This document shows, piece after piece, positions 1 through 64,000 of a DNA stretch of 64,000 nt. Where the stretch lies: positions 1 to 64,000 of the forward strand of contig JAQRMW010000119.1 in assembly GCA_028599075.1 (NCBI GenBank), written 5' to 3'. The position numbers and the translations under genes are program-made. Position 1 is the stretch's first letter; the number at the start of each line of letters is the position of its first letter. The notes beneath the pieces are model-generated. The model saw only the letters and a list, made by a program, of their open reading frames with translations, was not told the origin of the DNA and ran no database searches. Source of the stretch: Urechidicola sp. (GTDB lineage: Bacteria > Bacteroidota > Bacteroidia > Flavobacteriales > Flavobacteriaceae).

Positions 1-202
1 AGCTTTAAAATTTGTCTAAATTTCTTCTCAGAAATTCGGGAACGGAAAATATACTTGTTCTTCATTGTTTCTCAATAATTTACAAAGATATAAATTTCCC
101 TAAACTATCTTGAACCTAATATTATAAATAAGTATATTATAATTAGTGAAGAATAAACAATTTTGATATTCTTTTTGTGTTTATTTTTGAAAGGATAATT
201 AA

Positions 203-655
203 CTAATAACCAACATGTTCAACATCTAACTGCTTGCCTTCTTTTGCAGCTTTCTTATCGAGGTTTGTACCTATTGCAATTCCGAAAAACATTCCAAATA
301 CCAATCCCAAACCGTTGTATCCAAAGCCATCAAAAGGGAGTGTGACTATGGGGCCGAAAAACATTCCTATAATCATTCCTACATTTCGGTAATGGTGTTT
401 AGCAACTAATTTTAATTTGGTATCAACCAATTTTAAAATTTTTGAAATTGTTTTTTTAGTCAGTTTTATAAGCTGTTTGTCAGTCCCAACAAATAGGTTC
501 AGTGTTTTAATATCTTCATTAATCACACGAATGATTTCATCAGAGATTTCCTTTTTGTTTAAAGCAGCTATTAAATCTTGCATTTTGCTAGAAGCTTTCT
601 CATACTTTTTGTTTTGCGATAATTCTGTTCTGTTTTTTAAATTTTCTATCATCAT
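203..655 (-). CDS. Hypothetical protein with Gly-rich hydrophobic C-terminus
   Basis: A 150-aa protein I do not recognise. The first ~85 residues are Lys-rich, probably helical and soluble. Residues ~92-130 contain two Gly-rich hydrophobic stretches (MIIGMFFGPIVTLP and LGLVFGMFFGIAIG), which could form a membrane hairpin of glycine-zipper type. It starts (double Met) 7 nt after the stop of the membrane-protein gene at 663-1325, so it is probably the third gene of the ECF sigma operon that begins at 1800. A role linked to envelope stress is only an inference from this position. Confidence 0.6.
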   Translation of the reverse strand: MMIENLKNRTELSQNKKYEKASSKMQDLIAALNKKEISDEIIRVINEDIKTLNLFVGTDKQLIKLTKKTISKILKLVDTKLKLVAKHHYRNVGMIIGMFFGPIVTLPFDGFGYNGLGLVFGMFFGIAIGTNLDKKAAKEGKQLDVEHVGY

Positions 656-662
656 AATCTGT

Positions 663-1325
663 TTAGTTATTTCTTCTTAATTCTTCCATATCTGCTAAAA
701 GGGTGTCTAGTCTTTTTAAGATTCTACCATAGCCAATTTTTAAATCCCATTCTCCGATTCTACCTCCAAAATAGGCTAGTAATCCAACAATTATAATAAT
801 GGCTATAATTCCGAATAACGGAACTCCAAAAAACACTATCATATCAGGATATTTTGTGAGTAATAGGTTTACCATATTTTCTCCGGGAATATCTCCTCCA
901 ATACTCCCAAACCAAAACCCAGCTACCATCGATAAAAATACATATGGATATAAATAACGTGATAATTTAGTGTTGAAACTTGTCATCTCTTTGGTCCAAT
1001 CATCAAAAGTTTTAAGGTATTCATAGCTGTTAGCATTCTTATTTATATTGTCTAATTTCTTTTTAAATCGTATAGCAAAAAATACAAGTACACTAAATAG
1101 CAGAAAGAATGACATCCCCATATAGGGTATTTTGACAAAGGTTGCTACGGGTAATAAAATCAAAGCAAATAAAACAATAGCGATGATGTTAAATTTATAC
1201 ATTCTTCTAAACTTTTCTACAATATCTATTGATTTTTGATTGTACAAGTCATTCAGTTTTGGTGCTACTAAGGCATTGTTTTCTATAAAGCCTTCTTTCC
1301 AAATTGATTCAATTGATTTTTTCAT
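663..1325 (-). CDS. Membrane protein, second gene of ECF sigma operon
   Basis: A 220-aa protein with four likely membrane segments, near residues 46-65, 70-88, 122-142 and 163-190, separated by Lys-rich loops. The N-terminus is soluble. Its start lies inside the 3' end of the sigma factor gene (17-nt overlap), which indicates translational coupling. Small membrane proteins coded directly after ECF sigma factors often act as anti-sigma or signalling partners. No anti-sigma motif (such as a zinc HxxxCxxC) is visible here, so this role is inferred from position only. Confidence 0.65.
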   Translation of the reverse strand: MKKSIESIWKEGFIENNALVAPKLNDLYNQKSIDIVEKFRRMYKFNIIAIVLFALILLPVATFVKIPYMGMSFFLLFSVLVFFAIRFKKKLDNINKNANSYEYLKTFDDWTKEMTSFNTKLSRYLYPYVFLSMVAGFWFGSIGGDIPGENMVNLLLTKYPDMIVFFGVPLFGIIAIIIIVGLLAYFGGRIGEWDLKIGYGRILKRLDTLLADMEELRRNN

Positions 1326-1800
1326 CTAATAATTTTTTTAATCGTTCTTTAATTCTTGTAATTCTCACCGCAATATTGTTGTGGCTAGTACCTATTATTT
1401 CTCCAATTTCTTTATAGGGTTTCTCTTCTAGATACAATAAAATAACTGCCCTGTCAATTTCTGACAACTGCTTAATGGCATCGTATAATAGATTTAGAGA
1501 TTCATCTGCAAAGGCATGATTGTCTTCAGAGTTTTCTAAAAAAGAAATATCTGTTGTTCTGTGTTGTTTGTTATTGTTTTTCTTTTTGATTAAGGTCAAA
1601 CAAATATTCAACGACAGTCTGTAAATCCAAGTAGACCATTTAGATTCTCCTCTAAACTGATCTCTACTACGCCAAATTTGCAGACAAACTTCTTGATAGT
1701 AATCTTCAAAATCTTCTTGCGAATTGGTATATGCTCTACATATTTTTATGATGATGCCCGCATAAGGCAAAATGGATGCTTTATAAAAATCGCTGCTCAA
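1309..1800 (-). CDS. ECF-type RNA polymerase sigma factor
   Basis: A 163-aa sigma-70 family protein of the short ECF type. Region 2 is at residues ~10-75, with the acidic core-binding helix (QEDFEDYYQEVCLQIWRSRD) and the -10 recognition part (WSTWIYRLSLN). Region 4 is at ~105-160 with a clear helix-turn-helix (YKEIGEIIGTSHNNIAVRI) followed by a basic helix. It should direct RNA polymerase to a small stress regulon. It heads an operon with two membrane-type genes (663-1325, 203-655). The ATG at 1800 is preceded by 266 nt of noncoding DNA that could carry its promoter. Confidence 0.9.
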   Translation of the reverse strand: MSSDFYKASILPYAGIIIKICRAYTNSQEDFEDYYQEVCLQIWRSRDQFRGESKWSTWIYRLSLNICLTLIKKKNNNKQHRTTDISFLENSEDNHAFADESLNLLYDAIKQLSEIDRAVILLYLEEKPYKEIGEIIGTSHNNIAVRITRIKERLKKLLDEKIN

Positions 1801-1948
1801 ATCTGTTGTTTTCTTGATTAGTGGCTCAAGTTATAAATTATTACAGGGAGTTGAGATTTTTATTTTTTATGAAGTTAACGCTTAAATTTTAGGAGTGTTT
1901 TTTGATTTAATGATTGGCTTATATGAACGCGATACAATCTCGCACTAG

Positions 1949-2041
1949 CGGGGGTTAATTGAAGTTGAAAATAAGGTATTAAAACAAGCATTTGCAATAG
2001 CTAAATCAGGAAAACCTTATGATGAAAATTTTGTTTTTTAA
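1949..2041 (+). pseudogene. C-terminal remnant of a possible transposase, in a 266-bp noncoding gap
   Basis: Between the genes ending at 1800 and 2067, the + strand reads open from a TAG at 1946 to a TAA at 2039-2041. It translates to about 30 residues with coding-like composition (...VLKQAFAIAKSGKPYDENF...). It has no start and no partner sequence. The style resembles the C-terminal tail of an IS110-like transposase, but I am not sure. The flanking stretch around 1930-1955 (CGATACAATCTCGCACTAGC) looks like dispersed repeat DNA. Nothing else is seen in this gap. Confidence 0.3.
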
Positions 2042-2066
2042 CTCAGTTCTTTGTTGTAGGTAGTTT

Positions 2067-3155
2067 TTATTCCTTTTTATACAAATGCAAACTCAATGAA
2101 TAATTATTATATTTTTCATTCATATATAAACTTAACTTAGCTAAAACATCATCTTTTTTAAACCAAATGATTTCATATAAGTTTGAATTATGATTTGGAT
2201 GCTCATTTTTATCAACTGACATAAATTCGGATAATGTGTTCTTTAAAAACTCATACTTTTTGGTGTAATTTTTAGAAATACTTGAGTAATCCTTAGATTG
2301 CCAACCATCTACCCATCTTAATTTCCATTCGAACATTACAAGCTTTATATCCTTTTTGCGCTTTGTAAAGTAATATGCTGTATTTCTTTTAAGAAAAGGA
2401 CATTCTGTTATTTCAAAAACTAATGGTTGAGCAATCTTTCGACTATTTATGTAGCCATCCATATACCTTCCGTCCTTTTTAATCAAAAGGTTATTCAAAT
2501 ATCCCCAATTTGACTTAGTCAAAGAATTTAGTGAGTCTTCATAATTTTTAATTTGATTAATTTCAATTTTTTTCTTTGGGTTTGAAACTATATCTAAAAC
2601 AAAAGGTAATTGTTCTTTAAAAAGTTTATTTCCTTTTAATATATTAAAATCACTATAACAAGTTGTATCGATTTGAATTTCTGGAATGAATGATTCAAAT
2701 GGTACTTTTTTGAAATCTAAAATTTTTAATGAGGTAAGTTCTTCTTGCCAAATTTCAACATTGGGTAATTTACTTATATTAATTGTAGATGTTTTCTTGA
2801 AATTCCTTTTTCCACTACGCTTAATATATAGATTGTAATCTACAAGATTATCACTTCCAGTTTTAATAGTTAATAATGTAACTATTTTATTTCCAAAATA
2901 CCCAGTTGTAAAAATACCTTGAACTTGATTAAATTCAAGACTGTCATTAAGAGTTATTCTTGCCGAATCCGAATCTTTATTATTGCTATAAGGTTCTGAT
3001 TTTAAAATCCGATAATCATATCTAGTAGAATCTTTGGGTATTAATTCAAGTGTAAATTTTGTGTGAATTATTATTTCAGGTTTCTTATCTATTTTCTGAG
3101 CGTTTAAACAGTTAGCAAAAAAAATAAAAACTAAAAAGGGTAAAATAAATTTCAT
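2067..3155 (-). CDS. Secreted hypothetical protein
   Basis: A 362-aa protein with a clear Sec signal peptide at residues 1-19 (MKFILPFLVFIFFANCLNAQ; cleavage after Ala or Gln). The mature part is Lys-, Asn- and Ser-rich without membrane segments, so a periplasmic or surface location is likely. I do not recognise a domain. No T9SS sorting domain is visible at the C-terminus (which ends ...LSLHLYKKE). It stands alone between the IS-like remnant and the T9SS cluster. Confidence 0.6.
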   Translation of the reverse strand: MKFILPFLVFIFFANCLNAQKIDKKPEIIIHTKFTLELIPKDSTRYDYRILKSEPYSNNKDSDSARITLNDSLEFNQVQGIFTTGYFGNKIVTLLTIKTGSDNLVDYNLYIKRSGKRNFKKTSTINISKLPNVEIWQEELTSLKILDFKKVPFESFIPEIQIDTTCYSDFNILKGNKLFKEQLPFVLDIVSNPKKKIEINQIKNYEDSLNSLTKSNWGYLNNLLIKKDGRYMDGYINSRKIAQPLVFEITECPFLKRNTAYYFTKRKKDIKLVMFEWKLRWVDGWQSKDYSSISKNYTKKYEFLKNTLSEFMSVDKNEHPNHNSNLYEIIWFKKDDVLAKLSLYMNEKYNNYSLSLHLYKKE

Positions 3156-3286
3156 AAATATTCTTTTGTGTAAATGACCTTCAATATTTAGGATATAAAT
3201 AGTTTCAATTAGTTACATCCAACGATAAGCGAATCTCGTGTATTTTTAAGAAAAAGTCAAGTATATAAGCTTATAATTTTAGAAAA

Positions 3287-5056
3287 TTATCGACTCACAT
3301 ACACTCGGTCTTGTATGGGTTTATAGCCTTCGTCATTTAAGTGTAAGACATAATAGTAAATACCAACAGGTACCAACTCTTTGTTATTTTTAAGGCGACC
3401 ATTCCATTTTAAAGTTTGTTGGTTACCTTCATAAACTAAAGCACCCCAACGGTTATAGATTTCTAATTTAAAGTTGACAAAAATATCATAGAGTCCAACA
3501 ATATTAAATTCTTCATTAATACCATCTCCGTTTGGAGAAAACCCATCTGGAATTGTTGGAGGGCAATTATAAACAGCTATTAAAAAAGTAGTATTAGAAA
3601 AACAACTTGTTAAGGTGTTTGTAGCTTTTACATAAATAGTTTGCGGATTGGCAATACTTTGATATTCAAACGCCGGATTAATCTCAGCAGTATCATTTAA
3701 AAAGTCTTCTTCTGATGGATAAAAAGAAAATTCTGTATCGCTATCAGAATTATCAATAAGTTCATCATAAATTTGACCAAAATCAAAAAGCCCAGTTTCA
3801 AAACCGATGTTGCATTCTAGCAAATTTTCTGGTTGTTGTACAGTAGGAGGTAAGGGGTAATCAATTTCTAATTCATATGTATTATTATCAGACCTAATTT
3901 CTAAAACAGGATTCAGTTCATTTACAACAGCAGTTAATGTAAAACTTTGTAGCTCAGACTCAGGGATTAAAAGTTGCATTTCAAAACTTTCAGAACCGTT
4001 AATAGGGATATCAGCAGTTGTATATGTTGTTCCAATCAATTGCTGATTTGCGTATAGCGTTATAGATGTATTGGCAGGTAAAAAGTTAGTGCTGTTGTTA
4101 TTGTAAACTGTTAAGTTTATTAAAGTTTCTAATTCGTTACAAGCAGCAATTTCAAAATTATCAATGCTGATAGTTGCATCTGGTAACTGGCTATTTAGTT
4201 TGGTAATAACCGTATTAATCATGACAAAATCTTGACCAGAAGTCAACTGTATTGTCGCTTCTGTATCTCCAATGGCAATATTGTCTTGAATGTTATACGC
4301 ATCAATATCCATATTATAAAGAGTACTCTCTCCTGTAAAACTATTTGTGCCGTTAAAAGCATTGTCAGTTGGGTTTAGTGGTGGATTCCCGATAAGGTTT
4401 CCATTTACAAACAGCGATTCATTTACGCGTAAAGCAGCATCGCCTTCCCAGGCAATAAAACCTATTTTAGCATCATTGTTGTCAATTACATCAATATTGT
4501 TTAGTGCTATTGTAAGTGCAGTTGGTACATGCTCTAAGCCATCATATATATTGATTTGATTTAGAGGTAAAGTATCATTTTCATAAACAACTAAAATTGC
4601 CCAACCACCAAAATTTGTTCCGTTAGGGCAGTAGGTAGCAATCACATCATTTAAATCGAATTCTGAAAGTGTGTAGCTTGTATTTCCTTCTGATATGATT
4701 TGTTCGGTAACATCATAAAATGCACTAAAGAAGGGTAAGGCATCTGTAAGTGAATCAGAAAAAGTGCGTTGGGCTGTAATATCAATATCATTTAGTTTTA
4801 CATCAAATTCTCCTGTTCCAGAACCAGCCCAATACAGATAAGCCGCAATGATTGTGTCATCAGGATTTAAATTTAATGTGGCAGATGAACTTGTATTGAT
4901 AGCACAATTGGCGAAGAGCCCGTTCTCTTCAATATTCATTGTATTACCAATCATGGTAAAATCTATGTGGCCTCCAAACTGTTGGTATAATGAGACTTCT
5001 TGCGCAAAAAAATGTAAGTTAAAAAATAGGGTAAGATAGAGCAGTGTTTTTTTCAT
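3287..5056 (-). CDS. T9SS type B sorting domain surface protein (589 aa)
   Basis: Residues 1-19 are a Sec signal peptide (MKKTLLYLTLFFNLHFFAQ). The N-terminal half (~25-290) reads as a beta-sandwich adhesin-like region of the type found in flavobacterial gliding proteins. A CARDB-like segment lies near 295-400. The last ~85 residues are the gliding-motility/T9SS type B C-terminal domain: FSPNGDGINEEFNI, then LEIYNRWGALVYEG, then WNGR, G-YYYVL and a terminal VYVSR. Such proteins pass the outer membrane through the type IX system. It is the last gene of the cluster. Its ATG overlaps the stop of the gene at 5056-7482 (TGATGA), so translation is coupled. Confidence 0.88.
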   Translation of the reverse strand: MKKTLLYLTLFFNLHFFAQEVSLYQQFGGHIDFTMIGNTMNIEENGLFANCAINTSSSATLNLNPDDTIIAAYLYWAGSGTGEFDVKLNDIDITAQRTFSDSLTDALPFFSAFYDVTEQIISEGNTSYTLSEFDLNDVIATYCPNGTNFGGWAILVVYENDTLPLNQINIYDGLEHVPTALTIALNNIDVIDNNDAKIGFIAWEGDAALRVNESLFVNGNLIGNPPLNPTDNAFNGTNSFTGESTLYNMDIDAYNIQDNIAIGDTEATIQLTSGQDFVMINTVITKLNSQLPDATISIDNFEIAACNELETLINLTVYNNNSTNFLPANTSITLYANQQLIGTTYTTADIPINGSESFEMQLLIPESELQSFTLTAVVNELNPVLEIRSDNNTYELEIDYPLPPTVQQPENLLECNIGFETGLFDFGQIYDELIDNSDSDTEFSFYPSEEDFLNDTAEINPAFEYQSIANPQTIYVKATNTLTSCFSNTTFLIAVYNCPPTIPDGFSPNGDGINEEFNIVGLYDIFVNFKLEIYNRWGALVYEGNQQTLKWNGRLKNNKELVPVGIYYYVLHLNDEGYKPIQDRVYVSR

Positions 5057-7482
5057 CAGCGTCTTATCAAACTAAAATGCCCCCTTTGTTCGCGTATGTT
5101 TCCGTTGCTATCAACCAATGTTGCCGTGAACCAATAATCGGTTTCAGGTAATTTCTTATTGTTGTAGAATCCGTCCCAACCATCACTTTGAGGTAAAATA
5201 TTCGCAACCATTTTTCCGAAGCGATCAAAAATTCGAATGGTAGAAGAAGTGTAGAAATTTCTGTTCACTCCTAAAATATGCCAAGTATCGTTATAGCCAT
5301 CATCATTTGGGGTAAAGAATTTTGGAAAGCCAATAATAGGGACTTCCAAAGTAAAATCATCACAACCATAAATATCTCTGATAAAAATTGTACGTACTCC
5401 AGGAATTACATTTTCAAAAACGGGACTATTTTGGTAATCTCCAATTCCGCCTTCTGTATCATCTAAGGCAAATTCATAATCATCTAAATTAAAACTTGGA
5501 TCTTGTGGGCTTATGGTGATGGTATTGTTATCAGTTAAATCTTCAATAAAAATATCATCAATTGTTAAAAGGCCAATTTCAAATTTTTCTACAAATACAG
5601 GAGTTATAGTTTGGCAATTGTTAAAAGGGTCGGTTGCAGTAAGTGTAATTGTAAGTCCTCCATCAGGAATAAAATCTAATGTAAGTATATCTAATGTTTC
5701 TGTGTTAGATAAAACACTAGCATCATCTAAAGTCCAAACATAATCATAAACCCCAGCTGGATTTTTTACTGAAATAGCATCGGGTAAATTATTAGAGCAC
5801 ACTATTTTTCCATCAACCAATTCATAGATTGGTACGTTGTTTACAATTAAATTAAATTCAACTGTATCAAAGCAAGTATCATTGTCGATGTTAAAAACCT
5901 TAGCATAGATAAGCTGTGCATTTGCTATGTTATTTTCGTAAGGATTATTTTTATCAATAGGAATTGTAAATGCGATATCTTCGTAATATTGCACATCAAA
6001 CTGATTGATATCCAAAGCACCCAATATTTCGGTATCTTTATCTGTTAATAGTAAAGATTGGATGATGCCATTCTCTACATCATCATCTTCATCGTCATCA
6101 CACATTATTAAATCTGTTGGAATCGTTGCTACAGGTGTTTCAGAAATAATCACATTAGTAATAGTAATTGCAGATTCTCCTAAAAAGTTGGTAGATTCAA
6201 CTTCAACAGCATAGGTTCCTGGTGCCGTAAATATATATGTTGGACTTTGAAGGGTAGAAGTATTGTTTGCACCAGAGGCAGGGTCGTCAAAATTCCAGAT
6301 TTGACTCACTTCGGGGTTTACAATATTGAACTGAGTATTTTCTCCATAACACAAATTTTCACTTGTAACTTCTTTCCAAAAATAGGACTGAATGAACGGA
6401 GGGAGTCCAAGTTTTGAACGTCTATCATTTAATGAAATTCCGATATCTTGATAATTACAGCCAGTTCCTAAAACATTAGGGTCATTAATTACACTTAAAT
6501 ACGAATAAAACTCTCTAGCAATATATATTTTACCGTTTGGGGCAATTTGTAAGGCACCAATACCAGCAACATTATTCATTATTTCTAATTTAGAATTGAT
6601 AATGTCAGTTGGTGTTGCTAATTCTAAATTATATTGATATAAAGAACCTCCAAAATCTGTTACAAATAATAGCTTGCTGTCTAATGAGAATTCGACACCA
6701 TATACATTTGCTGTTGCACCATTAAAACCAGATAGAGTTATTAGGTTTGAAAGAGTTCCTGTTAAATCATCAAAGTCAAATAATTGAACCTCTCTGTTGT
6801 CGTAACTGTTTGCTATAGCAACTTTACGACCGTTAGGAGAAAACTTCATTGCACCAACAGTGTTAAATGTATTCCCTGTAATTGTAGTACCAATATTTGA
6901 TATTTGAGGAGAACTAACACCAGAACTAGAAACTCTATATGCCGCAAATTCTTGGCTATTAAATTTATGTGATAGCACCCACCAATCTGTATCGTTTTGA
7001 TGTTTTACAGCTGTAATTTTTTCGGTAGTAGGCGTGTGAAGTTGATTGTTTTTGCTTGATGTTACACCACCTTGTCCTCCATCTAATAGCATATTAACTT
7101 CAGAATATTGAAGTCCATTGCCTCCACCTAAATCATCAACGGTAAAAATATAATAGATGTCAGGGTTTTCAGGTTTTGGAATAATAATAGCAGAATTTGT
7201 GCTAGAAATATCGCCGTTTAAATCTTCGCCATTCAGCATGATGTCGTGGTTTTTATTCCAAACAGTACTACCATCTGTATAAAATAGTAAATCACCTTCA
7301 TAACTAGAAATTGCAGCACAGCCTTCATTGGTTGTTAGCAAACCATCAGATAAAGCAACAGGGCTCCCTGAATTAAAATCGAGACCAGCTAAGTCGCCAA
7401 AATACCAAAAGGCAGTTTGTTTTTGAGCAAAAGATTGAATGCTCATTGTAATTAAAAATATGATTAATAAACCTTTTTTCAT
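5056..7482 (-). CDS. T9SS type B sorting domain protein with propeller-like N-terminus and PKD domain (808 aa)
   Basis: A signal peptide lies at 1-20 (MKKGLLIIFLITMSIQSFAQ). Residues ~22-370 resemble the two next paralogues (WYFG..AGLDFNSG, then LLFYTDGSTVWNKNHDIM) and have WD/propeller-like repeats. A PKD-like domain is at ~380-440 (IWNFDDPASG, SPTYIFTAPGTYAVEVEST). The C-terminus carries the type B sorting domain (FFTPNDDGYNDTWHI, IRIFDRFGKMVA, WDGFYNNK, DYWF, FSLIRR). Likely a secreted cell-surface protein. It lies 3 nt downstream of the gene at 7486-10305 and overlaps the next gene, so it is inside an operon. Confidence 0.88.
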   Translation of the reverse strand: MKKGLLIIFLITMSIQSFAQKQTAFWYFGDLAGLDFNSGSPVALSDGLLTTNEGCAAISSYEGDLLFYTDGSTVWNKNHDIMLNGEDLNGDISSTNSAIIIPKPENPDIYYIFTVDDLGGGNGLQYSEVNMLLDGGQGGVTSSKNNQLHTPTTEKITAVKHQNDTDWWVLSHKFNSQEFAAYRVSSSGVSSPQISNIGTTITGNTFNTVGAMKFSPNGRKVAIANSYDNREVQLFDFDDLTGTLSNLITLSGFNGATANVYGVEFSLDSKLLFVTDFGGSLYQYNLELATPTDIINSKLEIMNNVAGIGALQIAPNGKIYIAREFYSYLSVINDPNVLGTGCNYQDIGISLNDRRSKLGLPPFIQSYFWKEVTSENLCYGENTQFNIVNPEVSQIWNFDDPASGANNTSTLQSPTYIFTAPGTYAVEVESTNFLGESAITITNVIISETPVATIPTDLIMCDDDEDDDVENGIIQSLLLTDKDTEILGALDINQFDVQYYEDIAFTIPIDKNNPYENNIANAQLIYAKVFNIDNDTCFDTVEFNLIVNNVPIYELVDGKIVCSNNLPDAISVKNPAGVYDYVWTLDDASVLSNTETLDILTLDFIPDGGLTITLTATDPFNNCQTITPVFVEKFEIGLLTIDDIFIEDLTDNNTITISPQDPSFNLDDYEFALDDTEGGIGDYQNSPVFENVIPGVRTIFIRDIYGCDDFTLEVPIIGFPKFFTPNDDGYNDTWHILGVNRNFYTSSTIRIFDRFGKMVANILPQSDGWDGFYNNKKLPETDYWFTATLVDSNGNIREQRGHFSLIRR

Positions 7483-7485
7483 ATA

Positions 7486-10305
7486 CTATTCTAAAATTCT
7501 ACGGACTAAACTAAAATGTCCTTGCCTTTTTCTAATACTCCCATCGTTCTCAACAATTTCTGCCTTAAACCAATAATCTGTTTCAGGTAATTCATCTCCG
7601 TTATAAATGCCATCCCAACCATTTTCAAATGGTTTTATGACTGCCATTATTTTACCATAGCGGTCATATATTTCAACGGTTGATTCTGTATAAAAATTGC
7701 GATTTACCCCTTTTACTGTCCATGTGTCATTCCAACCATCATTGTTTGGTGTGAAGAATTTTGGGAATCCAATTACTGAAACTTCAAGCGCTGTTACACC
7801 ACATCCGTTTTTATCTTTTACAAAGATAACATGAATTCCGATTTCTACATTATCAAAGAAGGGTTCGTCTTGATATTCTCCAAAGGCATAATCCAACGCA
7901 AATTCATAATCACCAATTCCTAAGTTTCCAGGCGAATTATTTATTGTGATTGTATTATTTGTTGCATCATCTGTAATTGAAACATCCTCTAATGTAATTG
8001 TTGCTACATCAGATTCTCTAACATTCACAATTTTTTCAAACGAAGGACATCCCAAATTAGAGAATGCCGTTACAGTATAAACTCCACCCGATGTTACAGT
8101 AGCAGTTATATTGGTGCTAAAGATAAATCCGCTTTCGTTTTTCCACTGATAAGTATAGTTGTCTACCGGGTTTAAAGCTTCTAATATCAAGATAGGGTTC
8201 AAATTGATACATAAACTTAGATCTGATTCTACATCAAAATCGGGTCTAGGGTTTACTCGTAAAATTACAAAAGGACCTATACCAAAGCAAGCACCATCAT
8301 CGTCATTTTCGACTCTTACATAAATCACTTCTAAAAAAGGAGTAGTACTCATATATTCATTTGAAATATCAATTTCATTCAATTCTAATTGTGCATCAGA
8401 AAGAGAATTGTAATAGTGTACACTTAAATTTTGACCAACTGGAAATTGTGCTAATAAATTTGCTGAAGCTGAAGATAAATCGAATAAATGCAATCCATCT
8501 ATAGTATCATCGTCATCACAAGTTGTCATTTGTTCACCAGTATAGCTTGGAGGAAATGTAGTAGTTGAAACCATTAAGTCTACCGTAGTTACACTATGGC
8601 AACCATTGGGGTTTTCTATGCGAGCATAGATTGTTGCTGCTGTTGCATTGTTATAAGGTACAGGATCTAAGGGATTCATACCTGTACCTGCTTCTAAATA
8701 GGATAAATAATAAGTGACTGTTAACTCCGAGTCTCCATTTGTTAAATAGGTAGAAATCTCGTCTAAATTAAAATCTGTAAATCCATCTGCAATACCATCC
8801 ACATCGCAATTGTTGAATTGGATAGAGGGAGGTAAAGCTAAAGGGTCGTAAACGTCAATAATGAACTCACCAATTAATAAACTGCTATTTCCGCATAGGT
8901 CAATATGTGTAACCTCTAATGTATATTCTCCGTTAAGTGCTGATGTTGCATTTGTAAATGAGAGTACTGGATCCGTTGAAAACGGAAATCTTGCACCATT
9001 GAAAAACCATTCATAGGTAGCTGTGCCTCCTAAAACTTCAGAAAAAATATCGAAATCTTCTCCATCACATAAATAAACAGTTTGACCATTGACAACTTGT
9101 GTATCCCCATTTTGACTTTCTCCAATAATTTGAACTTGTGAGAAAATGGAAGCAATAAAAGGAGGTAACCCTTGGGTTGATAGGTTACCTAATAAACCAA
9201 CAGAGGCATGTGAGTAATCACAAGCAGCCCCGGTTATTTCAGGATTATTTATAACCCCCAAAAGAGGTAAGCCCTCAGTATATTCATATGCTAAAGAACG
9301 ATATATTCTTCTATCTGGCCCTAATTGCAATGCTCCTCTAAATAATGTGCTCTCATGAATAATTGTTATTGAACTATTGATTGTATTGGCATTGTTTGAT
9401 GAAATATCAAATTGAAACAGGGTAGAGAAATGTTGTAAAGGTGGTTGTTCTTCTGGAGGACCATCTAATAATGAATTGAAAGCATCATTAGATGCTACAA
9501 CATAGAACATTTTACTATTGGCCGAAAATTCAACCCCATATGGTCTATCACCTTCTGTAATTAAAGGCAAACTTATTTGGTTAGAAACTTTACCAGTACT
9601 ATCATTAAAGTCGTACAATAGAAAACCATCTTCCATTTGATGTGCTAAAGCTAATTTAGTGCCGTCAGGAGATAGTTTTAAATATCCTCTTCTGTCTGTT
9701 GCATTAAATGCTGATGAAGATGTTACTGGAGTTTCATCAACACCATCTTCGGTAACTTTATATGCATAAAAATCTGGAAAAACATATGATACCACCCAAA
9801 ATGTTCCAGTTTCTGCTCCTTTCACTGCAGCTACTTTTTCTGACCAATCACTAAAACGCCCATTTGATAAATCGATGGGGCCCTCTATAATATCTCCCAT
9901 GCCTGCATCTTCGTCCATATCTAAGGTATAATAATTAAAACCTTCATCGCCAGAATTATCATCTACAGTAAAAATATAGTAGATGTTTGTACTTCCTGGT
10001 TTTGGAATAATCATAGCAGACTGTGAGCTAGAAGGATCTCCTAAAAGATCTGTTCCATTTGGCATTATATCATGGTTTCTATTCCAAACAGTGCTGCCAT
10101 CAGAATAGAACAAAAGACTCCCTGAGGCATCAGAAAAAGAAGAGCATCCTTCAATTGTATTTAATTCACCATCGGTTATTGCAAAAGGGTCACAGTTATT
10201 AAAATCTAATCCAGCATTTTCTCCAAAATACCAAATATTAGCTTCTCCTTGCCCAAACATGCAAAAAGTATAAAGAATGGCTAATATGTTAGTAATATAT
10301 TTCAC
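7486..10305 (-). CDS. T9SS type B sorting domain protein, paralogue (939 aa)
   Basis: A signal peptide is present at 1-19 (MKYITNILAILYTFCMFGQ). The N-terminal ~390 residues are clearly paralogous to the neighbours (ANIWYFGENAGLDFNN, GSLLFYSDGSTVWNRNHDIM, YYIFTVDD). An Ig-like domain follows at ~400-480. After it come two ~110-aa repeats with a (C)DxDG..DGF.DF start. The type B sorting domain is C-terminal (FFTPNNDGWNDTWTV, VEIYDRYGKI, WDGIYNG, DYWFKAE, FSLVRR). Many acidic and Asn residues suggest calcium-binding beta domains. A 199-bp gap separates it from the larger paralogue upstream. Confidence 0.88.
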   Translation of the reverse strand: MKYITNILAILYTFCMFGQGEANIWYFGENAGLDFNNCDPFAITDGELNTIEGCSSFSDASGSLLFYSDGSTVWNRNHDIMPNGTDLLGDPSSSQSAMIIPKPGSTNIYYIFTVDDNSGDEGFNYYTLDMDEDAGMGDIIEGPIDLSNGRFSDWSEKVAAVKGAETGTFWVVSYVFPDFYAYKVTEDGVDETPVTSSSAFNATDRRGYLKLSPDGTKLALAHQMEDGFLLYDFNDSTGKVSNQISLPLITEGDRPYGVEFSANSKMFYVVASNDAFNSLLDGPPEEQPPLQHFSTLFQFDISSNNANTINSSITIIHESTLFRGALQLGPDRRIYRSLAYEYTEGLPLLGVINNPEITGAACDYSHASVGLLGNLSTQGLPPFIASIFSQVQIIGESQNGDTQVVNGQTVYLCDGEDFDIFSEVLGGTATYEWFFNGARFPFSTDPVLSFTNATSALNGEYTLEVTHIDLCGNSSLLIGEFIIDVYDPLALPPSIQFNNCDVDGIADGFTDFNLDEISTYLTNGDSELTVTYYLSYLEAGTGMNPLDPVPYNNATAATIYARIENPNGCHSVTTVDLMVSTTTFPPSYTGEQMTTCDDDDTIDGLHLFDLSSASANLLAQFPVGQNLSVHYYNSLSDAQLELNEIDISNEYMSTTPFLEVIYVRVENDDDGACFGIGPFVILRVNPRPDFDVESDLSLCINLNPILILEALNPVDNYTYQWKNESGFIFSTNITATVTSGGVYTVTAFSNLGCPSFEKIVNVRESDVATITLEDVSITDDATNNTITINNSPGNLGIGDYEFALDYAFGEYQDEPFFDNVEIGIHVIFVKDKNGCGVTALEVSVIGFPKFFTPNNDGWNDTWTVKGVNRNFYTESTVEIYDRYGKIMAVIKPFENGWDGIYNGDELPETDYWFKAEIVENDGSIRKRQGHFSLVRRILE

Positions 10306-10504
10306 AGAATAAGCAATATACTAAATATGTCGTAGTAAGATAATTAAATTACTAAGAATTAATTTATAATATTTTAATTTATTTCTAGCTACTTAATTGG
10401 AGGGGTTAATTTTTTGCAAGACTGTAATGCAAAGCAGTATTAGTAATCAAAAGGGGTGTACATGGGCATTAGTAATAGTCATACGAATCTATACTCTAAA
10501 GAGT

Positions 10505-13500
10505 TTATCTTCTTACTAAACTAAAATGTCCTTTACGGTTTCGGATGTTACCATCTCGGTCAATAAGTTCTGCTGTAAACCAATAATCATCAGAAGGTAA
10601 TGTTTTTCCATTATAGTAACCATCCCAACCTATACCGGTTGCATCAACATCAGCAATTAATTTGCCAAAACGGTCGAAAACATAAATGGTAGAATTTACA
10701 AAAAAACCATCACTAACACCTTTAACTTGCCATGTGTCATTTTCTCCATCATTGTTTGGAGTGAAAAATTTAGGGAATCCGACTACTGCAACTTCTAATG
10801 TTGCCACACCACAATTGTTTTTGTCTTGTACATAAATGGTGTGTATTCCGGGAGCAACATATTCAAAATAGGGATCGTCTTGGTAAAAGCCAATTCCGCC
10901 ATTGCCGTCACCTAAAGCAAATTCATAATCGCCAATTCCTAGATTATTTCCGGTATTGTTAATTGCGATGGTATTGTTGTCAGAGTCGTCTGTAATTGTA
11001 ACATCGTCATAATCTATATTGGCAATGATAGATTCACTTACCGTAGTTGTTCTTGGTTCTGATTGACAAACAGTACCATCAGGATAGGTATAACTTGCCA
11101 CTACGGTATAGACTCCACCAACTGAAACATCTGCAGTAGGATTGTTGCTAATAATAACATTGTTTTCATCTGTCCAAACATACGAATAAGTGTTTTGTGC
11201 ATTGTAAGTTTCTAAAGTAATCGGTGGTAGGTTTAGGCAGACAATCCGCTCATCATCTACATCAAACTGAGGGAGTGGATTTACATATAAAGTTATATGA
11301 TGTCCGTTACCTAAACAATCATTTCCTAATTGACTATCAGCTCTTACCCAAATTTCTTGCATTCCAGGTGAACTGGTATTTTGATAATTGCTAGGGTCAA
11401 CTATTTCATTAATCTCACTTGTAGCATCTGCCTCATTTTGATAATAGTGAACGGTTACAGTAATAGGAAATATAGTTTCTATTTGAGCAGTAACAGAACT
11501 AAAGTCAAAAGTGGCAATACCATCTGTTGTATCTACACCATCATCACAGGCATAAAATTCTTCTAAGAAATTTGTTGGTATTGCAGATGGCTTTACTACC
11601 AATTCTATTTGAGTTGTTCTAAAACAACCATTGTCATTTTCTATCCGCACCCAAACAGTATTATCAACATTGGCAATTTGATTGGTATAGATTATAGGAT
11701 CTGGTATAGGAGAGTTTCCAGTATTGGCATCTGCTAATGATTCGTAATAGGTAAACACTTCGGTGTTAATGTTAGTAACAATTTCTGTATTGATTTCTGT
11801 AAGGTTAAATGTATTAAACCCATCAAAATCATCATCACACTGTTCTAGTACAAAAGGAGGTGTGTTAAGAACAGGCAATTCAAAAACTTCAATTTCAAAT
11901 TCAGTGTCAGCATAACAAGAGCTTTCTAAATTATTAGTCATGCGTACATAAATGATTTGACCACCAGAAAAACCAGAATTATCATAGTTATTAGGAGTGC
12001 CAATCAAACTTGTATAACCAGCATCAGTAAAATAGGTCAAGGTAAAATCTGAGTTAGCTTGTCCATTTAAAATATCAGTTTCGTTTTGAGTTAAATCAAA
12101 CAAAATGAATCCATCGGTATCTGTCCCAACCGATGTGTTGTCACAATTTTCTATTGATGATATACTCGCCGCATCTAACGGGAAAGCTGAGTTATATACT
12201 TCAATATCAAAAGAAGATGTGTCGTAACAAGATGTAGGGTTTAAATCATTTTCTACTCTTGCATAAATAGTGGTTGTACCACTTTCAAAAGGACTAGATA
12301 TTGGATTGGCATTTGTATCAGCATCTGCTTGAGTTGGATGATAAGTAATTGTCATTCCTGCTGAAGTATTGATAAATGCATCTTGGTCGGTCAAGGTAAA
12401 TGGCATTGTACCATTATTGTCATCGTCACATAAAATCATTGTTGGAGCTATATTAGCTACAGGTTGTTCGTAAATAATTAAATCAAATGAGGTGGTTGCA
12501 AAACATGCAGCATTTAAATTATTTGTCATTTGTACATAAATGGTCTGTCCTCCTGCAAAACCAGTATTGTCAAATGTATTAGGAGTGACAATTTGATTGA
12601 GATAACCCGCATCCGTAAAATAGGTTAGTGTAAAGTCTGTTGTAGCTTGTCCGTTTAAGATTTCTAATTCTTTTACTGATAAATCGGTAATAAGCAATCC
12701 GTCATTTAAAGTTCCAATACTCGTATCATCACACAACTCGAGTGTTGTCATTGTTGCCGAATCTGTTGGAAATGCAGATTCATATAACTCAATATCAAAA
12801 GAAGTGGTATCGTAACAATTTGGATTTCCTGTAGGGTGAATACGAGCATAAATAGTTGCACTACCACTTTCATAAGGGATAGTTAGTGGGTTACTATTTG
12901 CATCAGCATCTGCTTGAGAGCTAAAATAAAGAACTTCCATATTTCGTTGAGCTCCAATTAATAATGCATCATTTATGGATAGGTCAAAAGGAAAGGTGCC
13001 ATTGTTATCATCATCACATTCGATAAGAGTCTGAGTTGCAAGAGCAATACTATAATCGTAAACTGCAATGGTAAACTCACCTTCTAAAGTATTCGAATTG
13101 CCACAAGTATCCGTATGCTCCGCAACCAATTTATATATTCCATTATCTGCTGGGGTAACATTTGTAAAACTTAAGTTTGGCAAAGTTGAAAAAGGAATAG
13201 GATTGCTATCTAAATACCATTTATATGAAATAGAACCTGCTGGAGAATCTGGTGCTATATCAATATTATCGCCAGTACACATGTTAAAAGTTTGATCATT
13301 TACAACAGATGTGTTACCCATACCATCATCAGCAAGTAAAGGTATTGATGAAAAGATGGATGCAATAAATGGGGGCAAGCCTTGAGAAGAATTAAATCCA
13401 CTTAAGCTAATGGCATTATGTTGGTAATTAGCAGCAGTTCCATCTTCATTTGGGTTTTCTATCACTCCTAAAAAAGGCAAGCCAACATTGTATGACTGAG

Positions 13501-14527
13501 AAACAGCACGGTATATTTTATGATCTGGACCTAACTGTAATGCTCCTCTGTACATATTTTGAGCATCAACAATTTGTCTCGAATTTATAATATCAGCTGC
13601 TGTAGGTAAGCTTACATCAAATTGGATAAGAGAAGAATAATGAGCACCAACAGAGTCGTCACCAAATGGCCCACCATTAGAGGCATGTACATATACTTTT
13701 TTACTGTTGGGCGAAAACTCTACACCATATGGTTGGTTAGGTTGTAAAAAACTACTTATACCACTTATAACTGGCATTTGTAAATTCAATTCATTAGTTA
13801 CTGCACCTGTTGCATCGTCAAAATCGTACACTAAAAAACCACCAATTTGCATGTGAGCTACACCAACTTTAGTGCCATCTGGAGATATTTTTAAGTAACC
13901 TCTTGGGTCACTAGAAAAATAAGGAACAAGAGATCTTTGTGGGTTATTAACATCAACACCTTGATCGGTAATTTCATAAGCAAAGAACTCATTTTGAGTT
14001 AATGATAGTACCCAGAAAGTTTCACAATCAGCTCCTTTTACAGCAGCAACTTTTTCAGTCCAACTTGCAGGACTTCGTTCTTTTGTTAAATCAACTGGTC
14101 CTGAGATGATATCACCTAATCCACCATTGGCAGACATGTCTAATTCATAATAATTAAAGCCAGCATTTCCATTAGATTGGGCACCCACCGTAAATATATA
14201 ATAGATAGTGGTACTTCCTGGTTTAGGAATAATCATAGCTGATTGCGAGCTAGAAGAATCACCAGCCAACCCAACACCATTGGGCATAGGGGTGTGATTT
14301 CTATTCCAAACAGTTGACCCATCAGAATAAAAAAGTAAATTTCCTAAGGGATCAGAAAACGAAGAACACCCTTCAAAAGTATCTATTTGCCCACCAGTTA
14401 AAGCAGTTGGAGGGATGTTGTTAAAATCTAAACCTGCATTGTGACCAAAGTACCAAACATTGGCTTCGCCTTGTGCAAAGGTTGAAAATGTAACAGAGAA
14501 TATAAAGAAATATAATAGGTTTTTCAT
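10505..14527 (-). CDS. Large T9SS type B sorting domain protein with internal repeats (1340 aa)
   Basis: A signal peptide lies at 1-19 (MKNLLYFFIFSVTFSTFAQ). The N-terminus shares the WYFGHNAGLDFNN / GNLLFYSDGSTVWNRNH module of the two paralogues. From about residue 490 to 1110 there are roughly six ~105-aa repeats, each starting with a motif like ECDDDNNGTFPFDL or ENCDNTSVGTDTDGF and ending with a TIYARI/TIYVQM strand. The C-terminus is the type B sorting domain (FFTPNNDGENDTWQV, IYVFDRFGKLI, WDGYYNG, DYWFTAEL, FSLVRR). The repeats probably form a fibre of beta-sandwich domains on the cell surface. It is the first gene of the cluster, and the larger repeat number explains its size. Confidence 0.9.
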   Translation of the reverse strand: MKNLLYFFIFSVTFSTFAQGEANVWYFGHNAGLDFNNIPPTALTGGQIDTFEGCSSFSDPLGNLLFYSDGSTVWNRNHTPMPNGVGLAGDSSSSQSAMIIPKPGSTTIYYIFTVGAQSNGNAGFNYYELDMSANGGLGDIISGPVDLTKERSPASWTEKVAAVKGADCETFWVLSLTQNEFFAYEITDQGVDVNNPQRSLVPYFSSDPRGYLKISPDGTKVGVAHMQIGGFLVYDFDDATGAVTNELNLQMPVISGISSFLQPNQPYGVEFSPNSKKVYVHASNGGPFGDDSVGAHYSSLIQFDVSLPTAADIINSRQIVDAQNMYRGALQLGPDHKIYRAVSQSYNVGLPFLGVIENPNEDGTAANYQHNAISLSGFNSSQGLPPFIASIFSSIPLLADDGMGNTSVVNDQTFNMCTGDNIDIAPDSPAGSISYKWYLDSNPIPFSTLPNLSFTNVTPADNGIYKLVAEHTDTCGNSNTLEGEFTIAVYDYSIALATQTLIECDDDNNGTFPFDLSINDALLIGAQRNMEVLYFSSQADADANSNPLTIPYESGSATIYARIHPTGNPNCYDTTSFDIELYESAFPTDSATMTTLELCDDTSIGTLNDGLLITDLSVKELEILNGQATTDFTLTYFTDAGYLNQIVTPNTFDNTGFAGGQTIYVQMTNNLNAACFATTSFDLIIYEQPVANIAPTMILCDDDNNGTMPFTLTDQDAFINTSAGMTITYHPTQADADTNANPISSPFESGTTTIYARVENDLNPTSCYDTSSFDIEVYNSAFPLDAASISSIENCDNTSVGTDTDGFILFDLTQNETDILNGQANSDFTLTYFTDAGYTSLIGTPNNYDNSGFSGGQIIYVRMTNNLESSCYADTEFEIEVFELPVLNTPPFVLEQCDDDFDGFNTFNLTEINTEIVTNINTEVFTYYESLADANTGNSPIPDPIIYTNQIANVDNTVWVRIENDNGCFRTTQIELVVKPSAIPTNFLEEFYACDDGVDTTDGIATFDFSSVTAQIETIFPITVTVHYYQNEADATSEINEIVDPSNYQNTSSPGMQEIWVRADSQLGNDCLGNGHHITLYVNPLPQFDVDDERIVCLNLPPITLETYNAQNTYSYVWTDENNVIISNNPTADVSVGGVYTVVASYTYPDGTVCQSEPRTTTVSESIIANIDYDDVTITDDSDNNTIAINNTGNNLGIGDYEFALGDGNGGIGFYQDDPYFEYVAPGIHTIYVQDKNNCGVATLEVAVVGFPKFFTPNNDGENDTWQVKGVSDGFFVNSTIYVFDRFGKLIADVDATGIGWDGYYNGKTLPSDDYWFTAELIDRDGNIRNRKGHFSLVRR

Positions 14528-14555
14528 GTGTTCTATATTATTGTCTTTTTAATAG

Positions 14556-14706
14556 TCACATGGAACATCCAATTAATTACTTCCTTATGTATCAAGGTTT
14601 AGTTATGGATGTTTCATTAGCTAAAAAAATAGAAATCAAATATATGAAACATCCTTAATTAAAACATAATACCGCAGCAAAAGTTTAAAAGGATGTTCTA
14701 ATGTGA
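14556..14706. repeat. Nested inverted repeats in intergenic region
   Basis: The 242-bp gap 14528-14769 holds four copies of GGATGTT(T)C in alternating orientation. The outer pair is 14556-14570 (TCACATGGAACATCC) with 14691-14706 (GGATGTTCTAATGTGA), which has one extra base. The inner pair is 14607-14617 (GGATGTTTCAT) with 14644-14654 (ATGAAACATCC), which is perfect. Such a layout can fold as a branched hairpin in RNA, or may be the scar of a small non-autonomous element. It lies downstream of the ABC permease gene and upstream of the T9SS operon. Confidence 0.6.
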
Positions 14707-14769
14707 CCTTTGAAAAATAATAAAAGATACACATAAAAACCCTATTGCATTTAGCAGAATTTTAACAGT

Positions 14770-15615
14770 TTATAAATCTCTACGTTTTAATAATCTATAA
14801 GAAAGGTAAATGAATACGAATGTCCAAACAGATACGATTAAGATATCAGTAAGATGAACTGAATAATCTTTACTTAAATCTTCACCAATTTGATTGGCAA
14901 CAGACTTAACTGCCGAGAGTCTTGTACCTGGTTCTTTGATCAAATTACTCATGGATTCTAAAGGGAAGAATTGCATGATTGAATCAGTCATATCGTTATC
15001 TGAATTACTATCTCTATATTTCCAAAGTAATGATAAATAAACTATTTTTTCGACAATATATACAACTATAATTCCTCCTACTGCAAAGGCAGATCGTTTT
15101 ACTAAAATACCCATAAACAAACCGAAAGAGAAAAACCCAACGAGTTTAACAAAAAAGGCTAGCAAATATTCTAAGTCAGAAAACACAATTGAGGGTTCAT
15201 TAAAATCAGAATAGATATAACCTAAAGTTAATGAAACAATAAAAACAAATAGCGTAGAGATTAGAGCAAATACGATTACAGTATAAAACTTTGAAAGCAC
15301 AAATTCTTTCTTGCTGAATCCATCAATTAAGTTTTGTTTTAAAGTTTTGTTACTATATTCATTTGACATCATCGATACAATAACCATCAATAAAAAGAAT
15401 TTGATAGTTGCAGAGACATAAGTGTTTAAATGCCAAATGTATGGGAAGTTAAAAATACCCATTTCTGCCAAATGGAAATCTACACCTGCAAAATCAAAGT
15501 GTATCATTGCAATTAGAGCTGTTGAGGTCAATAACAAAAAGTAGATGATGATTAAGGCCTTACTTGCCGTATTGTGTTTTAGTTTATGGAATTCTATATT
15601 TAGTAATCTAAACAT
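14770..15615 (-). CDS. ABC-2 type transporter permease
   Basis: A 281-aa membrane protein with about six hydrophobic segments (near 17-38, 58-82, 105-130, 147-172, 178-195, 250-270). The N-terminus (MFRLLNIEFHKLKHN) and the SNEYSNKTLKQNLIDGFSKKEFVLSK loop are typical of ABC-2 permeases of the bacitracin/lantibiotic-efflux type in Bacteroidota. It forms an exporter with the ATPase coded 2 nt upstream (15618-16520). The substrate is unknown. It ends in basic residues (LLKRRDL) on the cytoplasmic side. Confidence 0.85.
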   Translation of the reverse strand: MFRLLNIEFHKLKHNTASKALIIIYFLLLTSTALIAMIHFDFAGVDFHLAEMGIFNFPYIWHLNTYVSATIKFFLLMVIVSMMSNEYSNKTLKQNLIDGFSKKEFVLSKFYTVIVFALISTLFVFIVSLTLGYIYSDFNEPSIVFSDLEYLLAFFVKLVGFFSFGLFMGILVKRSAFAVGGIIVVYIVEKIVYLSLLWKYRDSNSDNDMTDSIMQFFPLESMSNLIKEPGTRLSAVKSVANQIGEDLSKDYSVHLTDILIVSVWTFVFIYLSYRLLKRRDL

Positions 15616-15617
15616 GA

Positions 15618-16520
15618 TTATTTGTCGTTAGTTAGTGTTAAAAATTGTTGTTCTAGACTTGGTTTGCGTTTGACCAAATGCGAAACAACGATACCTTTAT
15701 CAAAAAGGAATTGATTCATTTCGCTTGCAGTTACATTTCTGTTTAAAGTTGTAATCAGCATTCCATCAATTTCTGTTTTTACAAAATCAATTCCATCAAA
15801 TGTTTCTAAAACTTTTAATAAATCATCGTTTTTATTTTCGGTGTTTAAATCTATAAATCCGTGCGATGACGTTATCTCATCAGTTCTACCTTCATACAAT
15901 TTTACACCTTCTCTAATCACCACAACATGCGAACAAACTTTTTCAACTTCGTCTAGTAAATGTGATGCTAATAAGATGGTTGTTCCATTGGCAGCAATCG
16001 TTTTTATGATTTGTCTAATCTCATGAATCCCTTGAGGGTCTAGTCCATTGGTGGGTTCATCTAAAATTAAAACTTCAGGATCGTTTAACAAAGCAGAGGC
16101 AATTGCCAATCGTTGTTTCATCCCTAAAGAATAAGTTTTGAATTTATGATCTTTGCGCTTGTATAGGTTTACAACTTTTAATTTTTCACCTATATTAGCT
16201 TCAGTAACTCCTTTAATTTTGCAAACCAATTTTAAATTTTGGCTAGCTGTCATGTACGGGTAAAAGTTTGGGCGTTCAATAATAGCACCTACTTTTTTTA
16301 AAGCTTCGTGCGTAGATAATTCTCCGTCGAACCAACTGAATTCACCCGAAGTTTTATTAACTACATTCAGGATGATTCCGAGCGTAGTAGATTTTCCGCT
16401 ACCGTTGGGTCCAAGAATTCCGTAAACATTTCCTTTTTTTATTTCGAACGATAAATTATTGACGGCATGTACTTTGCCGAATTTTTTATCGAGATTTTTA
16501 AGTGATAAGATAGTTTCCAA
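15618..16520 (-). CDS. ABC transporter ATP-binding protein
   Basis: A 300-aa ATPase with all motifs present: Walker A GPNGSGKST (~residues 38-46), signature YSLGMKQRLAIASALL (~129-144), Walker B VLILDEPTNGLDPQG (~150-164) and switch His in LLASHLLDE. The extra C-terminal ~80 residues are usual for ABC-2 exporter ATPases. It energises the permease coded directly downstream (14770-15615). The 171-bp gap upstream (16521-16691) separates it from the disrupted DUF3307 gene, so it probably has its own promoter. Confidence 0.93.
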   Translation of the reverse strand: METILSLKNLDKKFGKVHAVNNLSFEIKKGNVYGILGPNGSGKSTTLGIILNVVNKTSGEFSWFDGELSTHEALKKVGAIIERPNFYPYMTASQNLKLVCKIKGVTEANIGEKLKVVNLYKRKDHKFKTYSLGMKQRLAIASALLNDPEVLILDEPTNGLDPQGIHEIRQIIKTIAANGTTILLASHLLDEVEKVCSHVVVIREGVKLYEGRTDEITSSHGFIDLNTENKNDDLLKVLETFDGIDFVKTEIDGMLITTLNRNVTASEMNQFLFDKGIVVSHLVKRKPSLEQQFLTLTNDK

Positions 16521-16691
16521 TTATAAAGTTGAATTTGGTTGTTAACAAGTTAAACGACTAAGATACAATTTTGTTACAAGAAAATAATGAGATAAAGAAG
16601 AAAGATAAAAGATGTAAGACAAATACTAACTTTGTTATTCTCGTTCGTACTTAAATTGGATTTTAGTTTTTAAATGATAAAAATTTATTTT

Positions 16692-16909
16692 TTAGAATGA
16701 TATAGGTAATCCAATTAAATACTTATACCCGACAGCAGTTACTATTGCTATTCCAAAACTTAAAAGTGTTCCAATTAATATATATTCTGTTAGATTTCGG
16801 TCTTTGGCATTCGATAAATCACCAAATCTAAATACAGATTTTGCGGCTAACAGAAAACCTATTCCTTCCCAATAATCTAAAATTATAAAAGAAAAAATAA
16901 ACAGTCGTT
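16692..16909 (-). pseudogene. DUF3307 gene, C-terminal fragment (split by prophage)
   Basis: From the CGTT duplication (16906-16909) to the stop, this codes the C-terminal ~71 residues of a DUF3307 membrane protein (RLFIFSFIILDYWEG, IGFLLAAKSVFRFGDL, LTEYILIGTLLSFGIA). The N-terminal part is at 54541-55040. Joining both with one copy of the 4-bp duplication gives 714 nt without a stop, coding 237 aa. Some phage-derived codons precede this fragment in frame (from 16958), but a functional product is unlikely. Confidence 0.9.
16906..16909. repeat. 4-bp target-site duplication, left copy (CGTT)
   Basis: CGTT is present directly outside both prophage ends (also at 54541-54544). It is shared with the interrupted DUF3307 codon context. 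Phage Mu itself makes 5 bp. Here a fifth base would mismatch on either side, so 4 bp, or 5 bp with one later mutation. Confidence 0.8.
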
Positions 16910-16935
16910 TATAATCGGCGAAACCAAAAGTACAC
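16910..16935 (+). repeat. Terminal inverted repeat, methylase-side end
   Basis: Reading inward it begins TATAATCGGCG and continues AAACCAAAAGTACAC. It matches the opposite end (54515-54540) at TATA, two central G, and the inner block AAAAGTACAC, 18 of 26 positions. The ACCAAAA core also appears in the two internal repeats near the other end, which points to transposase binding sites. Confidence 0.8.
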
Positions 16936-16939
16936 TTTT

Positions 16940-17404
16940 TTAGACTAATGCGGGACAACTATATGTTTCTTTTTTAATGCCATTTAAACACTGTTTAATC
17001 ATCTCTTTAGTGATGTGTGCAATCATAAGTGGCGGCACACTCATCCCACATACATATCTCACATTATAATCAAGAAAATCATAATCAATAGGAAAGCTAC
17101 TCATGCGCCGATATTCAAGGTCATTAACTGCACGCTTCTCTTCATAGTACACCCATATCCCACCACTTGTTAATGCTCCTGGCACTATGTTATCATATAA
17201 TATTTGAGTACTAAAGAATGCATTAAATGTGTTCTTATTGCGATATTTTGCATCTGCAAATTTTAGGTTCTGATCACCGCGCTCTACATAAGGCAATCGA
17301 GTTTCTATCGATGGCCATAACTTCTGATGTGTAGTTGAGCCCTTATCTGCTATCGAACCAAAATATATAGGTGCGGCATCAAAATCTAATACTAGTTTTG
17401 GCAT
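16940..17404 (-). pseudogene. C-terminal fragment of a C5-cytosine DNA methyltransferase
   Basis: 154 aa that match only the last part of a Dcm-type enzyme: a target-recognition region, then a motif-IX-like RRMSSFPIDYDF and a motif-X-like CGMSVPPLMIAHIT near the C-terminus. The SAM-binding FxGxG and the catalytic PCQ motifs are missing. It starts out of frame within the end of the adenine-methylase fragment (17379-17891), with 26 nt overlap. The join looks like the scar of a deletion between two adjacent phage methyltransferase genes. Probably not functional. Confidence 0.7.
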
Positions 17405-17891
17405 GTTCTATATTCACATTCTGGATCCTAATCGAATACTCTTCAGTAAACGAGTTTCTTTTTCTTGTAATTTTTGACGATGTTGCTCCCTTTTTCCTAT
17501 CATACCCAAACGACCCATCTAGCATAGAGCTGAACGACTGTGCTGCTAAATTCCAAACTGCCCAAGCTCTTTGTATTCTACTAAACAAATGAGGGTTGTT
17601 ATAGATTACTGTAGCATCATTATGTAATGACCGGGAGTGTAGTGATATTCTGATCATCTTCTCCAGGTCCACAAATTCATTTTGTACTATCTCATAAAAA
17701 TTAATGAGTTCTCTATTGGTATCATTAATCACTTCTACATCACTTCTTTGCTTTGCCCAAAAAATTGCACCGCCACCAACAAAAGGCTCTGCATACAAAG
17801 TATGTTTAGGAAACAAGGGCAAAATAGTGGTAATTAAATTTTGTTTACCTCCGTAATAACTAATAGGTGTTTTTAAATTTTCTGTACTCAA
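17379..17891 (-). pseudogene. N-terminal fragment of a D12-class N6-adenine DNA methyltransferase
   Basis: 170 aa with the Dam-family N-terminal motifs: ISYYGGKQNLITTI (~10-23) and the SAM-binding EPFVGGGAIFWAK (~35-47) followed by the acidic INDTNRELINFY. The family then needs a catalytic DPPY motif ~100 residues later. Here the sequence leaves the family at VNIEHA and stops after a few residues, where the cytosine-methylase fragment begins. Catalysis is therefore unlikely. In intact phages such enzymes protect DNA from restriction. Confidence 0.75.
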
Positions 17892-17910
17892 TTTTTATTA
17901 TTTTTGTGGC

Positions 17911-18014
17911 GTTCGCCAAAACACAAACACCGATTAACTCAAAAGACTCTTGTCCTCTGTAGTGCTTAATCGGTGCTTTTATTTTTAGTTTTGGCGAACT
18001 GAAGACAGAGGACA
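17911..18014. other. Interlocked inverted repeats (possible pseudoknotted RNA)
   Basis: Three perfect inverted pairs: A 17911-17922 GTTCGCCAAAAC with 17988-17999; B 17928-17937 CACCGATTAA with 17966-17975; C 17951-17960 TGTCCTCTGT with 18005-18014. B is nested in A, but C starts in the B loop and ends outside A, so C crosses both. This is the layout of a pseudoknot. It lies between the tail collar gene and the methylase fragment in the late transcript (minus strand). Function unknown. Confidence 0.65.
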
Positions 18015-18044
18015 TTTTTACACCGCTCCTCTAGCGGTTACGTA

Positions 18045-18908
18045 TCATCCTATAAACATCATATAAGCTGTTGTAAAATAAGGGGGTCTATTCTCATGCG
18101 CCTCACTAGATCCTTTATTAGCAGTAACAATATTTACACTCTGATCTGGCGACATTGATGTTTCGGTAACATCAACAGCTCCTGTGTTGTTACTATTTGA
18201 AAACGTATTGTCATCACCAGACGCACCAACTTTAGAATATACAGTTGCAGGCATTGAATGTTTATGTCCTGGTACCACAACATTACCATCATGATTATGC
18301 TGTGGCATTTGAGCTTCAGTAATAGCAATCTCTTTTGCGCCACCCTGTTTTCCAATAGCATCATAATCTACATCTGCAGGGTCATAACCTACCATAAAGG
18401 CTCCTGTCATATCTGGTGTACCATTTGTACCATCGCACAATTGAAATCCTGAAGGGATATTAGCAATAACCCCAACATAAGGTAGTATTACATTGCTCAA
18501 ATACTTGCTTAAAAAATTGTGGAAAGCAGGTTTTAAATCTGTAAATGGAAACTCTAAAACAGAGTTGGCTAATCCAGCACCACAAATTGCTTTTCTAGTA
18601 ACGTACCCATCCTTTAAGTCTAAGTTTCCATCAACATTTAAGTCCTCATTATATGGTATTTGCTCAATGGTTTCAATTATCGAAACTGTGGCATGTGCAG
18701 CAGACTCATCAAAAGGTAAAACTTCGCCCTGATAAACAATGAAACCTGCACTAATAGTTCCTGCAGTATCTTCTACACCATTTAATATATAGGTTGTACC
18801 TCCAAATGATGTAAGTGCTTTTATTGCTGATTCATGAGCTGAATGCAAAAACTGAATTGATTTCGTAGTTAAAGGAAATCCTCCTGATTGTAATATTATG
18901 TGATCCAT
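18045..18908 (-). CDS. Phage tail collar-domain fibre protein
   Basis: A 287-aa protein. The C-terminal ~130 residues are a tail collar domain: PSGFQLCDGTNGTPDMTGAF, the His-rich MPQHNHDG and PGHKHS, and ENRPPYFTTAYMMFIG at the very end. Such domains cap fibres and bind the host surface. The first ~110 residues are likely the fibre attachment part. The start overlaps the upstream gene (18896-19411) by 13 nt. It is the most distal recognisable structural gene of the late minus-strand operon. Confidence 0.85.
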   Translation of the reverse strand: MDHIILQSGGFPLTTKSIQFLHSAHESAIKALTSFGGTTYILNGVEDTAGTISAGFIVYQGEVLPFDESAAHATVSIIETIEQIPYNEDLNVDGNLDLKDGYVTRKAICGAGLANSVLEFPFTDLKPAFHNFLSKYLSNVILPYVGVIANIPSGFQLCDGTNGTPDMTGAFMVGYDPADVDYDAIGKQGGAKEIAITEAQMPQHNHDGNVVVPGHKHSMPATVYSKVGASGDDNTFSNSNNTGAVDVTETSMSPDQSVNIVTANKGSSEAHENRPPYFTTAYMMFIG

Positions 18909-19411
18909 TCTATTCTGTAGGTTTTAGATGCTAGTTTGTAATAATTTAATAGTGATTTCATTCGGCTTATATACGCATTTAAAGCAACCGTATTCGATGG
19001 CTTTAATTCAATGGGCACACAAACAATAAAATCGGTATCGTTATTAGTTAAATCTTCAGGACTATACAGCCAAACTGGTTTGTTGTCCGCTTCTGGGTAC
19101 AACCAAACTGGTTTATCTTCTAGTGGTGTATAGATATAAACAGGAGCAAGAAACAATCCGTTTTTTATAACAATACGTCTAAGTGTATTGTCGAAGGAGT
19201 CATTTAAAGCGCCTTGTAAATAACATACTTGAGAGGTGTGCCTAACTTTATATTCAATATTAATTCGGAATAATGTAAACGATTGCCATGATTCTTTTAG
19301 TGGTTGTAGCAGTACTTGTAACCACGCTACCATTTTAGTAGTTCTAAGTGCTATTGGTAAAAGCCAAATAGATAAACGCCTCCAATTAATATTGTAAATA
19401 TTAGAGTTCAC
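18896..19411 (-). CDS. Phage baseplate/tail-associated protein (gpI position)
   Basis: 171 aa. The N-terminal ~60 residues are hydrophobic and Trp-rich but not clearly transmembrane. The middle has a short tandem duplication of KPVWLY. The C-terminus ends with YYKLASKTYRIEW. The gene follows the gpJ-like gene with an 11-nt overlap and precedes the fibre gene. This is where Mu/P2-type phages code tail protein I. The assignment is from position only; the family is not recognised. Confidence 0.6.
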   Translation of the reverse strand: MNSNIYNINWRRLSIWLLPIALRTTKMVAWLQVLLQPLKESWQSFTLFRINIEYKVRHTSQVCYLQGALNDSFDNTLRRIVIKNGLFLAPVYIYTPLEDKPVWLYPEADNKPVWLYSPEDLTNNDTDFIVCVPIELKPSNTVALNAYISRMKSLLNYYKLASKTYRIEWIT

Positions 19412-20279
19412 GTGCTTTAAAGTTTAAAGTTAAATCCACATCTTCTATAATCATATACCCTGCATCAGCAATGTAGTACTCATCAAAAGTTGTAAAGGCC
19501 AATGCACCGTATTTTGCTTGAGACAATTTTGATACTGGTTCCTCAACACCCTCAACTAATTGCAAGTGGTCTATTAATTTTGTGATGCTCAGCTCTCCGT
19601 TAAATTTTAGGTTGTATAAAAATTCACGTATTGCATCTTGTATAGGCTCGTTACTTGTACCATCGATACGAACTCCTTGCTCAGTTAGAACTAATGGATT
19701 GTAATGGATATCCAATTCTAGTTTTAAGTTATCAGGTGCGCTAGATCTAGGTAGTATTAAAGTTCCTGCATCACCTACTTTAAACATGTAATTATCAAAA
19801 GCTGTGAGCTCTCCTACGGTTAATGGTTCTAAAACCGAATCAGTTTTTTTTGCCACTTTTACATGTAAGGTTCCACGTCCATTTGCTATGATTCTAACAA
19901 CAGCAGCATGTGATATAATTTTACTGTTTGCTATCTCTTCAGCTGTCAATCCTTCATCAGAATATAGATCAGTATCTTCGATTAAGTTCTGGCCATACCT
20001 AAAGGCTAATGCCTTATCTTCATACCACTCAAAGTTGTGAATTCTCTTAGCAGCAATCAATGCTTCCATGTCACTTTTAAAAGTGTCCTGGAGTATTTCA
20101 AAACTCCAAATTGCAAACGCAACAATATACACCCACAACCTCCAAAGTGATACTTTAGAATCACTCGTTACATCGCCAACAACTTCATCAGATGTCAACA
20201 CATCCAAAGCATTTAATTCTGATGCCTCTGCTTTTTTAAGTAGTATCGATTGTTGTATTTCGTTGAGTTTGCGTGCCAT
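19401..20279 (-). CDS. Baseplate J-like protein
   Basis: A 292-aa protein. It has an N-terminal helix (NEIQQSILLKKAEASELNAL) and a Trp-rich helix (LWRLWVYIVAFAIWSFEIL). A beta-rich middle and a C-terminal domain (IQDAIREFLYNLKFNGELSITKLIDHLQLVEGV) resemble the wedge domain of baseplate J/gp6 proteins of contractile tails. In Bacteroidota phages this family is divergent. Position between fibre-like genes and the gpI-like gene agrees. Probably part of the baseplate wedge. Confidence 0.65.
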   Translation of the reverse strand: MARKLNEIQQSILLKKAEASELNALDVLTSDEVVGDVTSDSKVSLWRLWVYIVAFAIWSFEILQDTFKSDMEALIAAKRIHNFEWYEDKALAFRYGQNLIEDTDLYSDEGLTAEEIANSKIISHAAVVRIIANGRGTLHVKVAKKTDSVLEPLTVGELTAFDNYMFKVGDAGTLILPRSSAPDNLKLELDIHYNPLVLTEQGVRIDGTSNEPIQDAIREFLYNLKFNGELSITKLIDHLQLVEGVEEPVSKLSQAKYGALAFTTFDEYYIADAGYMIIEDVDLTLNFKAREL

Positions 20280-20280
20280 A

Positions 20281-21897
20281 TTATGGGTTGTTATTTGTTA
20301 GTGTGATAACACCATTATTTGATTGAACTAAAGGCAATGGGTAAATACTGTTTTTAACCGTAATACTATCAGATGAACGGATGTACAATGTGTTTAAAAA
20401 AGTAGTGCCGTCGATTGTAAACCCTGTTGCTCCTTTTCCGTTTACCTTAAAAATATCAGCTCCATAGGTAACACCATCATAAGAGCCTCCACTTATGGTT
20501 ACATTCTCTAAATCTTTTAATACTGGAAATACATATATCCCTTTATTTGTGATACCATTGGCAATGACTGTATTGTTTGTCCAGTTTATATTTTTACCTT
20601 TTCGCAGTACTATACCATTGACTGTTGCATTTGTGATAGTATTATTGTAGATATCATGATTGTCGCCACCTACAACAATTCCACTTTCAAAACCTGTAAT
20701 TGTATTGTTATAAATCTGATAGTTAAGATTTTCTTCAACTCCAGTTTCTGGTCTAACAAACTCTTTCATATAAATCGCAGTTGCCAAAGCTGTTAGAGTA
20801 GGATCATGCGTAAATGTATTGTCATGGATATATACATCTTGGGCGTTCAGATTACTAATACCTGATGTAAAAGTGTTGCCATAAATTTGTAACGAATCGC
20901 AGGTGTATAAGTTCAAATCACTAATCCAAGCATTTGTAAAAGTGTTGTTTCTGATAATTACATCTGTAACTATCTGGCTCAGATTCATATTTCCTAGTGT
21001 ATCAAAACTACGAGTTGCTTCTAAATCTATATTGCATCTAGGTAAAACTCCTCGCCAACTTCTTGGCGCTGTATAATCGTAGTCACCACCTTCTCCAGCA
21101 TCGGCAATTATTGAGTTTTCTAAAATCAACTTTTCTACCTCTATAAAAGATAAATTATTTCTCCGAGCTCCTCTGAACTCAACATTCTTAATAAGGATAT
21201 TTTTTGAATAAGATTCACCTTCAACTTCTGAACCATCAGGATTACGATTTCTAGTTGAATGCACTCCAAAACTATCACCTGTCATATCATCTACAAAAAC
21301 ACCATCTATTTCAGAATTAGTAACTCCAACAAAATAAATACCTGTGCCAAATTCATGTGTGTCTTGTTCAGTACCTGTAGCATATGTATGTTCATATTTA
21401 TCTCCAATTAGATTACCTCCAGATATCTTTACATTGTCAGCTGCTCTAGCTGATAAAATAGCATACGAAATCCTATTATTAGGCTGTACTCTGAAAGTAA
21501 TTGAATCGTGCATTTTAAAATGCGTATTGCTAGGTATCTGTATTGCTTCTCTATGAGTATAGTTTCCAAAATGCCACGCTTTCACATTTACAAATGCATC
21601 TAACTTACCTGTAAAGGAAATAGTATCTGCTCCTAAACTTTTAGCCAGTGAAATTTTAGCATTCATTATAGAGCGATTGTCGTAAGCAATTGTATCTGTT
21701 ACAATACCTTGTGTAATACCACTATTCGCTACATCTATATAATAAATGCCATTTATAATAGTATCACCAACTTGAATGACAGGAGCAACATATTCTGGTC
21801 TATGCTTTTTTAATCGCTGAATGATTCGCCTTCTGCTTTGCGAGTTTGCTTCAACAAAAAATAGCGTTATTATAGATATGATTATTAACTTTTTCAT
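20281..21897 (-). CDS. Right-handed beta-helix protein with signal peptide (tail-spike-like)
   Basis: 538 aa. Residues 1-20 look exactly like a Sec signal peptide (MKKLIIISIITLFFVEANSQ). From ~residue 90 there are many short repeats with N and G turns (IYGNTFTSG, IYNNTITGF, WTNNTVIANG), the mark of a right-handed parallel beta-helix as in pectate-lyase-like tail spikes. In the phage context it may be a tail spike binding or cutting surface glycan. A signal peptide on a virion protein is unexpected (see findings). One nt separates it from the J-like gene; it overlaps the upstream stop. Confidence 0.75.
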   Translation of the reverse strand: MKKLIIISIITLFFVEANSQSRRRIIQRLKKHRPEYVAPVIQVGDTIINGIYYIDVANSGITQGIVTDTIAYDNRSIMNAKISLAKSLGADTISFTGKLDAFVNVKAWHFGNYTHREAIQIPSNTHFKMHDSITFRVQPNNRISYAILSARAADNVKISGGNLIGDKYEHTYATGTEQDTHEFGTGIYFVGVTNSEIDGVFVDDMTGDSFGVHSTRNRNPDGSEVEGESYSKNILIKNVEFRGARRNNLSFIEVEKLILENSIIADAGEGGDYDYTAPRSWRGVLPRCNIDLEATRSFDTLGNMNLSQIVTDVIIRNNTFTNAWISDLNLYTCDSLQIYGNTFTSGISNLNAQDVYIHDNTFTHDPTLTALATAIYMKEFVRPETGVEENLNYQIYNNTITGFESGIVVGGDNHDIYNNTITNATVNGIVLRKGKNINWTNNTVIANGITNKGIYVFPVLKDLENVTISGGSYDGVTYGADIFKVNGKGATGFTIDGTTFLNTLYIRSSDSITVKNSIYPLPLVQSNNGVITLTNNNP

Positions 21898-23762
21898 TAT
21901 GGTAGTGTATAGTAAAGTTTCAATCTATAAACCATATACCTAGTTGCCGTGAGTGTTCCAACAGGCTTAAATGCGTATGTAAGGGTTCTGTTCCCTGTCA
22001 TCGTATAGTCAGCTAAATCAATGGTTGTAAACAAGCCATTAGAACCTACTGTCGTAGGGCTATTTAATGATACAGGAGATACAATTACGGTTTCTACCAA
22101 TCCATTTGTTTCTGCTGTATAATCAGTTCCAATTGCTGACATTGTAAAATCCATATCAGTAATTTCAGCACTAACAGAAATTAACATTATTTCAAGTCTA
22201 TCTAAAATTGCACCAGTTGGTAATTGTGTTAATCCAATATCTGCATCGTTATAAACTGGAGCGGCCGCAGTACCTTTTGAAGTTGCAAGGTTGTTATTAG
22301 TTAAACCATAAGTTCCTAAACCTGTCCAATCATTTGTTGTAAGGCAATACACCCTATTTTGATGTTCCGCTATATATGTTTGAGTAGTTGAAGTTGCACC
22401 TGTACCATCTGTACGATCAAAGTAATATTGAACACCATCTGTATCATTGTCATAATAAACATACATATCATATTCTGCATTTGCCACAAAGGCTGAACCT
22501 GTTAAAGGATTTGCACCTGCAATTGTTGGAAAATCAACCAAACCAGTTGTACTGATAGGTGCTTTTGCATTACCACCCTCTACTGAGCCTATTTTAATTG
22601 TGTAGGCTATAGCTGTGCTTCTTGCACCGTTATTGTGCAAATTTCCTGCAGTATTAGATAAGTCTATTTCCGTACCGGTTTTTGTTGTAAATGGCAAATC
22701 TTGTTTATTGTCTAAGTCTACTGACAAAGCATAGCCAGACAAATTACTTTCCAAAACGACAGTTCCGCTTTCATTTGGAAAACTAATTGTGGTATCGGCA
22801 CCATTGTTTAATGATGTCAGTTGAGAATATCCGACTGTTCCTTCTATTCTAATTTGACCACTTGTTGATATACTTGTGGATGAAAATATTCCATTATCAA
22901 CCAGCAATCCTGCATCTGCCTTAATATCAACGGCATAAGCATCTGAACCTATTACAATATTCCCTGTCGATGCATCAATAAATTGTTTATCCCCACCAAC
23001 ATCAGAAAGATGAAGTCTTGTACCTAAAATATTTAAGGGTTCATTAATTCTAAATCCCCTAGTTAAAATATTATCATCGTATGTAATTGTACCTGCTCCT
23101 CCACCAAAATTAATTTGAGATGTTAAAGACCCATTTAAACCCATATCTAAAACACCTGTCATTGTACCTCCAGATAAAGGCAAGTAATTTGTTGCTAAAG
23201 CAAAATCACTTAATGATTTATTTCCCCCTCCATCTAGCAGTACATTTAAGTTTGTACCCGTTGGTGTTTTAAAACTATCCGCAATGAATGAATTTGCATA
23301 AACATCATTTAATAGGCCTGTTTCCCCCTCTACAAAATAGTGATTTACTGAAGAGCCATAAATGTTTCCACCACCACCATTAAAACCATAGCTATTATTA
23401 TCGTCAAATAGAAAAAAAGAAAATTCATCATTGAAAAAATCTAAATGTATTTTGTGGTTAGCACTCACACCCAAAGTTCCATTAGAAATATTAAGATTTC
23501 CAGTAAATGTGTCGGTTGTGTTTAAAAGATAACCACTCAAATCAACACCACCAGAACTAATGGGTGCCCATGATACTCCATTCCAATACTCAAATTGCAC
23601 ATTAGAAATATTGTAAATAAGCCGTGCATCTGTTGTAGCAGGTAAAGCATCTCTTTGTACAGTTGTTAGCGTAATAAAATCTACGGCTTTTACTTTGGCA
23701 GCCTGTCCAAATGAAAGGCTTGTAAAAAACCCAATTACTAAAATTAAAATTATTTTTTTCAT
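21897..23762 (-). CDS. Tail-fibre-like protein with signal peptide
   Basis: 621 aa. Residues 1-19 form a Sec signal peptide (MKKIILILVIGFFTSLSFGQ). The region up to ~75 (TTVQRDALPATTDARLIYN, FEYWNGVSWAPI) is common in surface proteins and fibres of Bacteroidota. A phage fibre motif NYLPLSGGTMTGVLDMG sits near 190-206. The rest is beta-rich with a C-terminal jelly-roll-like part ending RLKLYYTLP. Likely a fibre or adhesin of the prophage. The ATG overlaps the stop of the small gene at 23759-23917. Confidence 0.72.
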   Translation of the reverse strand: MKKIILILVIGFFTSLSFGQAAKVKAVDFITLTTVQRDALPATTDARLIYNISNVQFEYWNGVSWAPISSGGVDLSGYLLNTTDTFTGNLNISNGTLGVSANHKIHLDFFNDEFSFFLFDDNNSYGFNGGGGNIYGSSVNHYFVEGETGLLNDVYANSFIADSFKTPTGTNLNVLLDGGGNKSLSDFALATNYLPLSGGTMTGVLDMGLNGSLTSQINFGGGAGTITYDDNILTRGFRINEPLNILGTRLHLSDVGGDKQFIDASTGNIVIGSDAYAVDIKADAGLLVDNGIFSSTSISTSGQIRIEGTVGYSQLTSLNNGADTTISFPNESGTVVLESNLSGYALSVDLDNKQDLPFTTKTGTEIDLSNTAGNLHNNGARSTAIAYTIKIGSVEGGNAKAPISTTGLVDFPTIAGANPLTGSAFVANAEYDMYVYYDNDTDGVQYYFDRTDGTGATSTTQTYIAEHQNRVYCLTTNDWTGLGTYGLTNNNLATSKGTAAAPVYNDADIGLTQLPTGAILDRLEIMLISVSAEITDMDFTMSAIGTDYTAETNGLVETVIVSPVSLNSPTTVGSNGLFTTIDLADYTMTGNRTLTYAFKPVGTLTATRYMVYRLKLYYTLP

Positions 23763-23917
23763 GTTTTCTTAATTGTTAAAATTTCGTTTTCGTTTTTGTC
23801 TTTAATAGTGTACTTTGTTGCAGTTTCCTCTACAGAAACTGAATTTTTCGATCCTTTAAAAAAGGTGTACAGCGCAACTCCTAGAGCCGACACTGATAGT
23901 AAAATTGCTAGTATCAT
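23759..23917 (-). CDS. Small membrane peptide, 52 aa
   Basis: Codes MILAILLSVSALGVALYTFF at the N-terminus (one transmembrane helix) and a charged tail with VEETATKYTIKDKNENEI. Starts in an ATGA overlap with the stop of the upstream fibre gene and ends in an ATGA overlap with the next gene, so it is clearly part of the late operon. Function unknown. A lysis or fibre-chaperone accessory role would be speculation. Confidence 0.65.
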   Translation of the reverse strand: MILAILLSVSALGVALYTFFKGSKNSVSVEETATKYTIKDKNENEILTIKKT

Positions 23918-24567
23918 ATTATTGCATTTTCTAAAATTGGTGTTAAATTAGCAGGAGTTGTATGTGGTAAAGCATTTACTTTATACACAAACAATCCGTT
24001 ATCTTCTTTGGTAATAATGTTATTTACTTCAATTGCATTGATATCAGTATTACCAGTTGTATCAACCCAATAGCCATCAATGTATTTTTTTGCACGTGGC
24101 TTATTGGTTAAATCGTCAAAGTCGCCACTAATAGCAACCGCATGTAAATTGGCTAAAATTGCATAGCTGTCTAGCAATGCTTGTAAACCATTTACTTCAG
24201 ATATTTGGTGTAATGCAGGATGAACATAATTTACAAGTCCATCGAGCTTGGCTTTAAGAACTGCTGTAAAATCATTTGTACTCAATTGCTTTCCTGCCAC
24301 CTTATCTACTTTAGCATCCAAACTGCTTTGCAAATCAGTAATAAAGCTAATCGGCATATTTGGAGGTAACGAGTAAATTGGTATCACTAATTGTGATCCG
24401 TCTGACAATGTTAATGTGATGCCAGACCCATCTGTTTGGTTATCTGTAATAATCGTTCCTGCATCGATGTGATGAAATGAGTCGATTAAATTCTCGAACT
24501 GTGCTTGGGTTGGTTTATCCCCAGTCTCAAACCATGTTTTTAAAATTTCTATTGATGTTGTTGCCAT
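23914..24567 (-). CDS. Phage tail fibre/baseplate attachment protein
   Basis: 217 aa. The N-terminus (LKTWFETGDKPTQAQFENLI, then DSFHH) is a well-known opening of fibre proteins of Bacteroidota phages. A coiled-coil-like stretch follows (LQSSLDAKVDKVAGKQL). The C-terminal third holds FDDLTNKP, a common fibre shaft motif. It has no signal peptide, unlike the two fibre genes after it. It directly abuts the LysM protein gene (1-nt overlap). Confidence 0.7.
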   Translation of the reverse strand: MATTSIEILKTWFETGDKPTQAQFENLIDSFHHIDAGTIITDNQTDGSGITLTLSDGSQLVIPIYSLPPNMPISFITDLQSSLDAKVDKVAGKQLSTNDFTAVLKAKLDGLVNYVHPALHQISEVNGLQALLDSYAILANLHAVAISGDFDDLTNKPRAKKYIDGYWVDTTGNTDINAIEVNNIITKEDNGLFVYKVNALPHTTPANLTPILENAII

Positions 24568-24869
24568 TATTCTATAATTAAAGTTTGTTCTATTATCATT
24601 GCGCCAATACCCTCAAGAGCTTCATCGGTTGTAATGCCTTCAGGTTCATCGGCTGTTGCAGGTACTATTCCGTTTTTGGCATAGTAGTTTGCTATTTCTT
24701 TTTGCTGAAATTCACTCGCTTCAGGCAATTCAATTTCCTGTCCTGGTGTTAACTGATCTGTTACGCTCAATAAATTTTGGTTTGCAACCTCAAACACAGC
24801 TTGAGCAGTACCAAAGTATTGGATTGCAATGTCAAATAGCGATTTATTATTTTGAGCGATTACGATCAT
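24567..24869 (-). CDS. LysM-like tail protein (gpX-like)
   Basis: 100 aa. Residues ~5-50 form one LysM-like module (SLFDIAIQYFGTAQAVFEVA, then LTPGQEIELP). Such proteins sit at the hub end of contractile tails (tail protein X). The C-terminus is acidic. It overlaps the holin gene (4 nt) and the fibre gene (1 nt). Confidence 0.7.
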   Translation of the reverse strand: MIVIAQNNKSLFDIAIQYFGTAQAVFEVANQNLLSVTDQLTPGQEIELPEASEFQQKEIANYYAKNGIVPATADEPEGITTDEALEGIGAMIIEQTLIIE

Positions 24870-25396
24870 TCGTTGATATCTAAGTCTTTTAGTTTATAAA
24901 ACTTTTTGTTTATTACTTTTATGAGTTTAGAGGCAAATGCGAACCCTAACACATCTAAATTTTCAAGTAAACTCACAAATAGTTGCCAAATAATTACCAA
25001 TAAGGACATCCAATACAACCAATGAAATGGATCTAATTCATAACCAAATACTACAGGGAACTGTGTATAACCTCTAAACATGTTTAGCAAAAATATAATC
25101 AGCGTATAGACCAGGATCTTAAATAGCATTCGCCCTAATTTTCGGCTCTCATGTTTTTGTCCTTTACGAGCAGAGGCCTTAACTCCAGTTATCCACTCAA
25201 ATATTACAAGCAATACATATGCAAGTAAAAATTGCCATGAAAAACCAAATATGGCTTGTACAATTGAGGTTAAAAATGCGGCAACACTTGCCCACTTTAA
25301 AAACTTTACTGAAATGATAAACCCAAATGTGCTTATCTTAAAATCTGTAACATCGGCAAAGCCAAATGCCTGAAATAAAAAATTGATTGTTTTCAT
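24866..25396 (-). CDS. Phage holin
   Basis: 176 aa with about four hydrophobic helices (near 24-45, 48-68, 88-108, 125-148). A holin-family signature is visible: LLVIFEWITGVKASARKG followed by SRKLGRMLFKI. This matches the phage holin family that makes the inner-membrane lesion for endolysin release. Together with the amidase (26823-27368) and spanin-like protein (26371-26844) it completes a lysis set, although baseplate genes lie in between. The C-terminus is basic (KKFYKLKDL). Confidence 0.82.
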   Translation of the reverse strand: MKTINFLFQAFGFADVTDFKISTFGFIISVKFLKWASVAAFLTSIVQAIFGFSWQFLLAYVLLVIFEWITGVKASARKGQKHESRKLGRMLFKILVYTLIIFLLNMFRGYTQFPVVFGYELDPFHWLYWMSLLVIIWQLFVSLLENLDVLGFAFASKLIKVINKKFYKLKDLDINE

Positions 25397-25410
25397 TTTT
25401 AATTATTAAA

Positions 25411-25692
25411 TTATACTTCTATATTAATTTGTTCATATCCTTTCGATAGGTCAATGTTAGGGCTGTACCCATCGTTTTGCAACTGCACTTTTAAATTGCG
25501 TTTAAATGCACTTTTATTAGCCACTCCTTTTAAATATTTTACAGCAGCAAAACCAACAAGTGGAAACTCTTTAAACTCTCCTGGACTCGCAATAAAAATT
25601 TGTTCAACATTTTGCTGATCACTTTGGCCAATGGCAAAATCACCATTCTCAATTTTTATATCATTGTCTTCTAATAAAAAATCAGTTCTCAT
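25411..25692 (-). CDS. gp25-like baseplate wedge protein
   Basis: 93 aa. Typical start of the gpW/gp25 family in Bacteroidota phages: FLLEDNDIKIENGDFAIGQSD, then QQNVEQIFIASPGEFKEFPLVGFA. These small proteins link tail tube, sheath and wedge. Overlaps the next upstream gene by 4 nt. Family assignment is by motif memory, but the position between spike and J-like genes agrees. Confidence 0.72.
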   Translation of the reverse strand: MRTDFLLEDNDIKIENGDFAIGQSDQQNVEQIFIASPGEFKEFPLVGFAAVKYLKGVANKSAFKRNLKVQLQNDGYSPNIDLSKGYEQINIEV

Positions 25693-25904
25693 ACATTTTG
25701 TATTATTCCAGGAGCAGTACCCGATCCAACTTGCACACCTGTTACTTGCGTGGTTCTACCCACCACAAAATCATTAATCGCGCTCGCCAACTCATCTGCT
25801 AAATGTTGTCTAGCATCTACAGTATTAACACTTGGGTCATCACTTTTTGCATCAAGAGCTGCCTTTATTCTGGCCGATAATTGTGGTTCTGTTATAGCTG
25901 CCAT
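25689..25904 (-). CDS. Small conserved phage protein, unknown function
   Basis: 71 aa, mainly helical (LSARIKAALDAKSDD, RQHLADELASAINDFV), with a Gly-rich tail (VGSGTAPGIIQNV). No membrane segment. It lies between the spike-like and gp25-like genes with overlapping starts and stops. It is probably a virion or assembly factor; nothing more can be said. Confidence 0.6.
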   Translation of the reverse strand: MAAITEPQLSARIKAALDAKSDDPSVNTVDARQHLADELASAINDFVVGRTTQVTGVQVGSGTAPGIIQNV

Positions 25905-26374
25905 TATTTTAAAATTAATTTCATTCGGGTTTGTATTTCTATCAGTTTTACGTGGTCCACATCATTACCATAAATCACCACTATTTTATTTATCTCATCA
26001 ATCAAATCGCTTAATACCACTTTAAGACTCTCACCTTTATTATCAATTTGATGTCCTTTGGTATCACATTCCCAAACCAGATCATCAATCTTTAAGCTCA
26101 CTTTTTCTACTTCACTTACACCTAATAAATAGGCTTCACTCTTGTCATTTTCTATGATACCACACAAAACTGTACTGCCTTCTTTTGGCACTATCTTAAA
26201 CTCGTTTTGAACGCTTGTTAAAATGCTCGTAAACCGCACATCTATCAAATCTGGCATCTCATCTCGAGTAACATCTATAGTTGTATCTGTAACTTTACTT
26301 ACGACACCAGATGTAATAATCATCTTTTCATTTTTTTTGATGATTTGCTCTACGGCTTGTTCAAACGCGCTCAT
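25904..26374 (-). CDS. Baseplate assembly protein V-like (tail spike base)
   Basis: 156 aa. Residues ~18-105 read as an OB-fold of gpV type: VVSKVTDTTIDVTRDEMPDL, then VPKEGSTVLCGIIENDKSEAYLLG. The C-terminal ~40 residues are a helix. In Mu and P2 this protein forms the membrane-piercing spike. Here the usual long beta-helix tail of V is short, so the tip may come from another protein. Overlaps the spanin-like gene by 4 nt. Confidence 0.68.
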   Translation of the reverse strand: MSAFEQAVEQIIKKNEKMIITSGVVSKVTDTTIDVTRDEMPDLIDVRFTSILTSVQNEFKIVPKEGSTVLCGIIENDKSEAYLLGVSEVEKVSLKIDDLVWECDTKGHQIDNKGESLKVVLSDLIDEINKIVVIYGNDVDHVKLIEIQTRMKLILK

Positions 26375-26844
26375 ATTGGTTTAACAAATTTTAGTACTAT
26401 TTTTATGATAAAAAACAATATTACACCCCCACCGAGCCATGCTAAATACTTTATAAATTTTGGCACATACCTCACAAAATTATTGATGGTGGTTTTCTGC
26501 TCTACATAGAGTTCTTTTCGTATTTCAATTTCTTTTTCTAACAGAGCTATTTGTAATAAGAGTTCATCTTCGTGGCAATCAGCAATTATTTTATCACCTT
26601 CTCTCCGTAAACTTATCCGGAGACGATTCACCTTTTTAGTAATGGCTTTTTCAGTAATATCTTCAATTCTTGCCTCTAGCTGTAATGAATCTGCAGGTAC
26701 AACAATAAGGGTGTCTCTTGGTATAATGCGTTCTTTTACATAGGTAGAATCTAAAGTTGTTGTAGTTACAGAATCTACAACAGGCTTTCTAGCATTGCAT
26801 CCAGTCAAAAAAATGACTAAAATTATAAATACAGATATTCGCAT
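26371..26844 (-). CDS. Unimolecular-spanin-like lipoprotein
   Basis: 157 aa. The N-terminus is a lipoprotein signal with lipobox FLTGC (Cys16). Residues ~45-125 are charged and helical. The C-terminus has one strong transmembrane helix (LAWLGGGVILFFIIKIVLKF) followed by KPI. An outer-membrane lipid anchor at one end and an inner-membrane helix at the other is the topology of u-spanins such as T1 gp11, which fuse the two membranes at lysis. Its start lies inside the 3' end of the amidase gene (22-nt overlap), which strongly supports the role. Confidence 0.75.
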   Translation of the reverse strand: MRISVFIILVIFLTGCNARKPVVDSVTTTTLDSTYVKERIIPRDTLIVVPADSLQLEARIEDITEKAITKKVNRLRISLRREGDKIIADCHEDELLLQIALLEKEIEIRKELYVEQKTTINNFVRYVPKFIKYLAWLGGGVILFFIIKIVLKFVKPI

Positions 26845-27368
26845 ATTAGTTCTTTTATTAGTTCAGCATATTTTTCTTCAGCATCATAAAAATTCACACA
26901 GTCAGCAGGGTTGCTACCAAAAAAGGGTTCTAGCAAAAGTGCTGGTGCATTTATATTCATTATTAAAGCACCACCTCTTTGGTACTTACTGGTAATTGGT
27001 ATTAAGTCTCTTTGAGCGACTCCAAACCAAAGATTTATAAGTTGTGTAAATCGTTGACCTAATCTTTTTGTGCGTTTGTTGGTTACATAATGTAGTGCAG
27101 TAGAACCATGAGCATTATCGTCTTTAAAGGCATTAAAATGTAGTGATAAAACCAAGTCATACGATTTCTTATTTACCTTATTGGTCAGCTGCTTAATTCT
27201 ATAAGCCTCAGTTACAAATGGTGTATTTGGACGTTCATAAACGTCAGCCACATCTTTTAAATGTAAGGCTACCGCTTTCATGTAGTCATACTCATTTGTA
27301 CCTAACCATTCACTTTTTGCTCCTTTGTTACCACTTCTGTGGCCAATAATAATTGCTACTTTTTTCAT
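26823..27368 (-). CDS. Endolysin: N-acetylmuramoyl-L-alanine amidase (Amidase_3)
   Basis: 181 aa. Zinc-binding and catalytic positions of the family are visible: VAIIIGHRSGNKGA (His9), LVLSLHFNAF (second His, ~78) and the late Glu in ALLLEPFFGS. Cuts the amide bond between muramic acid and the stem peptide. No signal peptide, so it needs the holin. It overlaps the spanin-like gene and the hub gene (4 nt). Confidence 0.88.
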   Translation of the reverse strand: MKKVAIIIGHRSGNKGAKSEWLGTNEYDYMKAVALHLKDVADVYERPNTPFVTEAYRIKQLTNKVNKKSYDLVLSLHFNAFKDDNAHGSTALHYVTNKRTKRLGQRFTQLINLWFGVAQRDLIPITSKYQRGGALIMNINAPALLLEPFFGSNPADCVNFYDAEEKYAELIKELICEYLYL

Positions 27369-28357
27369 AATTGTAATCCTAATTTATTTACGCGTTTAAA
27401 ACCATCATTACTATTAAACTTGATATTGACCCCTTCAATTAAATACTTACCATCATGCTCACTATTTTCATAGTTTGGGTCAGTAATATCTACACTCTCA
27501 CCACTTTTGGTTCTTGGGTTACCCCACGTTGGGATACTACCCTGATAACCGTCAAAATTTAAACTCTTAAAGTTCTTTTCAGCTAAATCTTTTAATTCAG
27601 CTTTCGACTTGTCAGTAAAGTGTAATGTACGTTGAGCGCCTCCAGAATCTCCATAAGATTCATGAATCCGCTTACCATCTTTATTAATAGCAATTGCCTT
27701 TAACAACAGTTTAAAATCTTCTTTACGAACAAATTTTAAATCATTGCTTAGGGCCCTAACATTTCTGTTAATAATAATTTCGTGTACTTTTTGGGGTTTA
27801 AAACTTATAGGGAAGCCGACCTCGAGAACCTTGTCTTTAAAACGTGCATGTAGTCCATAATTTTTACGGAGTCTACTCAATACTTTGTATGCGCTCTCAT
27901 TGTCAATAGTAAACTTTCCTAGTTTTACATTGTCAATCAGATCATACGAATAGTCAGGAGCAATCATTTTTACTAATTGCTCTAAAGTTGCCTCTTTAAG
28001 AACAGCCGTATGATTGGTTTTTCTTAAAAAATGCATCTCATCTTCACAGTCTATCTGAAGTGGTATGTCAGCACCTATGCGCTTAACATAACCTTCAAAT
28101 TCTAGCTGTAAATCATCATCATATCCAAGCCAAATACTTACAGGATCGTCAACCTTAATAAATTCTAAAATATTGCGACCAGCAAAAGGAGTTGGTTTTC
28201 CATCACTAGTAGATTCAAGATATTCACGAGGTAAAATTATAGTTGCTTTATTCTCAAGCAACTTTATACTATCTTCAATACTAATACTATTTACATAATC
28301 AAGACTGATTGTACCAATATTGACCTTACAAACCATATTGTAATAAAGCGGTATCAT
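27365..28357 (-). CDS. Baseplate hub protein, gpD/late-control-D-like
   Basis: 330 aa. It reads as the hub family: ISIEDSIKLLENKATIILP near 25-43, an EFEGYVKRIGADIPLQIDCED section, a FTIDNESAYKVLSRLRKNYGLHARF section (~150-175), and a C-terminal DGKYLIEGVNIKFN-type strand pair. The tail hub sits under the tube and holds the spike. Follows the DUF6046-like gene with a 4-nt overlap and precedes the amidase. Start ATG at 28357. Confidence 0.75.
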   Translation of the reverse strand: MIPLYYNMVCKVNIGTISLDYVNSISIEDSIKLLENKATIILPREYLESTSDGKPTPFAGRNILEFIKVDDPVSIWLGYDDDLQLEFEGYVKRIGADIPLQIDCEDEMHFLRKTNHTAVLKEATLEQLVKMIAPDYSYDLIDNVKLGKFTIDNESAYKVLSRLRKNYGLHARFKDKVLEVGFPISFKPQKVHEIIINRNVRALSNDLKFVRKEDFKLLLKAIAINKDGKRIHESYGDSGGAQRTLHFTDKSKAELKDLAEKNFKSLNFDGYQGSIPTWGNPRTKSGESVDITDPNYENSEHDGKYLIEGVNIKFNSNDGFKRVNKLGLQL

Positions 28358-28959
28358 TGACTTGGATTTAACAACGTGAATGCCACAGGTTTAATGCTTC
28401 TGGCTGTTAAAGTATATTGTATGGTATCTTCAAACCCTTGTACACCATTAATCTCAATACTCTTAAAATAAATGTCAGAAATAGATTTGTCAAAGAACTG
28501 TGTGCCGTAAACACTTACTACTTTATTATATTCGAATAAGGTATTTAAAGCGTCTATTTTGTCTGTAGGATATGTCCTATTTTCAATGTCAATCAATAAG
28601 CCTCGCATTCTAATATTCCAAGGCTTTGTACCCCACCTTTCTACTACTTGAGTATCTGTACCATTAATTTCGGTTTCTACATGGCTCTTATCTCTAGCAA
28701 AACTTATTAATGGCGGAGGAGCAAAAATGTTATCATTTACCTTTTGGCCTGCAAGTAATGTTGTAGAGCCAAAGTTGATTTGATTAATCCCAAACTTAAA
28801 AGAGGTTTGTTCAAAATCATCGGTATCATAATCATAGTATTCAAGGTCATATCCTTTATCGGTTTTGCTTAAACCAACAGCATTCGGCTTAATTGCACCT
28901 GCAACTCTACCAAATGCCGCTTGATATCTATGTGATAATTGAAGTGTTACTAATGTCAT
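28354..28959 (-). CDS. Phage tail/baseplate protein (possibly DUF6046)
   Basis: 201 aa. Beta-rich, with FAPPPLISFARDKSHVETE, then VERWGTKPWNIRMRGLLIDI and YTLTARSIKP. This pattern is known from tail genes of Bacteroidota phages between the chaperone/tape measure and the hub; it may connect the tube to the hub. Its ATG overlaps the stop of the predicted frameshifted chaperone (ATGA), which argues that translation of that extension is real. Confidence 0.68.
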   Translation of the reverse strand: MTLVTLQLSHRYQAAFGRVAGAIKPNAVGLSKTDKGYDLEYYDYDTDDFEQTSFKFGINQINFGSTTLLAGQKVNDNIFAPPPLISFARDKSHVETEINGTDTQVVERWGTKPWNIRMRGLLIDIENRTYPTDKIDALNTLFEYNKVVSVYGTQFFDKSISDIYFKSIEINGVQGFEDTIQYTLTARSIKPVAFTLLNPSQ

Positions 28960-29461
28960 TCTAGTTGCTTTTTTATGGTGGATCCTAGCACACCAGAATC
29001 AGCTAAAAATTTCACTTGCGCCCATTTCATAGACCACTCTTCATCACTTAAAAACTCTGGAAAAGGAATATGTAAAAAGTGGCTTATAAAAGCATCTATT
29101 TTAAATACCGAATCCTTTTCTGCCTTATAGTGAAGACCTGAGCAGTCTAAAAGAACTTTTTTATGTTACCCTGGCCTATTGGAATTAGGTCGGCTAATAA
29201 AGCCACCGTGGTATTAAACATAAAATCATCTGCTTCAATTTGCTCTTTATGACTTAACAAACAGCCTCGTAAAAGAATTTCTTGAGCCTTTTTAGGATTA
29301 CTGTCTGTCCATTTCATGTACTGTCCTAAGACGGTTCTCGATGGCACTACAGCTGTAGCTTCAATCATTTCTGTTTGTTTTTCATCAACAGGTATTTCAA
29401 GTATTCTTAACTTGTCTTTACCGTACTTTGCCACTAAGGCTTCTTTCTCTTTTTTGTCCAT
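28956..29461 (-). CDS. Tail assembly chaperone, -1 frameshift product (GT-like)
   Basis: The 0-frame gene from 29461 ends with ...GNIKKFF. At its end is A AAA AAG (29156-29162). After a -1 shift the frame continues for 66 codons (VLLDCSGLHYK, then FISHFLHIPFPEFLSDEEWS, then a C-terminal IKKQLE) to a TGA at 28956-28958. This extension has no start codon of its own in its first half, is coding-like, and ends in an ATGA overlap with the next gene. A total of ~168 aa fits the G-GT chaperones of many tailed phages, which load the tape measure. Confidence 0.75.
29147..29461 (-). CDS. Tail assembly chaperone, short form (G-like)
   Basis: 104 aa, mostly helical (KEALVAKYGKDKLRILEIPV, then LGQYMKWTDSNPKKAQEILL). 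Located directly after the tail tube gene, as is usual for tail assembly chaperones. The zero-frame TAG at 29147-29149 comes three codons after the slippery site. Both the short and the frameshifted form are probably made. The starting ATG is 5 nt after the tube gene stop. Confidence 0.75.
   Translation of the reverse strand: MDKKEKEALVAKYGKDKLRILEIPVDEKQTEMIEATAVVPSRTVLGQYMKWTDSNPKKAQEILLRGCLLSHKEQIEADDFMFNTTVALLADLIPIGQGNIKKFF
29156..29162 (-). other. Slippery heptamer A AAA AAG (programmed -1 frameshift)
   Basis: In zero frame ATA AAA AAG TTC TTT TAG. The heptamer A AAA AAG is among the most efficient -1 sites known in bacteria. After the slip the reading is AAA AAA GTT CTT TTA and stays open for 66 codons. 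Confidence 0.8.
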
Positions 29462-29466
29462 TATAA

Positions 29467-29877
29467 TTACGCATTGTTATATTTAATATCTAACACAAAT
29501 AAGGCATATTGCTTTTGCAATCCCATATCGCCAGTTACATCTCTTCCTTGATCCTGGAACTTCGCCAAAATGGTGTCGTTCACAATATCATTAAACTCAT
29601 TTACCAATGACACATTGATATAAAATGGTTTTACGTTCAATAAATTACCACCTGCAGCTTTCTCAATTGGCGCAATGTCGTGCACCATTAAAGTTACCGA
29701 TGCAGTATCAGTAATCTTACCTTTACTCCACGAGTTTGCTTTTGATTTAAGCGTATGATTTAACTGATGTTCTTGTTCTGTGTTGTAAGAAATTTCAACA
29801 ATATCAGTTGGTATTCCTGCAATTACTGCTTCTACATCTGCCGAGTCATAGGCTTTGTTATTCTTTATCGCTGCCAT
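29467..29877 (-). CDS. Tail tube protein
   Basis: 136 aa. It follows the sheath gene by 1 nt and precedes the chaperone, the fixed order in contractile tails. Beta-rich, with LKSKANSWSKGKITDTASVT and VHDIAPIEKAAGGNLL. Moderately conserved in Bacteroidota Mu-like phages. Forms the inner tube through which DNA and probably the MuF toxin pass. Confidence 0.75.
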   Translation of the reverse strand: MAAIKNNKAYDSADVEAVIAGIPTDIVEISYNTEQEHQLNHTLKSKANSWSKGKITDTASVTLMVHDIAPIEKAAGGNLLNVKPFYINVSLVNEFNDIVNDTILAKFQDQGRDVTGDMGLQKQYALFVLDIKYNNA

Positions 29878-29878
29878 C

Positions 29879-31126
29879 TTATAAACTGTTTTTTAGATTA
29901 GATGTACCCTCAATAGCATTAACATTGCCATAAGGCACTATTCTAAATTTTACTTTTAAGAGTTTTTCGGTAATTAAATCACTGTCAGGATCAACTGTTG
30001 TTTTACCAACAGAAATCTCACGTCTAGTTTCCATATCACCCAAAACGGTGTCACCTAAATTCTCAAAGTATTTTATAACTCCGATTGGTAGCTTTCCTGT
30101 TTTTGGATTTACTGGTTGCTTCGTTTTTACCTTTGGTAGTAATGCGGTTCTTAAAACTCTACGCGCTTTGTCATGGGTTCTACCATAAGCAATAGTGTGT
30201 TCGTTTATGTTACCCTCATTATCAATAATGACCTCAGTACAAGTGTGGTCGTTATTCCAACGTACACCATCTAAGCCATTATAAGTAACTCCAAAAATAA
30301 AACCTTTATCTTCTAAGGTTTGTAGAGAGCTTTTAACCGTTTTAATCGCAACATGATTAGACAATCCTGCAACGATCCAAATACCTCTAAAGGCATTGGT
30401 TAAGTTAAAGGCTTCATTGTCACCAATATTCTGATTTACATCAGCTTTGGCAACAGTACCTAAGGCAGTTCCTACTTCAGCAAACTTCTGAGCGTTTCCA
30501 TTCAACGTCTCAGCATAGTCATAATCTTGACCAATTACTACAGATACATTTGTAGCATTAACACCTGCAATAGCTCTTAAATCTGCTACAGTAGCAGAGT
30601 CGCCACCATAGTCATATCCTTCTAACACAATATTTAAAGGCATAAACCTATCTGCTGCCCAATCATATAATGCTTGAGCTTTAGGTATTGCGTTATACAC
30701 ATCGTCAGGAATTCCGTTTAACTGTACAGTTGCACCAGTTGGGTTAACACTTACTGCCAATTGTCTAATGTCGCCTTCAGCTTCATTCAACATTTTTTTA
30801 GCAAATACCTCTCCAGCATCGTCACAAATATCAGTCATAGTTGTGGCTTGAGGTACTAACAGTAAATACAGTTTAGTACCCTCACCAGCCATACGGTAAA
30901 ACTCTGAAATATGACGGAAAACAGTTACATCGTTATCACTATCATAAGCAGCGTCTATTCCTAAATTTTCAGCATCAACAATATTGTATATTGTTGTAAC
31001 TGTACCAAGGGCTAAACTGGAGGTAGCAACAGCAGCAGCAATCAACCCCGAAAAGCTATCGCCAATTGCCAACGTATTCGCTCCAATTTTACCCCTGTTT
31101 ATTTTTACACCGTCTAATGTTGCCAT
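29879..31126 (-). CDS. Tail sheath protein (DUF2586-like)
   Basis: 415 aa. The sequence shows the Ala-rich, DUF2586-type body (LALGTVTTIYNIVDAENLGI, YLLLVPQATTMTDICDD, FRGIWIVAGLSNHVAIKTV) and a conserved C-terminal part (GDMETRREISVG, VKFRIVPYGNVNAIEGT). DUF2586 proteins replace the classical Mu sheath in Bacteroidota phages. Its presence shows a contractile tail. Confidence 0.82.
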   Translation of the reverse strand: MATLDGVKINRGKIGANTLAIGDSFSGLIAAAVATSSLALGTVTTIYNIVDAENLGIDAAYDSDNDVTVFRHISEFYRMAGEGTKLYLLLVPQATTMTDICDDAGEVFAKKMLNEAEGDIRQLAVSVNPTGATVQLNGIPDDVYNAIPKAQALYDWAADRFMPLNIVLEGYDYGGDSATVADLRAIAGVNATNVSVVIGQDYDYAETLNGNAQKFAEVGTALGTVAKADVNQNIGDNEAFNLTNAFRGIWIVAGLSNHVAIKTVKSSLQTLEDKGFIFGVTYNGLDGVRWNNDHTCTEVIIDNEGNINEHTIAYGRTHDKARRVLRTALLPKVKTKQPVNPKTGKLPIGVIKYFENLGDTVLGDMETRREISVGKTTVDPDSDLITEKLLKVKFRIVPYGNVNAIEGTSNLKNSL

Positions 31127-31127
31127 C

Positions 31128-31595
31128 TTACTTCAAAAATTTGTTAAAGAATGACCTTACAGCACCATCTTCAAATTTAATTTTGTCTAATTTTCCATTT
31201 TTAAAGCCCATGGTGGTGGTTTTGAATTTAAAAACACCATCAGCAGGTTTGTCATTAAACTCAGCATAATCACCTTGAATAGGCTCTCGTACTTCATCCT
31301 TAATTTTTGTGAAAACCAACTCTTTGTTGTCATCACATTTCAAAATCATACCATCGCCTTTGACAACAGTTTCATCTTGTTTATGGTCAAAATCATCCTT
31401 GTCGTCTTCAGCATCTTCAATAACCGAAGCTCTAGCAATACGAGCAAAGTCCTTTTTTACACCTTTAACACTCACAGAGGCTAAATTTTCATTTGTAAAA
31501 AACTCTCCTTTCTTGTTCACAAATAGTGAGTCAAGAGAATCGTTCGCTTCAAATATTTTGACAGCAGATTCTTTATGTTCTTTTAAAATTTTCAT
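31128..31595 (-). CDS. Phage protein between capsid and sheath, unknown function
   Basis: 155 aa, very rich in Lys, Asp and Glu (IEDAEDDKDDFDHKQDET). No membrane segment. The position just after the capsid gene suggests a head-tail joining or head completion role, but no family is recognised. The N-terminal KILKEHKESAVKIFEANDSL is helical. Stop is 1 nt before the sheath start. Confidence 0.6.
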   Translation of the reverse strand: MKILKEHKESAVKIFEANDSLDSLFVNKKGEFFTNENLASVSVKGVKKDFARIARASVIEDAEDDKDDFDHKQDETVVKGDGMILKCDDNKELVFTKIKDEVREPIQGDYAEFNDKPADGVFKFKTTTMGFKNGKLDKIKFEDGAVRSFFNKFLK

Positions 31596-31611
31596 TGTTT
31601 AGATTTTAAGA

Positions 31612-32541
31612 TTAAGCTACTGCATCAGAAACAATTGCTCCATTTGCTCTCGCTTTACGAGGCAATACAATATAATTGTGTCTCATGTTAAATTCCCATT
31701 GTTGTGTTCTTGGCTTTGGTTTTTCATCATAGAACTTAATAAGTCCTTTAGCCTTGAACATGTCTGGAGCATAAAAAGATACTGAAGCCTGATAATCGCC
31801 AGCAACAGGTACAGAACCATATGCTTTTTTTACCAAAGTTGCCTCAGTAAAGTATGGGCAATCAACATACCAGTACACTTTAAACCCATACAAACGAGCA
31901 GTTAACAATCCGCCTGCATCGTCAGAGAATTGGCGCATATCTACTTTTTTATCCAATCCATCTTCTAATAGATCGTTATAGTAATCACTACATAAAACCA
32001 ACACTCTATTTGCTTGAGGGATTTTATTGTTATCGTATTGACGTTTGTGAGTTAAAATGTCTTTTAGTAACATTTTTCTTCTACCACCACCATCGTCAGC
32101 ACCTGTAGTAACCATTACTGGTGTCGCAACAGTATTGCCTGCAGGAGCAAGTGCATGTGCATCCTTAGAATGCTTTTTAGACATCACCGCTTTGGTGTGT
32201 TTTTCTTGCACTTTACGAATCTTATCGTAAGCGATGTATTGAATCTCATCGTCAGTTACCGTATTAACCTCCGTTTGATACTTATCCAAAGTAATTGAGA
32301 TATCACCGTCAGTTTGTGAAACTGCTGGAATTGGATATGTAGTGTTATTAATTAACACTTCAGGGTCAGCACCGATATCAACTAAGTGTATCACCTCATT
32401 TTCTCCTCGAGTTGCCGATACAAATCTTGACTCATCTGGAATTTCATTAAGGAATGATGCTTCTTCGGTTGCTCTAAATTGCTCAACCGCTACATCAGTC
32501 CATATTTCTTGATTTAATCCTGCTATTTTTGAAAGTTTTTT
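31612..32541 (-). CDS. Major capsid protein; start codon unclear
   Basis: The clear coding part continues ~49 codons upstream of the only usual start (GTG at 32394): SKIAGLNQEIWTDVAVEQF, then ATEEASFLNEIPDESRF and RGENEVIHLVDIGADPEVL. That is the typical N-terminus of capsid proteins of this phage group. The frame opens only after a TAA at 32542-32544 and has no ATG, GTG or TTG. An ATA (32526), a non-standard ATT out of frame before an A8 run (32536-32543), or an indel in the A-run could explain it. The C-terminus ends with YIVLPRKARANG... Total ~308 aa fits an HK97-type capsid. Confidence 0.78.
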   Translation of the reverse strand, partial: KKLSKIAGLNQEIWTDVAVEQFRATEEASFLNEIPDESRFVSATRGENEVIHLVDIGADPEVLINNTTYPIPAVSQTDGDISITLDKYQTEVNTVTDDEIQYIAYDKIRKVQEKHTKAVMSKKHSKDAHALAPAGNTVATPVMVTTGADDGGGRRKMLLKDILTHKRQYDNNKIPQANRVLVLCSDYYNDLLEDGLDKKVDMRQFSDDAGGLLTARLYGFKVYWYVDCPYFTEATLVKKAYGSVPVAGDYQASVSFYAPDMFKAKGLIKFYDEKPKPRTQQWEFNMRHNYIVLPRKARANGAIVSDAVA

Positions 32542-32548
32542 TTAATGG

Positions 32549-33508
32549 TTATTGTTTAAATTTTGCATCGTACAAAGCATTGTAAGCATCAGCATTCTCT
32601 GTAGCCAACTTCTCTAAAGCACGTGGATCTTCTTTTTGGTACTTGTCCCAGTCCCAACCTGCTTTTGCATCAACAGCACTAGCACCTTCTTTACCTTCGA
32701 TAAAGCTTGCAATAGACTTACGCCCTTTTACCCCTTCTAAAGCTACTTGTAAAGCATCAATTCCGCTTTTTTCACCAATTGCTCTGTAGGTTTCAATTTT
32801 TTTAGCATCAAGTTTGCCCTCAAGAGGCTTTAATAATGCATCAATTTTAGTTTTTGTTTCGCCTTCTACTTTAGTTTTTAAAGCATCGTACTCGGTTTTC
32901 AAACCATCAAATTTGGCTTGCACTCCTGTAGTTTGAGAACTGATATGTTTTTGCATCGCCTCTAATACTGCTGTATCAGATGATTCAGCCGAAACGCCTA
33001 CCAATCCAAACTTTTCAATGAGTTCTTTTTTCATTGTTTGTTTTTGATTTAAATTAGAATTATTGTTATGGGTGAGTAATGCAGAAAAACGACCAAATAA
33101 ATCGTTATCTTCCATTGCTTTTTTATCGTCAAGTTTTATGTCAATTACAGGGTCAACTACCCTGTCAACAATACCCTCTTTAAGAGCTTTAGCGGCATTG
33201 AAATAGTTGTCACCATCAAACCATTTCAATACTGCTTTTCGTGTTTTGCCAGTAATCCGAATCAAACCGTTTATAAAGTTCTCGTTCATATCGTCCAAAA
33301 CGCCTGCGGCTGTTCTATGCTCTTTGGCTGTGCCTCTTGTAGAACCTGAGGCTTGGTGTATCATTACGAAACCATTACTCACAATTACACGCTCATCGGC
33401 GGCAGTTAGTAAGAAGGCTCCCATACTAAAGGCCACTCCATCCACTTGCATCACAATTTTGGCTTTAGAGTTGCGTAAACGGCTTTCTATATAGTTGCCT
33501 GCAAACAC
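32549..33508 (-). CDS. ClpP-like prohead protease (3' part) with C-terminal scaffold
   Basis: 319 aa in this frame. Catalytic residues of an S14/ClpP-like prohead protease are visible: Ser28 in GVAFSMGAF and His51 in VMIHQASG. Its N-terminus is in another frame (33465-33656). The last ~160 residues (KKELIEKFGLVGV..., charged and helical) look like a scaffold. An internal ATG at 33034, preceded by A-rich DNA coding the linker NNNSNLNQKQT, may give a separate scaffold protein (32549-33034), as in Mu gpI/gpZ. Lies 5-8 nt before the capsid frame. Confidence 0.75.
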   Translation of the reverse strand: MFAGNYIESRLRNSKAKIVMQVDGVAFSMGAFLLTAADERVIVSNGFVMIHQASGSTRGTAKEHRTAAGVLDDMNENFINGLIRITGKTRKAVLKWFDGDNYFNAAKALKEGIVDRVVDPVIDIKLDDKKAMEDNDLFGRFSALLTHNNNSNLNQKQTMKKELIEKFGLVGVSAESSDTAVLEAMQKHISSQTTGVQAKFDGLKTEYDALKTKVEGETKTKIDALLKPLEGKLDAKKIETYRAIGEKSGIDALQVALEGVKGRKSIASFIEGKEGASAVDAKAGWDWDKYQKEDPRALEKLATENADAYNALYDAKFKQ

Positions 33509-33656
33509 ATCGCCGCCTTTGGTATGCGTGTGTATGTATGTATATGGTAGAATAGCGATCTTCTAATTGGGCAAAATGATGCTCAAAATAAGTATCATCA
33601 CCATTCCAAATGATACCGTGTAAGGTTAATTTATCGTTTTTTACTCTGATTAACAT
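33465..33656 (-). pseudogene. N-terminal part of the prohead protease, frameshifted
   Basis: The first ~43 residues (MLIRVKNDKLTLHG, FAQLEDRYSTIYIHTH) are the start of the ClpP-like protease whose body is at 32549-33508. The frame is lost at a short tandem repeat TACA TACA TACA (near 33537-33550). Removing one TACA joins the frames as IYIHTHTKGGDVFAG, the expected ClpP strand-turn. This is either a true mutation, a phase-variable site or a sequencing error. Confidence 0.75.
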
Positions 33657-33720
33657 TGATTGTATTTCGTATTGAGAGTGTCAAAAATGCGTTATAAAAA
33701 AGCTGAAAACAATTTTTGCA

Positions 33721-33800
33721 GAAACCCTTGCGCACTTCGTAGAAACCCTTGCAAACATTGAAAATACACAACACCCGTTTGCGTACATTCGTACGCAAAC
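33721..33800. promoter_or_regulatory. Divergent late promoter/operator region
   Basis: The gap 33657-33828 between the two late operons has a direct repeat GAAACCCTTGC at 33721-33731 and 33742-33752, 21 bp apart (two helix turns). It also has a perfect inverted repeat GTTTGCGTAC-ATTC-GTACGCAAAC at 33777-33800. Such features suggest binding of an activator that turns on both late operons, like Mu C protein in role. No promoter box is certain. Confidence 0.55.
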
Positions 33801-33828
33801 TCACTAAAACAAGTGAATCATTTAAACA

Positions 33829-34281
33829 ATGAAATTTAAATTTTCGGTCATTGTATTTGTCATCGGGATGTTGACATTTATGGGTTGTAGTCAAGCTAAT
33901 GCTACCCCAACCAAAAAACAAACCACTGAACAAGTCTGTAATCATTCATTTGATGCAATCGTTCAAAATTTAGCCGTTGAAAATGCTACTGAAGTAGCGC
34001 AAAACCAAACCGTAATTATTAATGTACTTACCGTAGATGAAGCTATGGATCAATACAGGCAGTATTGGCAAAAATTGGCTAAAGAAACCAAGGTAAATAC
34101 CGATAATTATTTTAAGGATCAGATGCATGAATTGACTTCTATTGATATTGGACTAGAAGCTAATTGTAGGGCAATTGAAACTTTTATGAGTACTAACAAG
34201 GTCAGGTATCTTGTTGCGACTTCAGAAGTGAATAAGGTCGATTATACAAAGGTCATACGAGTCACCAAAAATCTAATTTAA
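33829..34281 (+). CDS. Lipoprotein at the head of the + late operon
   Basis: 150 aa with a lipoprotein signal (MKFKFSVIVFVIGMLTFMGC; lipobox TFMGC). The mature part is helical and polar (VLTVDEAMDQYRQYWQKLAK), with Cys residues at ~37 and ~114. It is not a known structural protein. As the first gene of the terminase/portal operon it may act in the envelope, for example superinfection exclusion or lysis control, but this is inference. Confidence 0.65.
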   Translation: MKFKFSVIVFVIGMLTFMGCSQANATPTKKQTTEQVCNHSFDAIVQNLAVENATEVAQNQTVIINVLTVDEAMDQYRQYWQKLAKETKVNTDNYFKDQMHELTSIDIGLEANCRAIETFMSTNKVRYLVATSEVNKVDYTKVIRVTKNLI

Positions 34282-34300
34282 TTACCTATAAATTATATTA

Positions 34301-34326
34301 AAACCTCTTGGCACCCCAAGAGGTTT
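34301..34326 (+). terminator. Strong hairpin before the tRNA gene
   Basis: AAACCTCTTGG - CACC - CCAAGAGGTTT, an 11-bp perfect stem with 4-nt loop. It lies 20 nt after the lipoprotein stop and 6 nt before the tRNA. It has no U-run, so it may be a processing or attenuating structure and not a full terminator. Confidence 0.5.
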
Positions 34327-34332
34327 CTACAT

Positions 34333-34405
34333 GGCGAGGTAGAGCAGTGGTAGCTCGTTGGGCTCATATCCCAAAGGTCGCAGGTTCGAGTCCTGCCCTT
34401 CGCTA
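34333..34405 (+). tRNA. tRNA-Met (CAT anticodon), acceptor stem with a bulge
   Basis: Cloverleaf: acceptor GGCGAGG; D-arm GAGC-AGTGGTA-GCTC; anticodon arm TTGGG-CTCATAT-CCCAA with CAT at 34365-34367; T-arm GCAGG-TTCGAGT-CCTGC. The 3' acceptor strand is CCTTCGCT where CCTCGCT would pair perfectly, so one T is extra. No encoded full CCA (ACA follows). It lies inside the prophage, just before the terminase small subunit. Confidence 0.85.
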
Positions 34406-34418
34406 CAAAAAATTACTA

Positions 34419-34853
34419 ATGGCATTATCAAATCAGAAAAAGAGAGCCCTTGCTGAGCGCATGTTTATAGAAGACGGCGACACAGCAAAGTACATATCAG
34501 AGTTTTTAACTGTATCAGAACAAACACTTTCTAGATGGCGAAAAGGACGAACTGGAGAAAGCTCATGGGATGATCGGCGTGCCGAAAATTTAAGTGCTCC
34601 ACACAAATTAAAAGAAATACTTACAAAGCAACTTCAAATTGTTGCAGAGGGTGGCCAATCTACAATCGATGCAGATGCACTTGCAAAAATTTCTAGAGTG
34701 CTACAAGATGTAAGTTCTAAAACTTCAGTACAAGTTGTATTGTCAGTTTTAAAAGAGTTTGATACGTGGATGGCAGAGCAAGAACCAGAGTTGGCGATTG
34801 ATTTTCTAAAATGGCATAAAAAATTCATAATTCATAAAGCATCAATGCAGTAA
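34419..34853 (+). CDS. Terminase small subunit-like protein (DUF1804, Mu gp27 type)
   Basis: 144 aa starting MALSNQKKRALAERMFIEDG. A helix-turn-helix follows (DTAKYISEFLTVSEQTLSRW, then RKGRTGESSWDDRR), typical for small terminase proteins that recognise packaging DNA. Longer reading to 34308 would run through the tRNA and is wrong. The stop overlaps the start of the large subunit (TAATGG). Position before the large terminase is as in Mu. Confidence 0.78.
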   Translation: MALSNQKKRALAERMFIEDGDTAKYISEFLTVSEQTLSRWRKGRTGESSWDDRRAENLSAPHKLKEILTKQLQIVAEGGQSTIDADALAKISRVLQDVSSKTSVQVVLSVLKEFDTWMAEQEPELAIDFLKWHKKFIIHKASMQ

Positions 34854-36424
34854 TGGATAAGAAGTGGGAAAAATTTATTGTTGAATATGAAGAGCATTGT
34901 AAACGTATTGAGCGCTCTACGCAAATTAAATTAGGAGAATCTCCTAAAGATAAAAATGCGCGTATAAAAAATTTAGAAGCTCAATATGACCGATGGTTTG
35001 AGCATTATTTAAATATGTATGCTAAATCAGCTTGCGCAAAATATCACAAACGATTTGCAAGGCTTATCATAAAAAATCCTATTATTTCTGTACTACTAGA
35101 GGTTTTTCGTAGCGGCGCAAAATCAGTACATGCAGATCTAGGCATACCGCTGTATTTGTACTTGGTAAAACGAGAGCTGTTCTTTATGCTGCTTGTGGGT
35201 GAAACCGAGCCAAAAGCAAAGAAGCTACTGTCTGACATTCAGGCGCAACTACAGTACAATCAGCGGTTAATTAACGATTATGGTAAACGATTTAAAAGAG
35301 GTTCCTGGACTGATGGTGATTTTAGAACCACCGATGGTGTAAAATTCTTTGCACTTGGGTTTGGACAATCACCTCGTGGTGTGCGCGAGATGAGTGAGCG
35401 ACCAGATTATATTGTTGTAGATGATATCGATTCTAAAAAACGCTGTAACAATGACCGTTTAAGCCGTTTAGCAGTAGAATGGGTTTGGGAAGATTTACAA
35501 GGTACTTTCGATGAAGGTGCAACTCGCAGACGTTTTGTCGTAGCAAATAACAATTTCCATAAAAACACGGTTATCAATCATCTTAAACGTGAGTTTAAGC
35601 GCATCAATAAAGATGCTAAAGAACATGATGAGCCTAAAGAACATTACACACTTACTGTAAATGCTGTTAAAAATTTAGACACTTTTGAACCTGCGTGGCC
35701 CGAAAAAACATCAGCAGCTTATTGGCGAAAAAAATTTAGAAAAACACCATACCGATCATTTATGCGCGAGTATATGAATACCCACATAATGGATGGTACA
35801 ATTTTTAAAGCTGAACAAATTTTATACAAGCCTAGATTGGCTATAAAAAATTATGATGGTTTGGTGATGTATGGCGATTTATCATACAAAGATGCTGGCG
35901 ATTACAAGGCTATGTTCTTAATTGGAAAAGTAAAAAGAGAATATCACATTTTAGCTGTTTATAACAGGCAAAGTTCAAGAGCTTCTGTAGCAGATTGGCT
36001 GTATAATTTGTATGAAGATAAAAACCTTAGCAAGTATAATATACGCTACTACATAGAAGGGCTTTTTGCCATGGATGAATTTGTAAATGATTTTGATGAA
36101 GAGGGAGATAAACGAGGATATCATATACCAGTTGAAGCTGATACGAGACCTAAAACTAATAAGTTTGATCGGATAGAATCCATGACCGGCCATTATGAAC
36201 GTAAAAGCATATTTATTGATGAGAAGTTAAAAGAAGATCCTGACGTAATGTTATACCTCGAACATCTTTTAGCATTTGAAAAAGGGAGTGGAGCTCCAGA
36301 CGATGCACCCGATGCTCAACACGGTGCTTTAAGCAAATTAAACGAGGTTACTTATGTTGAAAAATTTGAGACCAGGCTTAAAACAAGAGAAGAAATTAAT
36401 AGTAATAAAAAAAATAGATTCTAA
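34853..36424 (+). CDS. Terminase large subunit (Mu gp28 type)
   Basis: 523 aa. The ATPase part has an atypical Walker A (FRSGAKS, ~85-91) and a Walker B with acidic residues YIVVDDID (~182-189). The nuclease part (RNase H fold) starts at VMYGDLSYKDAGDYKAMF (~340) with acidic residues later at DAPDAQHG (~487). It packages phage DNA by a headful mechanism in Mu relatives. It ends one base before the gp36-like gene (TAATGG overlap). Confidence 0.88.
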   Translation: MDKKWEKFIVEYEEHCKRIERSTQIKLGESPKDKNARIKNLEAQYDRWFEHYLNMYAKSACAKYHKRFARLIIKNPIISVLLEVFRSGAKSVHADLGIPLYLYLVKRELFFMLLVGETEPKAKKLLSDIQAQLQYNQRLINDYGKRFKRGSWTDGDFRTTDGVKFFALGFGQSPRGVREMSERPDYIVVDDIDSKKRCNNDRLSRLAVEWVWEDLQGTFDEGATRRRFVVANNNFHKNTVINHLKREFKRINKDAKEHDEPKEHYTLTVNAVKNLDTFEPAWPEKTSAAYWRKKFRKTPYRSFMREYMNTHIMDGTIFKAEQILYKPRLAIKNYDGLVMYGDLSYKDAGDYKAMFLIGKVKREYHILAVYNRQSSRASVADWLYNLYEDKNLSKYNIRYYIEGLFAMDEFVNDFDEEGDKRGYHIPVEADTRPKTNKFDRIESMTGHYERKSIFIDEKLKEDPDVMLYLEHLLAFEKGSGAPDDAPDAQHGALSKLNEVTYVEKFETRLKTREEINSNKKNRF

Positions 36425-36873
36425 TGGCATTTTTAGACACATCAGATTGGGACGTATTGATACGTGAAGAAATTAGAGACGTACTTATAGAAACTGGAGG
36501 CGATCAAGCGAGCCAAGATTCAAAGTTTTTAAAAGCTGAAGAAATGGCGATATCGCAACTCAAAAATTTTCTGTATGGCCATTATGATACCGATCAGATT
36601 TTTATAGCGTATGACGCGCAAAATGACACCCGAAACGCACATATTGTAATGACAACGATAGACTGCGCTCTGTATCATTTATACACATCTATAGCCCCTG
36701 AACGAATACCTGAACATAGAGCAACTAGATACGAAGATGCACTTAGTTGGCTAAAAGATGTCTCTAGAGGAAAAGTAGCAGCTGATCTACCTCGTAAAAC
36801 AGACGAAGCTGGAGAAGAAGAATTTGGTTTTAGAATTAGCTCAGAGCGTGCAAATGAAGATAACAGGTGGTAA
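36424..36873 (+). CDS. gp36-like head-tail adaptor (DUF1320)
   Basis: 149 aa. The family pattern is visible: N-terminal SDWDVLIREEIRDVLIE, middle AEEMAISQLKNFLYGHYD, and IDCALYHLYTSIAPERIPEHR, then YEDALSWLKDVSRGKVAADL. In Mu, gp36 (DUF1320) is linked to head-tail joining. Mostly helical. It sits between terminase and portal here. Confidence 0.82.
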   Translation: MAFLDTSDWDVLIREEIRDVLIETGGDQASQDSKFLKAEEMAISQLKNFLYGHYDTDQIFIAYDAQNDTRNAHIVMTTIDCALYHLYTSIAPERIPEHRATRYEDALSWLKDVSRGKVAADLPRKTDEAGEEEFGFRISSERANEDNRW

Positions 36874-36876
36874 AAA

Positions 36877-36905
36877 TACCGTTTAAATACCGTTTAAATT
36901 AAACG
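36877..36905. repeat. Tandem 11-mer and palindrome before the portal gene
   Basis: TACCGTTTAAA occurs twice in tandem (36877-36887, 36888-36898). The second copy forms the perfect palindrome CGTTTAA-A-TTAAACG (36891-36905). ACCGTTTAAA is found again at ~39528 before the tape measure gene. Possibly an internal regulatory site of the head operon. Confidence 0.55.
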
Positions 36906-36931
36906 TACATGAATTATTATAAAAATATACA

Positions 36932-38170
36932 ATGAAGATATTTGGATTTGAAATAAATCGTTCTAAGGGGCTAAATAACGCAAATGCTATAAAAGGTGAT
37001 GGAGGTAGATTAATTGCTGCTGATAAAGATTTGATAATGAAAATTGTCAACGGCTTTAAAGACAGTAGTCGTAAAGACATACAAAAATGGCGAAACGCTA
37101 TTAAGATAACGCAGCTACCCGAAAAACCTCGATACGATGCATTACAAGATTTGTACGACGATTTAATGACCGATGGTCATTTACGTGGTGAGTTAAGATT
37201 GCGTAAGTATTCAATACTCAATACGGCATTTAGTATTGTAGATAAAAGTAGCAATAAAGAAAATGAAGAGGCTACAGAATTCTTTAATCAAAAATGGTTT
37301 TATCAATTATTATCTCATGCCATCGATTCAACAATTAAGGGACACACCTTGGTTGAATTCAAAGCCTTTTATAAAGATAAAATTGAACACGTTTTAATTC
37401 CACGGCGCAATGTTGTACCACAGCAAAAAATTATTGTACCAGACTTAACCAAAGAAGATGTTGTTGATTATACTGACCCTTATTTTGAAGATTGGCTTAT
37501 TGAAATGGGTGGCGATGATGAAGATAGCAAACTCGGAATTTTAAATGACATTATACCAAACCTAATTTGGAAACGAAATGTAGCACAGTCTTGGGCAGAG
37601 TTTTGCGAAAAATTTGGAATGCCTTTAATCACAGCAACAACCAATACTACTGACACTAAAAAGCTCGATAAAATTGAGTATATGCTACAACAGTTAGGCG
37701 AAGCATCTACTGGTGTATTTCCTTTAGGAACTACGGTAGAGATAAAAGAAGCTAGTAGAACAGATGCTTATAATACTTATTTAAACTTTATCAAGTTTAA
37801 TCGTGAAGAGATAAGTGTTGCTTTAGTTGGGGGTACTATGATTATGAGTGATGGTAGTTCTCGAAGTCAATCAGAAGTACACGAACGTAATTTAGATGAT
37901 AAAATTTCTGCAGCTGAAAAACGCTCGCTAGGTTTCTTGGTAAATGATGTTGTTATTCCATTATTACGAAACCAAGGATATTCGTTCCTGAAGGAAAATG
38001 ATAAATTTATTTTCAATCAATCTCATAACCTGGACCTTGATAAATTTTGGAGTATTACTAAAGGAATAATGAAAGACTTTGATGTTGATCCTGATTGGCT
38101 CACATCTACTTTCTACGTTCCTATCGTGGGTAAAAAAAAAAATCCCAACCCAAAATCAAACCTTGAGTAA
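36932..38170 (+). CDS. Portal protein (DUF935, Mu gp29 type)
   Basis: 412 aa. DUF935 marks: early LQDLYDDLMTDGHLRGELRL (~70-89), KRNVAQSWAEFCEKFGMPLI (~215-234) and late GSSRSQSEVHERNLDDKISA. Forms the 12-mer ring for DNA packaging and tail attachment. The gene overlaps the MuF gene at its 3' end. An A-rich leader (TATAAAAATATACA) precedes the ATG, as normal for this phylum. Confidence 0.9.
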   Translation: MKIFGFEINRSKGLNNANAIKGDGGRLIAADKDLIMKIVNGFKDSSRKDIQKWRNAIKITQLPEKPRYDALQDLYDDLMTDGHLRGELRLRKYSILNTAFSIVDKSSNKENEEATEFFNQKWFYQLLSHAIDSTIKGHTLVEFKAFYKDKIEHVLIPRRNVVPQQKIIVPDLTKEDVVDYTDPYFEDWLIEMGGDDEDSKLGILNDIIPNLIWKRNVAQSWAEFCEKFGMPLITATTNTTDTKKLDKIEYMLQQLGEASTGVFPLGTTVEIKEASRTDAYNTYLNFIKFNREEISVALVGGTMIMSDGSSRSQSEVHERNLDDKISAAEKRSLGFLVNDVVIPLLRNQGYSFLKENDKFIFNQSHNLDLDKFWSITKGIMKDFDVDPDWLTSTFYVPIVGKKKNPNPKSNLE

Positions 38171-39479
38171 TGTAACTGCATTCGGAGCACGTGTCCCTAA
38201 TTATCCTGAGTCGATATGCTGCGACCACTTCGTTGCAGTTGCCTCAGGGCTTTCAGAACGCATCAAAAAAATACAGGATCAACTCGCTAAAGAAATTTAT
38301 GAGAGTAAGCAAAACCTAGATACTCAAGCACAGTTAATTGCTGAAGAGGGTTTATTAATGATAAACGGTTTGCATAATGGTTATGGTAAATTACGAGTTG
38401 AAGCTGCTTGGGATGCTCCTGATCATTTAATGCTTCAAATGATGGAATTAAACATCATTGAGTTTGCAGCTTCTAAAACCGAAGCGCGTTTTGCTGCCAT
38501 GACAGATTTGATGTTGAACCGTGATAAAAATCAAATTCGCTCATTTAGTGACTTTAAAAGCGAAGTTGATAAGTTAACCAGTAACTATAACAAAACTTGG
38601 TTAGAGACCGAGTATAACTTTTCAATTGCAACAGCTCAAAACTCAGCCGCATATATGCGCCAAAAATCAGAAGCCGAAAGTGTAACGCCGTATGTACAAT
38701 ATCAAACCGTTGGCGATGATCAGGTAAGAGACGAACACGCCTTATTAGATGGCAGAGTTTTTAATCTAAATGATAAAGAAGCAATGCGCCTTTATCCTCC
38801 AAACGGTTACAACTGCCGTTGTGAGATGATACAATATGTTGGTAATAAAGATAAAGTAATCAGTGGTAAATCCGCAGTAAAATTATTAGGTGATCAGTTT
38901 GAGGGCTCTGCTTTTAATTTTAATAGAGCTGATGCTAAACAAGTTTTTAAACGCAGTCAATTTTATACAGATGATGGTGAGGTACTAACAAAAATTAATG
39001 ATATCAGTTACGAGTCTTATAAAAATTTAACCGCTTGGAAATTATTTAAAAGCAAGTTAAAAAAACTAAAAATTGACAAGACGATTGTTCCTGGTAATAA
39101 GGATGAGTTGTTTAGATCTGATGGAAAACGTGGAAAAGTAGATTTTATGGGCTTTACAGACCATTTACAACGTAAAGTTATACTTAAAAAAGATGTTTTT
39201 GATACACATACTTCGGGTAAATACTTACAAAAAGGCGAAGTGAGACACCAGCTTTTTCCACACGTAAAAAGTGTATTGAATGATGCTGATGAAGTATGGT
39301 TAATTTCTGTAAGTGATAAGAAATACATTATGCGATATATCAAGTTTTTTGCAGATGAAGTTTTGATAATCGAAACCGAAATCGGAGCAAAAAGCAATGA
39401 AATTAAAACATGGTATAAAATGAAAACTGACGAAATTGATAGAAGAAAAGGATTGTTATTAAAAAAGCGAAAGGTTTAA
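38163..39479 (+). CDS. MuF-type head morphogenesis protein with C-terminal nuclease toxin domain
   Basis: 438 aa from the TTG at 38163 (an ATG at 38079 deep in the portal gene is less likely). The MuF part reaches to ~residue 245 with the typical DEHALLDGRVFNL, then LYPPNGYNCRCEMI. The C-terminal ~130 residues look like a PBECR-type (Barnase-EndoU-ColicinE5/D-RelE-like) nuclease: DFMGFTDHLQRKVIL, HTSGKYLQKGEVRHQLF, DEVWL, IIETEI and KTWYKM. Such MuF-toxin fusions may be carried in the virion. Immunity gene not seen. A 110-bp gap follows before the tape measure. Confidence 0.75.
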   Translation: MSNVTAFGARVPNYPESICCDHFVAVASGLSERIKKIQDQLAKEIYESKQNLDTQAQLIAEEGLLMINGLHNGYGKLRVEAAWDAPDHLMLQMMELNIIEFAASKTEARFAAMTDLMLNRDKNQIRSFSDFKSEVDKLTSNYNKTWLETEYNFSIATAQNSAAYMRQKSEAESVTPYVQYQTVGDDQVRDEHALLDGRVFNLNDKEAMRLYPPNGYNCRCEMIQYVGNKDKVISGKSAVKLLGDQFEGSAFNFNRADAKQVFKRSQFYTDDGEVLTKINDISYESYKNLTAWKLFKSKLKKLKIDKTIVPGNKDELFRSDGKRGKVDFMGFTDHLQRKVILKKDVFDTHTSGKYLQKGEVRHQLFPHVKSVLNDADEVWLISVSDKKYIMRYIKFFADEVLIIETEIGAKSNEIKTWYKMKTDEIDRRKGLLLKKRKV

Positions 39480-39589
39480 CTCTGTCTCCCATCACCGGAT
39501 AGTAGGTCGGTTTGTTCGCAATCAGTGACCGTTTAAAACCTATTCAAAGACATGAGTAAAACCCATTAGACAACAAATATATAAAAAAT

Positions 39590-41626
39590 ATGAGTGCAAC
39601 AGCAAAATTAAGATTGATTTTAGAACTAGGAAACAAGCTCTTTAACAATAAATTAGTACAAACTCAACGCAAATTAAGAAAGAGTACTGATAAAATGAAA
39701 GGCAAGTTAAAAAGCCTTAAAATATCATCTATAGATGCTTTTTCTGCTATGCGTAATGAAGTCCCTTTATTTGGCAGGGCAATGGACTTGTTAGGTAACC
39801 CCTATGTTCTTTTAACCGCAGGACTCCTTGCGGTCGTCACGCTGATGGGTAAAGCAACTGTCGAAGCCAAAAAATTCAATCATGAGTTCCTTCAGGTACA
39901 AAACTTGAATCTCGATAAAAACAATGCAGATTTAAAAACCTATAAAGGGCTTATCAGGGATACTTCTTTTGAAACTGGTAGAGGCTTGGTAGAATCAACC
40001 AAGGCATATTACGACATTCAATCTGCTCTTGGATTCTATGGTAAAGATGCCGAAAAAGTATTTAAGCAAGTAGCCAAATTTAGTACAGCTACTGGTGCAG
40101 ATTTAAACGATTCTATAAATCAAACTTCAAAAGCTATTAAAGCCTTTGGCCTAGATGCAAAGGATACCGAAATGCTGTTAGATAGCAATGCTAAAACTGT
40201 GCAAGTAGGTATTACAACCTTTAAAGAGCTGGCAAAAGTACAAACCGAGTATGCGGGTGCAGCTGCAGGTGCTGGACAAGAAGTTGATAGTGCTAATAAA
40301 CTATTTGCTGCCTTTACGTCAATTGCAAAAGATAGTAGAACTGCCGCTACCATGACCAAGACAGCTTTTATGGGATTGACCCAAAAAACAACATTAAAAG
40401 GACTTAAAGATATTGGTGTAAGTGTTTATGATGCAAACGGCGAGGTTAGAGATTTGGGCAAAATTTTGATTGATGTAGATAAGCAATTCAAAAAATTAAC
40501 TCCTAAACAAATTGATGCTGTCATCAATAAAATTGGTGGTCCAGAAGGACTCCGAGCTTTACTAACAAAAATGAAGACTGGAGCTGATGATTTATTCAAG
40601 ACATTTTACGCTTTTGACGCCTCTAAATTTAACTTAAATGATGCTCTAAAAAATGCCCATGCTGATGCAACCGTATTAGGACAGATGGTAAAAAATAGAT
40701 TCAATACTATTATGGCGCGCTTAGGCGAAAAAATTATGCCATTGGTGGTTAAAGTGCTTAATAAAGTAAATATCGTACTCACATGGATTTATGATAATTT
40801 TGAGTTGTTAGAAGATATTGTTGAATCTGTAGCTTTTGGCTTTGGTGTACTCGGTGCAAGATTACTTTATTTTCAAGGAATGGCATTATTATCAACATTC
40901 GCATCTGTTGGCTTAAGTGGTGCATTGGGTATGGTAACTTTAGGACTCCACGCTATTAAAACGGCTATCTTCAGTATTCCTATTGTTGGGTGGATTTTAT
41001 TAGCAGTTTCGGCAGTAGTATTGCTCTATAAACGATTCGATAAATTTAGAGCTGTAATCAATGGGTTGGGTGCAGTTTTAAAAGCATTCTTTGTAAATAT
41101 GTGGGAAGGGTTTAAAGATGTTCTCGGAAGCATTATAGATGGTCTAGGTGCTGTTGGAAAAATGCTTAAAGGTCTTTGGGATATGGATTGGGATAAAGTG
41201 AAAGAAGGTGCTAGTGAGTTTGGAGATGCTGTTAAAAGAGGTGTTGGAGGAGCCATAGATATGAATCCTCTCGGTAGTGCTATTAAAAATGGTAAAGAGT
41301 ATGGCAAGGCCTTTAAGGGTGCTTATGATAAAGAAATGGACAAAAGTGCTGCTGCCAAAAATAAAAAAGAGAAAGAAAAAAACTTACTAGACCCAAACAA
41401 TACTGATGAAGAAATTACAACCACCAATACCAATACTGGAGGCGATATTAATAAAGTGAGTAGTGCGGGCTCTGCACCAAAAACCATCATTATTGAAAAA
41501 ATTACTTTTAACGAGGGTGGTATCAATACCACAAATACGGTACTTAATAACATGTCTAAAGAAGAGATTGAAGAGTGGTTTAACGAGTCTATGATGAGAG
41601 TAATTAGAAATGCAGAAATGAGTTAA
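39590..41626 (+). CDS. Tail tape measure protein (TP901 type)
   Basis: 678 aa. The TP901 core is at ~85-390: FNHEFLQVQNLNLDKN, GLVESTKAYYDIQSALGFYG, FSTATGADLNDSINQTSKA. A hydrophobic part with two or three segments is at ~420-480. The tail is Lys-, Asp- and Asn-rich. It sets tail length and forms the channel core. It is coded in the + (head) operon, over 10 kb away from and opposite to its chaperones (28956-29461), which is unusual. Confidence 0.88.
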   Translation: MSATAKLRLILELGNKLFNNKLVQTQRKLRKSTDKMKGKLKSLKISSIDAFSAMRNEVPLFGRAMDLLGNPYVLLTAGLLAVVTLMGKATVEAKKFNHEFLQVQNLNLDKNNADLKTYKGLIRDTSFETGRGLVESTKAYYDIQSALGFYGKDAEKVFKQVAKFSTATGADLNDSINQTSKAIKAFGLDAKDTEMLLDSNAKTVQVGITTFKELAKVQTEYAGAAAGAGQEVDSANKLFAAFTSIAKDSRTAATMTKTAFMGLTQKTTLKGLKDIGVSVYDANGEVRDLGKILIDVDKQFKKLTPKQIDAVINKIGGPEGLRALLTKMKTGADDLFKTFYAFDASKFNLNDALKNAHADATVLGQMVKNRFNTIMARLGEKIMPLVVKVLNKVNIVLTWIYDNFELLEDIVESVAFGFGVLGARLLYFQGMALLSTFASVGLSGALGMVTLGLHAIKTAIFSIPIVGWILLAVSAVVLLYKRFDKFRAVINGLGAVLKAFFVNMWEGFKDVLGSIIDGLGAVGKMLKGLWDMDWDKVKEGASEFGDAVKRGVGGAIDMNPLGSAIKNGKEYGKAFKGAYDKEMDKSAAAKNKKEKEKNLLDPNNTDEEITTTNTNTGGDINKVSSAGSAPKTIIIEKITFNEGGINTTNTVLNNMSKEEIEEWFNESMMRVIRNAEMS

Positions 41627-41627
41627 T

Positions 41628-42101
41628 ATGAGCCAATTCATTGCCAAATTAAATAAAATCTCTAGGGCAGTAGATCGGATGCCAAATAGACTTGCTGTTG
41701 TAGCAGTAAATTTTTCTAAAGAACGGTTTAGAAACAAAAATTGGGTTGACCGTACTAGACAACCATGGGTAAAAAGAAAGCGAAAAGACCGGGGAAGTTT
41801 AATGGTAAGAACTGGACGATTAAAACGCTCTATTCGTAAAATAGCTGTAAGTCGTGACCGTATTATAATTGGTACAGATGTACCGTATGCAAAAGCACAT
41901 AATGAGGGTAGCACTATTAAAACCAATGCGCGTGTGCGAGGGCACAAACGCCGAACCCGAACAGGAACTAGTAATGTAAAAGAACATACAAGAAAAATGA
42001 ATCTTACATTGCCTCCTCGCAGGTTTATAGGACCAAGTGCTGTACTTATGAGACGTATTGAGCGCCAAGTAGAACGAGAATTTAAAAACGCATTAAAATG
42101 A
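41628..42101 (+). CDS. Phage virion morphogenesis protein (Mu gpG-like)
   Basis: 157 aa, strongly basic. The family features are present: FSKERFRNKNWVDRTRQPW near 24-42, then SLMVRTGRLKRSIRK and IIGTDVPYAKAHNEG, and the late PPRRFIGPSAVLM. Related to Mu gpG, a tail completion protein. It starts 1 nt after the tape measure stop. Confidence 0.85.
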   Translation: MSQFIAKLNKISRAVDRMPNRLAVVAVNFSKERFRNKNWVDRTRQPWVKRKRKDRGSLMVRTGRLKRSIRKIAVSRDRIIIGTDVPYAKAHNEGSTIKTNARVRGHKRRTRTGTSNVKEHTRKMNLTLPPRRFIGPSAVLMRRIERQVEREFKNALK

Positions 42102-42661
42102 AAACTTTTTATTTAAAGTTACAAGAAAAATTATTTAGCCAGGAAGCAAAAGATATGCTAACAGCTATCAATTTAAAAGCCGTTAAAACGGTTGATTTTT
42201 ACAAGTCGCAATATTTAGTCCAGGAAGCATTTGAGGTGTTAGCATTACCTGCAGTATTGATGGAGTATAGCATCGATTATGGTAACAATACACAACCCGG
42301 AACAGCAAGTATAAGTATGCATTGTTGTTTTGAGCAAGTTAGGAGTACTGGTGGGCCAAAACAAGTTACTGAAGAGGCCTTACAATTTTTAGATTTTGTT
42401 AAAGTTGTTAATACCTTGGCTAAAACAATTGAAACTGAAGTTACAGGAAAACTTGAGTTAACAAACGAGCAAACCAGTAAAAATGACACGGTTATTTATG
42501 TGGTTATTTTAACGTATAGCACTAGTTATACTGGCATGACAGAAGATGTTACTGACAAATACAATTATACTGAAGATGATAATGAGATTGAAACCGATAC
42601 TGGCTTGGTAGAAGAAATAATAGAGGCCCCTGTTGAGGCCCCTACTTATGATTTTAATTGA
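42098..42661 (+). CDS. Phage head-tail connector/tail terminator-like protein
   Basis: 187 aa. Overlaps the previous gene by 4 nt (ATGA). Contains a Mu gp37-like pattern: FEVLALPAVLMEYSIDYGNN, SISMHCCFEQVRSTGG, and a beta-strand VIYVVILTYSTSYTG near the end. The last 40 residues are acidic. Last gene of the + operon; its stop faces the early operon end 10 bp away. Confidence 0.6.
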   Translation: MKTFYLKLQEKLFSQEAKDMLTAINLKAVKTVDFYKSQYLVQEAFEVLALPAVLMEYSIDYGNNTQPGTASISMHCCFEQVRSTGGPKQVTEEALQFLDFVKVVNTLAKTIETEVTGKLELTNEQTSKNDTVIYVVILTYSTSYTGMTEDVTDKYNYTEDDNEIETDTGLVEEIIEAPVEAPTYDFN

Positions 42662-42671
42662 GATGTATAAA

Positions 42672-42893
42672 TTACTCTTTTTCTTTTAACAACTCTATAA
42701 AATCGGTTCTACTTGGTAGCATATCTTGTACCAAATCTATAGCATAGTAAGTGGCACTATGGCTCATTACAGCTTCATCTTGCAACTTAATTAAATCTAG
42801 TATGGCAGTAATGCGCATATAATGCACTTCGCCATTAAAAGATTGTTTATCCTCAATAACTACATTTCCTTTTTTATTTACATGCACTGCCAT
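42672..42893 (-). CDS. Small early phage protein, 73 aa
   Basis: 73 aa (MAVHVNKKGNVVIEDKQS start, MLPSRTDFIELLKEKE end). No membrane segment or motif known. It is the last gene of the early minus operon and overlaps the next upstream gene by 1 nt, which supports that it is translated. Confidence 0.55.
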   Translation of the reverse strand: MAVHVNKKGNVVIEDKQSFNGEVHYMRITAILDLIKLQDEAVMSHSATYYAIDLVQDMLPSRTDFIELLKEKE

Positions 42894-43138
42894 TAGTTTA
42901 TGGTTTTTAAACGTTTAACATCAACTGCATTACCGTGTGTATTACACACTTTACATGTTATAAGGCGTTGCCTTATTGTTTCGCCAGTAACTAAAACAAT
43001 AGCTTTACGGCGTTGGTTTAAAACATGGTCGCAACGTAAAGTAGTGCGTATATACCAATTGCTTTTTTGTTTGGCTGTAAAATGTGCAGCAAATATTGCC
43101 ATATCTGTACTGTTTTTAAAATATTTTGTGGCTCTCAT
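42893..43138 (-). CDS. Small early phage protein with Cys/His motif, 81 aa
   Basis: 81 aa, basic. Contains CDHVLNQRRKA and CKVCNTHG, four Cys/His ligands that could bind zinc. Overlaps the BRO gene stop by 4 nt. A nucleic-acid-binding role is possible but not shown. Confidence 0.55.
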   Translation of the reverse strand: MRATKYFKNSTDMAIFAAHFTAKQKSNWYIRTTLRCDHVLNQRRKAIVLVTGETIRQRLITCKVCNTHGNAVDVKRLKTIN

Positions 43139-43797
43139 ATCGCTAAATTTAATTGACTTTCTGCTTTAAATTTACAGGAACCAGATGCTATAAGCTCTAA
43201 ACCTAACTGCGTAGTAAACCAAGATGGATGTGTATTGCCAAACAACCATATTTTGCAACTCAAAACCTGTTTTACATTTAATTTACGTGCTGTTTGGTGT
43301 GCATCTGTAGCACAACATAGCGCCTTATGGCAATCAGTAATACTAAACCAATCTATACCATTAAGGTGTATGACACGTAATTGCTTCTGGTTAAAATTTA
43401 TAGTTTTAAAAGGCACATCACGTGCATCAATAAAATCAGATTTTCGAGTTCGCTTGCCATAATAGCCATTTTTACGAATACTCGGTAAAACCTCACTGGT
43501 TACCCATTTCTGAAATGCTTTTGCTTCTGGCTTAATTGATTTAAAAATCAATCTATAAAGTCCACTCTCTGAAATCACAAGCATTTTCCTGTTTTGACCT
43601 GAATGTACTATTGGTACATTCAACTTTTCATCATTATCTAAAACTTTAAGGGCTTTAGTTGTGTGTGATAGTTCTAAAATGTCGCAAATATCTTTTGCAA
43701 CAAAAAAAGGTTCAGAATCTATGATAAGACTCCGAACCTCTTGGCTGGTAGCGTTAAATTGAAACGCCATTGGTGTACTAATTTTCTCTTTAGACAT
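43135..43797 (-). CDS. BRO-N domain antirepressor-like protein
   Basis: 220 aa. The BRO-N domain covers ~10-112 (VRSLIIDSEPFFVAKDICDI, ALKVLDNDEKLNVPIVHSGQ, ISESGLYRLIFKSIKPEA, FQKWVTSEVLPSIRKNGYYG). The C-terminal ~100 residues hold a second domain (FSITDCHKALCCATDAHQTA) not recognised. Phage BRO proteins bind DNA and often act as antirepressors. The upstream gap (43798-43961) holds several inverted repeats. Confidence 0.85.
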   Translation of the reverse strand: MSKEKISTPMAFQFNATSQEVRSLIIDSEPFFVAKDICDILELSHTTKALKVLDNDEKLNVPIVHSGQNRKMLVISESGLYRLIFKSIKPEAKAFQKWVTSEVLPSIRKNGYYGKRTRKSDFIDARDVPFKTINFNQKQLRVIHLNGIDWFSITDCHKALCCATDAHQTARKLNVKQVLSCKIWLFGNTHPSWFTTQLGLELIASGSCKFKAESQLNLAI

Positions 43798-43808
43798 AAT
43801 TGAAAATT

Positions 43809-43959
43809 TTGTAAGCGGAGTTACCTTTTAGGATTGTCTAAACGCTCAAAAGAACGAGAATACAATGCTTTCGCTATCGTTATCCATGAGATAACTCCTT
43901 ATCGTGAAAAATTTGTTTTAAGATTTCTCTTGAAACGTTTAGACACGACAAACTTACAA
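43809..43959. other. Complex inverted repeats upstream of the BRO gene
   Basis: TTGTAAG 43809-43815 with CTTACAA 43953-43959; TGTCTAAACG 43835-43844 with CGTTTAGACA 43936-43945; GGAGTTA 43817-43823 with TAACTCC 43892-43898 (crosses the former); and GTTATC-CATGA-GATAAC 43879-43895, an alternative to the crossing pair. Might be a structured leader of the BRO mRNA. Confidence 0.55.
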
Positions 43960-43961
43960 AA

Positions 43962-44402
43962 TTATTTCCTTTTACCAAATGTTGATTTTACTGGTTCATC
44001 TAAAACGATACTTAATATGTTAGCCTTTCTATGGTATGTAGCTTCTTTCATACCATATAATTCTGTTGTTTTAGTTTTTCCAAATGCTGGTTGCCAATCT
44101 AAATGTGGTAAATCCCAACCTAAATCATAGTAAAAAATTTCATAATCAACATCTAAATTTTTAAATCTAATAACTTCTGGTAGAATTAAGTTTTTATCAC
44201 GATAAAAAACAGTAACAATTAAATTGTTATCAAGATGCCATTCAGCTCGATTAGTTATGCTATCAATTTCTGGGTGATTATATTTTGTAGTGAGGTCATT
44301 GATTGACTTAAAGACAAAATCATTAACAATTTCAGTTTCATTTGACTTTGAACAAGATACTATTGTCATTCCGATCAATAGTATAAATAATACTTTTTTC
44401 AT
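43962..44402 (-). CDS. Lipoprotein in the early region (possible moron)
   Basis: 146 aa with a lipoprotein signal (MKKVLFILLIGMTIVSCSKS; Cys17). The mature part is beta-rich with Trp and Tyr (YYDLGWDLPHLDWQPAFG). It has own 5' and 3' gaps, unlike the tight neighbours, so it may be expressed separately, e.g. in the lysogen. Outer-membrane placement is likely. No family recognised. Confidence 0.65.
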   Translation of the reverse strand: MKKVLFILLIGMTIVSCSKSNETEIVNDFVFKSINDLTTKYNHPEIDSITNRAEWHLDNNLIVTVFYRDKNLILPEVIRFKNLDVDYEIFYYDLGWDLPHLDWQPAFGKTKTTELYGMKEATYHRKANILSIVLDEPVKSTFGKRK

Positions 44403-44435
44403 AATTTCTAATTTTTAAGTTGTTTACAAATATAG

Positions 44436-44747
44436 TTATAAACAACACTTTTTATACTTCTTTTCAGAACCGCAAGGGCAATCTTCATTACGGCCAATTT
44501 TTGCTTCTTTTTTTATGGGCGGAAATTTGGCTTTAAAAACAGCATTCATAGCAGTTTTACGTTTGTTATGCTTCGCCTTTTTGTATTGTGAAATAAAGAA
44601 CTCATTTACTGTTTTTTGTGACACATTAAAGCCTGCATTTTTATAATTGTTTTTTGCTTTCTCTAATGTAGTTACAATACTTGGTACTTCTTTTTTGTCA
44701 ATACCTAAATCTTCTAATTGCTTGGTTAATGAATTCATATTTACCAT
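44436..44747 (-). CDS. SEC-C motif protein
   Basis: About 103 aa from [15 protein letters not shown]. The C-terminal ~22 residues are a SEC-C zinc motif: [18 protein letters not shown]. The first part is helical. SEC-C motifs bind zinc and often mediate contacts with nucleic acid or chaperones. A longer start at 44777 would overlap the membrane peptide gene more and is less likely. Confidence 0.75.
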
Positions 44748-44860
44748 AAAAATGTAATTATTACTAATGAAACACAACTAATTATGAGTATGCCTATACA
44801 AACTCCTAACTGAAATCCAAGTTTAAAATCTGGTGAGTTTCTGTAATTTTCTCGTATCAT
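44741..44860 (-). CDS. Small membrane peptide, 39 aa
   Basis: Starts in an ATGA overlap with the stop of the gene at 44857-45069. Codes a polar N-terminus ([15 protein letters not shown]) and one transmembrane helix ([20 protein letters not shown]). One of a set of tiny membrane peptides in this early operon. Function unknown. Confidence 0.55.
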
Positions 44861-45069
44861 AGTTGGCGTAGTTTTCTCATTATAATTTGATGTCTAATAC
44901 ACATTACTGGTACACTTGTAACTACCAGTACTAAAATAAATAGTGTTATTTCTAACCATGTTATCATAAAATAATTTGCAAGTAGCACTATAAAAAGTAT
45001 CAGTGATCCGAGGGCAAGTGATAGTAGAACCCCTAACACTATCTTGTCTGTTGTGTTTAAATATTTCAT
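44857..45069 (-). CDS. Small membrane protein, 70 aa
   Basis: Two transmembrane helices (IVLGVLLSLALGSLILFIVL and WLEITLFILVLVVTSVPVMC) with a basic C-terminus ([13 protein letters not shown]). Located one base after the gene at 45071-45190. Function unknown. Confidence 0.55.
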   Translation of the reverse strand: MKYLNTTDKIVLGVLLSLALGSLILFIVLLANYFMITWLEITLFILVLVVTSVPVMCIRHQIIMRKLRQL

Positions 45070-45070
45070 C

Positions 45071-45190
45071 TTAAAATATAAATATTAAGCCTAGTAAAGC
45101 AATAACTGCTGTTATTACAATCCATTTAGCTGTTTTCCATAATTTGGACAAAAGTTGTCCAAACTGTTCTAAATTAATGTTGTTTTTCAT
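45071..45190 (-). CDS. Small membrane peptide, 39 aa
   Basis: Polar start (MKNNINLEQFGQLLSKLWKT) then one helix (AKWIVITAVIALLGLIFIF) to the end. The stop is 1 nt from the ATG of the next gene. Similar in design to the other tiny membrane peptides here. The gap behind it (45191-45305) holds two copies of AGCATATAATT (near 45268 and 45296) and a short coding-like stretch with an internal stop. Confidence 0.5.
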   Translation of the reverse strand: MKNNINLEQFGQLLSKLWKTAKWIVITAVIALLGLIFIF

Positions 45191-45305
45191 GATGTTAATT
45201 TTTAATTAATAATTGGTGCTGCTTTTTTTCTAGCCTAATAACTTCAATCATCTGGTCAGGTTCATAAGCATATAATTTGATTTATATTCTTTTTAGCATA
45301 TAATT

Positions 45306-45467
45306 CTACAGTAATTTTTTAAGTTGTGAAATGAAATCTTGATTGTGTGAATACTGATAAGCTTCACCACTCCAATCAAACTCATGTAATATTTTTGGAT
45401 TTGATTCTACTAACTTCTCATTAATTTCTTCATACCATTTAATTAGGTCTTTAATTTTTTCTTCCAT
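45306..45467 (-). CDS. Small early phage protein, 53 aa
   Basis: MEEKIKDLIKWYEEINEKLV start, helical and charged, ending in FISQLKKLL. No motif known. Close spacing (11 nt) to the next upstream small gene supports it. Confidence 0.45.
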   Translation of the reverse strand: MEEKIKDLIKWYEEINEKLVESNPKILHEFDWSGEAYQYSHNQDFISQLKKLL

Positions 45468-45478
45468 CTTATCTACAG

Positions 45479-45601
45479 TTATTGGTTTTGGCTTAAAAAT
45501 TCTTTAGCTGCTTTTTTAGGGTTATCAAACGCATAAAAAACATCGTTTTTTTGGCTCAACCATTCTACATATTCGATTAATTTTTCTTCTAATTCGTTCA
45601 T
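45479..45601 (-). CDS. Small early phage protein, 40 aa
   Basis: MNELEEKLIEYVEWLSQKND start, then AFDNPKKAAKEFLSQNQ. Acidic and helical. It follows 19 nt after the gene at 45621-45896. Function unknown. Confidence 0.45.
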   Translation of the reverse strand: MNELEEKLIEYVEWLSQKNDVFYAFDNPKKAAKEFLSQNQ

Positions 45602-45620
45602 AATTTATTATAGTTTTGGA

Positions 45621-45896
45621 TTAATTAGAAAAGCCTAAATTTTCTAAAATTTCTACTTCTTTACATTTTTTGACCGGTAAATTCTCAACCCAATCAATAA
45701 ATTTTTGCTCTTCCTGTAAAACAGCATCTTCTAAATTGAGAGAAGCATCTATTTTTTTTTCTTTGAAATATTCATTATTATTTCCATCTACTACAATCCT
45801 ATGAAATGATTTTCCATTTGGATGTCTCTCCTTTTCTATATTTAAATAAACATAGATGATTGCTGATTTACCTTTGATGTTGATTAATTTGTTCAT
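45621..45896 (-). CDS. Early phage protein, 91 aa
   Basis: Mixed alpha/beta protein with KGKSAIIYVYLNIEKERHPN and a C-terminal helix (EEQKFIDWVENLPVKKCKEV). No membrane part. Not recognised. In line with the other early genes (11 nt after the gene at 45908-46132). Confidence 0.5.
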   Translation of the reverse strand: MNKLINIKGKSAIIYVYLNIEKERHPNGKSFHRIVVDGNNNEYFKEKKIDASLNLEDAVLQEEQKFIDWVENLPVKKCKEVEILENLGFSN

Positions 45897-45907
45897 TTTG
45901 ATTTATT

Positions 45908-46132
45908 TTAAATTATTGATTTATCCTCCAATTCTTGAAGGTTGATTTTTCCTTTGAGAAACTGATTCATTAAATACTCGTTGTGAATCCTCTTTTTTTT
46001 ATGCTGATTATACGCTTTGTGCGATATATATAAAGCGCGAACCGCCATAGCAATAGCTGTTAATACAACTAATGAATATGCTATACTAAATACAAGAGCT
46101 TGGTAATATTCAATTGAATTTATATCTACCAT
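45908..46132 (-). CDS. Small single-pass membrane protein, 74 aa
   Basis: One N-terminal transmembrane helix (ALVFSIAYSLVVLTAIAMAV) followed by a basic region (HKAYNQHKKKRIHN) and an acidic tail. Start overlaps the stop of the 29-aa peptide gene. Function unknown. Confidence 0.5.
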   Translation of the reverse strand: MVDINSIEYYQALVFSIAYSLVVLTAIAMAVRALYISHKAYNQHKKKRIHNEYLMNQFLKGKINLQELEDKSII

Positions 46133-46215
46133 TTCATAAAGTTTTTTCTAAGTATTATTACTCCAATTGCAATAATTGTTACTACTACTCCGATAATGAT
46201 TAATGTTGTTTTCAT
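46126..46215 (-). CDS. Tiny membrane peptide, 29 aa
   Basis: Almost only one helix (TTLIIIGVVVTIIAIGVIIL) with a short basic end (RKNFMKW). Overlaps the next gene by 7 nt. Included because four similar peptides lie in this operon. Confidence 0.4.
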   Translation of the reverse strand: MKTTLIIIGVVVTIIAIGVIILRKNFMKW

Positions 46216-46251
46216 AATTTTCTATTTAGTTTTGCGTAGCCTTAACTACAG

Positions 46252-46491
46252 TTATTCGTTTAAAATTTTATCAAGTTGTTTTACTTCATCTAATGAAATT
46301 TGCATACAATTAATTTCTTCAATTGTTATATCTGATGAAACTAACAAGTCATCTTCATAAGTAAACTCCATTTGTAAAATTCCCTTTACATATCGATTCG
46401 TAATAAATTGGTCATGCTCAAATGATTTTTTCAATTCAAAGCCTAAACCCTGTAATTCCCTTTCCGTGATTTTAGAATCTGTATCTGTCAT
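46252..46491 (-). CDS. Early phage protein, 79 aa
   Basis: MTDTDSKITERELQGLGFEL start, then FTYEDDLLVSSDITIEEINC. Acidic. The arrangement resembles small phage proteins that begin with a 'LxxLGFxL' helix. Function unknown. Lies after the structured gap 46492-46750. Confidence 0.5.
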   Translation of the reverse strand: MTDTDSKITERELQGLGFELKKSFEHDQFITNRYVKGILQMEFTYEDDLLVSSDITIEEINCMQISLDEVKQLDKILNE

Positions 46492-46570
46492 AATAACCCT
46501 CTTTTAGTTTTTTGTATTTTGATTTTTTATATTGTTTTTTGATATATTTTCTTACTGCAACTAACTTCTC

Positions 46571-46596
46571 ATAAACCTCATTAAAACGAGGTTTAT
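46571..46596. terminator. Hairpin in the early intergenic gap
   Basis: ATAAACCTC-ATTAAAAC-GAGGTTTAT, a 9-bp stem with 8-nt loop. Located 80 nt before the gene at 46252-46491, within the 259-bp gap. Could end or weaken early transcription. Confidence 0.45.
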
Positions 46597-46602
46597 CATG
46601 TA

Positions 46603-46690
46603 GTTATGTACAAGCGCAATATCTGTACGCACTCAAAACGGTTAGTTGCGCCAGTACATAACAATGCGTATAAAAAATGCTATGTACTGG
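46603..46690. other. Two mutually exclusive stem-loops (possible RNA switch)
   Basis: GTTATGTAC 46603-46611 pairs with GTACATAAC 46654-46662, extended by GCGCAA/TTGCGC (46614-46619/46646-46651). The same middle strand, CCAGTACATA 46651-46660, also pairs perfectly with TATGTACTGG 46681-46690. The two folds cannot coexist. This resembles an attenuator with alternative helices. Confidence 0.55.
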
Positions 46691-46722
46691 TTTAACTATT
46701 AAGGTCAGTTCTCTATCCAATG

Positions 46723-46740
46723 AAAAATAAACCCTTTTTT
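46723..46740. repeat. 18-bp inverted repeat flanking the gene 46751-47083, left copy
   Basis: AAAAATAAACCCTTTTTT here is the exact reverse complement of 47128-47145. Both copies lie next to a CCAACGCT sequence (46744-46751 and 47119-47126 area). The gene in between is the only one in the early operon set off by such repeats. Confidence 0.65.
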
Positions 46741-46750
46741 CTGCCAACGC

Positions 46751-47083
46751 TTAAAAATCAAGTGCTTTAGTGGTTGCCATTTCAGCCAACTTCTCTTTAA
46801 TAATTTCCCTAATAACTTCATTGTGCTTATAGTCATTTATAGGTTTAGCACTTAATCTGTCAGCCATTCTTGTAGCGTAATCTTCATCAACAGGAGTCAT
46901 ACCATAAACAGCACTTGGTAAATGGTATTTAGTAAATTCAGGCACACTCTTTGTTTTAGGTACGTCAATTCTAACAAATTCTTGTCCTGCAATAGTCTGC
47001 GTTGTTACTTTGCCAGCTAATTGCGTATGCCTAAAGAGTTCAACTACTGCCCACGTTTCAAATTTTGGAGTTACATCTTCCAT
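46751..47083 (-). CDS. Conserved phage protein, 110 aa, unknown function
   Basis: It reads like a widespread phage family with the pattern FETWAVVELFRHTQLAGKVT, FVRIDVP, FTKYHLPSAVYGMTPVDEDY. This family is known in many phages, but its function is not established. It is bounded by an 18-bp inverted repeat and by gaps of 259 and 133 bp, so it may be a separate transcription unit. Confidence 0.65.
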   Translation of the reverse strand: MEDVTPKFETWAVVELFRHTQLAGKVTTQTIAGQEFVRIDVPKTKSVPEFTKYHLPSAVYGMTPVDEDYATRMADRLSAKPINDYKHNEVIREIIKEKLAEMATTKALDF

Positions 47084-47127
47084 TTTTTTTAATTGTATTT
47101 AAGTTATAGCGTTCAATCCCCAACGCT

Positions 47128-47145
47128 AAAAAAGGGTTTATTTTT
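47128..47145. repeat. 18-bp inverted repeat, right copy
   Basis: AAAAAAGGGTTTATTTTT, exact reverse complement of 46723-46740. It is also preceded by the small hairpin AGCGTT...AACGCT (47108-47127), and may act as part of a terminator or promoter for the gene at 46751-47083. Confidence 0.6.
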
Positions 47146-47216
47146 TGTGCTTATTTGCTAATTTTAGGTCAACTTTTACGTACTTTTCATACGCAAATAC
47201 GTTAGATTGCAATAAG

Positions 47217-47666
47217 CTAACTCGTACTTCCCCATTGATCGTTAAAATATTTCTGATTCAAATAGGTACTGGCATGTGCTTTTTCCATATTACGCTTTCG
47301 TGCTAAATAGCCATCGTAGTGCTTTATATTAACAAGTGCTTTCATTTTGTCAGAATCTGACAACTTATTCCATGCCTTTATAGACATTTCACGTTTTACT
47401 TTATGCTTATATGCATCCCAAAACATGTCAAAAGTCAAATCAAATTCGCCTTCAGTAACTGTAAAATTTCGGTAAGCTCTGTAATTATTAATCTGACCTT
47501 CTTTGTACGGAAAGTGACGACTGAAGAGCCAAGCAACTTGTTGCTGATTCATTACCACATCTTGCAACTCAAACGCTACTAAAATGCCGTTTAAATCGTA
47601 TTTAAACACCATTACACCTTTAAATGACGAGCCAATAATGTTGTATGTTTTTAGTGGTTGTTTCAT
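47217..47666 (-). CDS. Replication-protein-like early phage protein, 149 aa
   Basis: The C-terminal ~70 residues (FWDAYKHKVKREMSIKAWNK, then LARKRNMEKAHASTYLNQKY) resemble the last part of phage replication initiators and DnaT-like proteins, ending in a typical ATYLN..W motif. The N-terminal part is beta-rich. Start overlaps the gene at 47663-47980 by 4 nt. Function inferred from this resemblance only. Confidence 0.6.
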   Translation of the reverse strand: MKQPLKTYNIIGSSFKGVMVFKYDLNGILVAFELQDVVMNQQQVAWLFSRHFPYKEGQINNYRAYRNFTVTEGEFDLTFDMFWDAYKHKVKREMSIKAWNKLSDSDKMKALVNIKHYDGYLARKRNMEKAHASTYLNQKYFNDQWGSTS

Positions 47667-47980
47667 ACGAGCTGTGGGTGTAGTTGGTTTCTAACAATCT
47701 CGCAACAATTAGCTCTATAAACATCTGTTGTTGTAGATAATTTTAAGTATTTCCATAAAGCATAAGCCTCTGCAAAACAAAATGTAATTACAAATGGTTT
47801 GCTATCAAAGGCCAGTGCTTTTTCTATTTGCTTTTTTAGTAATTTTTGAAACGCAGAGGCATATGAATACATTTCACTCTTTTCAACTAATGAGTTAACA
47901 ACTGCCGGTTGACGTTCCTTTTGAAGTACCTGTATTATACTGTCTAATTGTGGTTTCTCTATCTTTATTTTAATTTTCAT
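47663..47980 (-). CDS. Early phage protein, 105 aa
   Basis: Helical protein (LDSIIQVLQKERQPAVVNSL, YASAFQKLLKKQIEKALAFD) with a beta element FVITFCFAEAYALWKYL. Overlaps both neighbours by 4 nt (ATGA type). Not recognised. Confidence 0.55.
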   Translation of the reverse strand: MKIKIKIEKPQLDSIIQVLQKERQPAVVNSLVEKSEMYSYASAFQKLLKKQIEKALAFDSKPFVITFCFAEAYALWKYLKLSTTTDVYRANCCEIVRNQLHPQLV

Positions 47981-48192
47981 AGCTTACTTATAAATTGTTG
48001 GTGTGTAAATTTTACTTCTACTTCTAATAAATCCTTACGCATTTTTCTTTTTCGCATACTACTAGTGTATAGCCTACCAACTTCAGCATGTAGTATCATA
48101 CGTGTAGTTGTATTATGAGGCGATTCGCAAGAAAATTTATCTAGTTCTAGTGCCATGTTCATTTCTTCTATACTTAGTTCTTTAAAGGTCAA
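47977..48192 (-). CDS. Early phage protein, 71 aa
   Basis: Probable TTG start at 48192 overlapping the stop of the gene upstream (TTGA). An ATG at 48162 (MNMALELD) is the alternative. Basic centre (SSMRKRKMRKDLLEVE). Function unknown. Confidence 0.5.
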   Translation of the reverse strand: MTFKELSIEEMNMALELDKFSCESPHNTTTRMILHAEVGRLYTSSMRKRKMRKDLLEVEVKFTHQQFISKL

Positions 48193-48317
48193 TTTTTTAT
48201 AGTTTCAACAATTTTATTACACACTTTGCAATGAATTCCGACAACTTCTACCATTGCAAATGCAAAAAGCACTTTTATGGTTTTATCTTTTTTTGAATGT
48301 TGGCAATTACTATTCAT
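48189..48317 (-). CDS. Small protein with CxH/HCxxC motif, 42 aa
   Basis: MNSNCQHSKKDKTIKVLFAF start, then VVGIHCKVCNKIVETIKN. The Cys/His pairs could bind zinc. Overlaps its neighbours at both ends (8 nt and 4 nt), which supports translation. Confidence 0.5.
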   Translation of the reverse strand: MNSNCQHSKKDKTIKVLFAFAMVEVVGIHCKVCNKIVETIKN

Positions 48318-48543
48318 TTTCAAACATATTTAACTGCTTTCTAGCAGCTTCATCTAGTTCTTTTAATTCTTTTTTGGCAGGTATGCCCAAGTACTCATCA
48401 AAAGTTCGTTTAGACATATTGAATTGCTCTTTTATATGATCCTTAAAGATTTTAGTGTTAAAGAGTCCTAACTTTTGATACTCTAATGTTATCTCCTGGA
48501 CCTTAATCACTCGCTTCAAAAAATTTCTTCTATTGTATGCCAT
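48310..48543 (-). CDS. Early phage protein, 77 aa
   Basis: Helical and basic (FLKRVIKVQEITLEYQKLGL, then FNMSKRTFDEYLGIPAKKEL). The second part looks like a HTH of the kind seen in small phage DNA-binding proteins. Overlaps the upstream gene by 1 nt. Confidence 0.55.
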   Translation of the reverse strand: MAYNRRNFLKRVIKVQEITLEYQKLGLFNTKIFKDHIKEQFNMSKRTFDEYLGIPAKKELKELDEAARKQLNMFENE

Positions 48544-49034
48544 TAATTTAAAATGATTTGAGGTAATTTAAATTTATGGTTGTGTGCTTTTGTGCCTGAT
48601 TTTTTGGCAGAATTATTATAATTACTCTCAATGGCTCTAAACTGCTTTATCAGTTTATCTAGTTCCTCTAAAGAGTAGTTATTTAGTTGTTTCTTTAAAA
48701 TACTACTACGTTTCATAAAGCCATTAAACACACTCCAATCATTAGGTGTATGTATCCCCACGTTTTGAGCAATTTTTAATATAATACTGCGCTTCTTTTT
48801 CTTTTCAAGTTCAATAGCAGCATCAACATTAGTAGCAAACTTAAAACTGGTTTCTAGTTTATGACAAAGCGCATCAATTTCATTAGGACTCAAAAATTTA
48901 GTACTCTTGGTTCTACCTCTAGACCAAGCATACACCAACTCATGACGAGTTAACTCATCAAAGCCATTTTTAGAGAATAATGTCATTAATTTTTTATGTG
49001 TTGCCATTTTGTAAAATTTTAGAAACAAGGTCAT
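48543..49034 (-). CDS. Early phage protein, 163 aa (possible Mu gp16/GemA position)
   Basis: Helical, basic protein: FDELTRHELVYAWSRGRTKS, LSPNEIDALCHKLETSF, then KSGTKAHNHKFKLPQIIL. An ATG 9 codons inside (MATHKKLMTLF) may be the true start. The place in the early region and the helical pattern recall Mu gp16-type regulators, but I cannot confirm it. Confidence 0.5.
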   Translation of the reverse strand: MTLFLKFYKMATHKKLMTLFSKNGFDELTRHELVYAWSRGRTKSTKFLSPNEIDALCHKLETSFKFATNVDAAIELEKKKKRSIILKIAQNVGIHTPNDWSVFNGFMKRSSILKKQLNNYSLEELDKLIKQFRAIESNYNNSAKKSGTKAHNHKFKLPQIILN

Positions 49035-49293
49035 CTACTCCATTTTCATGCTTTAAGCGTGCATCTGTTGTTGCGCTATAATTATTAAGAATATCAGATA
49101 CACCTTTATGATTTAATCCTGCTACTTTAGAGTATAACTGGTAAGCATCCCAACTGCCTTCTAAAGGCTCTACATCAATATAAATCACATACTTCTTTGT
49201 AAATATTCTATATGCTAATTTTAGCCTAGACTTAAATCTGCGCCATTTAGTTGAAACATCGGTCTGTTTGTAATTTGTAATTTCAATACTCAT
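48994..49293 (-). CDS. Early phage protein, 99 aa
   Basis: Start chosen at MSIEITNYKQTDVSTKWRRF (49293), because a longer reading to 49332 runs through the tRNA-like element. Basic N-terminus, beta part (KKYVIYIDVEPLEGSWDAYQ), helical end. Overlaps the next gene by 41 nt. Function unknown. Confidence 0.5.
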   Translation of the reverse strand: MSIEITNYKQTDVSTKWRRFKSRLKLAYRIFTKKYVIYIDVEPLEGSWDAYQLYSKVAGLNHKGVSDILNNYSATTDARLKHENGVDDLVSKILQNGNT

Positions 49294-49306
49294 AACTTTA
49301 TAATTT

Positions 49307-49361
49307 TGCTCCCATGGATGGACTCGAACCATCGTACCTTAGTACTCCTTTTGTCATGGGA
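49307..49361 (-). ncRNA. tRNA-like minihelix, 55 nt
   Basis: On the minus strand: TCCCATG (49361-49355), a 21-nt core, GATGG-TTCGAGT-CCATC (49333-49317), CATGGGA (49316-49310), GCA. The 7-bp acceptor and the 5-bp T-arm with a canonical T-loop are perfect. The core has space only for a small hairpin (GTAC-TAAG-GTAC), so D- and anticodon arms are missing. Either a deleted tRNA gene or a functional tRNA mimic. Confidence 0.65.
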
Positions 49362-49368
49362 AATCTTA

Positions 49369-49617
49369 CTAAATACTTGAAAAACTCAAATTTATATTGT
49401 CCCATTTATCACCTTCTTTTGGGCGATGCATTAATTGATACCCATAACCTTTCATAACATTGCTGTAACTCTCTTTTACAAGGTGTAAGCCTTCAACCCA
49501 ACGCTCATCAGTATATTTATCTTCATGGCTCAACAAATCCATCACACGGCTATATTCTAAATCACCACTTTTATTTCGGATAAGAAAACTCATCAATATT
49601 TCATACGTTTTTAACAT
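49369..49617 (-). CDS. Early phage protein, 82 aa
   Basis: MLKTYEILMSFLIRNKSGDL start, with HEDKYTDERWVEGLHLVKES, then YQLMHRPKEGDKWDNI. No membrane segment. Overlaps the upstream gene by 17 nt. Not recognised. Confidence 0.5.
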   Translation of the reverse strand: MLKTYEILMSFLIRNKSGDLEYSRVMDLLSHEDKYTDERWVEGLHLVKESYSNVMKGYGYQLMHRPKEGDKWDNINLSFSSI

Positions 49618-50086
49618 CTCTTTTCTTTACAACATCAGCCAAAAACTCTTTTAACATAGCAACTCCTTTATCGCCACGTTCGTCCCAAGTAGGCTCCGTA
49701 TCTCTACGTCTAATAATACGTTGGTTTCCTTCAGTATTAGTAATACTAAAACCTCCTTTTGAGTTTTTCCGTATTTTACCATATCCTGCTAATTTTTCTG
49801 ATTGTAACACCATAACACGAGCAACTTTTTCTTTAAAAAGTTTTACCTGTTTATTAAGATGTATTGACTCTTCAATTATGCAATCAATATTGTCATCACG
49901 ATCTTTAACATAAGCCTGCTGCTCCGATTCTCTTTTTTTACGCTGGCGTAGTTTTTTTTGAGCTAATATTACCTCTAGCTCTTCAATACTCAAATCTTTG
50001 TTTTTTAATGTCTCACTCATTTGTTTTTGATTTTTATGGTTATTACTAATTTCTTTGTACTCTACTTCTATGTTTTCAGTTTTCAT
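49601..50086 (-). CDS. Charged coiled-coil early phage protein, 161 aa
   Basis: Very charged, with a long helix at ~25-75 (IEELEVILAQKKLRQRKKRE) and a basic end (RIIRRRDTEPTWDERGDKGV). The end part GKIRKNSKGGFSITNTEGNQ is a beta hairpin. Starts in ATGA overlap with the upstream 58-aa gene. Might bind DNA; unknown. Confidence 0.5.
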   Translation of the reverse strand: MKTENIEVEYKEISNNHKNQKQMSETLKNKDLSIEELEVILAQKKLRQRKKRESEQQAYVKDRDDNIDCIIEESIHLNKQVKLFKEKVARVMVLQSEKLAGYGKIRKNSKGGFSITNTEGNQRIIRRRDTEPTWDERGDKGVAMLKEFLADVVKKRDVKNV

Positions 50087-50259
50087 GCTCTTATTACGGT
50101 TGAGTTGGTTTCTTCGAGTTCAATTAATTTACCTACATAGTAATTTCTATTTCGCTCTTTTCGTGCATAATTATAATGTGCAGCAGTGTGATGATTTAAC
50201 CAATTATTTAACTCTGCTATTTTTTCTTCTAATCCTAATTTTGAATATATGTTAAGCAC
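50083..50259 (-). CDS. Small early phage protein, 58 aa (GTG start)
   Basis: Codes LNIYSKLGLEEKIAELNNWL, then HHTAAHYNYARKERNRNYYV and a helical end. GTG at 50259 overlaps the 3' end of the MuB-like gene. A conserved-looking helix with Tyr/Arg suggests a real protein although short. It ends in ATGA overlap. Confidence 0.5.
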   Translation of the reverse strand: MLNIYSKLGLEEKIAELNNWLNHHTAAHYNYARKERNRNYYVGKLIELEETNSTVIRA

Positions 50260-51217
50260 TTGCAGCCTCCCTTCTTAATTCATTTTTTATAGCAGCTGCT
50301 TTCATGTTTAAGGCTTCTCTTTTAATTGCACGTTTAATTCTACGCATATCCTCAACTACCTTAATATTTACAAGAGTGTTACTAGCAACATCTTTAATCA
50401 CTTTTGATATTGGTGTGGCCTCTTTAAAAATGGCTATTTGTACTGTTGGATCAATAATATTGTTTGCTTGACAAATTTTAACAACATCCTTTTTAGTTGC
50501 CCCTTGAAGTTTTATATATCGGCGACCAAAACGTGAGTCTAATTCATCAAATCCCTTACGATTTAATCGCACACCAGCTCGTATTTCTTTTTCAAGGTTA
50601 TCTGTGCCCAGGATCACTAATCCCATTTTATCCTCAAGCCTATTATATAGAGGAATTAAAAATCGAATTGCAGGTGATTTTAACTTATCTGCTTCATCAA
50701 TTATTAGTAGAGGATTTAAATGTTGGCGCTCTTCAAAAAATTCTACAATTTTTTCACTTAATTTATCTATCGATATAAGACCTTTTGGGCGTTCAATACC
50801 GAGTGTTTGGCATAAGTTCTGTACAAACTCTTTTCGTGCCCATTCGCGCGCTGTAATTGTAAAAACAGCTCTATCGTTATAAGAATCGCTATACACCTTT
50901 GTAATAGCACTTTTTCCGCTACCAGCTCTATTACTTACGGCAATAAATAACTTCTCATCTTTAGCATCGTTAAATACTTGATAAAGCATATTAAAATTGG
51001 TGGTTTGTGCAATTTGCCAACCGCTAAAACTAACATGAAGACCCGAGGCTACTTTATGCCACATTTCTACCGAAATTAATTTCCAGTTGTAGTTAATCAT
51101 TTGGCTAATTGTGGCAGATGATACACCACACTTTACGCTTACTTTTTTTGCACTGCCTATTCTGCTAATTTCATTTTTAACAGCTAGGGTTACTTCATTT
51201 TTTTGTACATTTGTCAT
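50252..51217 (-). CDS. Transposition ATPase, MuB-like (AAA)
   Basis: 321 aa. Residues ~1-60 hold an HTH (SAKKVSVKCGVSSATISQMI), as in Mu B. The AAA part has Walker A NRAGSGKSA (~96-104), Walker B LLIIDEAD (~170-177) and sensor ILGTDN. MuB-type ATPases bind target DNA, activate the transposase and give target immunity. 10 nt downstream of the transposase gene. The basic C-terminus could contact the transposase. Confidence 0.92.
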   Translation of the reverse strand: MTNVQKNEVTLAVKNEISRIGSAKKVSVKCGVSSATISQMINYNWKLISVEMWHKVASGLHVSFSGWQIAQTTNFNMLYQVFNDAKDEKLFIAVSNRAGSGKSAITKVYSDSYNDRAVFTITAREWARKEFVQNLCQTLGIERPKGLISIDKLSEKIVEFFEERQHLNPLLIIDEADKLKSPAIRFLIPLYNRLEDKMGLVILGTDNLEKEIRAGVRLNRKGFDELDSRFGRRYIKLQGATKKDVVKICQANNIIDPTVQIAIFKEATPISKVIKDVASNTLVNIKVVEDMRRIKRAIKREALNMKAAAIKNELRREAASA

Positions 51218-51227
51218 ATCTATAAAT

Positions 51228-53330
51228 TTAATATTGAGTTCGTGATTGAGTTACGGGATCTATATTATCGCTGTTGGTTGTGACTACATCACTCCCAACA
51301 GTTTTTTTATGTTCAAATACTTCATCTTCAGATTGATTTAATAAGCGAACGGTATCAGCTACTTCAGCCTCTTGTTTTACCGTATATGCACCCATTAATA
51401 AAGCTACTTCATCATGAGATTTCGTTTTAGAATCTAACTCTTTAGTTCTACGATCATCGATGGCTTTATTTCTGCTTTTTGAAGCGGCGAGTTTATTGAA
51501 TTCTGCTTGTGGCCCATAAATTTGAGCAGGCTCATGTTCTTTTGCTTCGCCCAAATAAACAAGTAAATGGTGCTTTTTCTTAAAAATATGTACTTTAGAT
51601 AAGTCATCAAGGTCATAACTCAGTATAATTTCACTTTCTTGGCTTATGATATCATAATTATCTATTAAATACCAGTAGTCTATTTTCTGTATTTCGGTGT
51701 GAATTAGACCATTGTTAGACATTTTTTTCTTCTTTTTAAGTCCAAAAATCATTGATATTTGCCACTCTTTTAAGAATTTTACATGCGGCTTATCACTTTC
51801 TGCGTGTAGTGTTTTAGGTGATTTGTTAATGTCTCGGTATTTACGTGAGTAATAAGAGAACGCTGTCTCACGGTAAGCCTCTACAATCAACATAGACTCT
51901 CTCCAAGAGTCATGCATGTCAAATCCACTTTTATGTGCTGTTTTGCGTACTTCTTTTAAATGTTCTGGACTCCTATGTGCAAATAGTCGTTTAGATTTTA
52001 CACCCTCACCATAGTAGTATTCAGAACAATCCATAAATACAGATTGTAGTGTTCCAAACCAACGCTCAAGTCCTGCTTTCCCTGTAGCTTTGTGAGTAAA
52101 TGTAATTTTAACTCCCATTTGCTCTAAGGTTGCAAACAACCTTTTAGCCTCTTCTGTATTATGACCCGGAAAGCGGTCAAACACAATTTCATAAGGTAAA
52201 TATTGAGCCTCTTTAACTGCCATTTTGACGGCGTTTAAAACAGACCATCTATCTTCTTTATAATCAAAATTATAACCAAGAACATCACCGCTATGAACAT
52301 CACGAACAGCAATTATAAATAAGAAGTTTTTGCCTCCAGCTTCAGTTTTATGTGCTACCAAGTTCATACGAGTAGCATCTACTTGCCAACAATCACCTGC
52401 AAACAATGCGTTTTTAAAAGGGATGTAGCTCTCGTATAAATGTGATCCGCGCTCACCTTTGCCAAATCGAGAACTGGCGGTTAAAAATTTGGTGTTATGT
52501 GTTTCAAACACATTTTGTCCAAACCATCTTCGACTTGGCATTGCTTTATCGGTAAGGCGACATAAAAAGCGTACTCTTCTTATGATAGAATCATTGGAGT
52601 AATTTTGTCCCATAGACCTTAATTGCAAGGCCCATGAATTAACCTCTTCGTCAATATATGTTAAGGCATTATTATTACCACTACGAGGTAATTTTACAAC
52701 TTCAACTATTGGAGTGCTATTTTCAATAACTTCTAAAATTTTTGCTTTAAATTTTCGGTAATTGTAAGGTAGATATCTGATGTCGTATTTTTCGAGTAAT
52801 TCGCTATACTCTTTAAATAATGTGTTTTTTGACAAGTCTATTTCGTTATCATCAATCCACTTAATGCAGCTCTCTATTATTGCACAAGCAATTGAAAGTG
52901 ATTTTTGTTGAATAGAAGTGCAGTCAGAGTAAAAATTAAGGTAGTCTTTATAAGTCTTTTTTTGATGGTATTTAAAATGGAGCTCTAGCGAATTTTGATG
53001 CTGATTATTTACAGAATTATTGTAGTTAATAAGGAGTGTGTCTAAATCACCAAAAAGGTCTCTAATAAAATGAGGTTTACGGTTTGGGAGGTGCTTTAAA
53101 TCGTAGTAAACTTGATTATTAATTTTAGCATACCTCCAACTTTTCCCCGTAGTAGGTAAAATACTATGATGCTGATGGCAAGGTTGTACAGATTTCTTGT
53201 ATCCACTTCTTATACGCCTCATATATCCATCAGATAATTGAACAACATCCATTAATAAACGTTGATTTACCCATACTGTTTGGGTATCTTTAGATTTTCT
53301 AATTAATATGTCATTAATACGAAAATTCAT
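51228..53330 (-). CDS. Mu-type DDE transposase (MuA-like)
   Basis: 700 aa. The DDE triad is visible: Asp318 in CWQVDATRMN, Asp385 in IVFDRFPGHN, Glu422 in GKAGLERWFG. The N-terminal ~100 residues hold DNA-binding domains (DVVQLSDGYMRRIRSGYKKS), and residues ~500-600 are the Mu C-terminal-like beta barrel (YDLDDLSKVHIFK). The end part is acidic and probably contacts the MuB-like ATPase. It catalyses integration and replicative transposition. Overlaps the Ner-like gene by 4 nt. Confidence 0.95.
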   Translation of the reverse strand: MNFRINDILIRKSKDTQTVWVNQRLLMDVVQLSDGYMRRIRSGYKKSVQPCHQHHSILPTTGKSWRYAKINNQVYYDLKHLPNRKPHFIRDLFGDLDTLLINYNNSVNNQHQNSLELHFKYHQKKTYKDYLNFYSDCTSIQQKSLSIACAIIESCIKWIDDNEIDLSKNTLFKEYSELLEKYDIRYLPYNYRKFKAKILEVIENSTPIVEVVKLPRSGNNNALTYIDEEVNSWALQLRSMGQNYSNDSIIRRVRFLCRLTDKAMPSRRWFGQNVFETHNTKFLTASSRFGKGERGSHLYESYIPFKNALFAGDCWQVDATRMNLVAHKTEAGGKNFLFIIAVRDVHSGDVLGYNFDYKEDRWSVLNAVKMAVKEAQYLPYEIVFDRFPGHNTEEAKRLFATLEQMGVKITFTHKATGKAGLERWFGTLQSVFMDCSEYYYGEGVKSKRLFAHRSPEHLKEVRKTAHKSGFDMHDSWRESMLIVEAYRETAFSYYSRKYRDINKSPKTLHAESDKPHVKFLKEWQISMIFGLKKKKKMSNNGLIHTEIQKIDYWYLIDNYDIISQESEIILSYDLDDLSKVHIFKKKHHLLVYLGEAKEHEPAQIYGPQAEFNKLAASKSRNKAIDDRRTKELDSKTKSHDEVALLMGAYTVKQEAEVADTVRLLNQSEDEVFEHKKTVGSDVVTTNSDNIDPVTQSRTQY

Positions 53331-53518
53331 GAGGCTTTAGGAACGTATTTATCAGCTTCCGATTTAATATCTTTAACCAATTGAGTATCACGTTCATCGT
53401 GTAACCCGTTAAGCACATCCCTAACATACTTTTCTGACACATTTAATTTTTTTGCAATTAAAGAGCCAATACCGTGGAAATACTCAGTCTTTATCTTCTT
53501 GCGGGTTTCCGTTTGCAT
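53327..53518 (-). CDS. Small HTH protein, Ner-like early regulator
   Basis: 63 aa. HTH-like GIGSLIAKKLNVSEKYVRDV in the middle, followed by a charged helix. As first gene of the early operon, directly before the transposase, it sits where Mu codes ner, a negative regulator of early transcription. Family match is not certain. Confidence 0.65.
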   Translation of the reverse strand: MQTETRKKIKTEYFHGIGSLIAKKLNVSEKYVRDVLNGLHDERDTQLVKDIKSEADKYVPKAS

Positions 53519-53529
53519 TTATATATTAT

Positions 53530-53551
53530 TTTGTGATATATTTGTGAAATA
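53530..53551. promoter_or_regulatory. Tandem 11-mer upstream of the early operon
   Basis: TTTGTGATATA followed directly by TTTGTGAAATA (10 of 11 identical), 12-33 bp before the Ner-like start. Likely binding site of a regulator, perhaps the Ner-like protein, or part of the early promoter. Confidence 0.5.
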
Positions 53552-53587
53552 TTGCATTTAGTTGTTACTAAATTCGATAACAAATAC

Positions 53588-53604
53588 ATACAGAAAAACT
53601 GTAT
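53588..53604. promoter_or_regulatory. Operator palindrome O1
   Basis: ATACAG-AAAAA-CTGTAT, perfect, between the divergent repressor and early operon. A half-site TTCTGTATAA follows at 53615. It shares TACAG-N5-CTGTA with O2 (53813-53829). Best explained as the repressor operator. Confidence 0.65.
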
Positions 53605-53647
53605 TAACAAATTATTCTGTATAAAAATAAAGAAATTTTGTATTTCA

Positions 53648-54421
53648 ATGATTGACCAATCACATATCAAAAAAAGATTTAACCTTATATATAGTGCTCT
53701 TAGGTCTAGTGGAGCATTTCATACAGATAAAGAGTTAGCAAAAAAAATTGGTTTTACTCCACAACAATTAAATGAAGTATTAAAAGGTAGGACTAAATTT
53801 AATCTTAATTTTTTACAGAAATTCTGTAATGAATTTGATGTAAGCCTTGATTTTTTAGCCTTAGGAATTCAGAAACCAAATGAACCAGTTTTGTTACATA
53901 AAGAAAGTGTAACAAAAAGTGTAACAAAAAGTGTAACAAACCAAAAGGACAAAAAAAGTTACACTTCAGATATTATTATGAGTCCTGAAGGTAAAGTCCC
54001 TAGGCATTTGTCAAATGATGAACTAGTACCTTATTATGATACCGATTTTGCAGCCAATTCCGATATTAAGATGATAGACGATGCATCTGCTGCACCATCA
54101 TACTACATGGATATACCTGAGTTTAGTGGCTGTACAGCATTTAGAGCGTACTCTGACAGTATGGAAAAACTAATCAAGAGTGGTTCGATTCTTTTCGCTA
54201 CAAAAATTGAATCATGGCTAGAACACTTAGAGTATGGGCAGATTTATGGTATTGTTTGTAATGATGGTAGAAGATATCTAAAATACATCCGTAGAGCAGA
54301 TAAGCACAAAGAAGAGTTTTTATTACGCTCAGAGAATGCAGACTATGATGATTTTGATATGCCAAAGCAATCAATTCGTAATATTTGGCTCATTCATGGG
54401 TGGTTAAACAAGAGAACTTAA
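53648..54421 (+). CDS. CI-like repressor (HTH + S24 peptidase domain)
   Basis: About 257 aa from MIDQSHIKKRF; a longer reading to 53552 would cover the operator region. The HTH is at ~20-70 (DKELAKKIGFTPQQLNEVLK). A linker holds a 12-bp tandem repeat (three VTKS-like units, near 53904-53940). The S24 domain follows with the Ser nucleophile region RAYSDSMEKLI and the Lys region RRYLKYIRRAD. It should hold the prophage silent, possibly released by RecA-type cleavage or by the BRO protein. Confidence 0.88.
   Translation: MIDQSHIKKRFNLIYSALRSSGAFHTDKELAKKIGFTPQQLNEVLKGRTKFNLNFLQKFCNEFDVSLDFLALGIQKPNEPVLLHKESVTKSVTKSVTNQKDKKSYTSDIIMSPEGKVPRHLSNDELVPYYDTDFAANSDIKMIDDASAAPSYYMDIPEFSGCTAFRAYSDSMEKLIKSGSILFATKIESWLEHLEYGQIYGIVCNDGRRYLKYIRRADKHKEEFLLRSENADYDDFDMPKQSIRNIWLIHGWLNKRT
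53813..53829. promoter_or_regulatory. Operator-like palindrome O2 inside the repressor gene
   Basis: TTACAGAA-A-TTCTGTAA, perfect, in codons of the HTH region. Same TACAG-N5-CTGTA core as O1, 225 bp away. Could allow repression by DNA looping or a roadblock on the repressor's own gene. Confidence 0.5.
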
Positions 54422-54495
54422 CAAATTTCGACCAAAAAATAACTAAGATTAAAGATAGTTTAAACGATAATTAAAACAAATTCAACCAAAAAATA
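54421..54495. repeat. Direct repeats near the transposase-side end (putative transposase sites)
   Basis: ACAAATTTCGACCAAAAAAT (54421) and ACAAATTCAACCAAAAAAT (54476) are near-identical, 54-55 bp apart, in the 119 bp between the repressor stop and the prophage end. The ACCAAAA core is shared with the other end (16923-16929). Mu has three such sites (L1-L3) at its left end. Confidence 0.65.
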
Positions 54496-54514
54496 CTTGA
54501 ATACCTTTATTTTA

Positions 54515-54540
54515 GTGTACTTTTAGTATTACCCCCTATA
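54515..54540 (-). repeat. Terminal inverted repeat, repressor-side end
   Basis: Reading inward on the minus strand it begins TATAGGGGGTAAT and continues ACTAAAAGTACAC. It matches 16910-16935 at 18 of 26 positions, including TATA and AAAAGTACAC. Confidence 0.8.
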
Positions 54541-54544
54541 CGTT
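54541..54544. repeat. 4-bp target-site duplication, right copy (CGTT)
   Basis: Identical to 16906-16909 at the other end, directly outside the prophage. Confidence 0.8.
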
Positions 54545-55040
54545 CTAACATACCAATATACTTTCCTGCTTGGTTAGGAGACTTGTCCTTTATTTTCCAT
54601 TTAGAAATGAGTATTTTAATTATAATCGCTGATACATAAGTAGTTATTAAAATAGCTGTTATAAAAAGCAAAGGACCAATGCTAAAAAAAGCAGTTATAT
54701 TTATATTGAAAGGATAATACAAATATACAGCACACAAAATCACCATTATATGTAGAGCTTGATCAATAAAAAATAATATTTGTGTACTAACTTTAGCATC
54801 TAAATTTAGTTTTATTAAATCAATGATGTAATGAGAAATAATAATTAAGGTAATAGCTTTCCAGTAATAGAAATTGAATTGTAATATGATTAATAATAAA
54901 ACTATATGTATTAATAGATGCCAATATAAATAAGGAGATTTGTGTTTCTTTTTTTTCTTGTTAGCTATCCATTTATCGGGTTGAAATAAAAAGTCGCCCA
55001 TTAAATGAGCTAAAATAAATTTTATGGCTAGTGCTAACAT
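54541..55040 (-). pseudogene. DUF3307 gene, N-terminal fragment (split by prophage)
   Basis: Codes the first 166-167 residues of a DUF3307 membrane protein: FILAHLMGDFLFQPDKWI start, then LLIHIVLLLIILQFNFYYW, HYIIDLIKL and QAGKYIGMLER. From here the frame runs into phage DNA and stops after ~10 codons. The rest is at 16692-16909. The start overlaps the satD-like gene by 7 nt, so the two form an operon. DUF3307 function is unknown; SatD and DUF3307 genes often occur side by side. Confidence 0.9.
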
Positions 55041-55636
55041 TTGCTTTTTATTTTTTGTTGATAATAATCAAGTAGTTTCTGAATTTCATAAAACCCACCC
55101 CTTTTTAAACTTGTACTAATATTACTTTGTTTTTTATGAAGTAAATCAGCCAATTCTTTTTGATTGGTATTAGATTCTATTGCGGTTTTAATGATTAAAG
55201 AAGAATTGGGTGTCCAGTTATCCGTTGTTAGTGAAGCAAGATCAAACATTAAATTCATTGTTTTATTAAAATCTTGCCATATGGTTTTAATGGTAAGCGT
55301 TTGCTTTTTTAGTTTTTCAAATGCTTCTCCGGAATAAATAAATGCACTTCCGTTAGATTCAGTTATTTTTTCCGATTCATACGTTTTTTCTCCAATACCA
55401 ATAGCTATTCTAACATCTAATCCCTTAAATTGCTTTATTGTTGATTTGATTAGTATTGCTGCTATTAAAGCATCGCTTGGTACTATTTCTATTTGAAAGC
55501 TATCACCTCTATAAATTTCCCAATTTTTTGGCTCTGTACCATATTTGTTCAATACCTTTTTTAATTCGGGTATCCACTTATGTGCGTCTATGCTTCTAGA
55601 ATTAATAATATCACCAGTTATAATTGCAATCATCAA
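55034..55636 (-). CDS. SatD family protein
   Basis: 200 aa. SatD-like N-terminus (MIAIITGDIINSRSID), the RGDSFQIEI motif, and a C-terminal HTH (NQKELADLLHKKQSNISTSL). It is paired with the DUF3307 gene (now split). The HTH suggests it binds DNA. Upstream at 55656-55675 is a perfect palindrome TATATGC-TTTTTT-GCATATA overlapping a -7-like box, a good candidate for self-regulation. Confidence 0.82.
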   Translation of the reverse strand: MMIAIITGDIINSRSIDAHKWIPELKKVLNKYGTEPKNWEIYRGDSFQIEIVPSDALIAAILIKSTIKQFKGLDVRIAIGIGEKTYESEKITESNGSAFIYSGEAFEKLKKQTLTIKTIWQDFNKTMNLMFDLASLTTDNWTPNSSLIIKTAIESNTNQKELADLLHKKQSNISTSLKRGGFYEIQKLLDYYQQKIKSKC

Positions 55637-55649
55637 CTTTAATTTTTAC

Positions 55650-55675
55650 CAAATATATATGCTTTTTTGCATATA
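55650..55675 (-). promoter_or_regulatory. Promoter and palindrome upstream of satD
   Basis: The minus strand reads TATATTTG at 55657-55650, a match to the flavobacterial -7 box TAnnTTTG, 13 nt before the ATG. The palindrome TATATGC-TTTTTT-GCATATA (55656-55675) lies directly upstream. Also GCATATAATTT here recurs twice in the prophage (near 45268 and 45296). Confidence 0.5.
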
Positions 55676-55795
55676 ATTTAATTTGTATGATTGTAATATA
55701 AGTTTAAAAGTTTGGCAGTCATTACTGACTTCAAAAAATTAAAATGCGATAAAAGAAGAAAGAGAAAAGAGAATTTTTTTAAAAAATAAACATAG

Positions 55796-56299
55796 TTAAT
55801 TGGCTTTGTAAAACTTAGTATAATAGATTGGTTTTATTGCATATATTTTGTCTTCATCGTCAAATATTATTTTAATTTTTTCAAATTTAGGGTTATCTGT
55901 TTCCAAAATGTATGTGTAGTGTAAAATTTTGAATACTTTATTTTCAGGGTACATTTGAATTCCGTAATACGTTATTTTTAATTTATTTTCAGAAGATAAT
56001 AACTCTTTTAAGTAATCTTGTTTATCATCTTTAATTTTATTAACAATCAAATCGGACATGTAATTTTTTGGAATTGAAAAATCATTGTTATTTAACTCTT
56101 CAATAAAATTTTTAAATAGAGAGTCTAACATTAAAATTTTATCATTTTCTAAGTTAGAGGTAAACTTAAGGCTGTCCTTAATTTCAATTATATTCAAAAT
56201 TGGGTTTTCATTCTCCTTTAAAATCAAAGTATCATGTTCTGATTGCCCAAAACCCATAAAATGGATTGCTAAAATTATTATGCAACTAATTTTTTCCAT
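55796..56299 (-). CDS. Secreted hypothetical protein, 167 aa
   Basis: Signal peptide at 1-18 (MEKISCIIILAIHFMGFG, Q after it). The mature part is Lys-, Asn- and Ile-rich, alpha/beta. No family known to me. Stands alone; 160 bp before satD and a 301-bp gap after its start. Confidence 0.6.
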   Translation of the reverse strand: MEKISCIIILAIHFMGFGQSEHDTLILKENENPILNIIEIKDSLKFTSNLENDKILMLDSLFKNFIEELNNNDFSIPKNYMSDLIVNKIKDDKQDYLKELLSSENKLKITYYGIQMYPENKVFKILHYTYILETDNPKFEKIKIIFDDEDKIYAIKPIYYTKFYKAN

Positions 56300-56410
56300 A
56301 TTTATTTATAAGTAAAACAGTTTAATTCTAGTTTCGTCTAGCAAATATAATCAATCCTAAATATTAATTTAGTATTGTTTAAATCCTTTTCTAAATAGTA
56401 AATAAAGAAC

Positions 56411-56481
56411 GTTGTCTTTCCCGCGAAAGCGGGAATCCAGAACAGATGTATATATAGATTCCCACTTTCGCGGGAAAGACA
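56411..56481. repeat. REP-like palindrome pair
   Basis: In the 301-bp gap 56300-56600. GTCTTTCCCGCGAAAGCGGG (from 56415) and its near-perfect inverted copy ATTCCCACTTTCGCGGGAAA (56458-56477) form a large cruciform. Each arm also contains its own small palindrome. A third copy lies at 58751. Typical of dispersed REP/BIME-like repeats. The rest of the gap shows nothing clear. Confidence 0.75.
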
Positions 56482-56600
56482 AATACATATGAGTGTATGT
56501 AAGGCGGCAAAAAAATAGTTTTAAAATAAATCTCACTAATTTGCAACATCCCAATAAATGTATCGTCTTTAATAATGAACACTAACTGATCAAGCGTAAA

Positions 56601-57149
56601 GTGAAAATTCACCATTTAGGAATTATAGAGCAGTGCAAGAAGCACGACCGTAGAGCACAATTAAAATTGTATAATCAATATTGTGGTGCAATGTATAATG
56701 TTGCATTCCGATTTTTGAAAAATTCTCAGGACGCTGAGGATGCGATGCAAGAAGCTTTTATAAAAGCATTTAAGAAAATTGATTCTTATAAAGGTGGGGT
56801 AACATTTGGCGCATGGTTAAAAAAGATAGTGATTCACACAAGTATTGATCTATTAAAGTCAGCAAAGTTAAAATTTACTGATGTAGATGAAAACTATTTG
56901 AATGTGGTTAGTGATGATGATTGGGAAGTTGAAGGTCAAGTTTCTATTGAAGAAGTAAAGTCGGCAATTTCTCAATTACCTCAAAAATACGAATTGGTAC
57001 TCTCGTTATTTTTGATAGAAGGCTATGATCATAATGAAATATCATCAATTTTAGAAATTTCGGAAGTGAATTCTAGAACGCAGTTATTAAGAGGTAAAAA
57101 GAAATTAAAAGAATCGTTAAAACAAACTAGCAATGGGACAGGATATTAA
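56601..57149 (+). CDS. ECF-type RNA polymerase sigma factor
   Basis: 182 aa. Region 2 at ~10-80 (RFLKNSQDAEDAMQEAFIKA, VTFGAWLKKIVIHTSIDLL) and region 4 at ~115-175 (LPQKYELVLSLFLIEGYDHN, EISSILEISEVNSRTQLLRG). Heads an operon with an anti-sigma-like gene (17-nt overlap) and a coiled-coil protein gene. The GTG/ATG start context is short; ATG at 56601 is used. Confidence 0.9.
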   Translation: MKIHHLGIIEQCKKHDRRAQLKLYNQYCGAMYNVAFRFLKNSQDAEDAMQEAFIKAFKKIDSYKGGVTFGAWLKKIVIHTSIDLLKSAKLKFTDVDENYLNVVSDDDWEVEGQVSIEEVKSAISQLPQKYELVLSLFLIEGYDHNEISSILEISEVNSRTQLLRGKKKLKESLKQTSNGTGY

Positions 57150-57684
57150 AAAATTATTCGATGAAGCACCAGAAATGGTTTCAAGAGAATTGCCTAAAGG
57201 TCATAAAAGTAGATTTGAAGATCGTTTGGAAGAAGAATTTCCAAAACAAAAACCTTCTTTCTCATGGATGAAGATTGCAGCATCAATTGCACTCATTGTA
57301 AGTTTAGGAATAACAGGGTTTAATTATTTCTCTTTTGAAGATGAAACAAGTAATGGAATCAATTCGATGGCTGATATTTCTCCAGATTTAAAAAAAGTTG
57401 AAGAATATTATTTATCACATATCAATTATCAGTTCTCAAAAATTAAAATAACAGATGATAATAGGACGCTATTAGAAGGGTATTTTATTGAGATGGGAGC
57501 ATTACAAGAATCTTATAAGAGTACTATGGCAAAGATTGATTCTGAAGAAGAAATATCAGAAGAAACAATTGATGCCTTAATAGAAAATTTGCAAATGAGA
57601 TTGAAATTAATGTATCAATTAAAAGCACAATTAAAGAAAATAGACAATTTAAACAAGCAACAAAATGAAGACAATAAAGCATAA
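57133..57684 (+). CDS. Anti-sigma-factor-like membrane protein
   Basis: 183 aa. Soluble N-terminal ~50 residues, one transmembrane helix at ~52-72 (MKIAASIALIVSLGITGFNY), then a periplasmic helical part (YFIEMGALQESYKSTMAKID). Overlaps the sigma gene and the next gene (20 nt). Topology and place fit an anti-sigma factor. Confidence 0.78.
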   Translation: MGQDIKKLFDEAPEMVSRELPKGHKSRFEDRLEEEFPKQKPSFSWMKIAASIALIVSLGITGFNYFSFEDETSNGINSMADISPDLKKVEEYYLSHINYQFSKIKITDDNRTLLEGYFIEMGALQESYKSTMAKIDSEEEISEETIDALIENLQMRLKLMYQLKAQLKKIDNLNKQQNEDNKA

Positions 57685-58627
57685 TTTATTAGCTGTATTA
57701 CTATTGAGTGTATCGGTAGTATTTGCACAAGTCAAGACGCAAAAATCAATAGAATCATTTAATGTAGATAATGATGTAATAGTTGAAATAAATGCACATG
57801 ATAGTGATATTATCGTAGAACATTGGAACAAAAATCAGGTGTTGGTAGAAACTGTTTTAGAAATAGATGGAGTAACAGTAGAAGAGTCAAAAGAAATTTT
57901 TGACGCTTGGAATGTAGAAGCTTTAGGTAATTCAAGCAAAGTAGTTATCAACTCTAAGCCAGATTTTCATTATGCTTTGGCAGGTGATTTTAATTTCGAC
58001 TTCGATATGCCAGATATGGACTTTGATTTTCCAGAAATAGATTTCGATTTTGAACCTGTAATAGCCTATGGTTTTAAGTTTGATTCTGTGAACTTGCCAG
58101 CGCAACCACAAATGCCAAAAATTGTGATAGAACATTTGAATAAAATCGAATGGGATCAAAAAGCGTATGAGAAAGACAAAGAGAAATACTTAGCAGAATT
58201 TGAAAAGCAGCAAGAAGAATGGGCAAAAGAGTTTGAAGAAAAGTTTGAGCCTCAAATGAAAAAGTATGAAGCTGAGATGGAGAAGTGGGAAAAAGAATTC
58301 GAAGAGAAGTATGAGCCTCAAATGGAAAAGTACGAAGCCGAGATGGAGAAATGGGCAGAAGACTTTGAAAAGAACATTGAACCTCAACTAAAGAAGCATG
58401 AAGAAAAAATGGCTAAATGGGAAAAAGATTTTGAGAAAAACATAGAGCCAAAATTAAAGGCCCAAGAGAAAAAGATGAAGAAGTTAGAAGAAGAAATTGA
58501 GGCTAAGCTTGAAAAAAGCATGAAGATGAAAAAGAAAATTACCATCAAAATACCTAAGGATGCTCGTGTGAAAGTTAACACACATGACGGCTCAATTAAA
58601 TTACCTAAAGGAGTAAAGAGAGCTTAA
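57665..58627 (+). CDS. Secreted repetitive helical protein of the ECF operon
   Basis: 320 aa. Signal peptide at ~1-21 (MKTIKHNLLAVLLLSVSVVFAQ). Residues ~25-110 are beta-rich (DNDVIVEINAHDSDIIVEHW). Then an Asp/Phe-rich stretch, and from ~165 to 290 five ~22-aa helical repeats like KYEAEMEKWEKEFEEKYEPQ. The end is basic (KVNTHDGSIKLPKGVKRA), similar to DUF4097-like adhesin repeats. Possibly an envelope sensor for the sigma/anti-sigma pair. Confidence 0.65.
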   Translation: MKTIKHNLLAVLLLSVSVVFAQVKTQKSIESFNVDNDVIVEINAHDSDIIVEHWNKNQVLVETVLEIDGVTVEESKEIFDAWNVEALGNSSKVVINSKPDFHYALAGDFNFDFDMPDMDFDFPEIDFDFEPVIAYGFKFDSVNLPAQPQMPKIVIEHLNKIEWDQKAYEKDKEKYLAEFEKQQEEWAKEFEEKFEPQMKKYEAEMEKWEKEFEEKYEPQMEKYEAEMEKWAEDFEKNIEPQLKKHEEKMAKWEKDFEKNIEPKLKAQEKKMKKLEEEIEAKLEKSMKMKKKITIKIPKDARVKVNTHDGSIKLPKGVKRA

Positions 58628-58639
58628 AATTAAAAACAT

Positions 58640-58700
58640 TGTCAGTCTGAGTCTGTCGAAGACCATTTAATAAAACACTTCGACAAGCTCAGTGTGACAT
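58640..58700. repeat. Dispersed palindromic repeat
   Basis: GTCAGTCTGAGTCTGTCGAA (from 58648) faces CACTTCGACAAGCTCAGTGT (58677), an imperfect inverted repeat of the GTCGAAG...CTTCGAC type that is common in Flavobacteriia intergenic DNA. May serve as a terminator for the ECF operon. Confidence 0.65.
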
Positions 58701-58750
58701 AGATAATTATATTTGCAATACATTTTATAAAGCTAATAAATAATGTATTG

Positions 58751-58774
58751 TCTTTCCCACGAAAGTGGGAATCC
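58751..58774. repeat. REP-like palindrome, third copy
   Basis: GTCTTTCCCACGAAAGTGGG (then AATC), same unit as at 56415 with compensating changes in both arms (CG to CA/TG), so the stem is kept. Confidence 0.75.
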
Positions 58775-58809
58775 ATTTTAAAGGTAATTAGTCTATTATT
58801 AGTCTAATT

Positions 58810-59838
58810 TTATTCTGTTACTTTTAATCTAGCAGTTGCAACGGTATCAATATCAGAAAATTTATTTTGTTGATAAGCTAAATAACCGCTTATTCCAATC
58901 ATAGCAGCATTGTCTGTAGTGTATTCAAATTTTGGAATGTAGGTAGTCCACCCAAAGTTAGTTTCTGATTCTTTTAATACTTTACGAATTTCAGAATTAG
59001 CACTCACTCCACCCGCAATAGCAATATGTTTTATACCAGTTTGTTTTACAGTATTTTTTAGTTTATCTAGTAGTATTTCAACAATTGTATGCTGTATGGA
59101 TGCACAGATATCATGTAGGTTTTCTTTTATAAAATTTGGATTTTCTTTTACATTCTTTTCAATAAATCTAAGAATCCCGGTTTTTAATCCGCTAAAACTA
59201 AACTCTAATTTACCCACTCTTGGTTTGGTAAATTGATATGCTTTTGGATTTCCTAATTGCGCATATTTGTCAATCAATGGTCCTCCGGGGTAAGGTAAAC
59301 CCAATATTTTTGCCGACTTGTCAAAAGCTTCTCCAACAGCATCATCTAGTGTTTCTCCAAGAACTTCCATTTCAAAATAATCATTCACTTTTACAATCTG
59401 CGTATGTCCACCACTTATGGTTAAGCATAAAAAAGGAAAGGGAGGTTTGTTGTGATTTTCATCATCAATAAAATGAGCTAAAATATGTGCCTGCATATGA
59501 TTAACACCAATTAAAGGAATGTCTAAACCCATTGCAAATGACTTTGCAAAAGAGGTGCCTACAAGTAAAGAACCCATTAATCCAGGTCCGCGTGTAAAAG
59601 CTATGGCATTTAACTGATTTTTGTCGATATTTGCTTTTTGGATTGCCTGCTGAACTACTGGAATGATATTTTGTTGATGTGCCCGTGAAGCTAATTCTGG
59701 AACCACACCACCATATGCTGTGTGAATTTCTTGATTTGCCACAACATTAGACAAGACTTTTTCGTTGCATAAAATAGCAGCGCTTGTATCATCGCAAGAT
59801 GATTCAATTCCTAATATATATATTGGTTCAGAGTTCAT
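58810..59838 (-). CDS. tsaD: tRNA N6-adenosine threonylcarbamoyltransferase
   Basis: 342 aa, full length. Family motifs: ILGIESSCDDTSAA at the start, GVVPELASRAHQQ, GLMGSLLVGTSFAKS, metal-binding GVNHMQAHILAH (~105-116), LTISGGHTQIV, GEAFDKSAKILGLPYPGGP and GGVSANSEIR. Makes t6A at position 37 of ANN-reading tRNAs with TsaB/E/C. Divergent from tamB with only ~40-50 bp between. Confidence 0.97.
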   Translation of the reverse strand: MNSEPIYILGIESSCDDTSAAILCNEKVLSNVVANQEIHTAYGGVVPELASRAHQQNIIPVVQQAIQKANIDKNQLNAIAFTRGPGLMGSLLVGTSFAKSFAMGLDIPLIGVNHMQAHILAHFIDDENHNKPPFPFLCLTISGGHTQIVKVNDYFEMEVLGETLDDAVGEAFDKSAKILGLPYPGGPLIDKYAQLGNPKAYQFTKPRVGKLEFSFSGLKTGILRFIEKNVKENPNFIKENLHDICASIQHTIVEILLDKLKNTVKQTGIKHIAIAGGVSANSEIRKVLKESETNFGWTTYIPKFEYTTDNAAMIGISGYLAYQQNKFSDIDTVATARLKVTE

Positions 59839-59873
59839 TTTAAAACAAATAAGGCACGAAAATTGTCATATAA

Positions 59874-62800
59874 AATGCAAAGTTAAGGCTTATCAAACGA
59901 TTTAAAAAAATAGTATTTCGATTCTTACGATTCCTCGTAATTCTTTTGGTGTTGCTCTCAATTACTTTATCCATTCCTGCGGTGCAAACCAAATTAGGAT
60001 CTATGGCTACTGATTTACTTAATAAAAATTTTGACACACATATTGTTGTAGATAAAATTGATTTGTCCTTTTTAGGAAGAGTAGAGCTTAAAGATATTGA
60101 AATTAGTGATCACCACTTAGATTCAATGATTAATGTGAAAAGTTTAGAAACTTCTATTTTTAGTTATCGCAGTATTTTTAATAATAAATTGGAATTTGGC
60201 GAAATTGAATTAGAAGGCGTTTACTTTATTATTAAAACTTATAAAGGAGAGACTGATGATGCCTTTAGCATTTTTGTTGATAGTTTTGATAAAGAAAAAG
60301 ACACGGTTCCTTCTACTTTTATGTTAACATCAACTTTGGTTAATTTGAGTGATGCTTATTTTGAAGTGCGCGATGAAAATGAGGATGACGACCCAGTAAC
60401 TTTTAAAGAGATTCATGGTCAAGTTTATAACTTATTAGTTGATGGGCCTAATTTTTCTGGAGATATTAGAAAGCTACATTTTATAGACGATCATCAGATT
60501 GAAGTTCAAAATTTAACAACTGATTTTTCCTATACTAGAAAAGAAATGAAGTTGTTGAATTCAACTCTAGAAACTGATACATCAATAGCTAAAGCAGATA
60601 TTACTTTTTTCAGAAATGGCTCTTTTGCAGATTTTAATAATAAAGTAAAGTTCGAAGCAACAATTCACCAAGCTGATATTTCGCTAGGCGATTTAAATAA
60701 TTTTTATGGAGAATTTGGAGATAGAGATGTGTTACACTTTAATGCCAAATTAAAAGGGACTCTAAATAATTTTACTGCAAAACGATTGAAATTAAAATCT
60801 GATTCAAATTTAATTTTCGATGGCGATTTTCATGTGATAAATGCATTTGATACAGACCAAGGATTCTCGGTCGATGCACGATTGTCAAATTTAGTTTCCG
60901 ATTATAATCAACTAAAAGGTTTTTTGCCAAATATTTTAGAAAAGTCTTTGCCAACAATTGTAAAAGATTTTGGTAGATTCGAAATTTCAGGAAATACTTT
61001 CATTACTTCTGATATGATTGATGCTCAAGTGCAAATGAATTCAGATTTGGGGTCAGCAATTACAGATATTGAATTGACAAATATTGATAATATTGATGAG
61101 GCATCATATATAGGGCATGTAAAAGTGATTGACTTAGAGTTGGGTAAAATTATAAAAGATTCATTGGTTGGTAAATTCTCTATTGATGCAGATGTTGATG
61201 GCAAAGGTTTTACTATCGAAAATATGAGTGTTATTGTTGATGGAAAAATTTCTAAACATCAATACAAGAATTATACATATCAAAACATTGATATTTTTGG
61301 AGAACTTGCCAATAAGAAATTCAACGGTAAATTATTTGCCAATGATCCAAATATTAGATTAGATTTTGTTGGCTTAGCAGATTTATCAACTGATGTATAT
61401 CAATTCGATTTTGATGCTATTATAGATTATGTAGATTTTAACAAGCTCAATTTATTTAAGCACGATTCAATATCAGTTTTAAGAGGAGATATAGGCATAG
61501 AGCTAAAAGGTAATACAGTAGAAGATTTATCAGGTAGCATTCATATTACCCAAGCTTCATACACAAATCAAAACGATCAATATTTTTTCAAAGATTTTGA
61601 TATTACTTCTTCTTTTAAAGAGAAAGTTAGAACAATTACATTGAACTCTCCAGACATTATTAACGGAAAGATTGAAGGAGTATTTAAATTTAATGAATTA
61701 GGTAAAATTGCTCAAAACGGGATAGGAAGTATCTATACTAATTACCACCCAAATAGTGTTGGTAAAGGGCAATATTTAGATTTTATTTTTGACATTGATG
61801 ATAAAATTGTCGAAATACTTTTTCCTGAAGTAACCATTGGTCCAGATACTTTTATTAAGGGATCTTTGAATGCCGATACAGATGCATTGGTATTAACTTT
61901 GCGCTCGCCAAGTATTAATGCTTATGGTACTAAGGTAAATAGTATCAGATTACAAATTGATAACCAAAACCCTTTATTTAATACGCAATTGAGTGTTGAA
62001 AATATTGCGATGAAAAATTATGAATTGTCCGATCTTGAGCTAGTAAATATAACCTTGAATGACACCTTATATTTTAGAACACAATTTTTTGGTGGTGTTG
62101 ATAAAACAGAAAGCTATAACTTAGGATTTTATCATACTATCGACGAAAATAACAAGTCAGTTGTTGGGATTCAAAAATCTAACATCAATTATAAAAACAA
62201 GAATTGGTATTTAAACCCAGATGAAAATAAAAAGAATAAAGTTGTTTTTGAAAGTGATTTTTCGGCTTTTGAAATTCAAGATTTTGATATGGTATCTGGA
62301 GTGCAAAAAATTAAATTTTTTGGAACCACTTTTGGAGCCGATGAAAAGAATATAAACGTAACATTTAATAATGTTGATTTAGCAGGTATTACTCCGGATA
62401 TTGAAGATTGGAATTTTGCAGGACTTATTAATGGAGAGCTAAAATACAATGAAAGTCAAAATGATGTCATTCCATTGGCAAATATCACTATTGAAGATTT
62501 CTTTGTAAACGAATCTTATCAGGGTGATTTAAAGTTGGGTATTCAAGGGCAAAATTCTCTACAGCGTTTTGATGTTGATGTATCTATTAAAGAAAACGGA
62601 GATACAAGTTTGCTAGCTTATGGAGTTGTAGATTTTACACCAGAAGAACCAACAATTGGAATGAATATAGACTTTGAGAAACTAAAGTTAGATATATTAA
62701 GCCCGATTGGTGATGAGAATTTTACCAATATGAGAGGTTATGTTTACGGTAAGGCTACATTGTCTGGTTTGTTAGAAAATCCAACGATGAATGGTGAGCT

Positions 62801-64000
62801 AAGAATTGATGAAGCTGGTGTGGCGCTTCCATACCTTAATGTTGATTATGATTTTGAAGGGACTTCTGTTGTAAAGCTACACGATCAAACTTTTGAAGTT
62901 GTAGACATTTCATTAAGAGATATTAAAGAAGGAACAAAAGGTGAATTAAACGGAACTATATCACATACTAATTTTGCTGAATGGAAATTAGATTTGAATT
63001 TAATTACTCAAAACCTACTGGTATTAAATACTGAAGAGTCAGAAGAAGAACTGTATTATGGCGATGCATTTATTGATGGCAGTGCCAAAATTCACGGATT
63101 TACAGATAATTTAACTATTGATGTAAATGGTAAAACGAATAAAGGGACCTACTTTGTAATTCCGTTAAGTGATATAAAAACAATTAGTAATTCTAAACTA
63201 GTTACCTTTATTACAGACGATGAAGAAGTAGATTTTAAATTACCAAATGAAATATTATTAGACAAGTTTAAAGGATTGGCAATCAATTTCGATCTTCAAG
63301 TTACCAAAGATGCTGTTATTGAGATGATTATAGATAAGACAACTGGAAGTTCTTTAAAAGGTAGCGGAACTGGGGATTTGCAAATAGAACTAGATACGAA
63401 TGGAAAATTTAATATGTTTGGTGATTTTGTAATTGATAATGGACTCTATAATTTTAGTTTTGCAGGTATCGCTAACAAAAAATTTGTTGCTGCAAAAGGA
63501 GGGACAATTTCATGGAACGGAAATCCATATACAGCAGAGATTAATATAGAAACACTATATCGTGTTTATGCAAACCCAAAAGTTGTTTTAGAAAGTATAT
63601 ATACCAATAGAGATATTGCTGTTGATTTGGTAGCACGTTTTTCAGGTGAGTTGTATAACTCTAATATTGATTTTGATGTCTTAATTCCTGATGCAGATTC
63701 TGATGTAAAATCAGAATTAGATTTTAAAATAAATCAAAATGACAATAAGATTATGCATTTTGGAAACTTGTTGATTCTTGGAAATTTTTATAACGATCAA
63801 GCTAATTTATTCCAAAACGGAAGAGGTTTAGGAGAAGATACAGCCTATCAAATTTTATCAAGTGCGATTTCAGGATTAATTAGCTCTGGTAATGACAATT
63901 TTAAATTGGCAGTTGATTATAGATCAGCATCTAACCAGTCGGATATAGAAGAACTAAATACTAATGATCAAGTAGATATTTCTGTAAAAACTAAAATCAA
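59874..64000 (+). CDS. tamB: Translocation/assembly module TamB family protein, 5' part (runs off window)
   Basis: Open frame from 59874 to the window end, over 1370 codons. The N-terminal anchor is IKRFKKIVFRFLRFLVILLV, then LLSITLSIPAVQTKLGSMA, the typical start of TamB/AsmA-like proteins. Long beta-rich repeats follow. Near the end are parts like FGDFVIDNGLYNFSFAG, GGTISWNGNPYTAEINIETL and YQILSSAISGLISS, characteristic of the DUF490 C-terminal domain. It spans the periplasm for outer-membrane protein or lipid transport. The first residues have no ATG/GTG/TTG; an upstream ATC or TTA codon may serve (see findings). Confidence 0.88.
59878..59885 (-). promoter_or_regulatory. Putative -7 box of tsaD
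   Basis: The minus strand reads TAACTTTG, a perfect match to the flavobacterial -7 element TAnnTTTG, 40 nt before the tsaD ATG. It overlaps the 5' end of the tamB frame. A clear -33 TTTG is not evident. Confidence 0.45.

Follow-up and report, generated by a model that had tools for sequence, protein, structure and literature searches.

Does a small tail gene of a Bacteroidota prophage give rise to two proteins through a slip of the ribosome? The question is raised by the gene that follows the tail tube gene in the window, the 64,000-nucleotide stretch of DNA (contig JAQRMW010000119.1, Urechidicola sp.) analysed here as a whole. The sequence-only reading had claimed that this gene ends at the third codon past a slippery A AAA AAG heptamer, that the -1 frame is open for 66 coding-like codons without a start of its own, and that the stop of this frame overlaps the start of the gene behind it as ATGA. 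Each of these points is borne out below. It is highly probable, in our view, that programmed -1 ribosomal frameshifting yields two tail assembly chaperones from this one gene, as in lambda G/GT.

Reading frames and slip site

The zero frame runs on the minus strand from ATG at 29461 to TAG at 29149-29147 and encodes 104 aa. Its 3' end reads GGT AAC ATA AAA AAG TTC TTT TAG, in which the heptamer (29162-29156) is in the zero frame and TAG is the third codon past it. No stop interrupts the -1 frame between 29165 and 28959; its stop is TGA at 28958-28956, and 66 of its codons (29156-28959) would be read after a slip. This TGA shares bases with the ATG (28959) at which the next gene starts. Start codons inside the extension would give proteins of at most 24 aa in the window. 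The features of the locus and of the surrounding phage are collected in Table 1.

Table 1. Features of the chaperone locus and of the phage that carries it (window positions)
Feature	Position	Strand	Basis
Putative zero-frame tail assembly chaperone (G-like), 104 aa	29147..29461	-	phrog_19076 match, AlphaFold/Foldseek
Slippery heptamer A AAA AAG, 6 nt ahead of zero-frame stop	29156..29162	-	conserved motif in relatives
-1 extension (T-like), 66 codons and stop	28956..29156	-	conservation, codon-position substitution bias, helical model
Next gene, Dit-like baseplate/distal tail protein (DUF6046)	28354..28959	-	PF19512 E 2.5e-36; Dit_like 0.007
Tail tube-like protein, upstream of chaperone	29467..29877	-	phrog_4579 tail protein 1e-5; position directly after sheath
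Tail sheath (DUF2586), contractile tail	29879..31126	-	PF10758 E 2e-36; phrog_907 tail sheath 2e-16
Tape measure protein, opposing terminase-portal operon, about 10 kb off	39590..41626	+	phrog_28 tail length tape measure E 6e-44
MuA-type transposase	53330-51228	-	phrog_310 E 2e-22
MuB-type ATPase	51217-50252	-	phrog_296 E 2e-36

In the proposed mechanism, most ribosomes would stop at the TAG and release the 104-aa G-like protein. A minority would shift back by one base at A AAA AAG, where tRNA-Lys(UUU), reading both slip codons, could re-pair as AAA AAA. These ribosomes would add 66 residues and produce a GT-like protein. The predicted fusion of the zero-frame part and the extension has 168 aa, with IKKVLLDCSGLHYK as the predicted peptide across the slip junction. 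By analogy with lambda, the G part would coat the tape measure protein, the C-terminal helical part would recruit tube subunits, and the proportion of short to long form may matter for tail assembly. The analysis shows the reading frames, the conservation of the slippery motif and of -1 coding, and the synteny, and it predicts the chaperone fold. That slippage occurs, its rate, and the division of labour between the two forms are what we infer for this locus.

The stop-to-stop frames of at least 100 aa in the window amount to 19,156 codons and contain 12 in-frame copies of the three strongest bacterial heptamers, of which only two are within 12 nt of a stop. Apart from the heptamer at 29162-29156, no near-stop slippery site of the window leads in its -1 frame into a long ORF that is independently conserved. 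A chance origin of this site is ruled out by its conservation across homologues.

Another in-frame A AAA AAG is found inside the extension (28974-28968, minus strand), 9 nt ahead of the extension stop, and a -1 slip there would open a long frame running into the Dit-like gene. It is common to the window and the close relative L028 only, being absent in L003 and L004, and is therefore probably a chance occurrence. We reject it as a second frameshift site.

Conservation in related phages and other explanations

Relatives were taken from IMG/VR and from scans of GTDB genomes, with chaperone identities mostly of 31-81%. Both parts of the gene were sought by profile searches over all stop-to-stop frames, which gave 38 distinct loci from isolates, prophages, and metagenomes. 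In all 38, the second part occupies the -1 frame, with an overlap at the end of the first part, and neither an in-frame fusion nor a +1 arrangement is found in any of them. A slippery motif ends 3-12 nt ahead of the zero-frame stop in every locus: A AAA AAG in 23, A AAA AAC in 4, G GGA AAG in 4, and G GAA AAG in 7. The heptamer is thus canonical in 31 of the 38; in the G GAA AAG loci, only A AAG is slippery. The sequence-only reading had suggested that homologues be searched for the heptamer and the -1 extension. It had named an extension standing as a separate gene, and close relatives without a slippery site, as cases contrary to a frameshift. Neither was encountered: no locus has a detached extension, and every close relative keeps a slippery site.

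The motif varies along the tree. G GGA AAG (in fF4, L015, L016, and L071) arose at two separate positions. G GAA AAG is found at at least two separate positions, one being the Weeksellaceae prophages. A single clade that includes these prophages (Empedobacter, Chishuiella) accounts for six of the seven G GAA AAG loci, and the seventh is the human gut contig L026. As an observation apart, G GAA AAG was recorded in L037, L038, L039, L064, L066, L067, L026, and L017, where only the A-site lysine tRNA re-pairs perfectly.

A more distant set consists of 12 prophages, one from an earlier family search and the others from order and phylum sampling. The -1 frame is open in all 12 and the extension profile is matched in 11. 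Their sites are A AAA AAG (4), A AAA AAU (2), A AAA AAC (1), A AAU UUU (1), and U UUU UUG (1), and three have no heptamer. A AAA AAG also exists one codon before the stop in pippi8-1, FPSV-S1, Peternella_1, and four further distinct Peternella-type contigs. Since the layout is found in the 38 loci, the distant prophages, and isolated phages, the feature spans the sampled Winoviridae-like phages. Among remote gut phages, the -1 frame is open after the chaperone in Hankyphage p00 (L027), BS-TP1 (L023), and the gut contig L022, although a canonical strong heptamer was not found in these three. Among the points against a frameshift is that 7 of the 38 relatives and several distant ones have only a weak or A AAG-type site. 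Others, described below, are the moderate fold match of the zero-frame protein, its missing sequence match to a named chaperone family, an extension with no convincing structural counterpart, a window member in which no stimulator was found, and a tape measure gene that is not adjacent.

Mean column identity over the 38 sequences is 61% in the extension versus 49% in the zero-frame part. Counted over all pairs, the substitutions in the extension divide 31/21/48% among the first, second, and third codon positions of the -1 frame; the comparison with L003, the nearest relative, gives 10/9/27. Judged by these substitutions, the extension is under purifying selection. Synonymous sites at the slip are, by codon usage, also constrained. 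The Ile codon preceding the two lysine/asparagine codons is ATA in 20 of 20 sequences, while ATA makes up 20% of the Ile codons elsewhere in these genes, a count that is not a formal probability because the sequences are related. From this comparison, a programmed -1 frameshift is very likely.

Other explanations have to be weighed against the same comparison. In GenBank, the extension is given as a separate, 5'-truncated hypothetical gene in fF4 (QHJ72924.1, 47 aa from GTG; L002:5333-5476) and in pippi8-1 (gp39; L019:6251-6379), and in the extensions of several homologues a GTG or ATG would give about 51 aa. These would fit a separate small gene whose start is internal or non-canonical and whose translation is coupled to the stop upstream. 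However, any ATG, GTG, or TTG in the extension yields at most 37 aa in the window, L003, L004, and L014, and internal starts would lose the conserved KVL-DC-GL segment. Nor would such a gene need an in-frame slippery motif before the stop or a -1 phase fixed in all loci. With no usable start in the window and the phase fixed, we reject a gene with its own start, to which we leave a small probability.

The frames could also be joined during transcription. A runs can make polymerase slip, and AAAAAA is present in the window. Yet the phase is kept in relatives that have GGGAAAG, with no long homopolymer, or GGAAAAG, with a run of four A. The constraint on codon phase (X XXY YYZ in the zero frame) would be needless for polymerase, and some relatives have hairpins 5-8 nt downstream, a typical feature of ribosomal sites. 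Given the relatives with GGGAAAG and GGAAAAG, transcriptional slippage is unlikely, its probability being very slight. Assembly errors are often single-base indels in homopolymers, and the locus might really be one in-frame gene, or the extension a decaying remnant, as in a pseudogene. Conservation refutes this reading and reduces its probability to practically nil: the frame breaks at one and the same codon throughout the 38 distinct loci and also in phages that were sequenced independently, the two parts are nowhere found fused in frame, and selection maintains the extension.

Slip-site strength and stimulators

For a ribosomal -1 frameshift, the lysine tRNAs of the host and the signals around the heptamer are of interest. 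The host genome (95% complete) has three tRNA-Lys genes, all with anticodon UUU, and no CUU gene was seen in it. A CUU species of tRNA-Lys is not known in E. coli either. The shiftiness of the E. coli lysyl-tRNA(UUU) has been noted (PMC4066793).

Downstream of the window heptamer, no stimulator hairpin beyond chance was found (z 0.01 and 1.03 in two sequence intervals), and no Shine-Dalgarno-like motif was found upstream of it. Such a motif is found upstream in 10 of the 38 relatives versus a background of 12%, an excess that is partly due to the coding of a conserved EGR segment. Shine-Dalgarno sequences are generally not recognised by Bacteroidia ribosomes (PMC9976891). The prfB +1 site with a Shine-Dalgarno sequence is common in Bacteroidia (PMC8710568), and therefore a role for such sequences is possible in principle. 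The low-level slippage proposed for the window member probably relies on the heptamer alone.

Some relatives do have hairpins. In the A AAA AAC clade (L012, L029, L070, and L136), they begin 6 nt past the heptamer with z of -2.8 to -9.0, and in L137 (A AAA AAU) a hairpin of 12 bp is found at 7 nt (z -6.0). No downstream hairpin was found in L013 (AAC) or L145 (AAU). The mean z of A AAA AAG members is -0.6. The Peternella group (L129-L134) has a conserved hairpin, GACCTCT...AGAGGTC, 5 nt past A AAA AAG (z -2.3 to -4.1), with one compensatory change from C-G to U-A. Hairpin covariation amounts to one compensatory pair each, which is not beyond shuffles, the sequences being too few.

The group difference in hairpin z is nominally significant (Mann-Whitney p 0.008, 34 vs 7, relatedness ignored). 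On the tree, the AAC clade with hairpins has one origin and L137 another, so the association between weak sites and hairpins is suggestive only. We propose tentatively, and with some doubt, that in Bacteroidota phages, which are translated by ribosomes insensitive to Shine-Dalgarno signals, a single frameshift may be adjusted through a trade-off between the strength of the slippery site and hairpins downstream of it. Weak sites (A AAA AAC and A AAA AAU) would have gained strong hairpins at 6-7 nt in two lineages, and several lineages would use G GAA AAG with only the lysine tRNA re-pairing cleanly.

Predicted chaperone fold and relation to known phages

The zero-frame protein matches phrog_19076, a family of unknown function (E 5.5e-6), as do 37 of the 38 family members. 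This is the only curated family that it matches, and among the chaperone families of Pfam and PHROGs none was hit. Its AlphaFold model (pLDDT 90) consists of a helix, two strands, and helices. The best three PDB entries in Foldseek are 3fgx, 2ob9 (HK97 tail assembly chaperone), and 3klu (YqbN), with probabilities of 1.00, 0.97, and 0.66 and TM of 0.42-0.69, a strong ranking with moderate scores. The best PDB E value is 1.2e-3; for the HK97 chaperone, E is 0.06 and TM about 0.52. Sequence identity to chaperones of the HK97, YqbN, and 3fgx type is 7-17%, and the likeness to them is in the predicted fold only, which is nearest to tail assembly chaperones by a moderate match. The extension is modelled as helices (pLDDT 84). 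No convincing structural match to this model was found, and its sequence gave nothing credible against PDB, Pfam, and PHROGs.

The MuA-type transposase and the MuB-type ATPase make this a Mu-like transposable phage. The window also has the Mu portal, MuF, Clp-type head protease, and DUF2586 sheath that mark Mu-like phages and Winoviridae, for which core genes are listed in PMC8776804. Its closest relatives are in Flavobacteriaceae and other Bacteroidota, so that the sequence-only reading was right to see a Bacteroidota transposable phage. Among the isolated phages of the phage collection, the nearest is Flavobacterium phage fF4 (Winoviridae), with a sheath identity of 45%.

The order sheath, tube, chaperone is found in the window, fF4, pippi8-1, FPSV-S1, and Peternella. 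In PHROGs, the tube-like protein matches best a family of 501 positions that is labelled major head protein (4e-13). A baseplate hub gene is also found downstream of the chaperone, with the DUF6046/Dit-like gene. The opposing operon encodes terminase, Mu portal, MuF, and the tape measure protein; in fF4 the tape measure gene is likewise in an opposing operon, the distance being about 9-10 kb in both phages. The tape measure gene directly follows the chaperone in pippi8-1, FPSV-S1, and Peternella, which is not so in the window and fF4. A tape measure gene adjacent downstream is a usual but not strict feature of lambda G/GT-type loci.

The G/GT logic of lambda, which had been read from the sequence, holds in part. 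The -1 arrangement after the tube, and with it a G/GT role, is supported by synteny, predicted fold, and analogy. The gene order is unlike that of lambda because the tape measure gene exists in a separate, opposing operon. In both systems, one gene behind that of the tail tube would give a short protein and, in smaller amount, a form extended in the -1 frame, with a slippery heptamer near the zero-frame end. The lambda site type, GGGAAAG, is used here by fF4 and the three relatives named with it. In contrast to lambda, the window phage is a contractile-tailed, Mu-like phage of Bacteroidota with A AAA AAG as its site. Its 66-aa extension is unlike any named T domain, and no sequence similarity to the lambda proteins is detectable.

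Frameshifts in tail genes have long been known in tailed phages, in -1, -2, and +1 versions (reviewed in PMC5009743). Phage Mu is also a transposable phage with a recoded tail assembly gene, but it slips by -2 (PMC5009743), whereas the window phage would slip by -1. The Winoviridae phages fF4, pippi8-1, FPSV-S1, and Peternella_1 share the gene order and the -1 overlap, which is unannotated there; the Peternella group differs in its added hairpin, and fF4 shares the split operons. In openly accessible papers and records, no description of this frameshift in Winoviridae or Flavobacterium phages was found. What is new is the phage family, while the kind of frameshift is the already known lambda G/GT arrangement.

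The conserved tail-chaperone frameshift is extended by this locus to widespread contractile-tailed Mu-like phages of Bacteroidota. In GenBank, the two halves appear in these phages as unrelated hypothetical proteins, or the second half is omitted. A likely function is gained for phrog_19076. Among the loci, slip sites that have a hairpin and slip sites that lack one also form a natural series, and the ribosomes of the bacteria concerned generally ignore Shine-Dalgarno sequences (PMC9976891, PMC8710568). Such a series is useful for testing bacterial -1 frameshifting without a Shine-Dalgarno stimulator.

Three other genes of the window deserve mention. A tRNA gene with anticodon CAT (34333-34406, plus strand) exists in the prophage between the two diverging structural operons. 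The MuF-like head protein (38079-39479, plus strand) has a C-terminal PBECR2 domain (RelE/EndoU-like nuclease), a MuF toxin-fusion pattern. A 1340-aa protein (10505-14527, minus strand) has an Ig-like domain and a CHU_C type IX secretion signal, typical of Bacteroidota.

Follow-up and report, generated by a model that had tools for sequence, protein, structure and literature searches.

A run of eleven A residues at the boundary between the portal and MuF genes of a Mu-like prophage is likely a site of programmed transcriptional slippage, by which one region would give rise both to a plain portal protein and to a portal-MuF-PBECR2 fusion that places a predicted RNase in the portal ring for action early in infection. 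The run was found in a stretch of 64,000 nucleotides of Urechidicola sp. (contig JAQRMW010000119.1, positions 1 to 64,000), referred to as the window, to which all coordinates apply. We infer the slippage, the formation of both products, their location in the ring, and the delivery, activity and target of the RNase from sequence anatomy, conservation and a predicted fold.

The portal, MuF and PBECR2 unit belongs to the virion genes of a Mu-like prophage, whose relatives point to a Bacteroidota host, and all of its features lie on the forward strand. The Mu-like neighbours encode a DUF1804/terminase small subunit-like protein, the terminase large subunit, a Gp36-like protein, the Mu portal, MuF, the tape measure and a gpG-like protein. 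Protease, capsid-like and tail genes are found on the opposite strand, and an integrase-core protein, an AAA protein and an S24-type repressor are encoded further to the right. The integrase-core and S24 repressor-like genes mark a temperate phage, in which a MuF domain is joined to a C-terminal enzyme or toxin domain.

The Mu-type (gp29-like) portal gene occupies positions 36932 to 38170 (PF06074 Portal_Mu, E 2.2e-68) and stops shortly past the A run at 38132 to 38142, which codes for KKK. Here, inside a conserved GKKK motif, the portal and MuF frames part, MuF being in frame +1 relative to the portal. The preliminary description of this DNA had correctly recognised a MuF head protein ending at 39479, as the MuF domain was matched at residues 128-223 (38544 to 38831) by PF04233 (E 2.1e-16) and by TIGR01641 phageSPP1_gp7 (E 6.6e-13). 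Its gene start at 38163 is, however, not credible: this TTG codon overlaps the portal stop, the MuF-PBECR2 frame is open from stop to stop between 38073 and 39479, across the A run, and homologous sequence in relatives continues upstream of 38163 into the portal. A Cys/His-containing stretch, YPESICCDHF, follows right behind the run (38202 to 38231). The PBECR2 domain, a predicted BECR-fold RNase, extends from 39060 to 39476, with the Pfam match covering 39153 to 39458. The 110-bp gap behind it (39480 to 39589) holds no ORF, as had been stated, and the next gene encodes the tail tape measure protein (39590 to 41626; PF10145, E 2e-27; phrog_28).

Comparison with relatives placed the junction in context. 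In the nearest relative among viral contigs (L002, 72% identity) portal and MuF form one ORF of 850 residues that carries a run of nine A's, and both are also fused in L003, L004 and L005. Across the family, portal and MuF were either fused or one base out of frame across the run, and many relatives carried A9, A10 or A11 at the same place, most commonly A10 followed by G, in fused and split arrangements alike. At eleven residues within coding sequence, the window's run exceeds the nine A's or T's at which bacterial RNA polymerase slips efficiently (PMC5009743, PMC1088944), and a change in its length joins two open frames, an arrangement conserved in homologues. The window's A11 is known from one contig and could be an assembly error.

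The occurrence of such runs was determined in two sets of loci, which were clustered by single linkage at 80% nucleotide identity. For the first set, 168 sequences were searched; the 145 loci in which portal and MuF were both matched supplied the junctions, the others being dropped, and 113 clusters resulted. In these, 32 runs of at least ten A's were located in 42.5 kb of junctions as compared to a single one in 1.06 Mb elsewhere on the same strand, and this remainder contained no run of ten or more T's. Junction runs of eight or more were all nine to eleven long (37/37). Every one of the 37 clusters with a run of at least nine, a threshold set after the first loci had been seen, was among the 89 with a portal match better than 1e-20; the other 24 were devoid of a run. 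Runs of seven A's were dismissed as a general signal, as the 20 junction runs of exactly seven in this set are about the number to be expected from how often A≥7 occurs elsewhere.

The second set comprised 61 further clusters, with junctions from 92 of 110 new loci, and contained 17 A10 and seven A9 runs in 17.9 kb of junctions against four A9 and no A10 in 315 kb; most of these loci were found via an alignment of run-bearing loci and therefore share descent and are no independent draw. The loci of this set that came from a phylum-wide genome search are less biased and include run-bearing loci at 48-60% GC (L181, L182, L184, L186, L188 and L189), 60% GC being the highest value reached. Single-sequence scans with L122 and L112 returned few loci.

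Several observations argue against an accident of coding. KKK was encoded by AAA codons only in 35 of 60 cases at junctions but in 6 of 110 elsewhere (p 3e-14, with overlapping neighbouring KKK windows each counted; relatedness of the clusters makes this and the following p values overstate independence). In the 23 fused clusters, the later stop of the two other frames was reached after a median of 5 codons, compared to 15 at control places (p 4e-8), whereas in the 14 split clusters of the same set a single frame step gives access to 277-449 codons of MuF. Because of these early stops in fused loci and the open frame in split loci, a slipped message would yield the plain portal from the former and the fusion from the latter, so that each arrangement can, judged from its reading frames, produce both proteins. 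An ATG between the run and the MuF core was present in 8/36 split run-bearing clusters as opposed to 64/94 split clusters lacking a run (p 3e-6). In the clade of the window itself, each of the eleven loci without a run has an ATG in its place.

Of 61 run-bearing clusters, 44 had a Cys/His stretch directly behind the run, a recurrence which suggests that the frame immediately following it is translated. In the Winogradskyella phage Peternella_1, which has an A10 and a split arrangement, MuF is annotated as starting with a GTG downstream of this conserved stretch. Speaking against the slippage reading, one of 36 runs, that of L183, did not overlap the MuF frame. Between run and MuF core the Cys/His-rich stretch takes forms such as CC.H, CGCxxC and CxCGNH, which may bind metal. 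As a separate observation, in L032 (Flavobacterium davisii) MuF is broken in two frames besides being split at an A9, indicating a decayed prophage or a sequencing error.

In the mechanism that we propose, RNA polymerase would slip at the A11 of positions 38132 to 38142, and part of the mRNAs would then carry an altered number of A's. These messages would be read from the portal frame directly into the MuF frame to give the portal-MuF-PBECR2 fusion, and in relatives with fused genes the slipped mRNA would instead run into an early stop and give the plain portal. Two proteins, plain portal and fusion, would thus arise from one region. A minority of the subunits of the ring would bear MuF-PBECR2 toward the head interior, resulting in a low copy number, and the domain, as a probably active, metal-independent RNase that has no immunity gene of its own, would act on RNA early in infection. 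The tethered domain may leave the head after a cleavage following assembly or may act in place; both are possible.

The same two products would be expected if ribosomes shifted by -1 at A_AAA_AAG or A_AAA_AAA within the run, without any slippage of the polymerase, an explanation which we consider rather unlikely. It draws on the prevalence of the -1 frame: in 27 of the 29 split, run-bearing loci of our phylogenetic tree MuF is in the -1 frame, and in two it is in +1. This excess is compatible with slippage as well, because one added A also yields the -1 frame, and the bias therefore does not discriminate between the two. A ribosomal shift needs no more than seven bases, yet the junction runs of eight or more in the first set are all of the length at which polymerase slips (PMC5009743). 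Furthermore, although MuF is in the -1 frame in most split relatives, as canonical -1 frameshifting would have it, MuF of the window and of L153 is in +1, which a single -1 step cannot reach. A downstream stem-loop as stimulator was rejected, since no RNA structure in common was detected behind the run in 61 sequences (mean z -0.29, 13% below -2). As the runs are nine to eleven long, a downstream structure is lacking and the window and L153 require a step other than -1, polymerase slippage is the preferred reading, and at run-bearing loci we regard it as considerably more probable than a ribosomal event.

Ribosomal -1 frameshifting is nevertheless probably used elsewhere in the family, which lends the ribosomal explanation some further weight. 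In 29 split rows of the tree both the run and an ATG were missing; of these, 28 had MuF in the -1 frame, and 24 contained an X_XXY_YYZ heptamer in the overlap, A_AAT_TTY being the commonest and A_AAT_TTT one codon before the portal stop an example. In 19 of 66 split rows without a run such a heptamer was positioned exactly one codon before the portal stop, as compared to a mean of 0.44 and a maximum of 4 in 2000 draws of random portal places. Heptamers were less frequent, 12 in 37, in run-less split rows that do have an ATG. These positions look like sites of ribosomal -1 frameshifting and suggest that, as with dnaX, selection acts on the join of portal and MuF, not on the means by which it is achieved; other lineages apparently arrive at this portal-MuF join by a different route. 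A likely -1 site, T_TTT_TTC, also occurs one codon before the portal stop in L042 and L044 (Bacteroides contigs) and in L176 and L178 (of the window's class), and L042, L044 and L176 have a possible MuF ATG as well. The Bacteroides phage p00, known as Hankyphage (PMC10367356), was considered as a further case and rejected, because its MuF has an ATG of its own, which overlaps the end of the portal gene.

The tree (FastTree, with some long branches) was built from 138 of the 174 clusters, namely those with a portal match below E 1e-20 and both proteins alignable. The run was present in 54 rows, mainly in two groups, that of Peternella_1, a Winoviridae phage (24/29), and that of the window (22/30). 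By this tree, the run was gained or lost at least 11 times, and the rows that carry it changed their frame arrangement at least eight times. Portal and MuF were fused without any run in 18 rows. These run-less fusions, and the relatives in which MuF has its own ATG, such as p00, imply that a pair of products is not required everywhere or is obtained in another way.

Changes in run length at the DNA level, arising in replication as phase variation or in sequencing as an error, would require no programmed decoding at all. Phage fF4 (MN850656) can be compared with a prophage in the strain named as its host (NZ_PCMX01000018), from which it differs over 11,257 bp by one gap and no mismatch: the phage has A9 and a split arrangement, the prophage A10 and a fused one. 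The pair also counts in favour of slippage, as it displays the lability to be expected of a slippery run, unless a sequencing error mimics it. Likewise, the A11 of the window stands against the A9 of its nearest relative. Chance or error would, however, not place 32 of 33 runs of at least ten A's at one junction, and the run is kept in three frame relations, with run-less relatives carrying a -1 heptamer or an ATG in its stead, which points to decoding. In addition, most split run-bearing loci offer no ATG from which MuF could be started, so that MuF would be lost in a true break. We therefore judge a mere change in DNA or in its reading to be quite improbable. That portal and MuF are ordinary adjacent genes, with MuF starting at TTG 38163 or at ATG 38082, which lies upstream of the run in the MuF frame, and with KKK as merely a basic peptide, is in line with the MuF ATG of 64 of the 94 run-less split relatives, but is hardly tenable in view of the AAA-only coding, the stops soon met in fused loci when either of the other frames is read, the missing ATG in 28/36 split run-bearing clusters and the fusion in the nearest relative.

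The C-terminal domain was examined by profile search, residue conservation and structure prediction. A Pfam search of the window's protein yielded PBECR2 (PF18810) at residues 331-432 with E 2e-9 and 38.1 bits, above the cut-off of 27.1, bearing out the RNase-type domain that the preliminary description had predicted and had proposed to check against PBECR profiles. All 48 collected domains matched PBECR2 (E <= 0.001). The domain had been described as about 130 residues after the MuF end; the last ~139 residues do form the domain, but about 216 follow the MuF motif. The motifs YNCRCEM, KGEVRHQLF and KTWYKM are all present, and the latter two had been named as PBECR features, of which KTWYKM holds up: it contains the conserved T416 (codon at 39408 to 39410), a candidate catalytic residue that is Thr or Ser in 46/48 domains. 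The His of KGEVRHQLF, H362, was kept in 37 domains only and was rejected as the catalytic residue in favour of the upstream H349 (codon at 39207 to 39209), which is kept in 45 of the 48 and is the candidate catalytic His. R361 was kept in 46 domains, and D333, E377, W417, R428 and G430 were invariant.

An AlphaFold2 model of the domain (pLDDT 94.6, pTM 0.88) showed the topology expected of such a nuclease, as opposed to the non-nuclease fold that would have spoken against the earlier prediction, with a helix ending in the conserved His (model residues 44-50), a further helix and four strands, the Thr being located in the fourth (113-120). Foldseek of the model against the PDB gave no match at E <= 0.001, and a sequence search of solved structures gave none for the whole protein and one unrelated match, at E 0.44, for the profile. 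In a second structural comparison, the leading entries were contact-dependent-inhibition toxins (CdiA-CT), BrnT and other toxin-antitoxin chains, RelE-type toxins among them, together with a sequence-specific RNase domain; BECR-type RNases made up most of the top entries, at Z scores of 6.2 to 4 that are below the level that proves a fold. Taken together, profile, model and residues support a PBECR-type nuclease, and the window's PBECR2 is probably an ordinary, well-preserved member of its family and by prediction an active RNase.

The MuF-PBECR2 protein as such is of an already known kind. Iyer et al. (2017; PMC5512222) described MuF-PBECR and portal-MuF-PBECR proteins, list the same active-site pattern and the same domain order, and predicted the active PBECR domains of MuF orthologues to be RNases. 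Domain order and phage head context are thus alike. On how portal and MuF are joined, the available part of that account mentions neither an A run nor slippage or frameshifting.

The preliminary description had viewed the domain as an injected effector against the host or rival phages and had recommended a search for an immunity protein among nearby small genes. The nuclease part of this view is supported; the effector part is less so, as an immunity gene has no room. In accordance with what had been reported, none follows MuF directly in the window, nor in nearly all relatives. In 36 of the 40 PBECR-bearing clusters, as judged from their representatives, no more than 170 nt separate the end of MuF from the opening of a tape measure or gpG gene. 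The exceptions among these 40 include L003 and L008, which have a longer gap, in L008 with an annotated ORF of ~41 residues. An additional ORF of 176 and 186 residues lies between MuF-PBECR and the gpG gene in L023 and L026, respectively (Crocinitomicaceae contigs). By comparison, Jamet et al. found a small downstream ORF in 89.4% of 191 MuF toxins (PMC5576092), a mark of MuF polymorphic toxins that is absent from the window.

The C-termini were not the same in all MuF proteins, and the earlier prediction stands on this point, too. Close relatives retain PBECR2, and the window's own clade does so throughout except for L105, whose contig ends early. Among distant relatives, CdiA_C was matched above the cut-off in L122 and below it in L153, L155 and L036, L112 has a weak PBECR2, and no C-terminal domain was recognised in L011, L043, L146, L125 and L157. 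The domain hence differs between lineages, yet is constant inside the window's clade.

Independent of how the protein is expressed, the domain might be the warhead of a polymorphic toxin directed against competitors, with its immunity gene elsewhere. MuF toxins of a similar general plan are known (PMC5576092, PMC11699363), and the variation of C-termini by lineage would be in keeping with such a role; we consider it improbable, though, as the 36 PBECR clusters in which the next gene follows closely leave no room for an immunity gene behind MuF, and PBECR2 is not swapped within the window's clade. The Bacteroides toxin Bxa, a MuF protein from a Bacteroidota prophage as well, also ends in an enzyme, but this is an ADP-ribosyltransferase, and two immunity genes lie next to it (PMC11699363), whereas the window has none there; MuF-like genes fused to VIP2 ADP-ribosyltransferases have also been mentioned (PMC10885494). 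The absence of a following immunity gene weakens the designation as polymorphic toxin, and a plain toxin-immunity system was rejected as the leading reading. Since the next gene is too close and PBECR2 is kept in close relatives, we favour, from gene spacing and conservation, an RNase of early infection over a warhead with its own immunity gene.

Delivery of the domain with the virion is plausible from published work on SPP1, in which the gp6 portal binds the MuF protein gp7 and introduces a few copies of it into the procapsid, and gp7 supports the start of infection (PMC6316719). The two SPP1 proteins are separate and held by a strong non-covalent contact (PMC6316719), unlike the covalent fusion proposed here; a minority of portal subunits with attached MuF-PBECR2 would achieve this loading covalently. 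For the expression mode, the closest parallel is dnaX of Thermus thermophilus, in which a run of nine within the gene leads to messages with extra A's (PMC5009743), in keeping with the 27 to 2 excess of the -1 frame in this family, and to two products sharing their N-terminus (PMC5009743, PMC1088944). E. coli dnaX reaches the same result by ribosomal frameshifting, resembling the alternation of run and heptamer in this family, but dnaX encodes a cellular polymerase subunit and its slippage in T. thermophilus has been shown experimentally (PMC5009743, PMC1088944), whereas portal-MuF is a virion protein with predicted slippage. The lambda-type tail chaperones G/GT are also made by a conserved phage frameshift of varying direction that supplies a minority long form for morphogenesis (PMC5009743); these are tail assembly chaperones produced by ribosomal frameshifting, as distinct from a head portal and MuF. 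Slippage or frameshifting between portal and MuF was not found in the accessible parts of the open-licence articles PMC3711429, PMC5009743, PMC10885494, PMC8776804, PMC10367356, PMC6316719, PMC2853527 and PMC1088944.

With somewhat better than even confidence, we extend this reading to the whole family of Bacteroidota Mu-like phages, in which the number of portal subunits bearing MuF and its C-terminal enzyme, and with it the dose of injected head protein, would be set, depending on the lineage, by slippage on A9-A11, by ribosomal -1 frameshifting on A_AAT_TTY or T_TTT_TTC, or by permanent fusion. If true, a pair of phage structural genes would be expressed by programmed transcriptional slippage, with slippage and frameshifting interchanging at one gene boundary, and RNA polymerase slippage would join the frameshift of the tail chaperones as a device of virion assembly. 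The loading of an injected protein in few copies would find its answer in a set share of portal subunits carrying the protein attached. Annotations of the portal/MuF boundary in many Bacteroidota phages would then be wrong, with MuF starts misplaced and genes annotated as split or fused on account of one base.

Two minor features of the locus were also noted. A protein with a BRO family N-terminal domain is encoded beside the head genes on the reverse strand (43135 to 43797; PF02498, E 1e-25). The ORF-free gap of ~100 nt between the MuF and tape measure genes recurs at similar length in relatives and may hold a regulatory signal.
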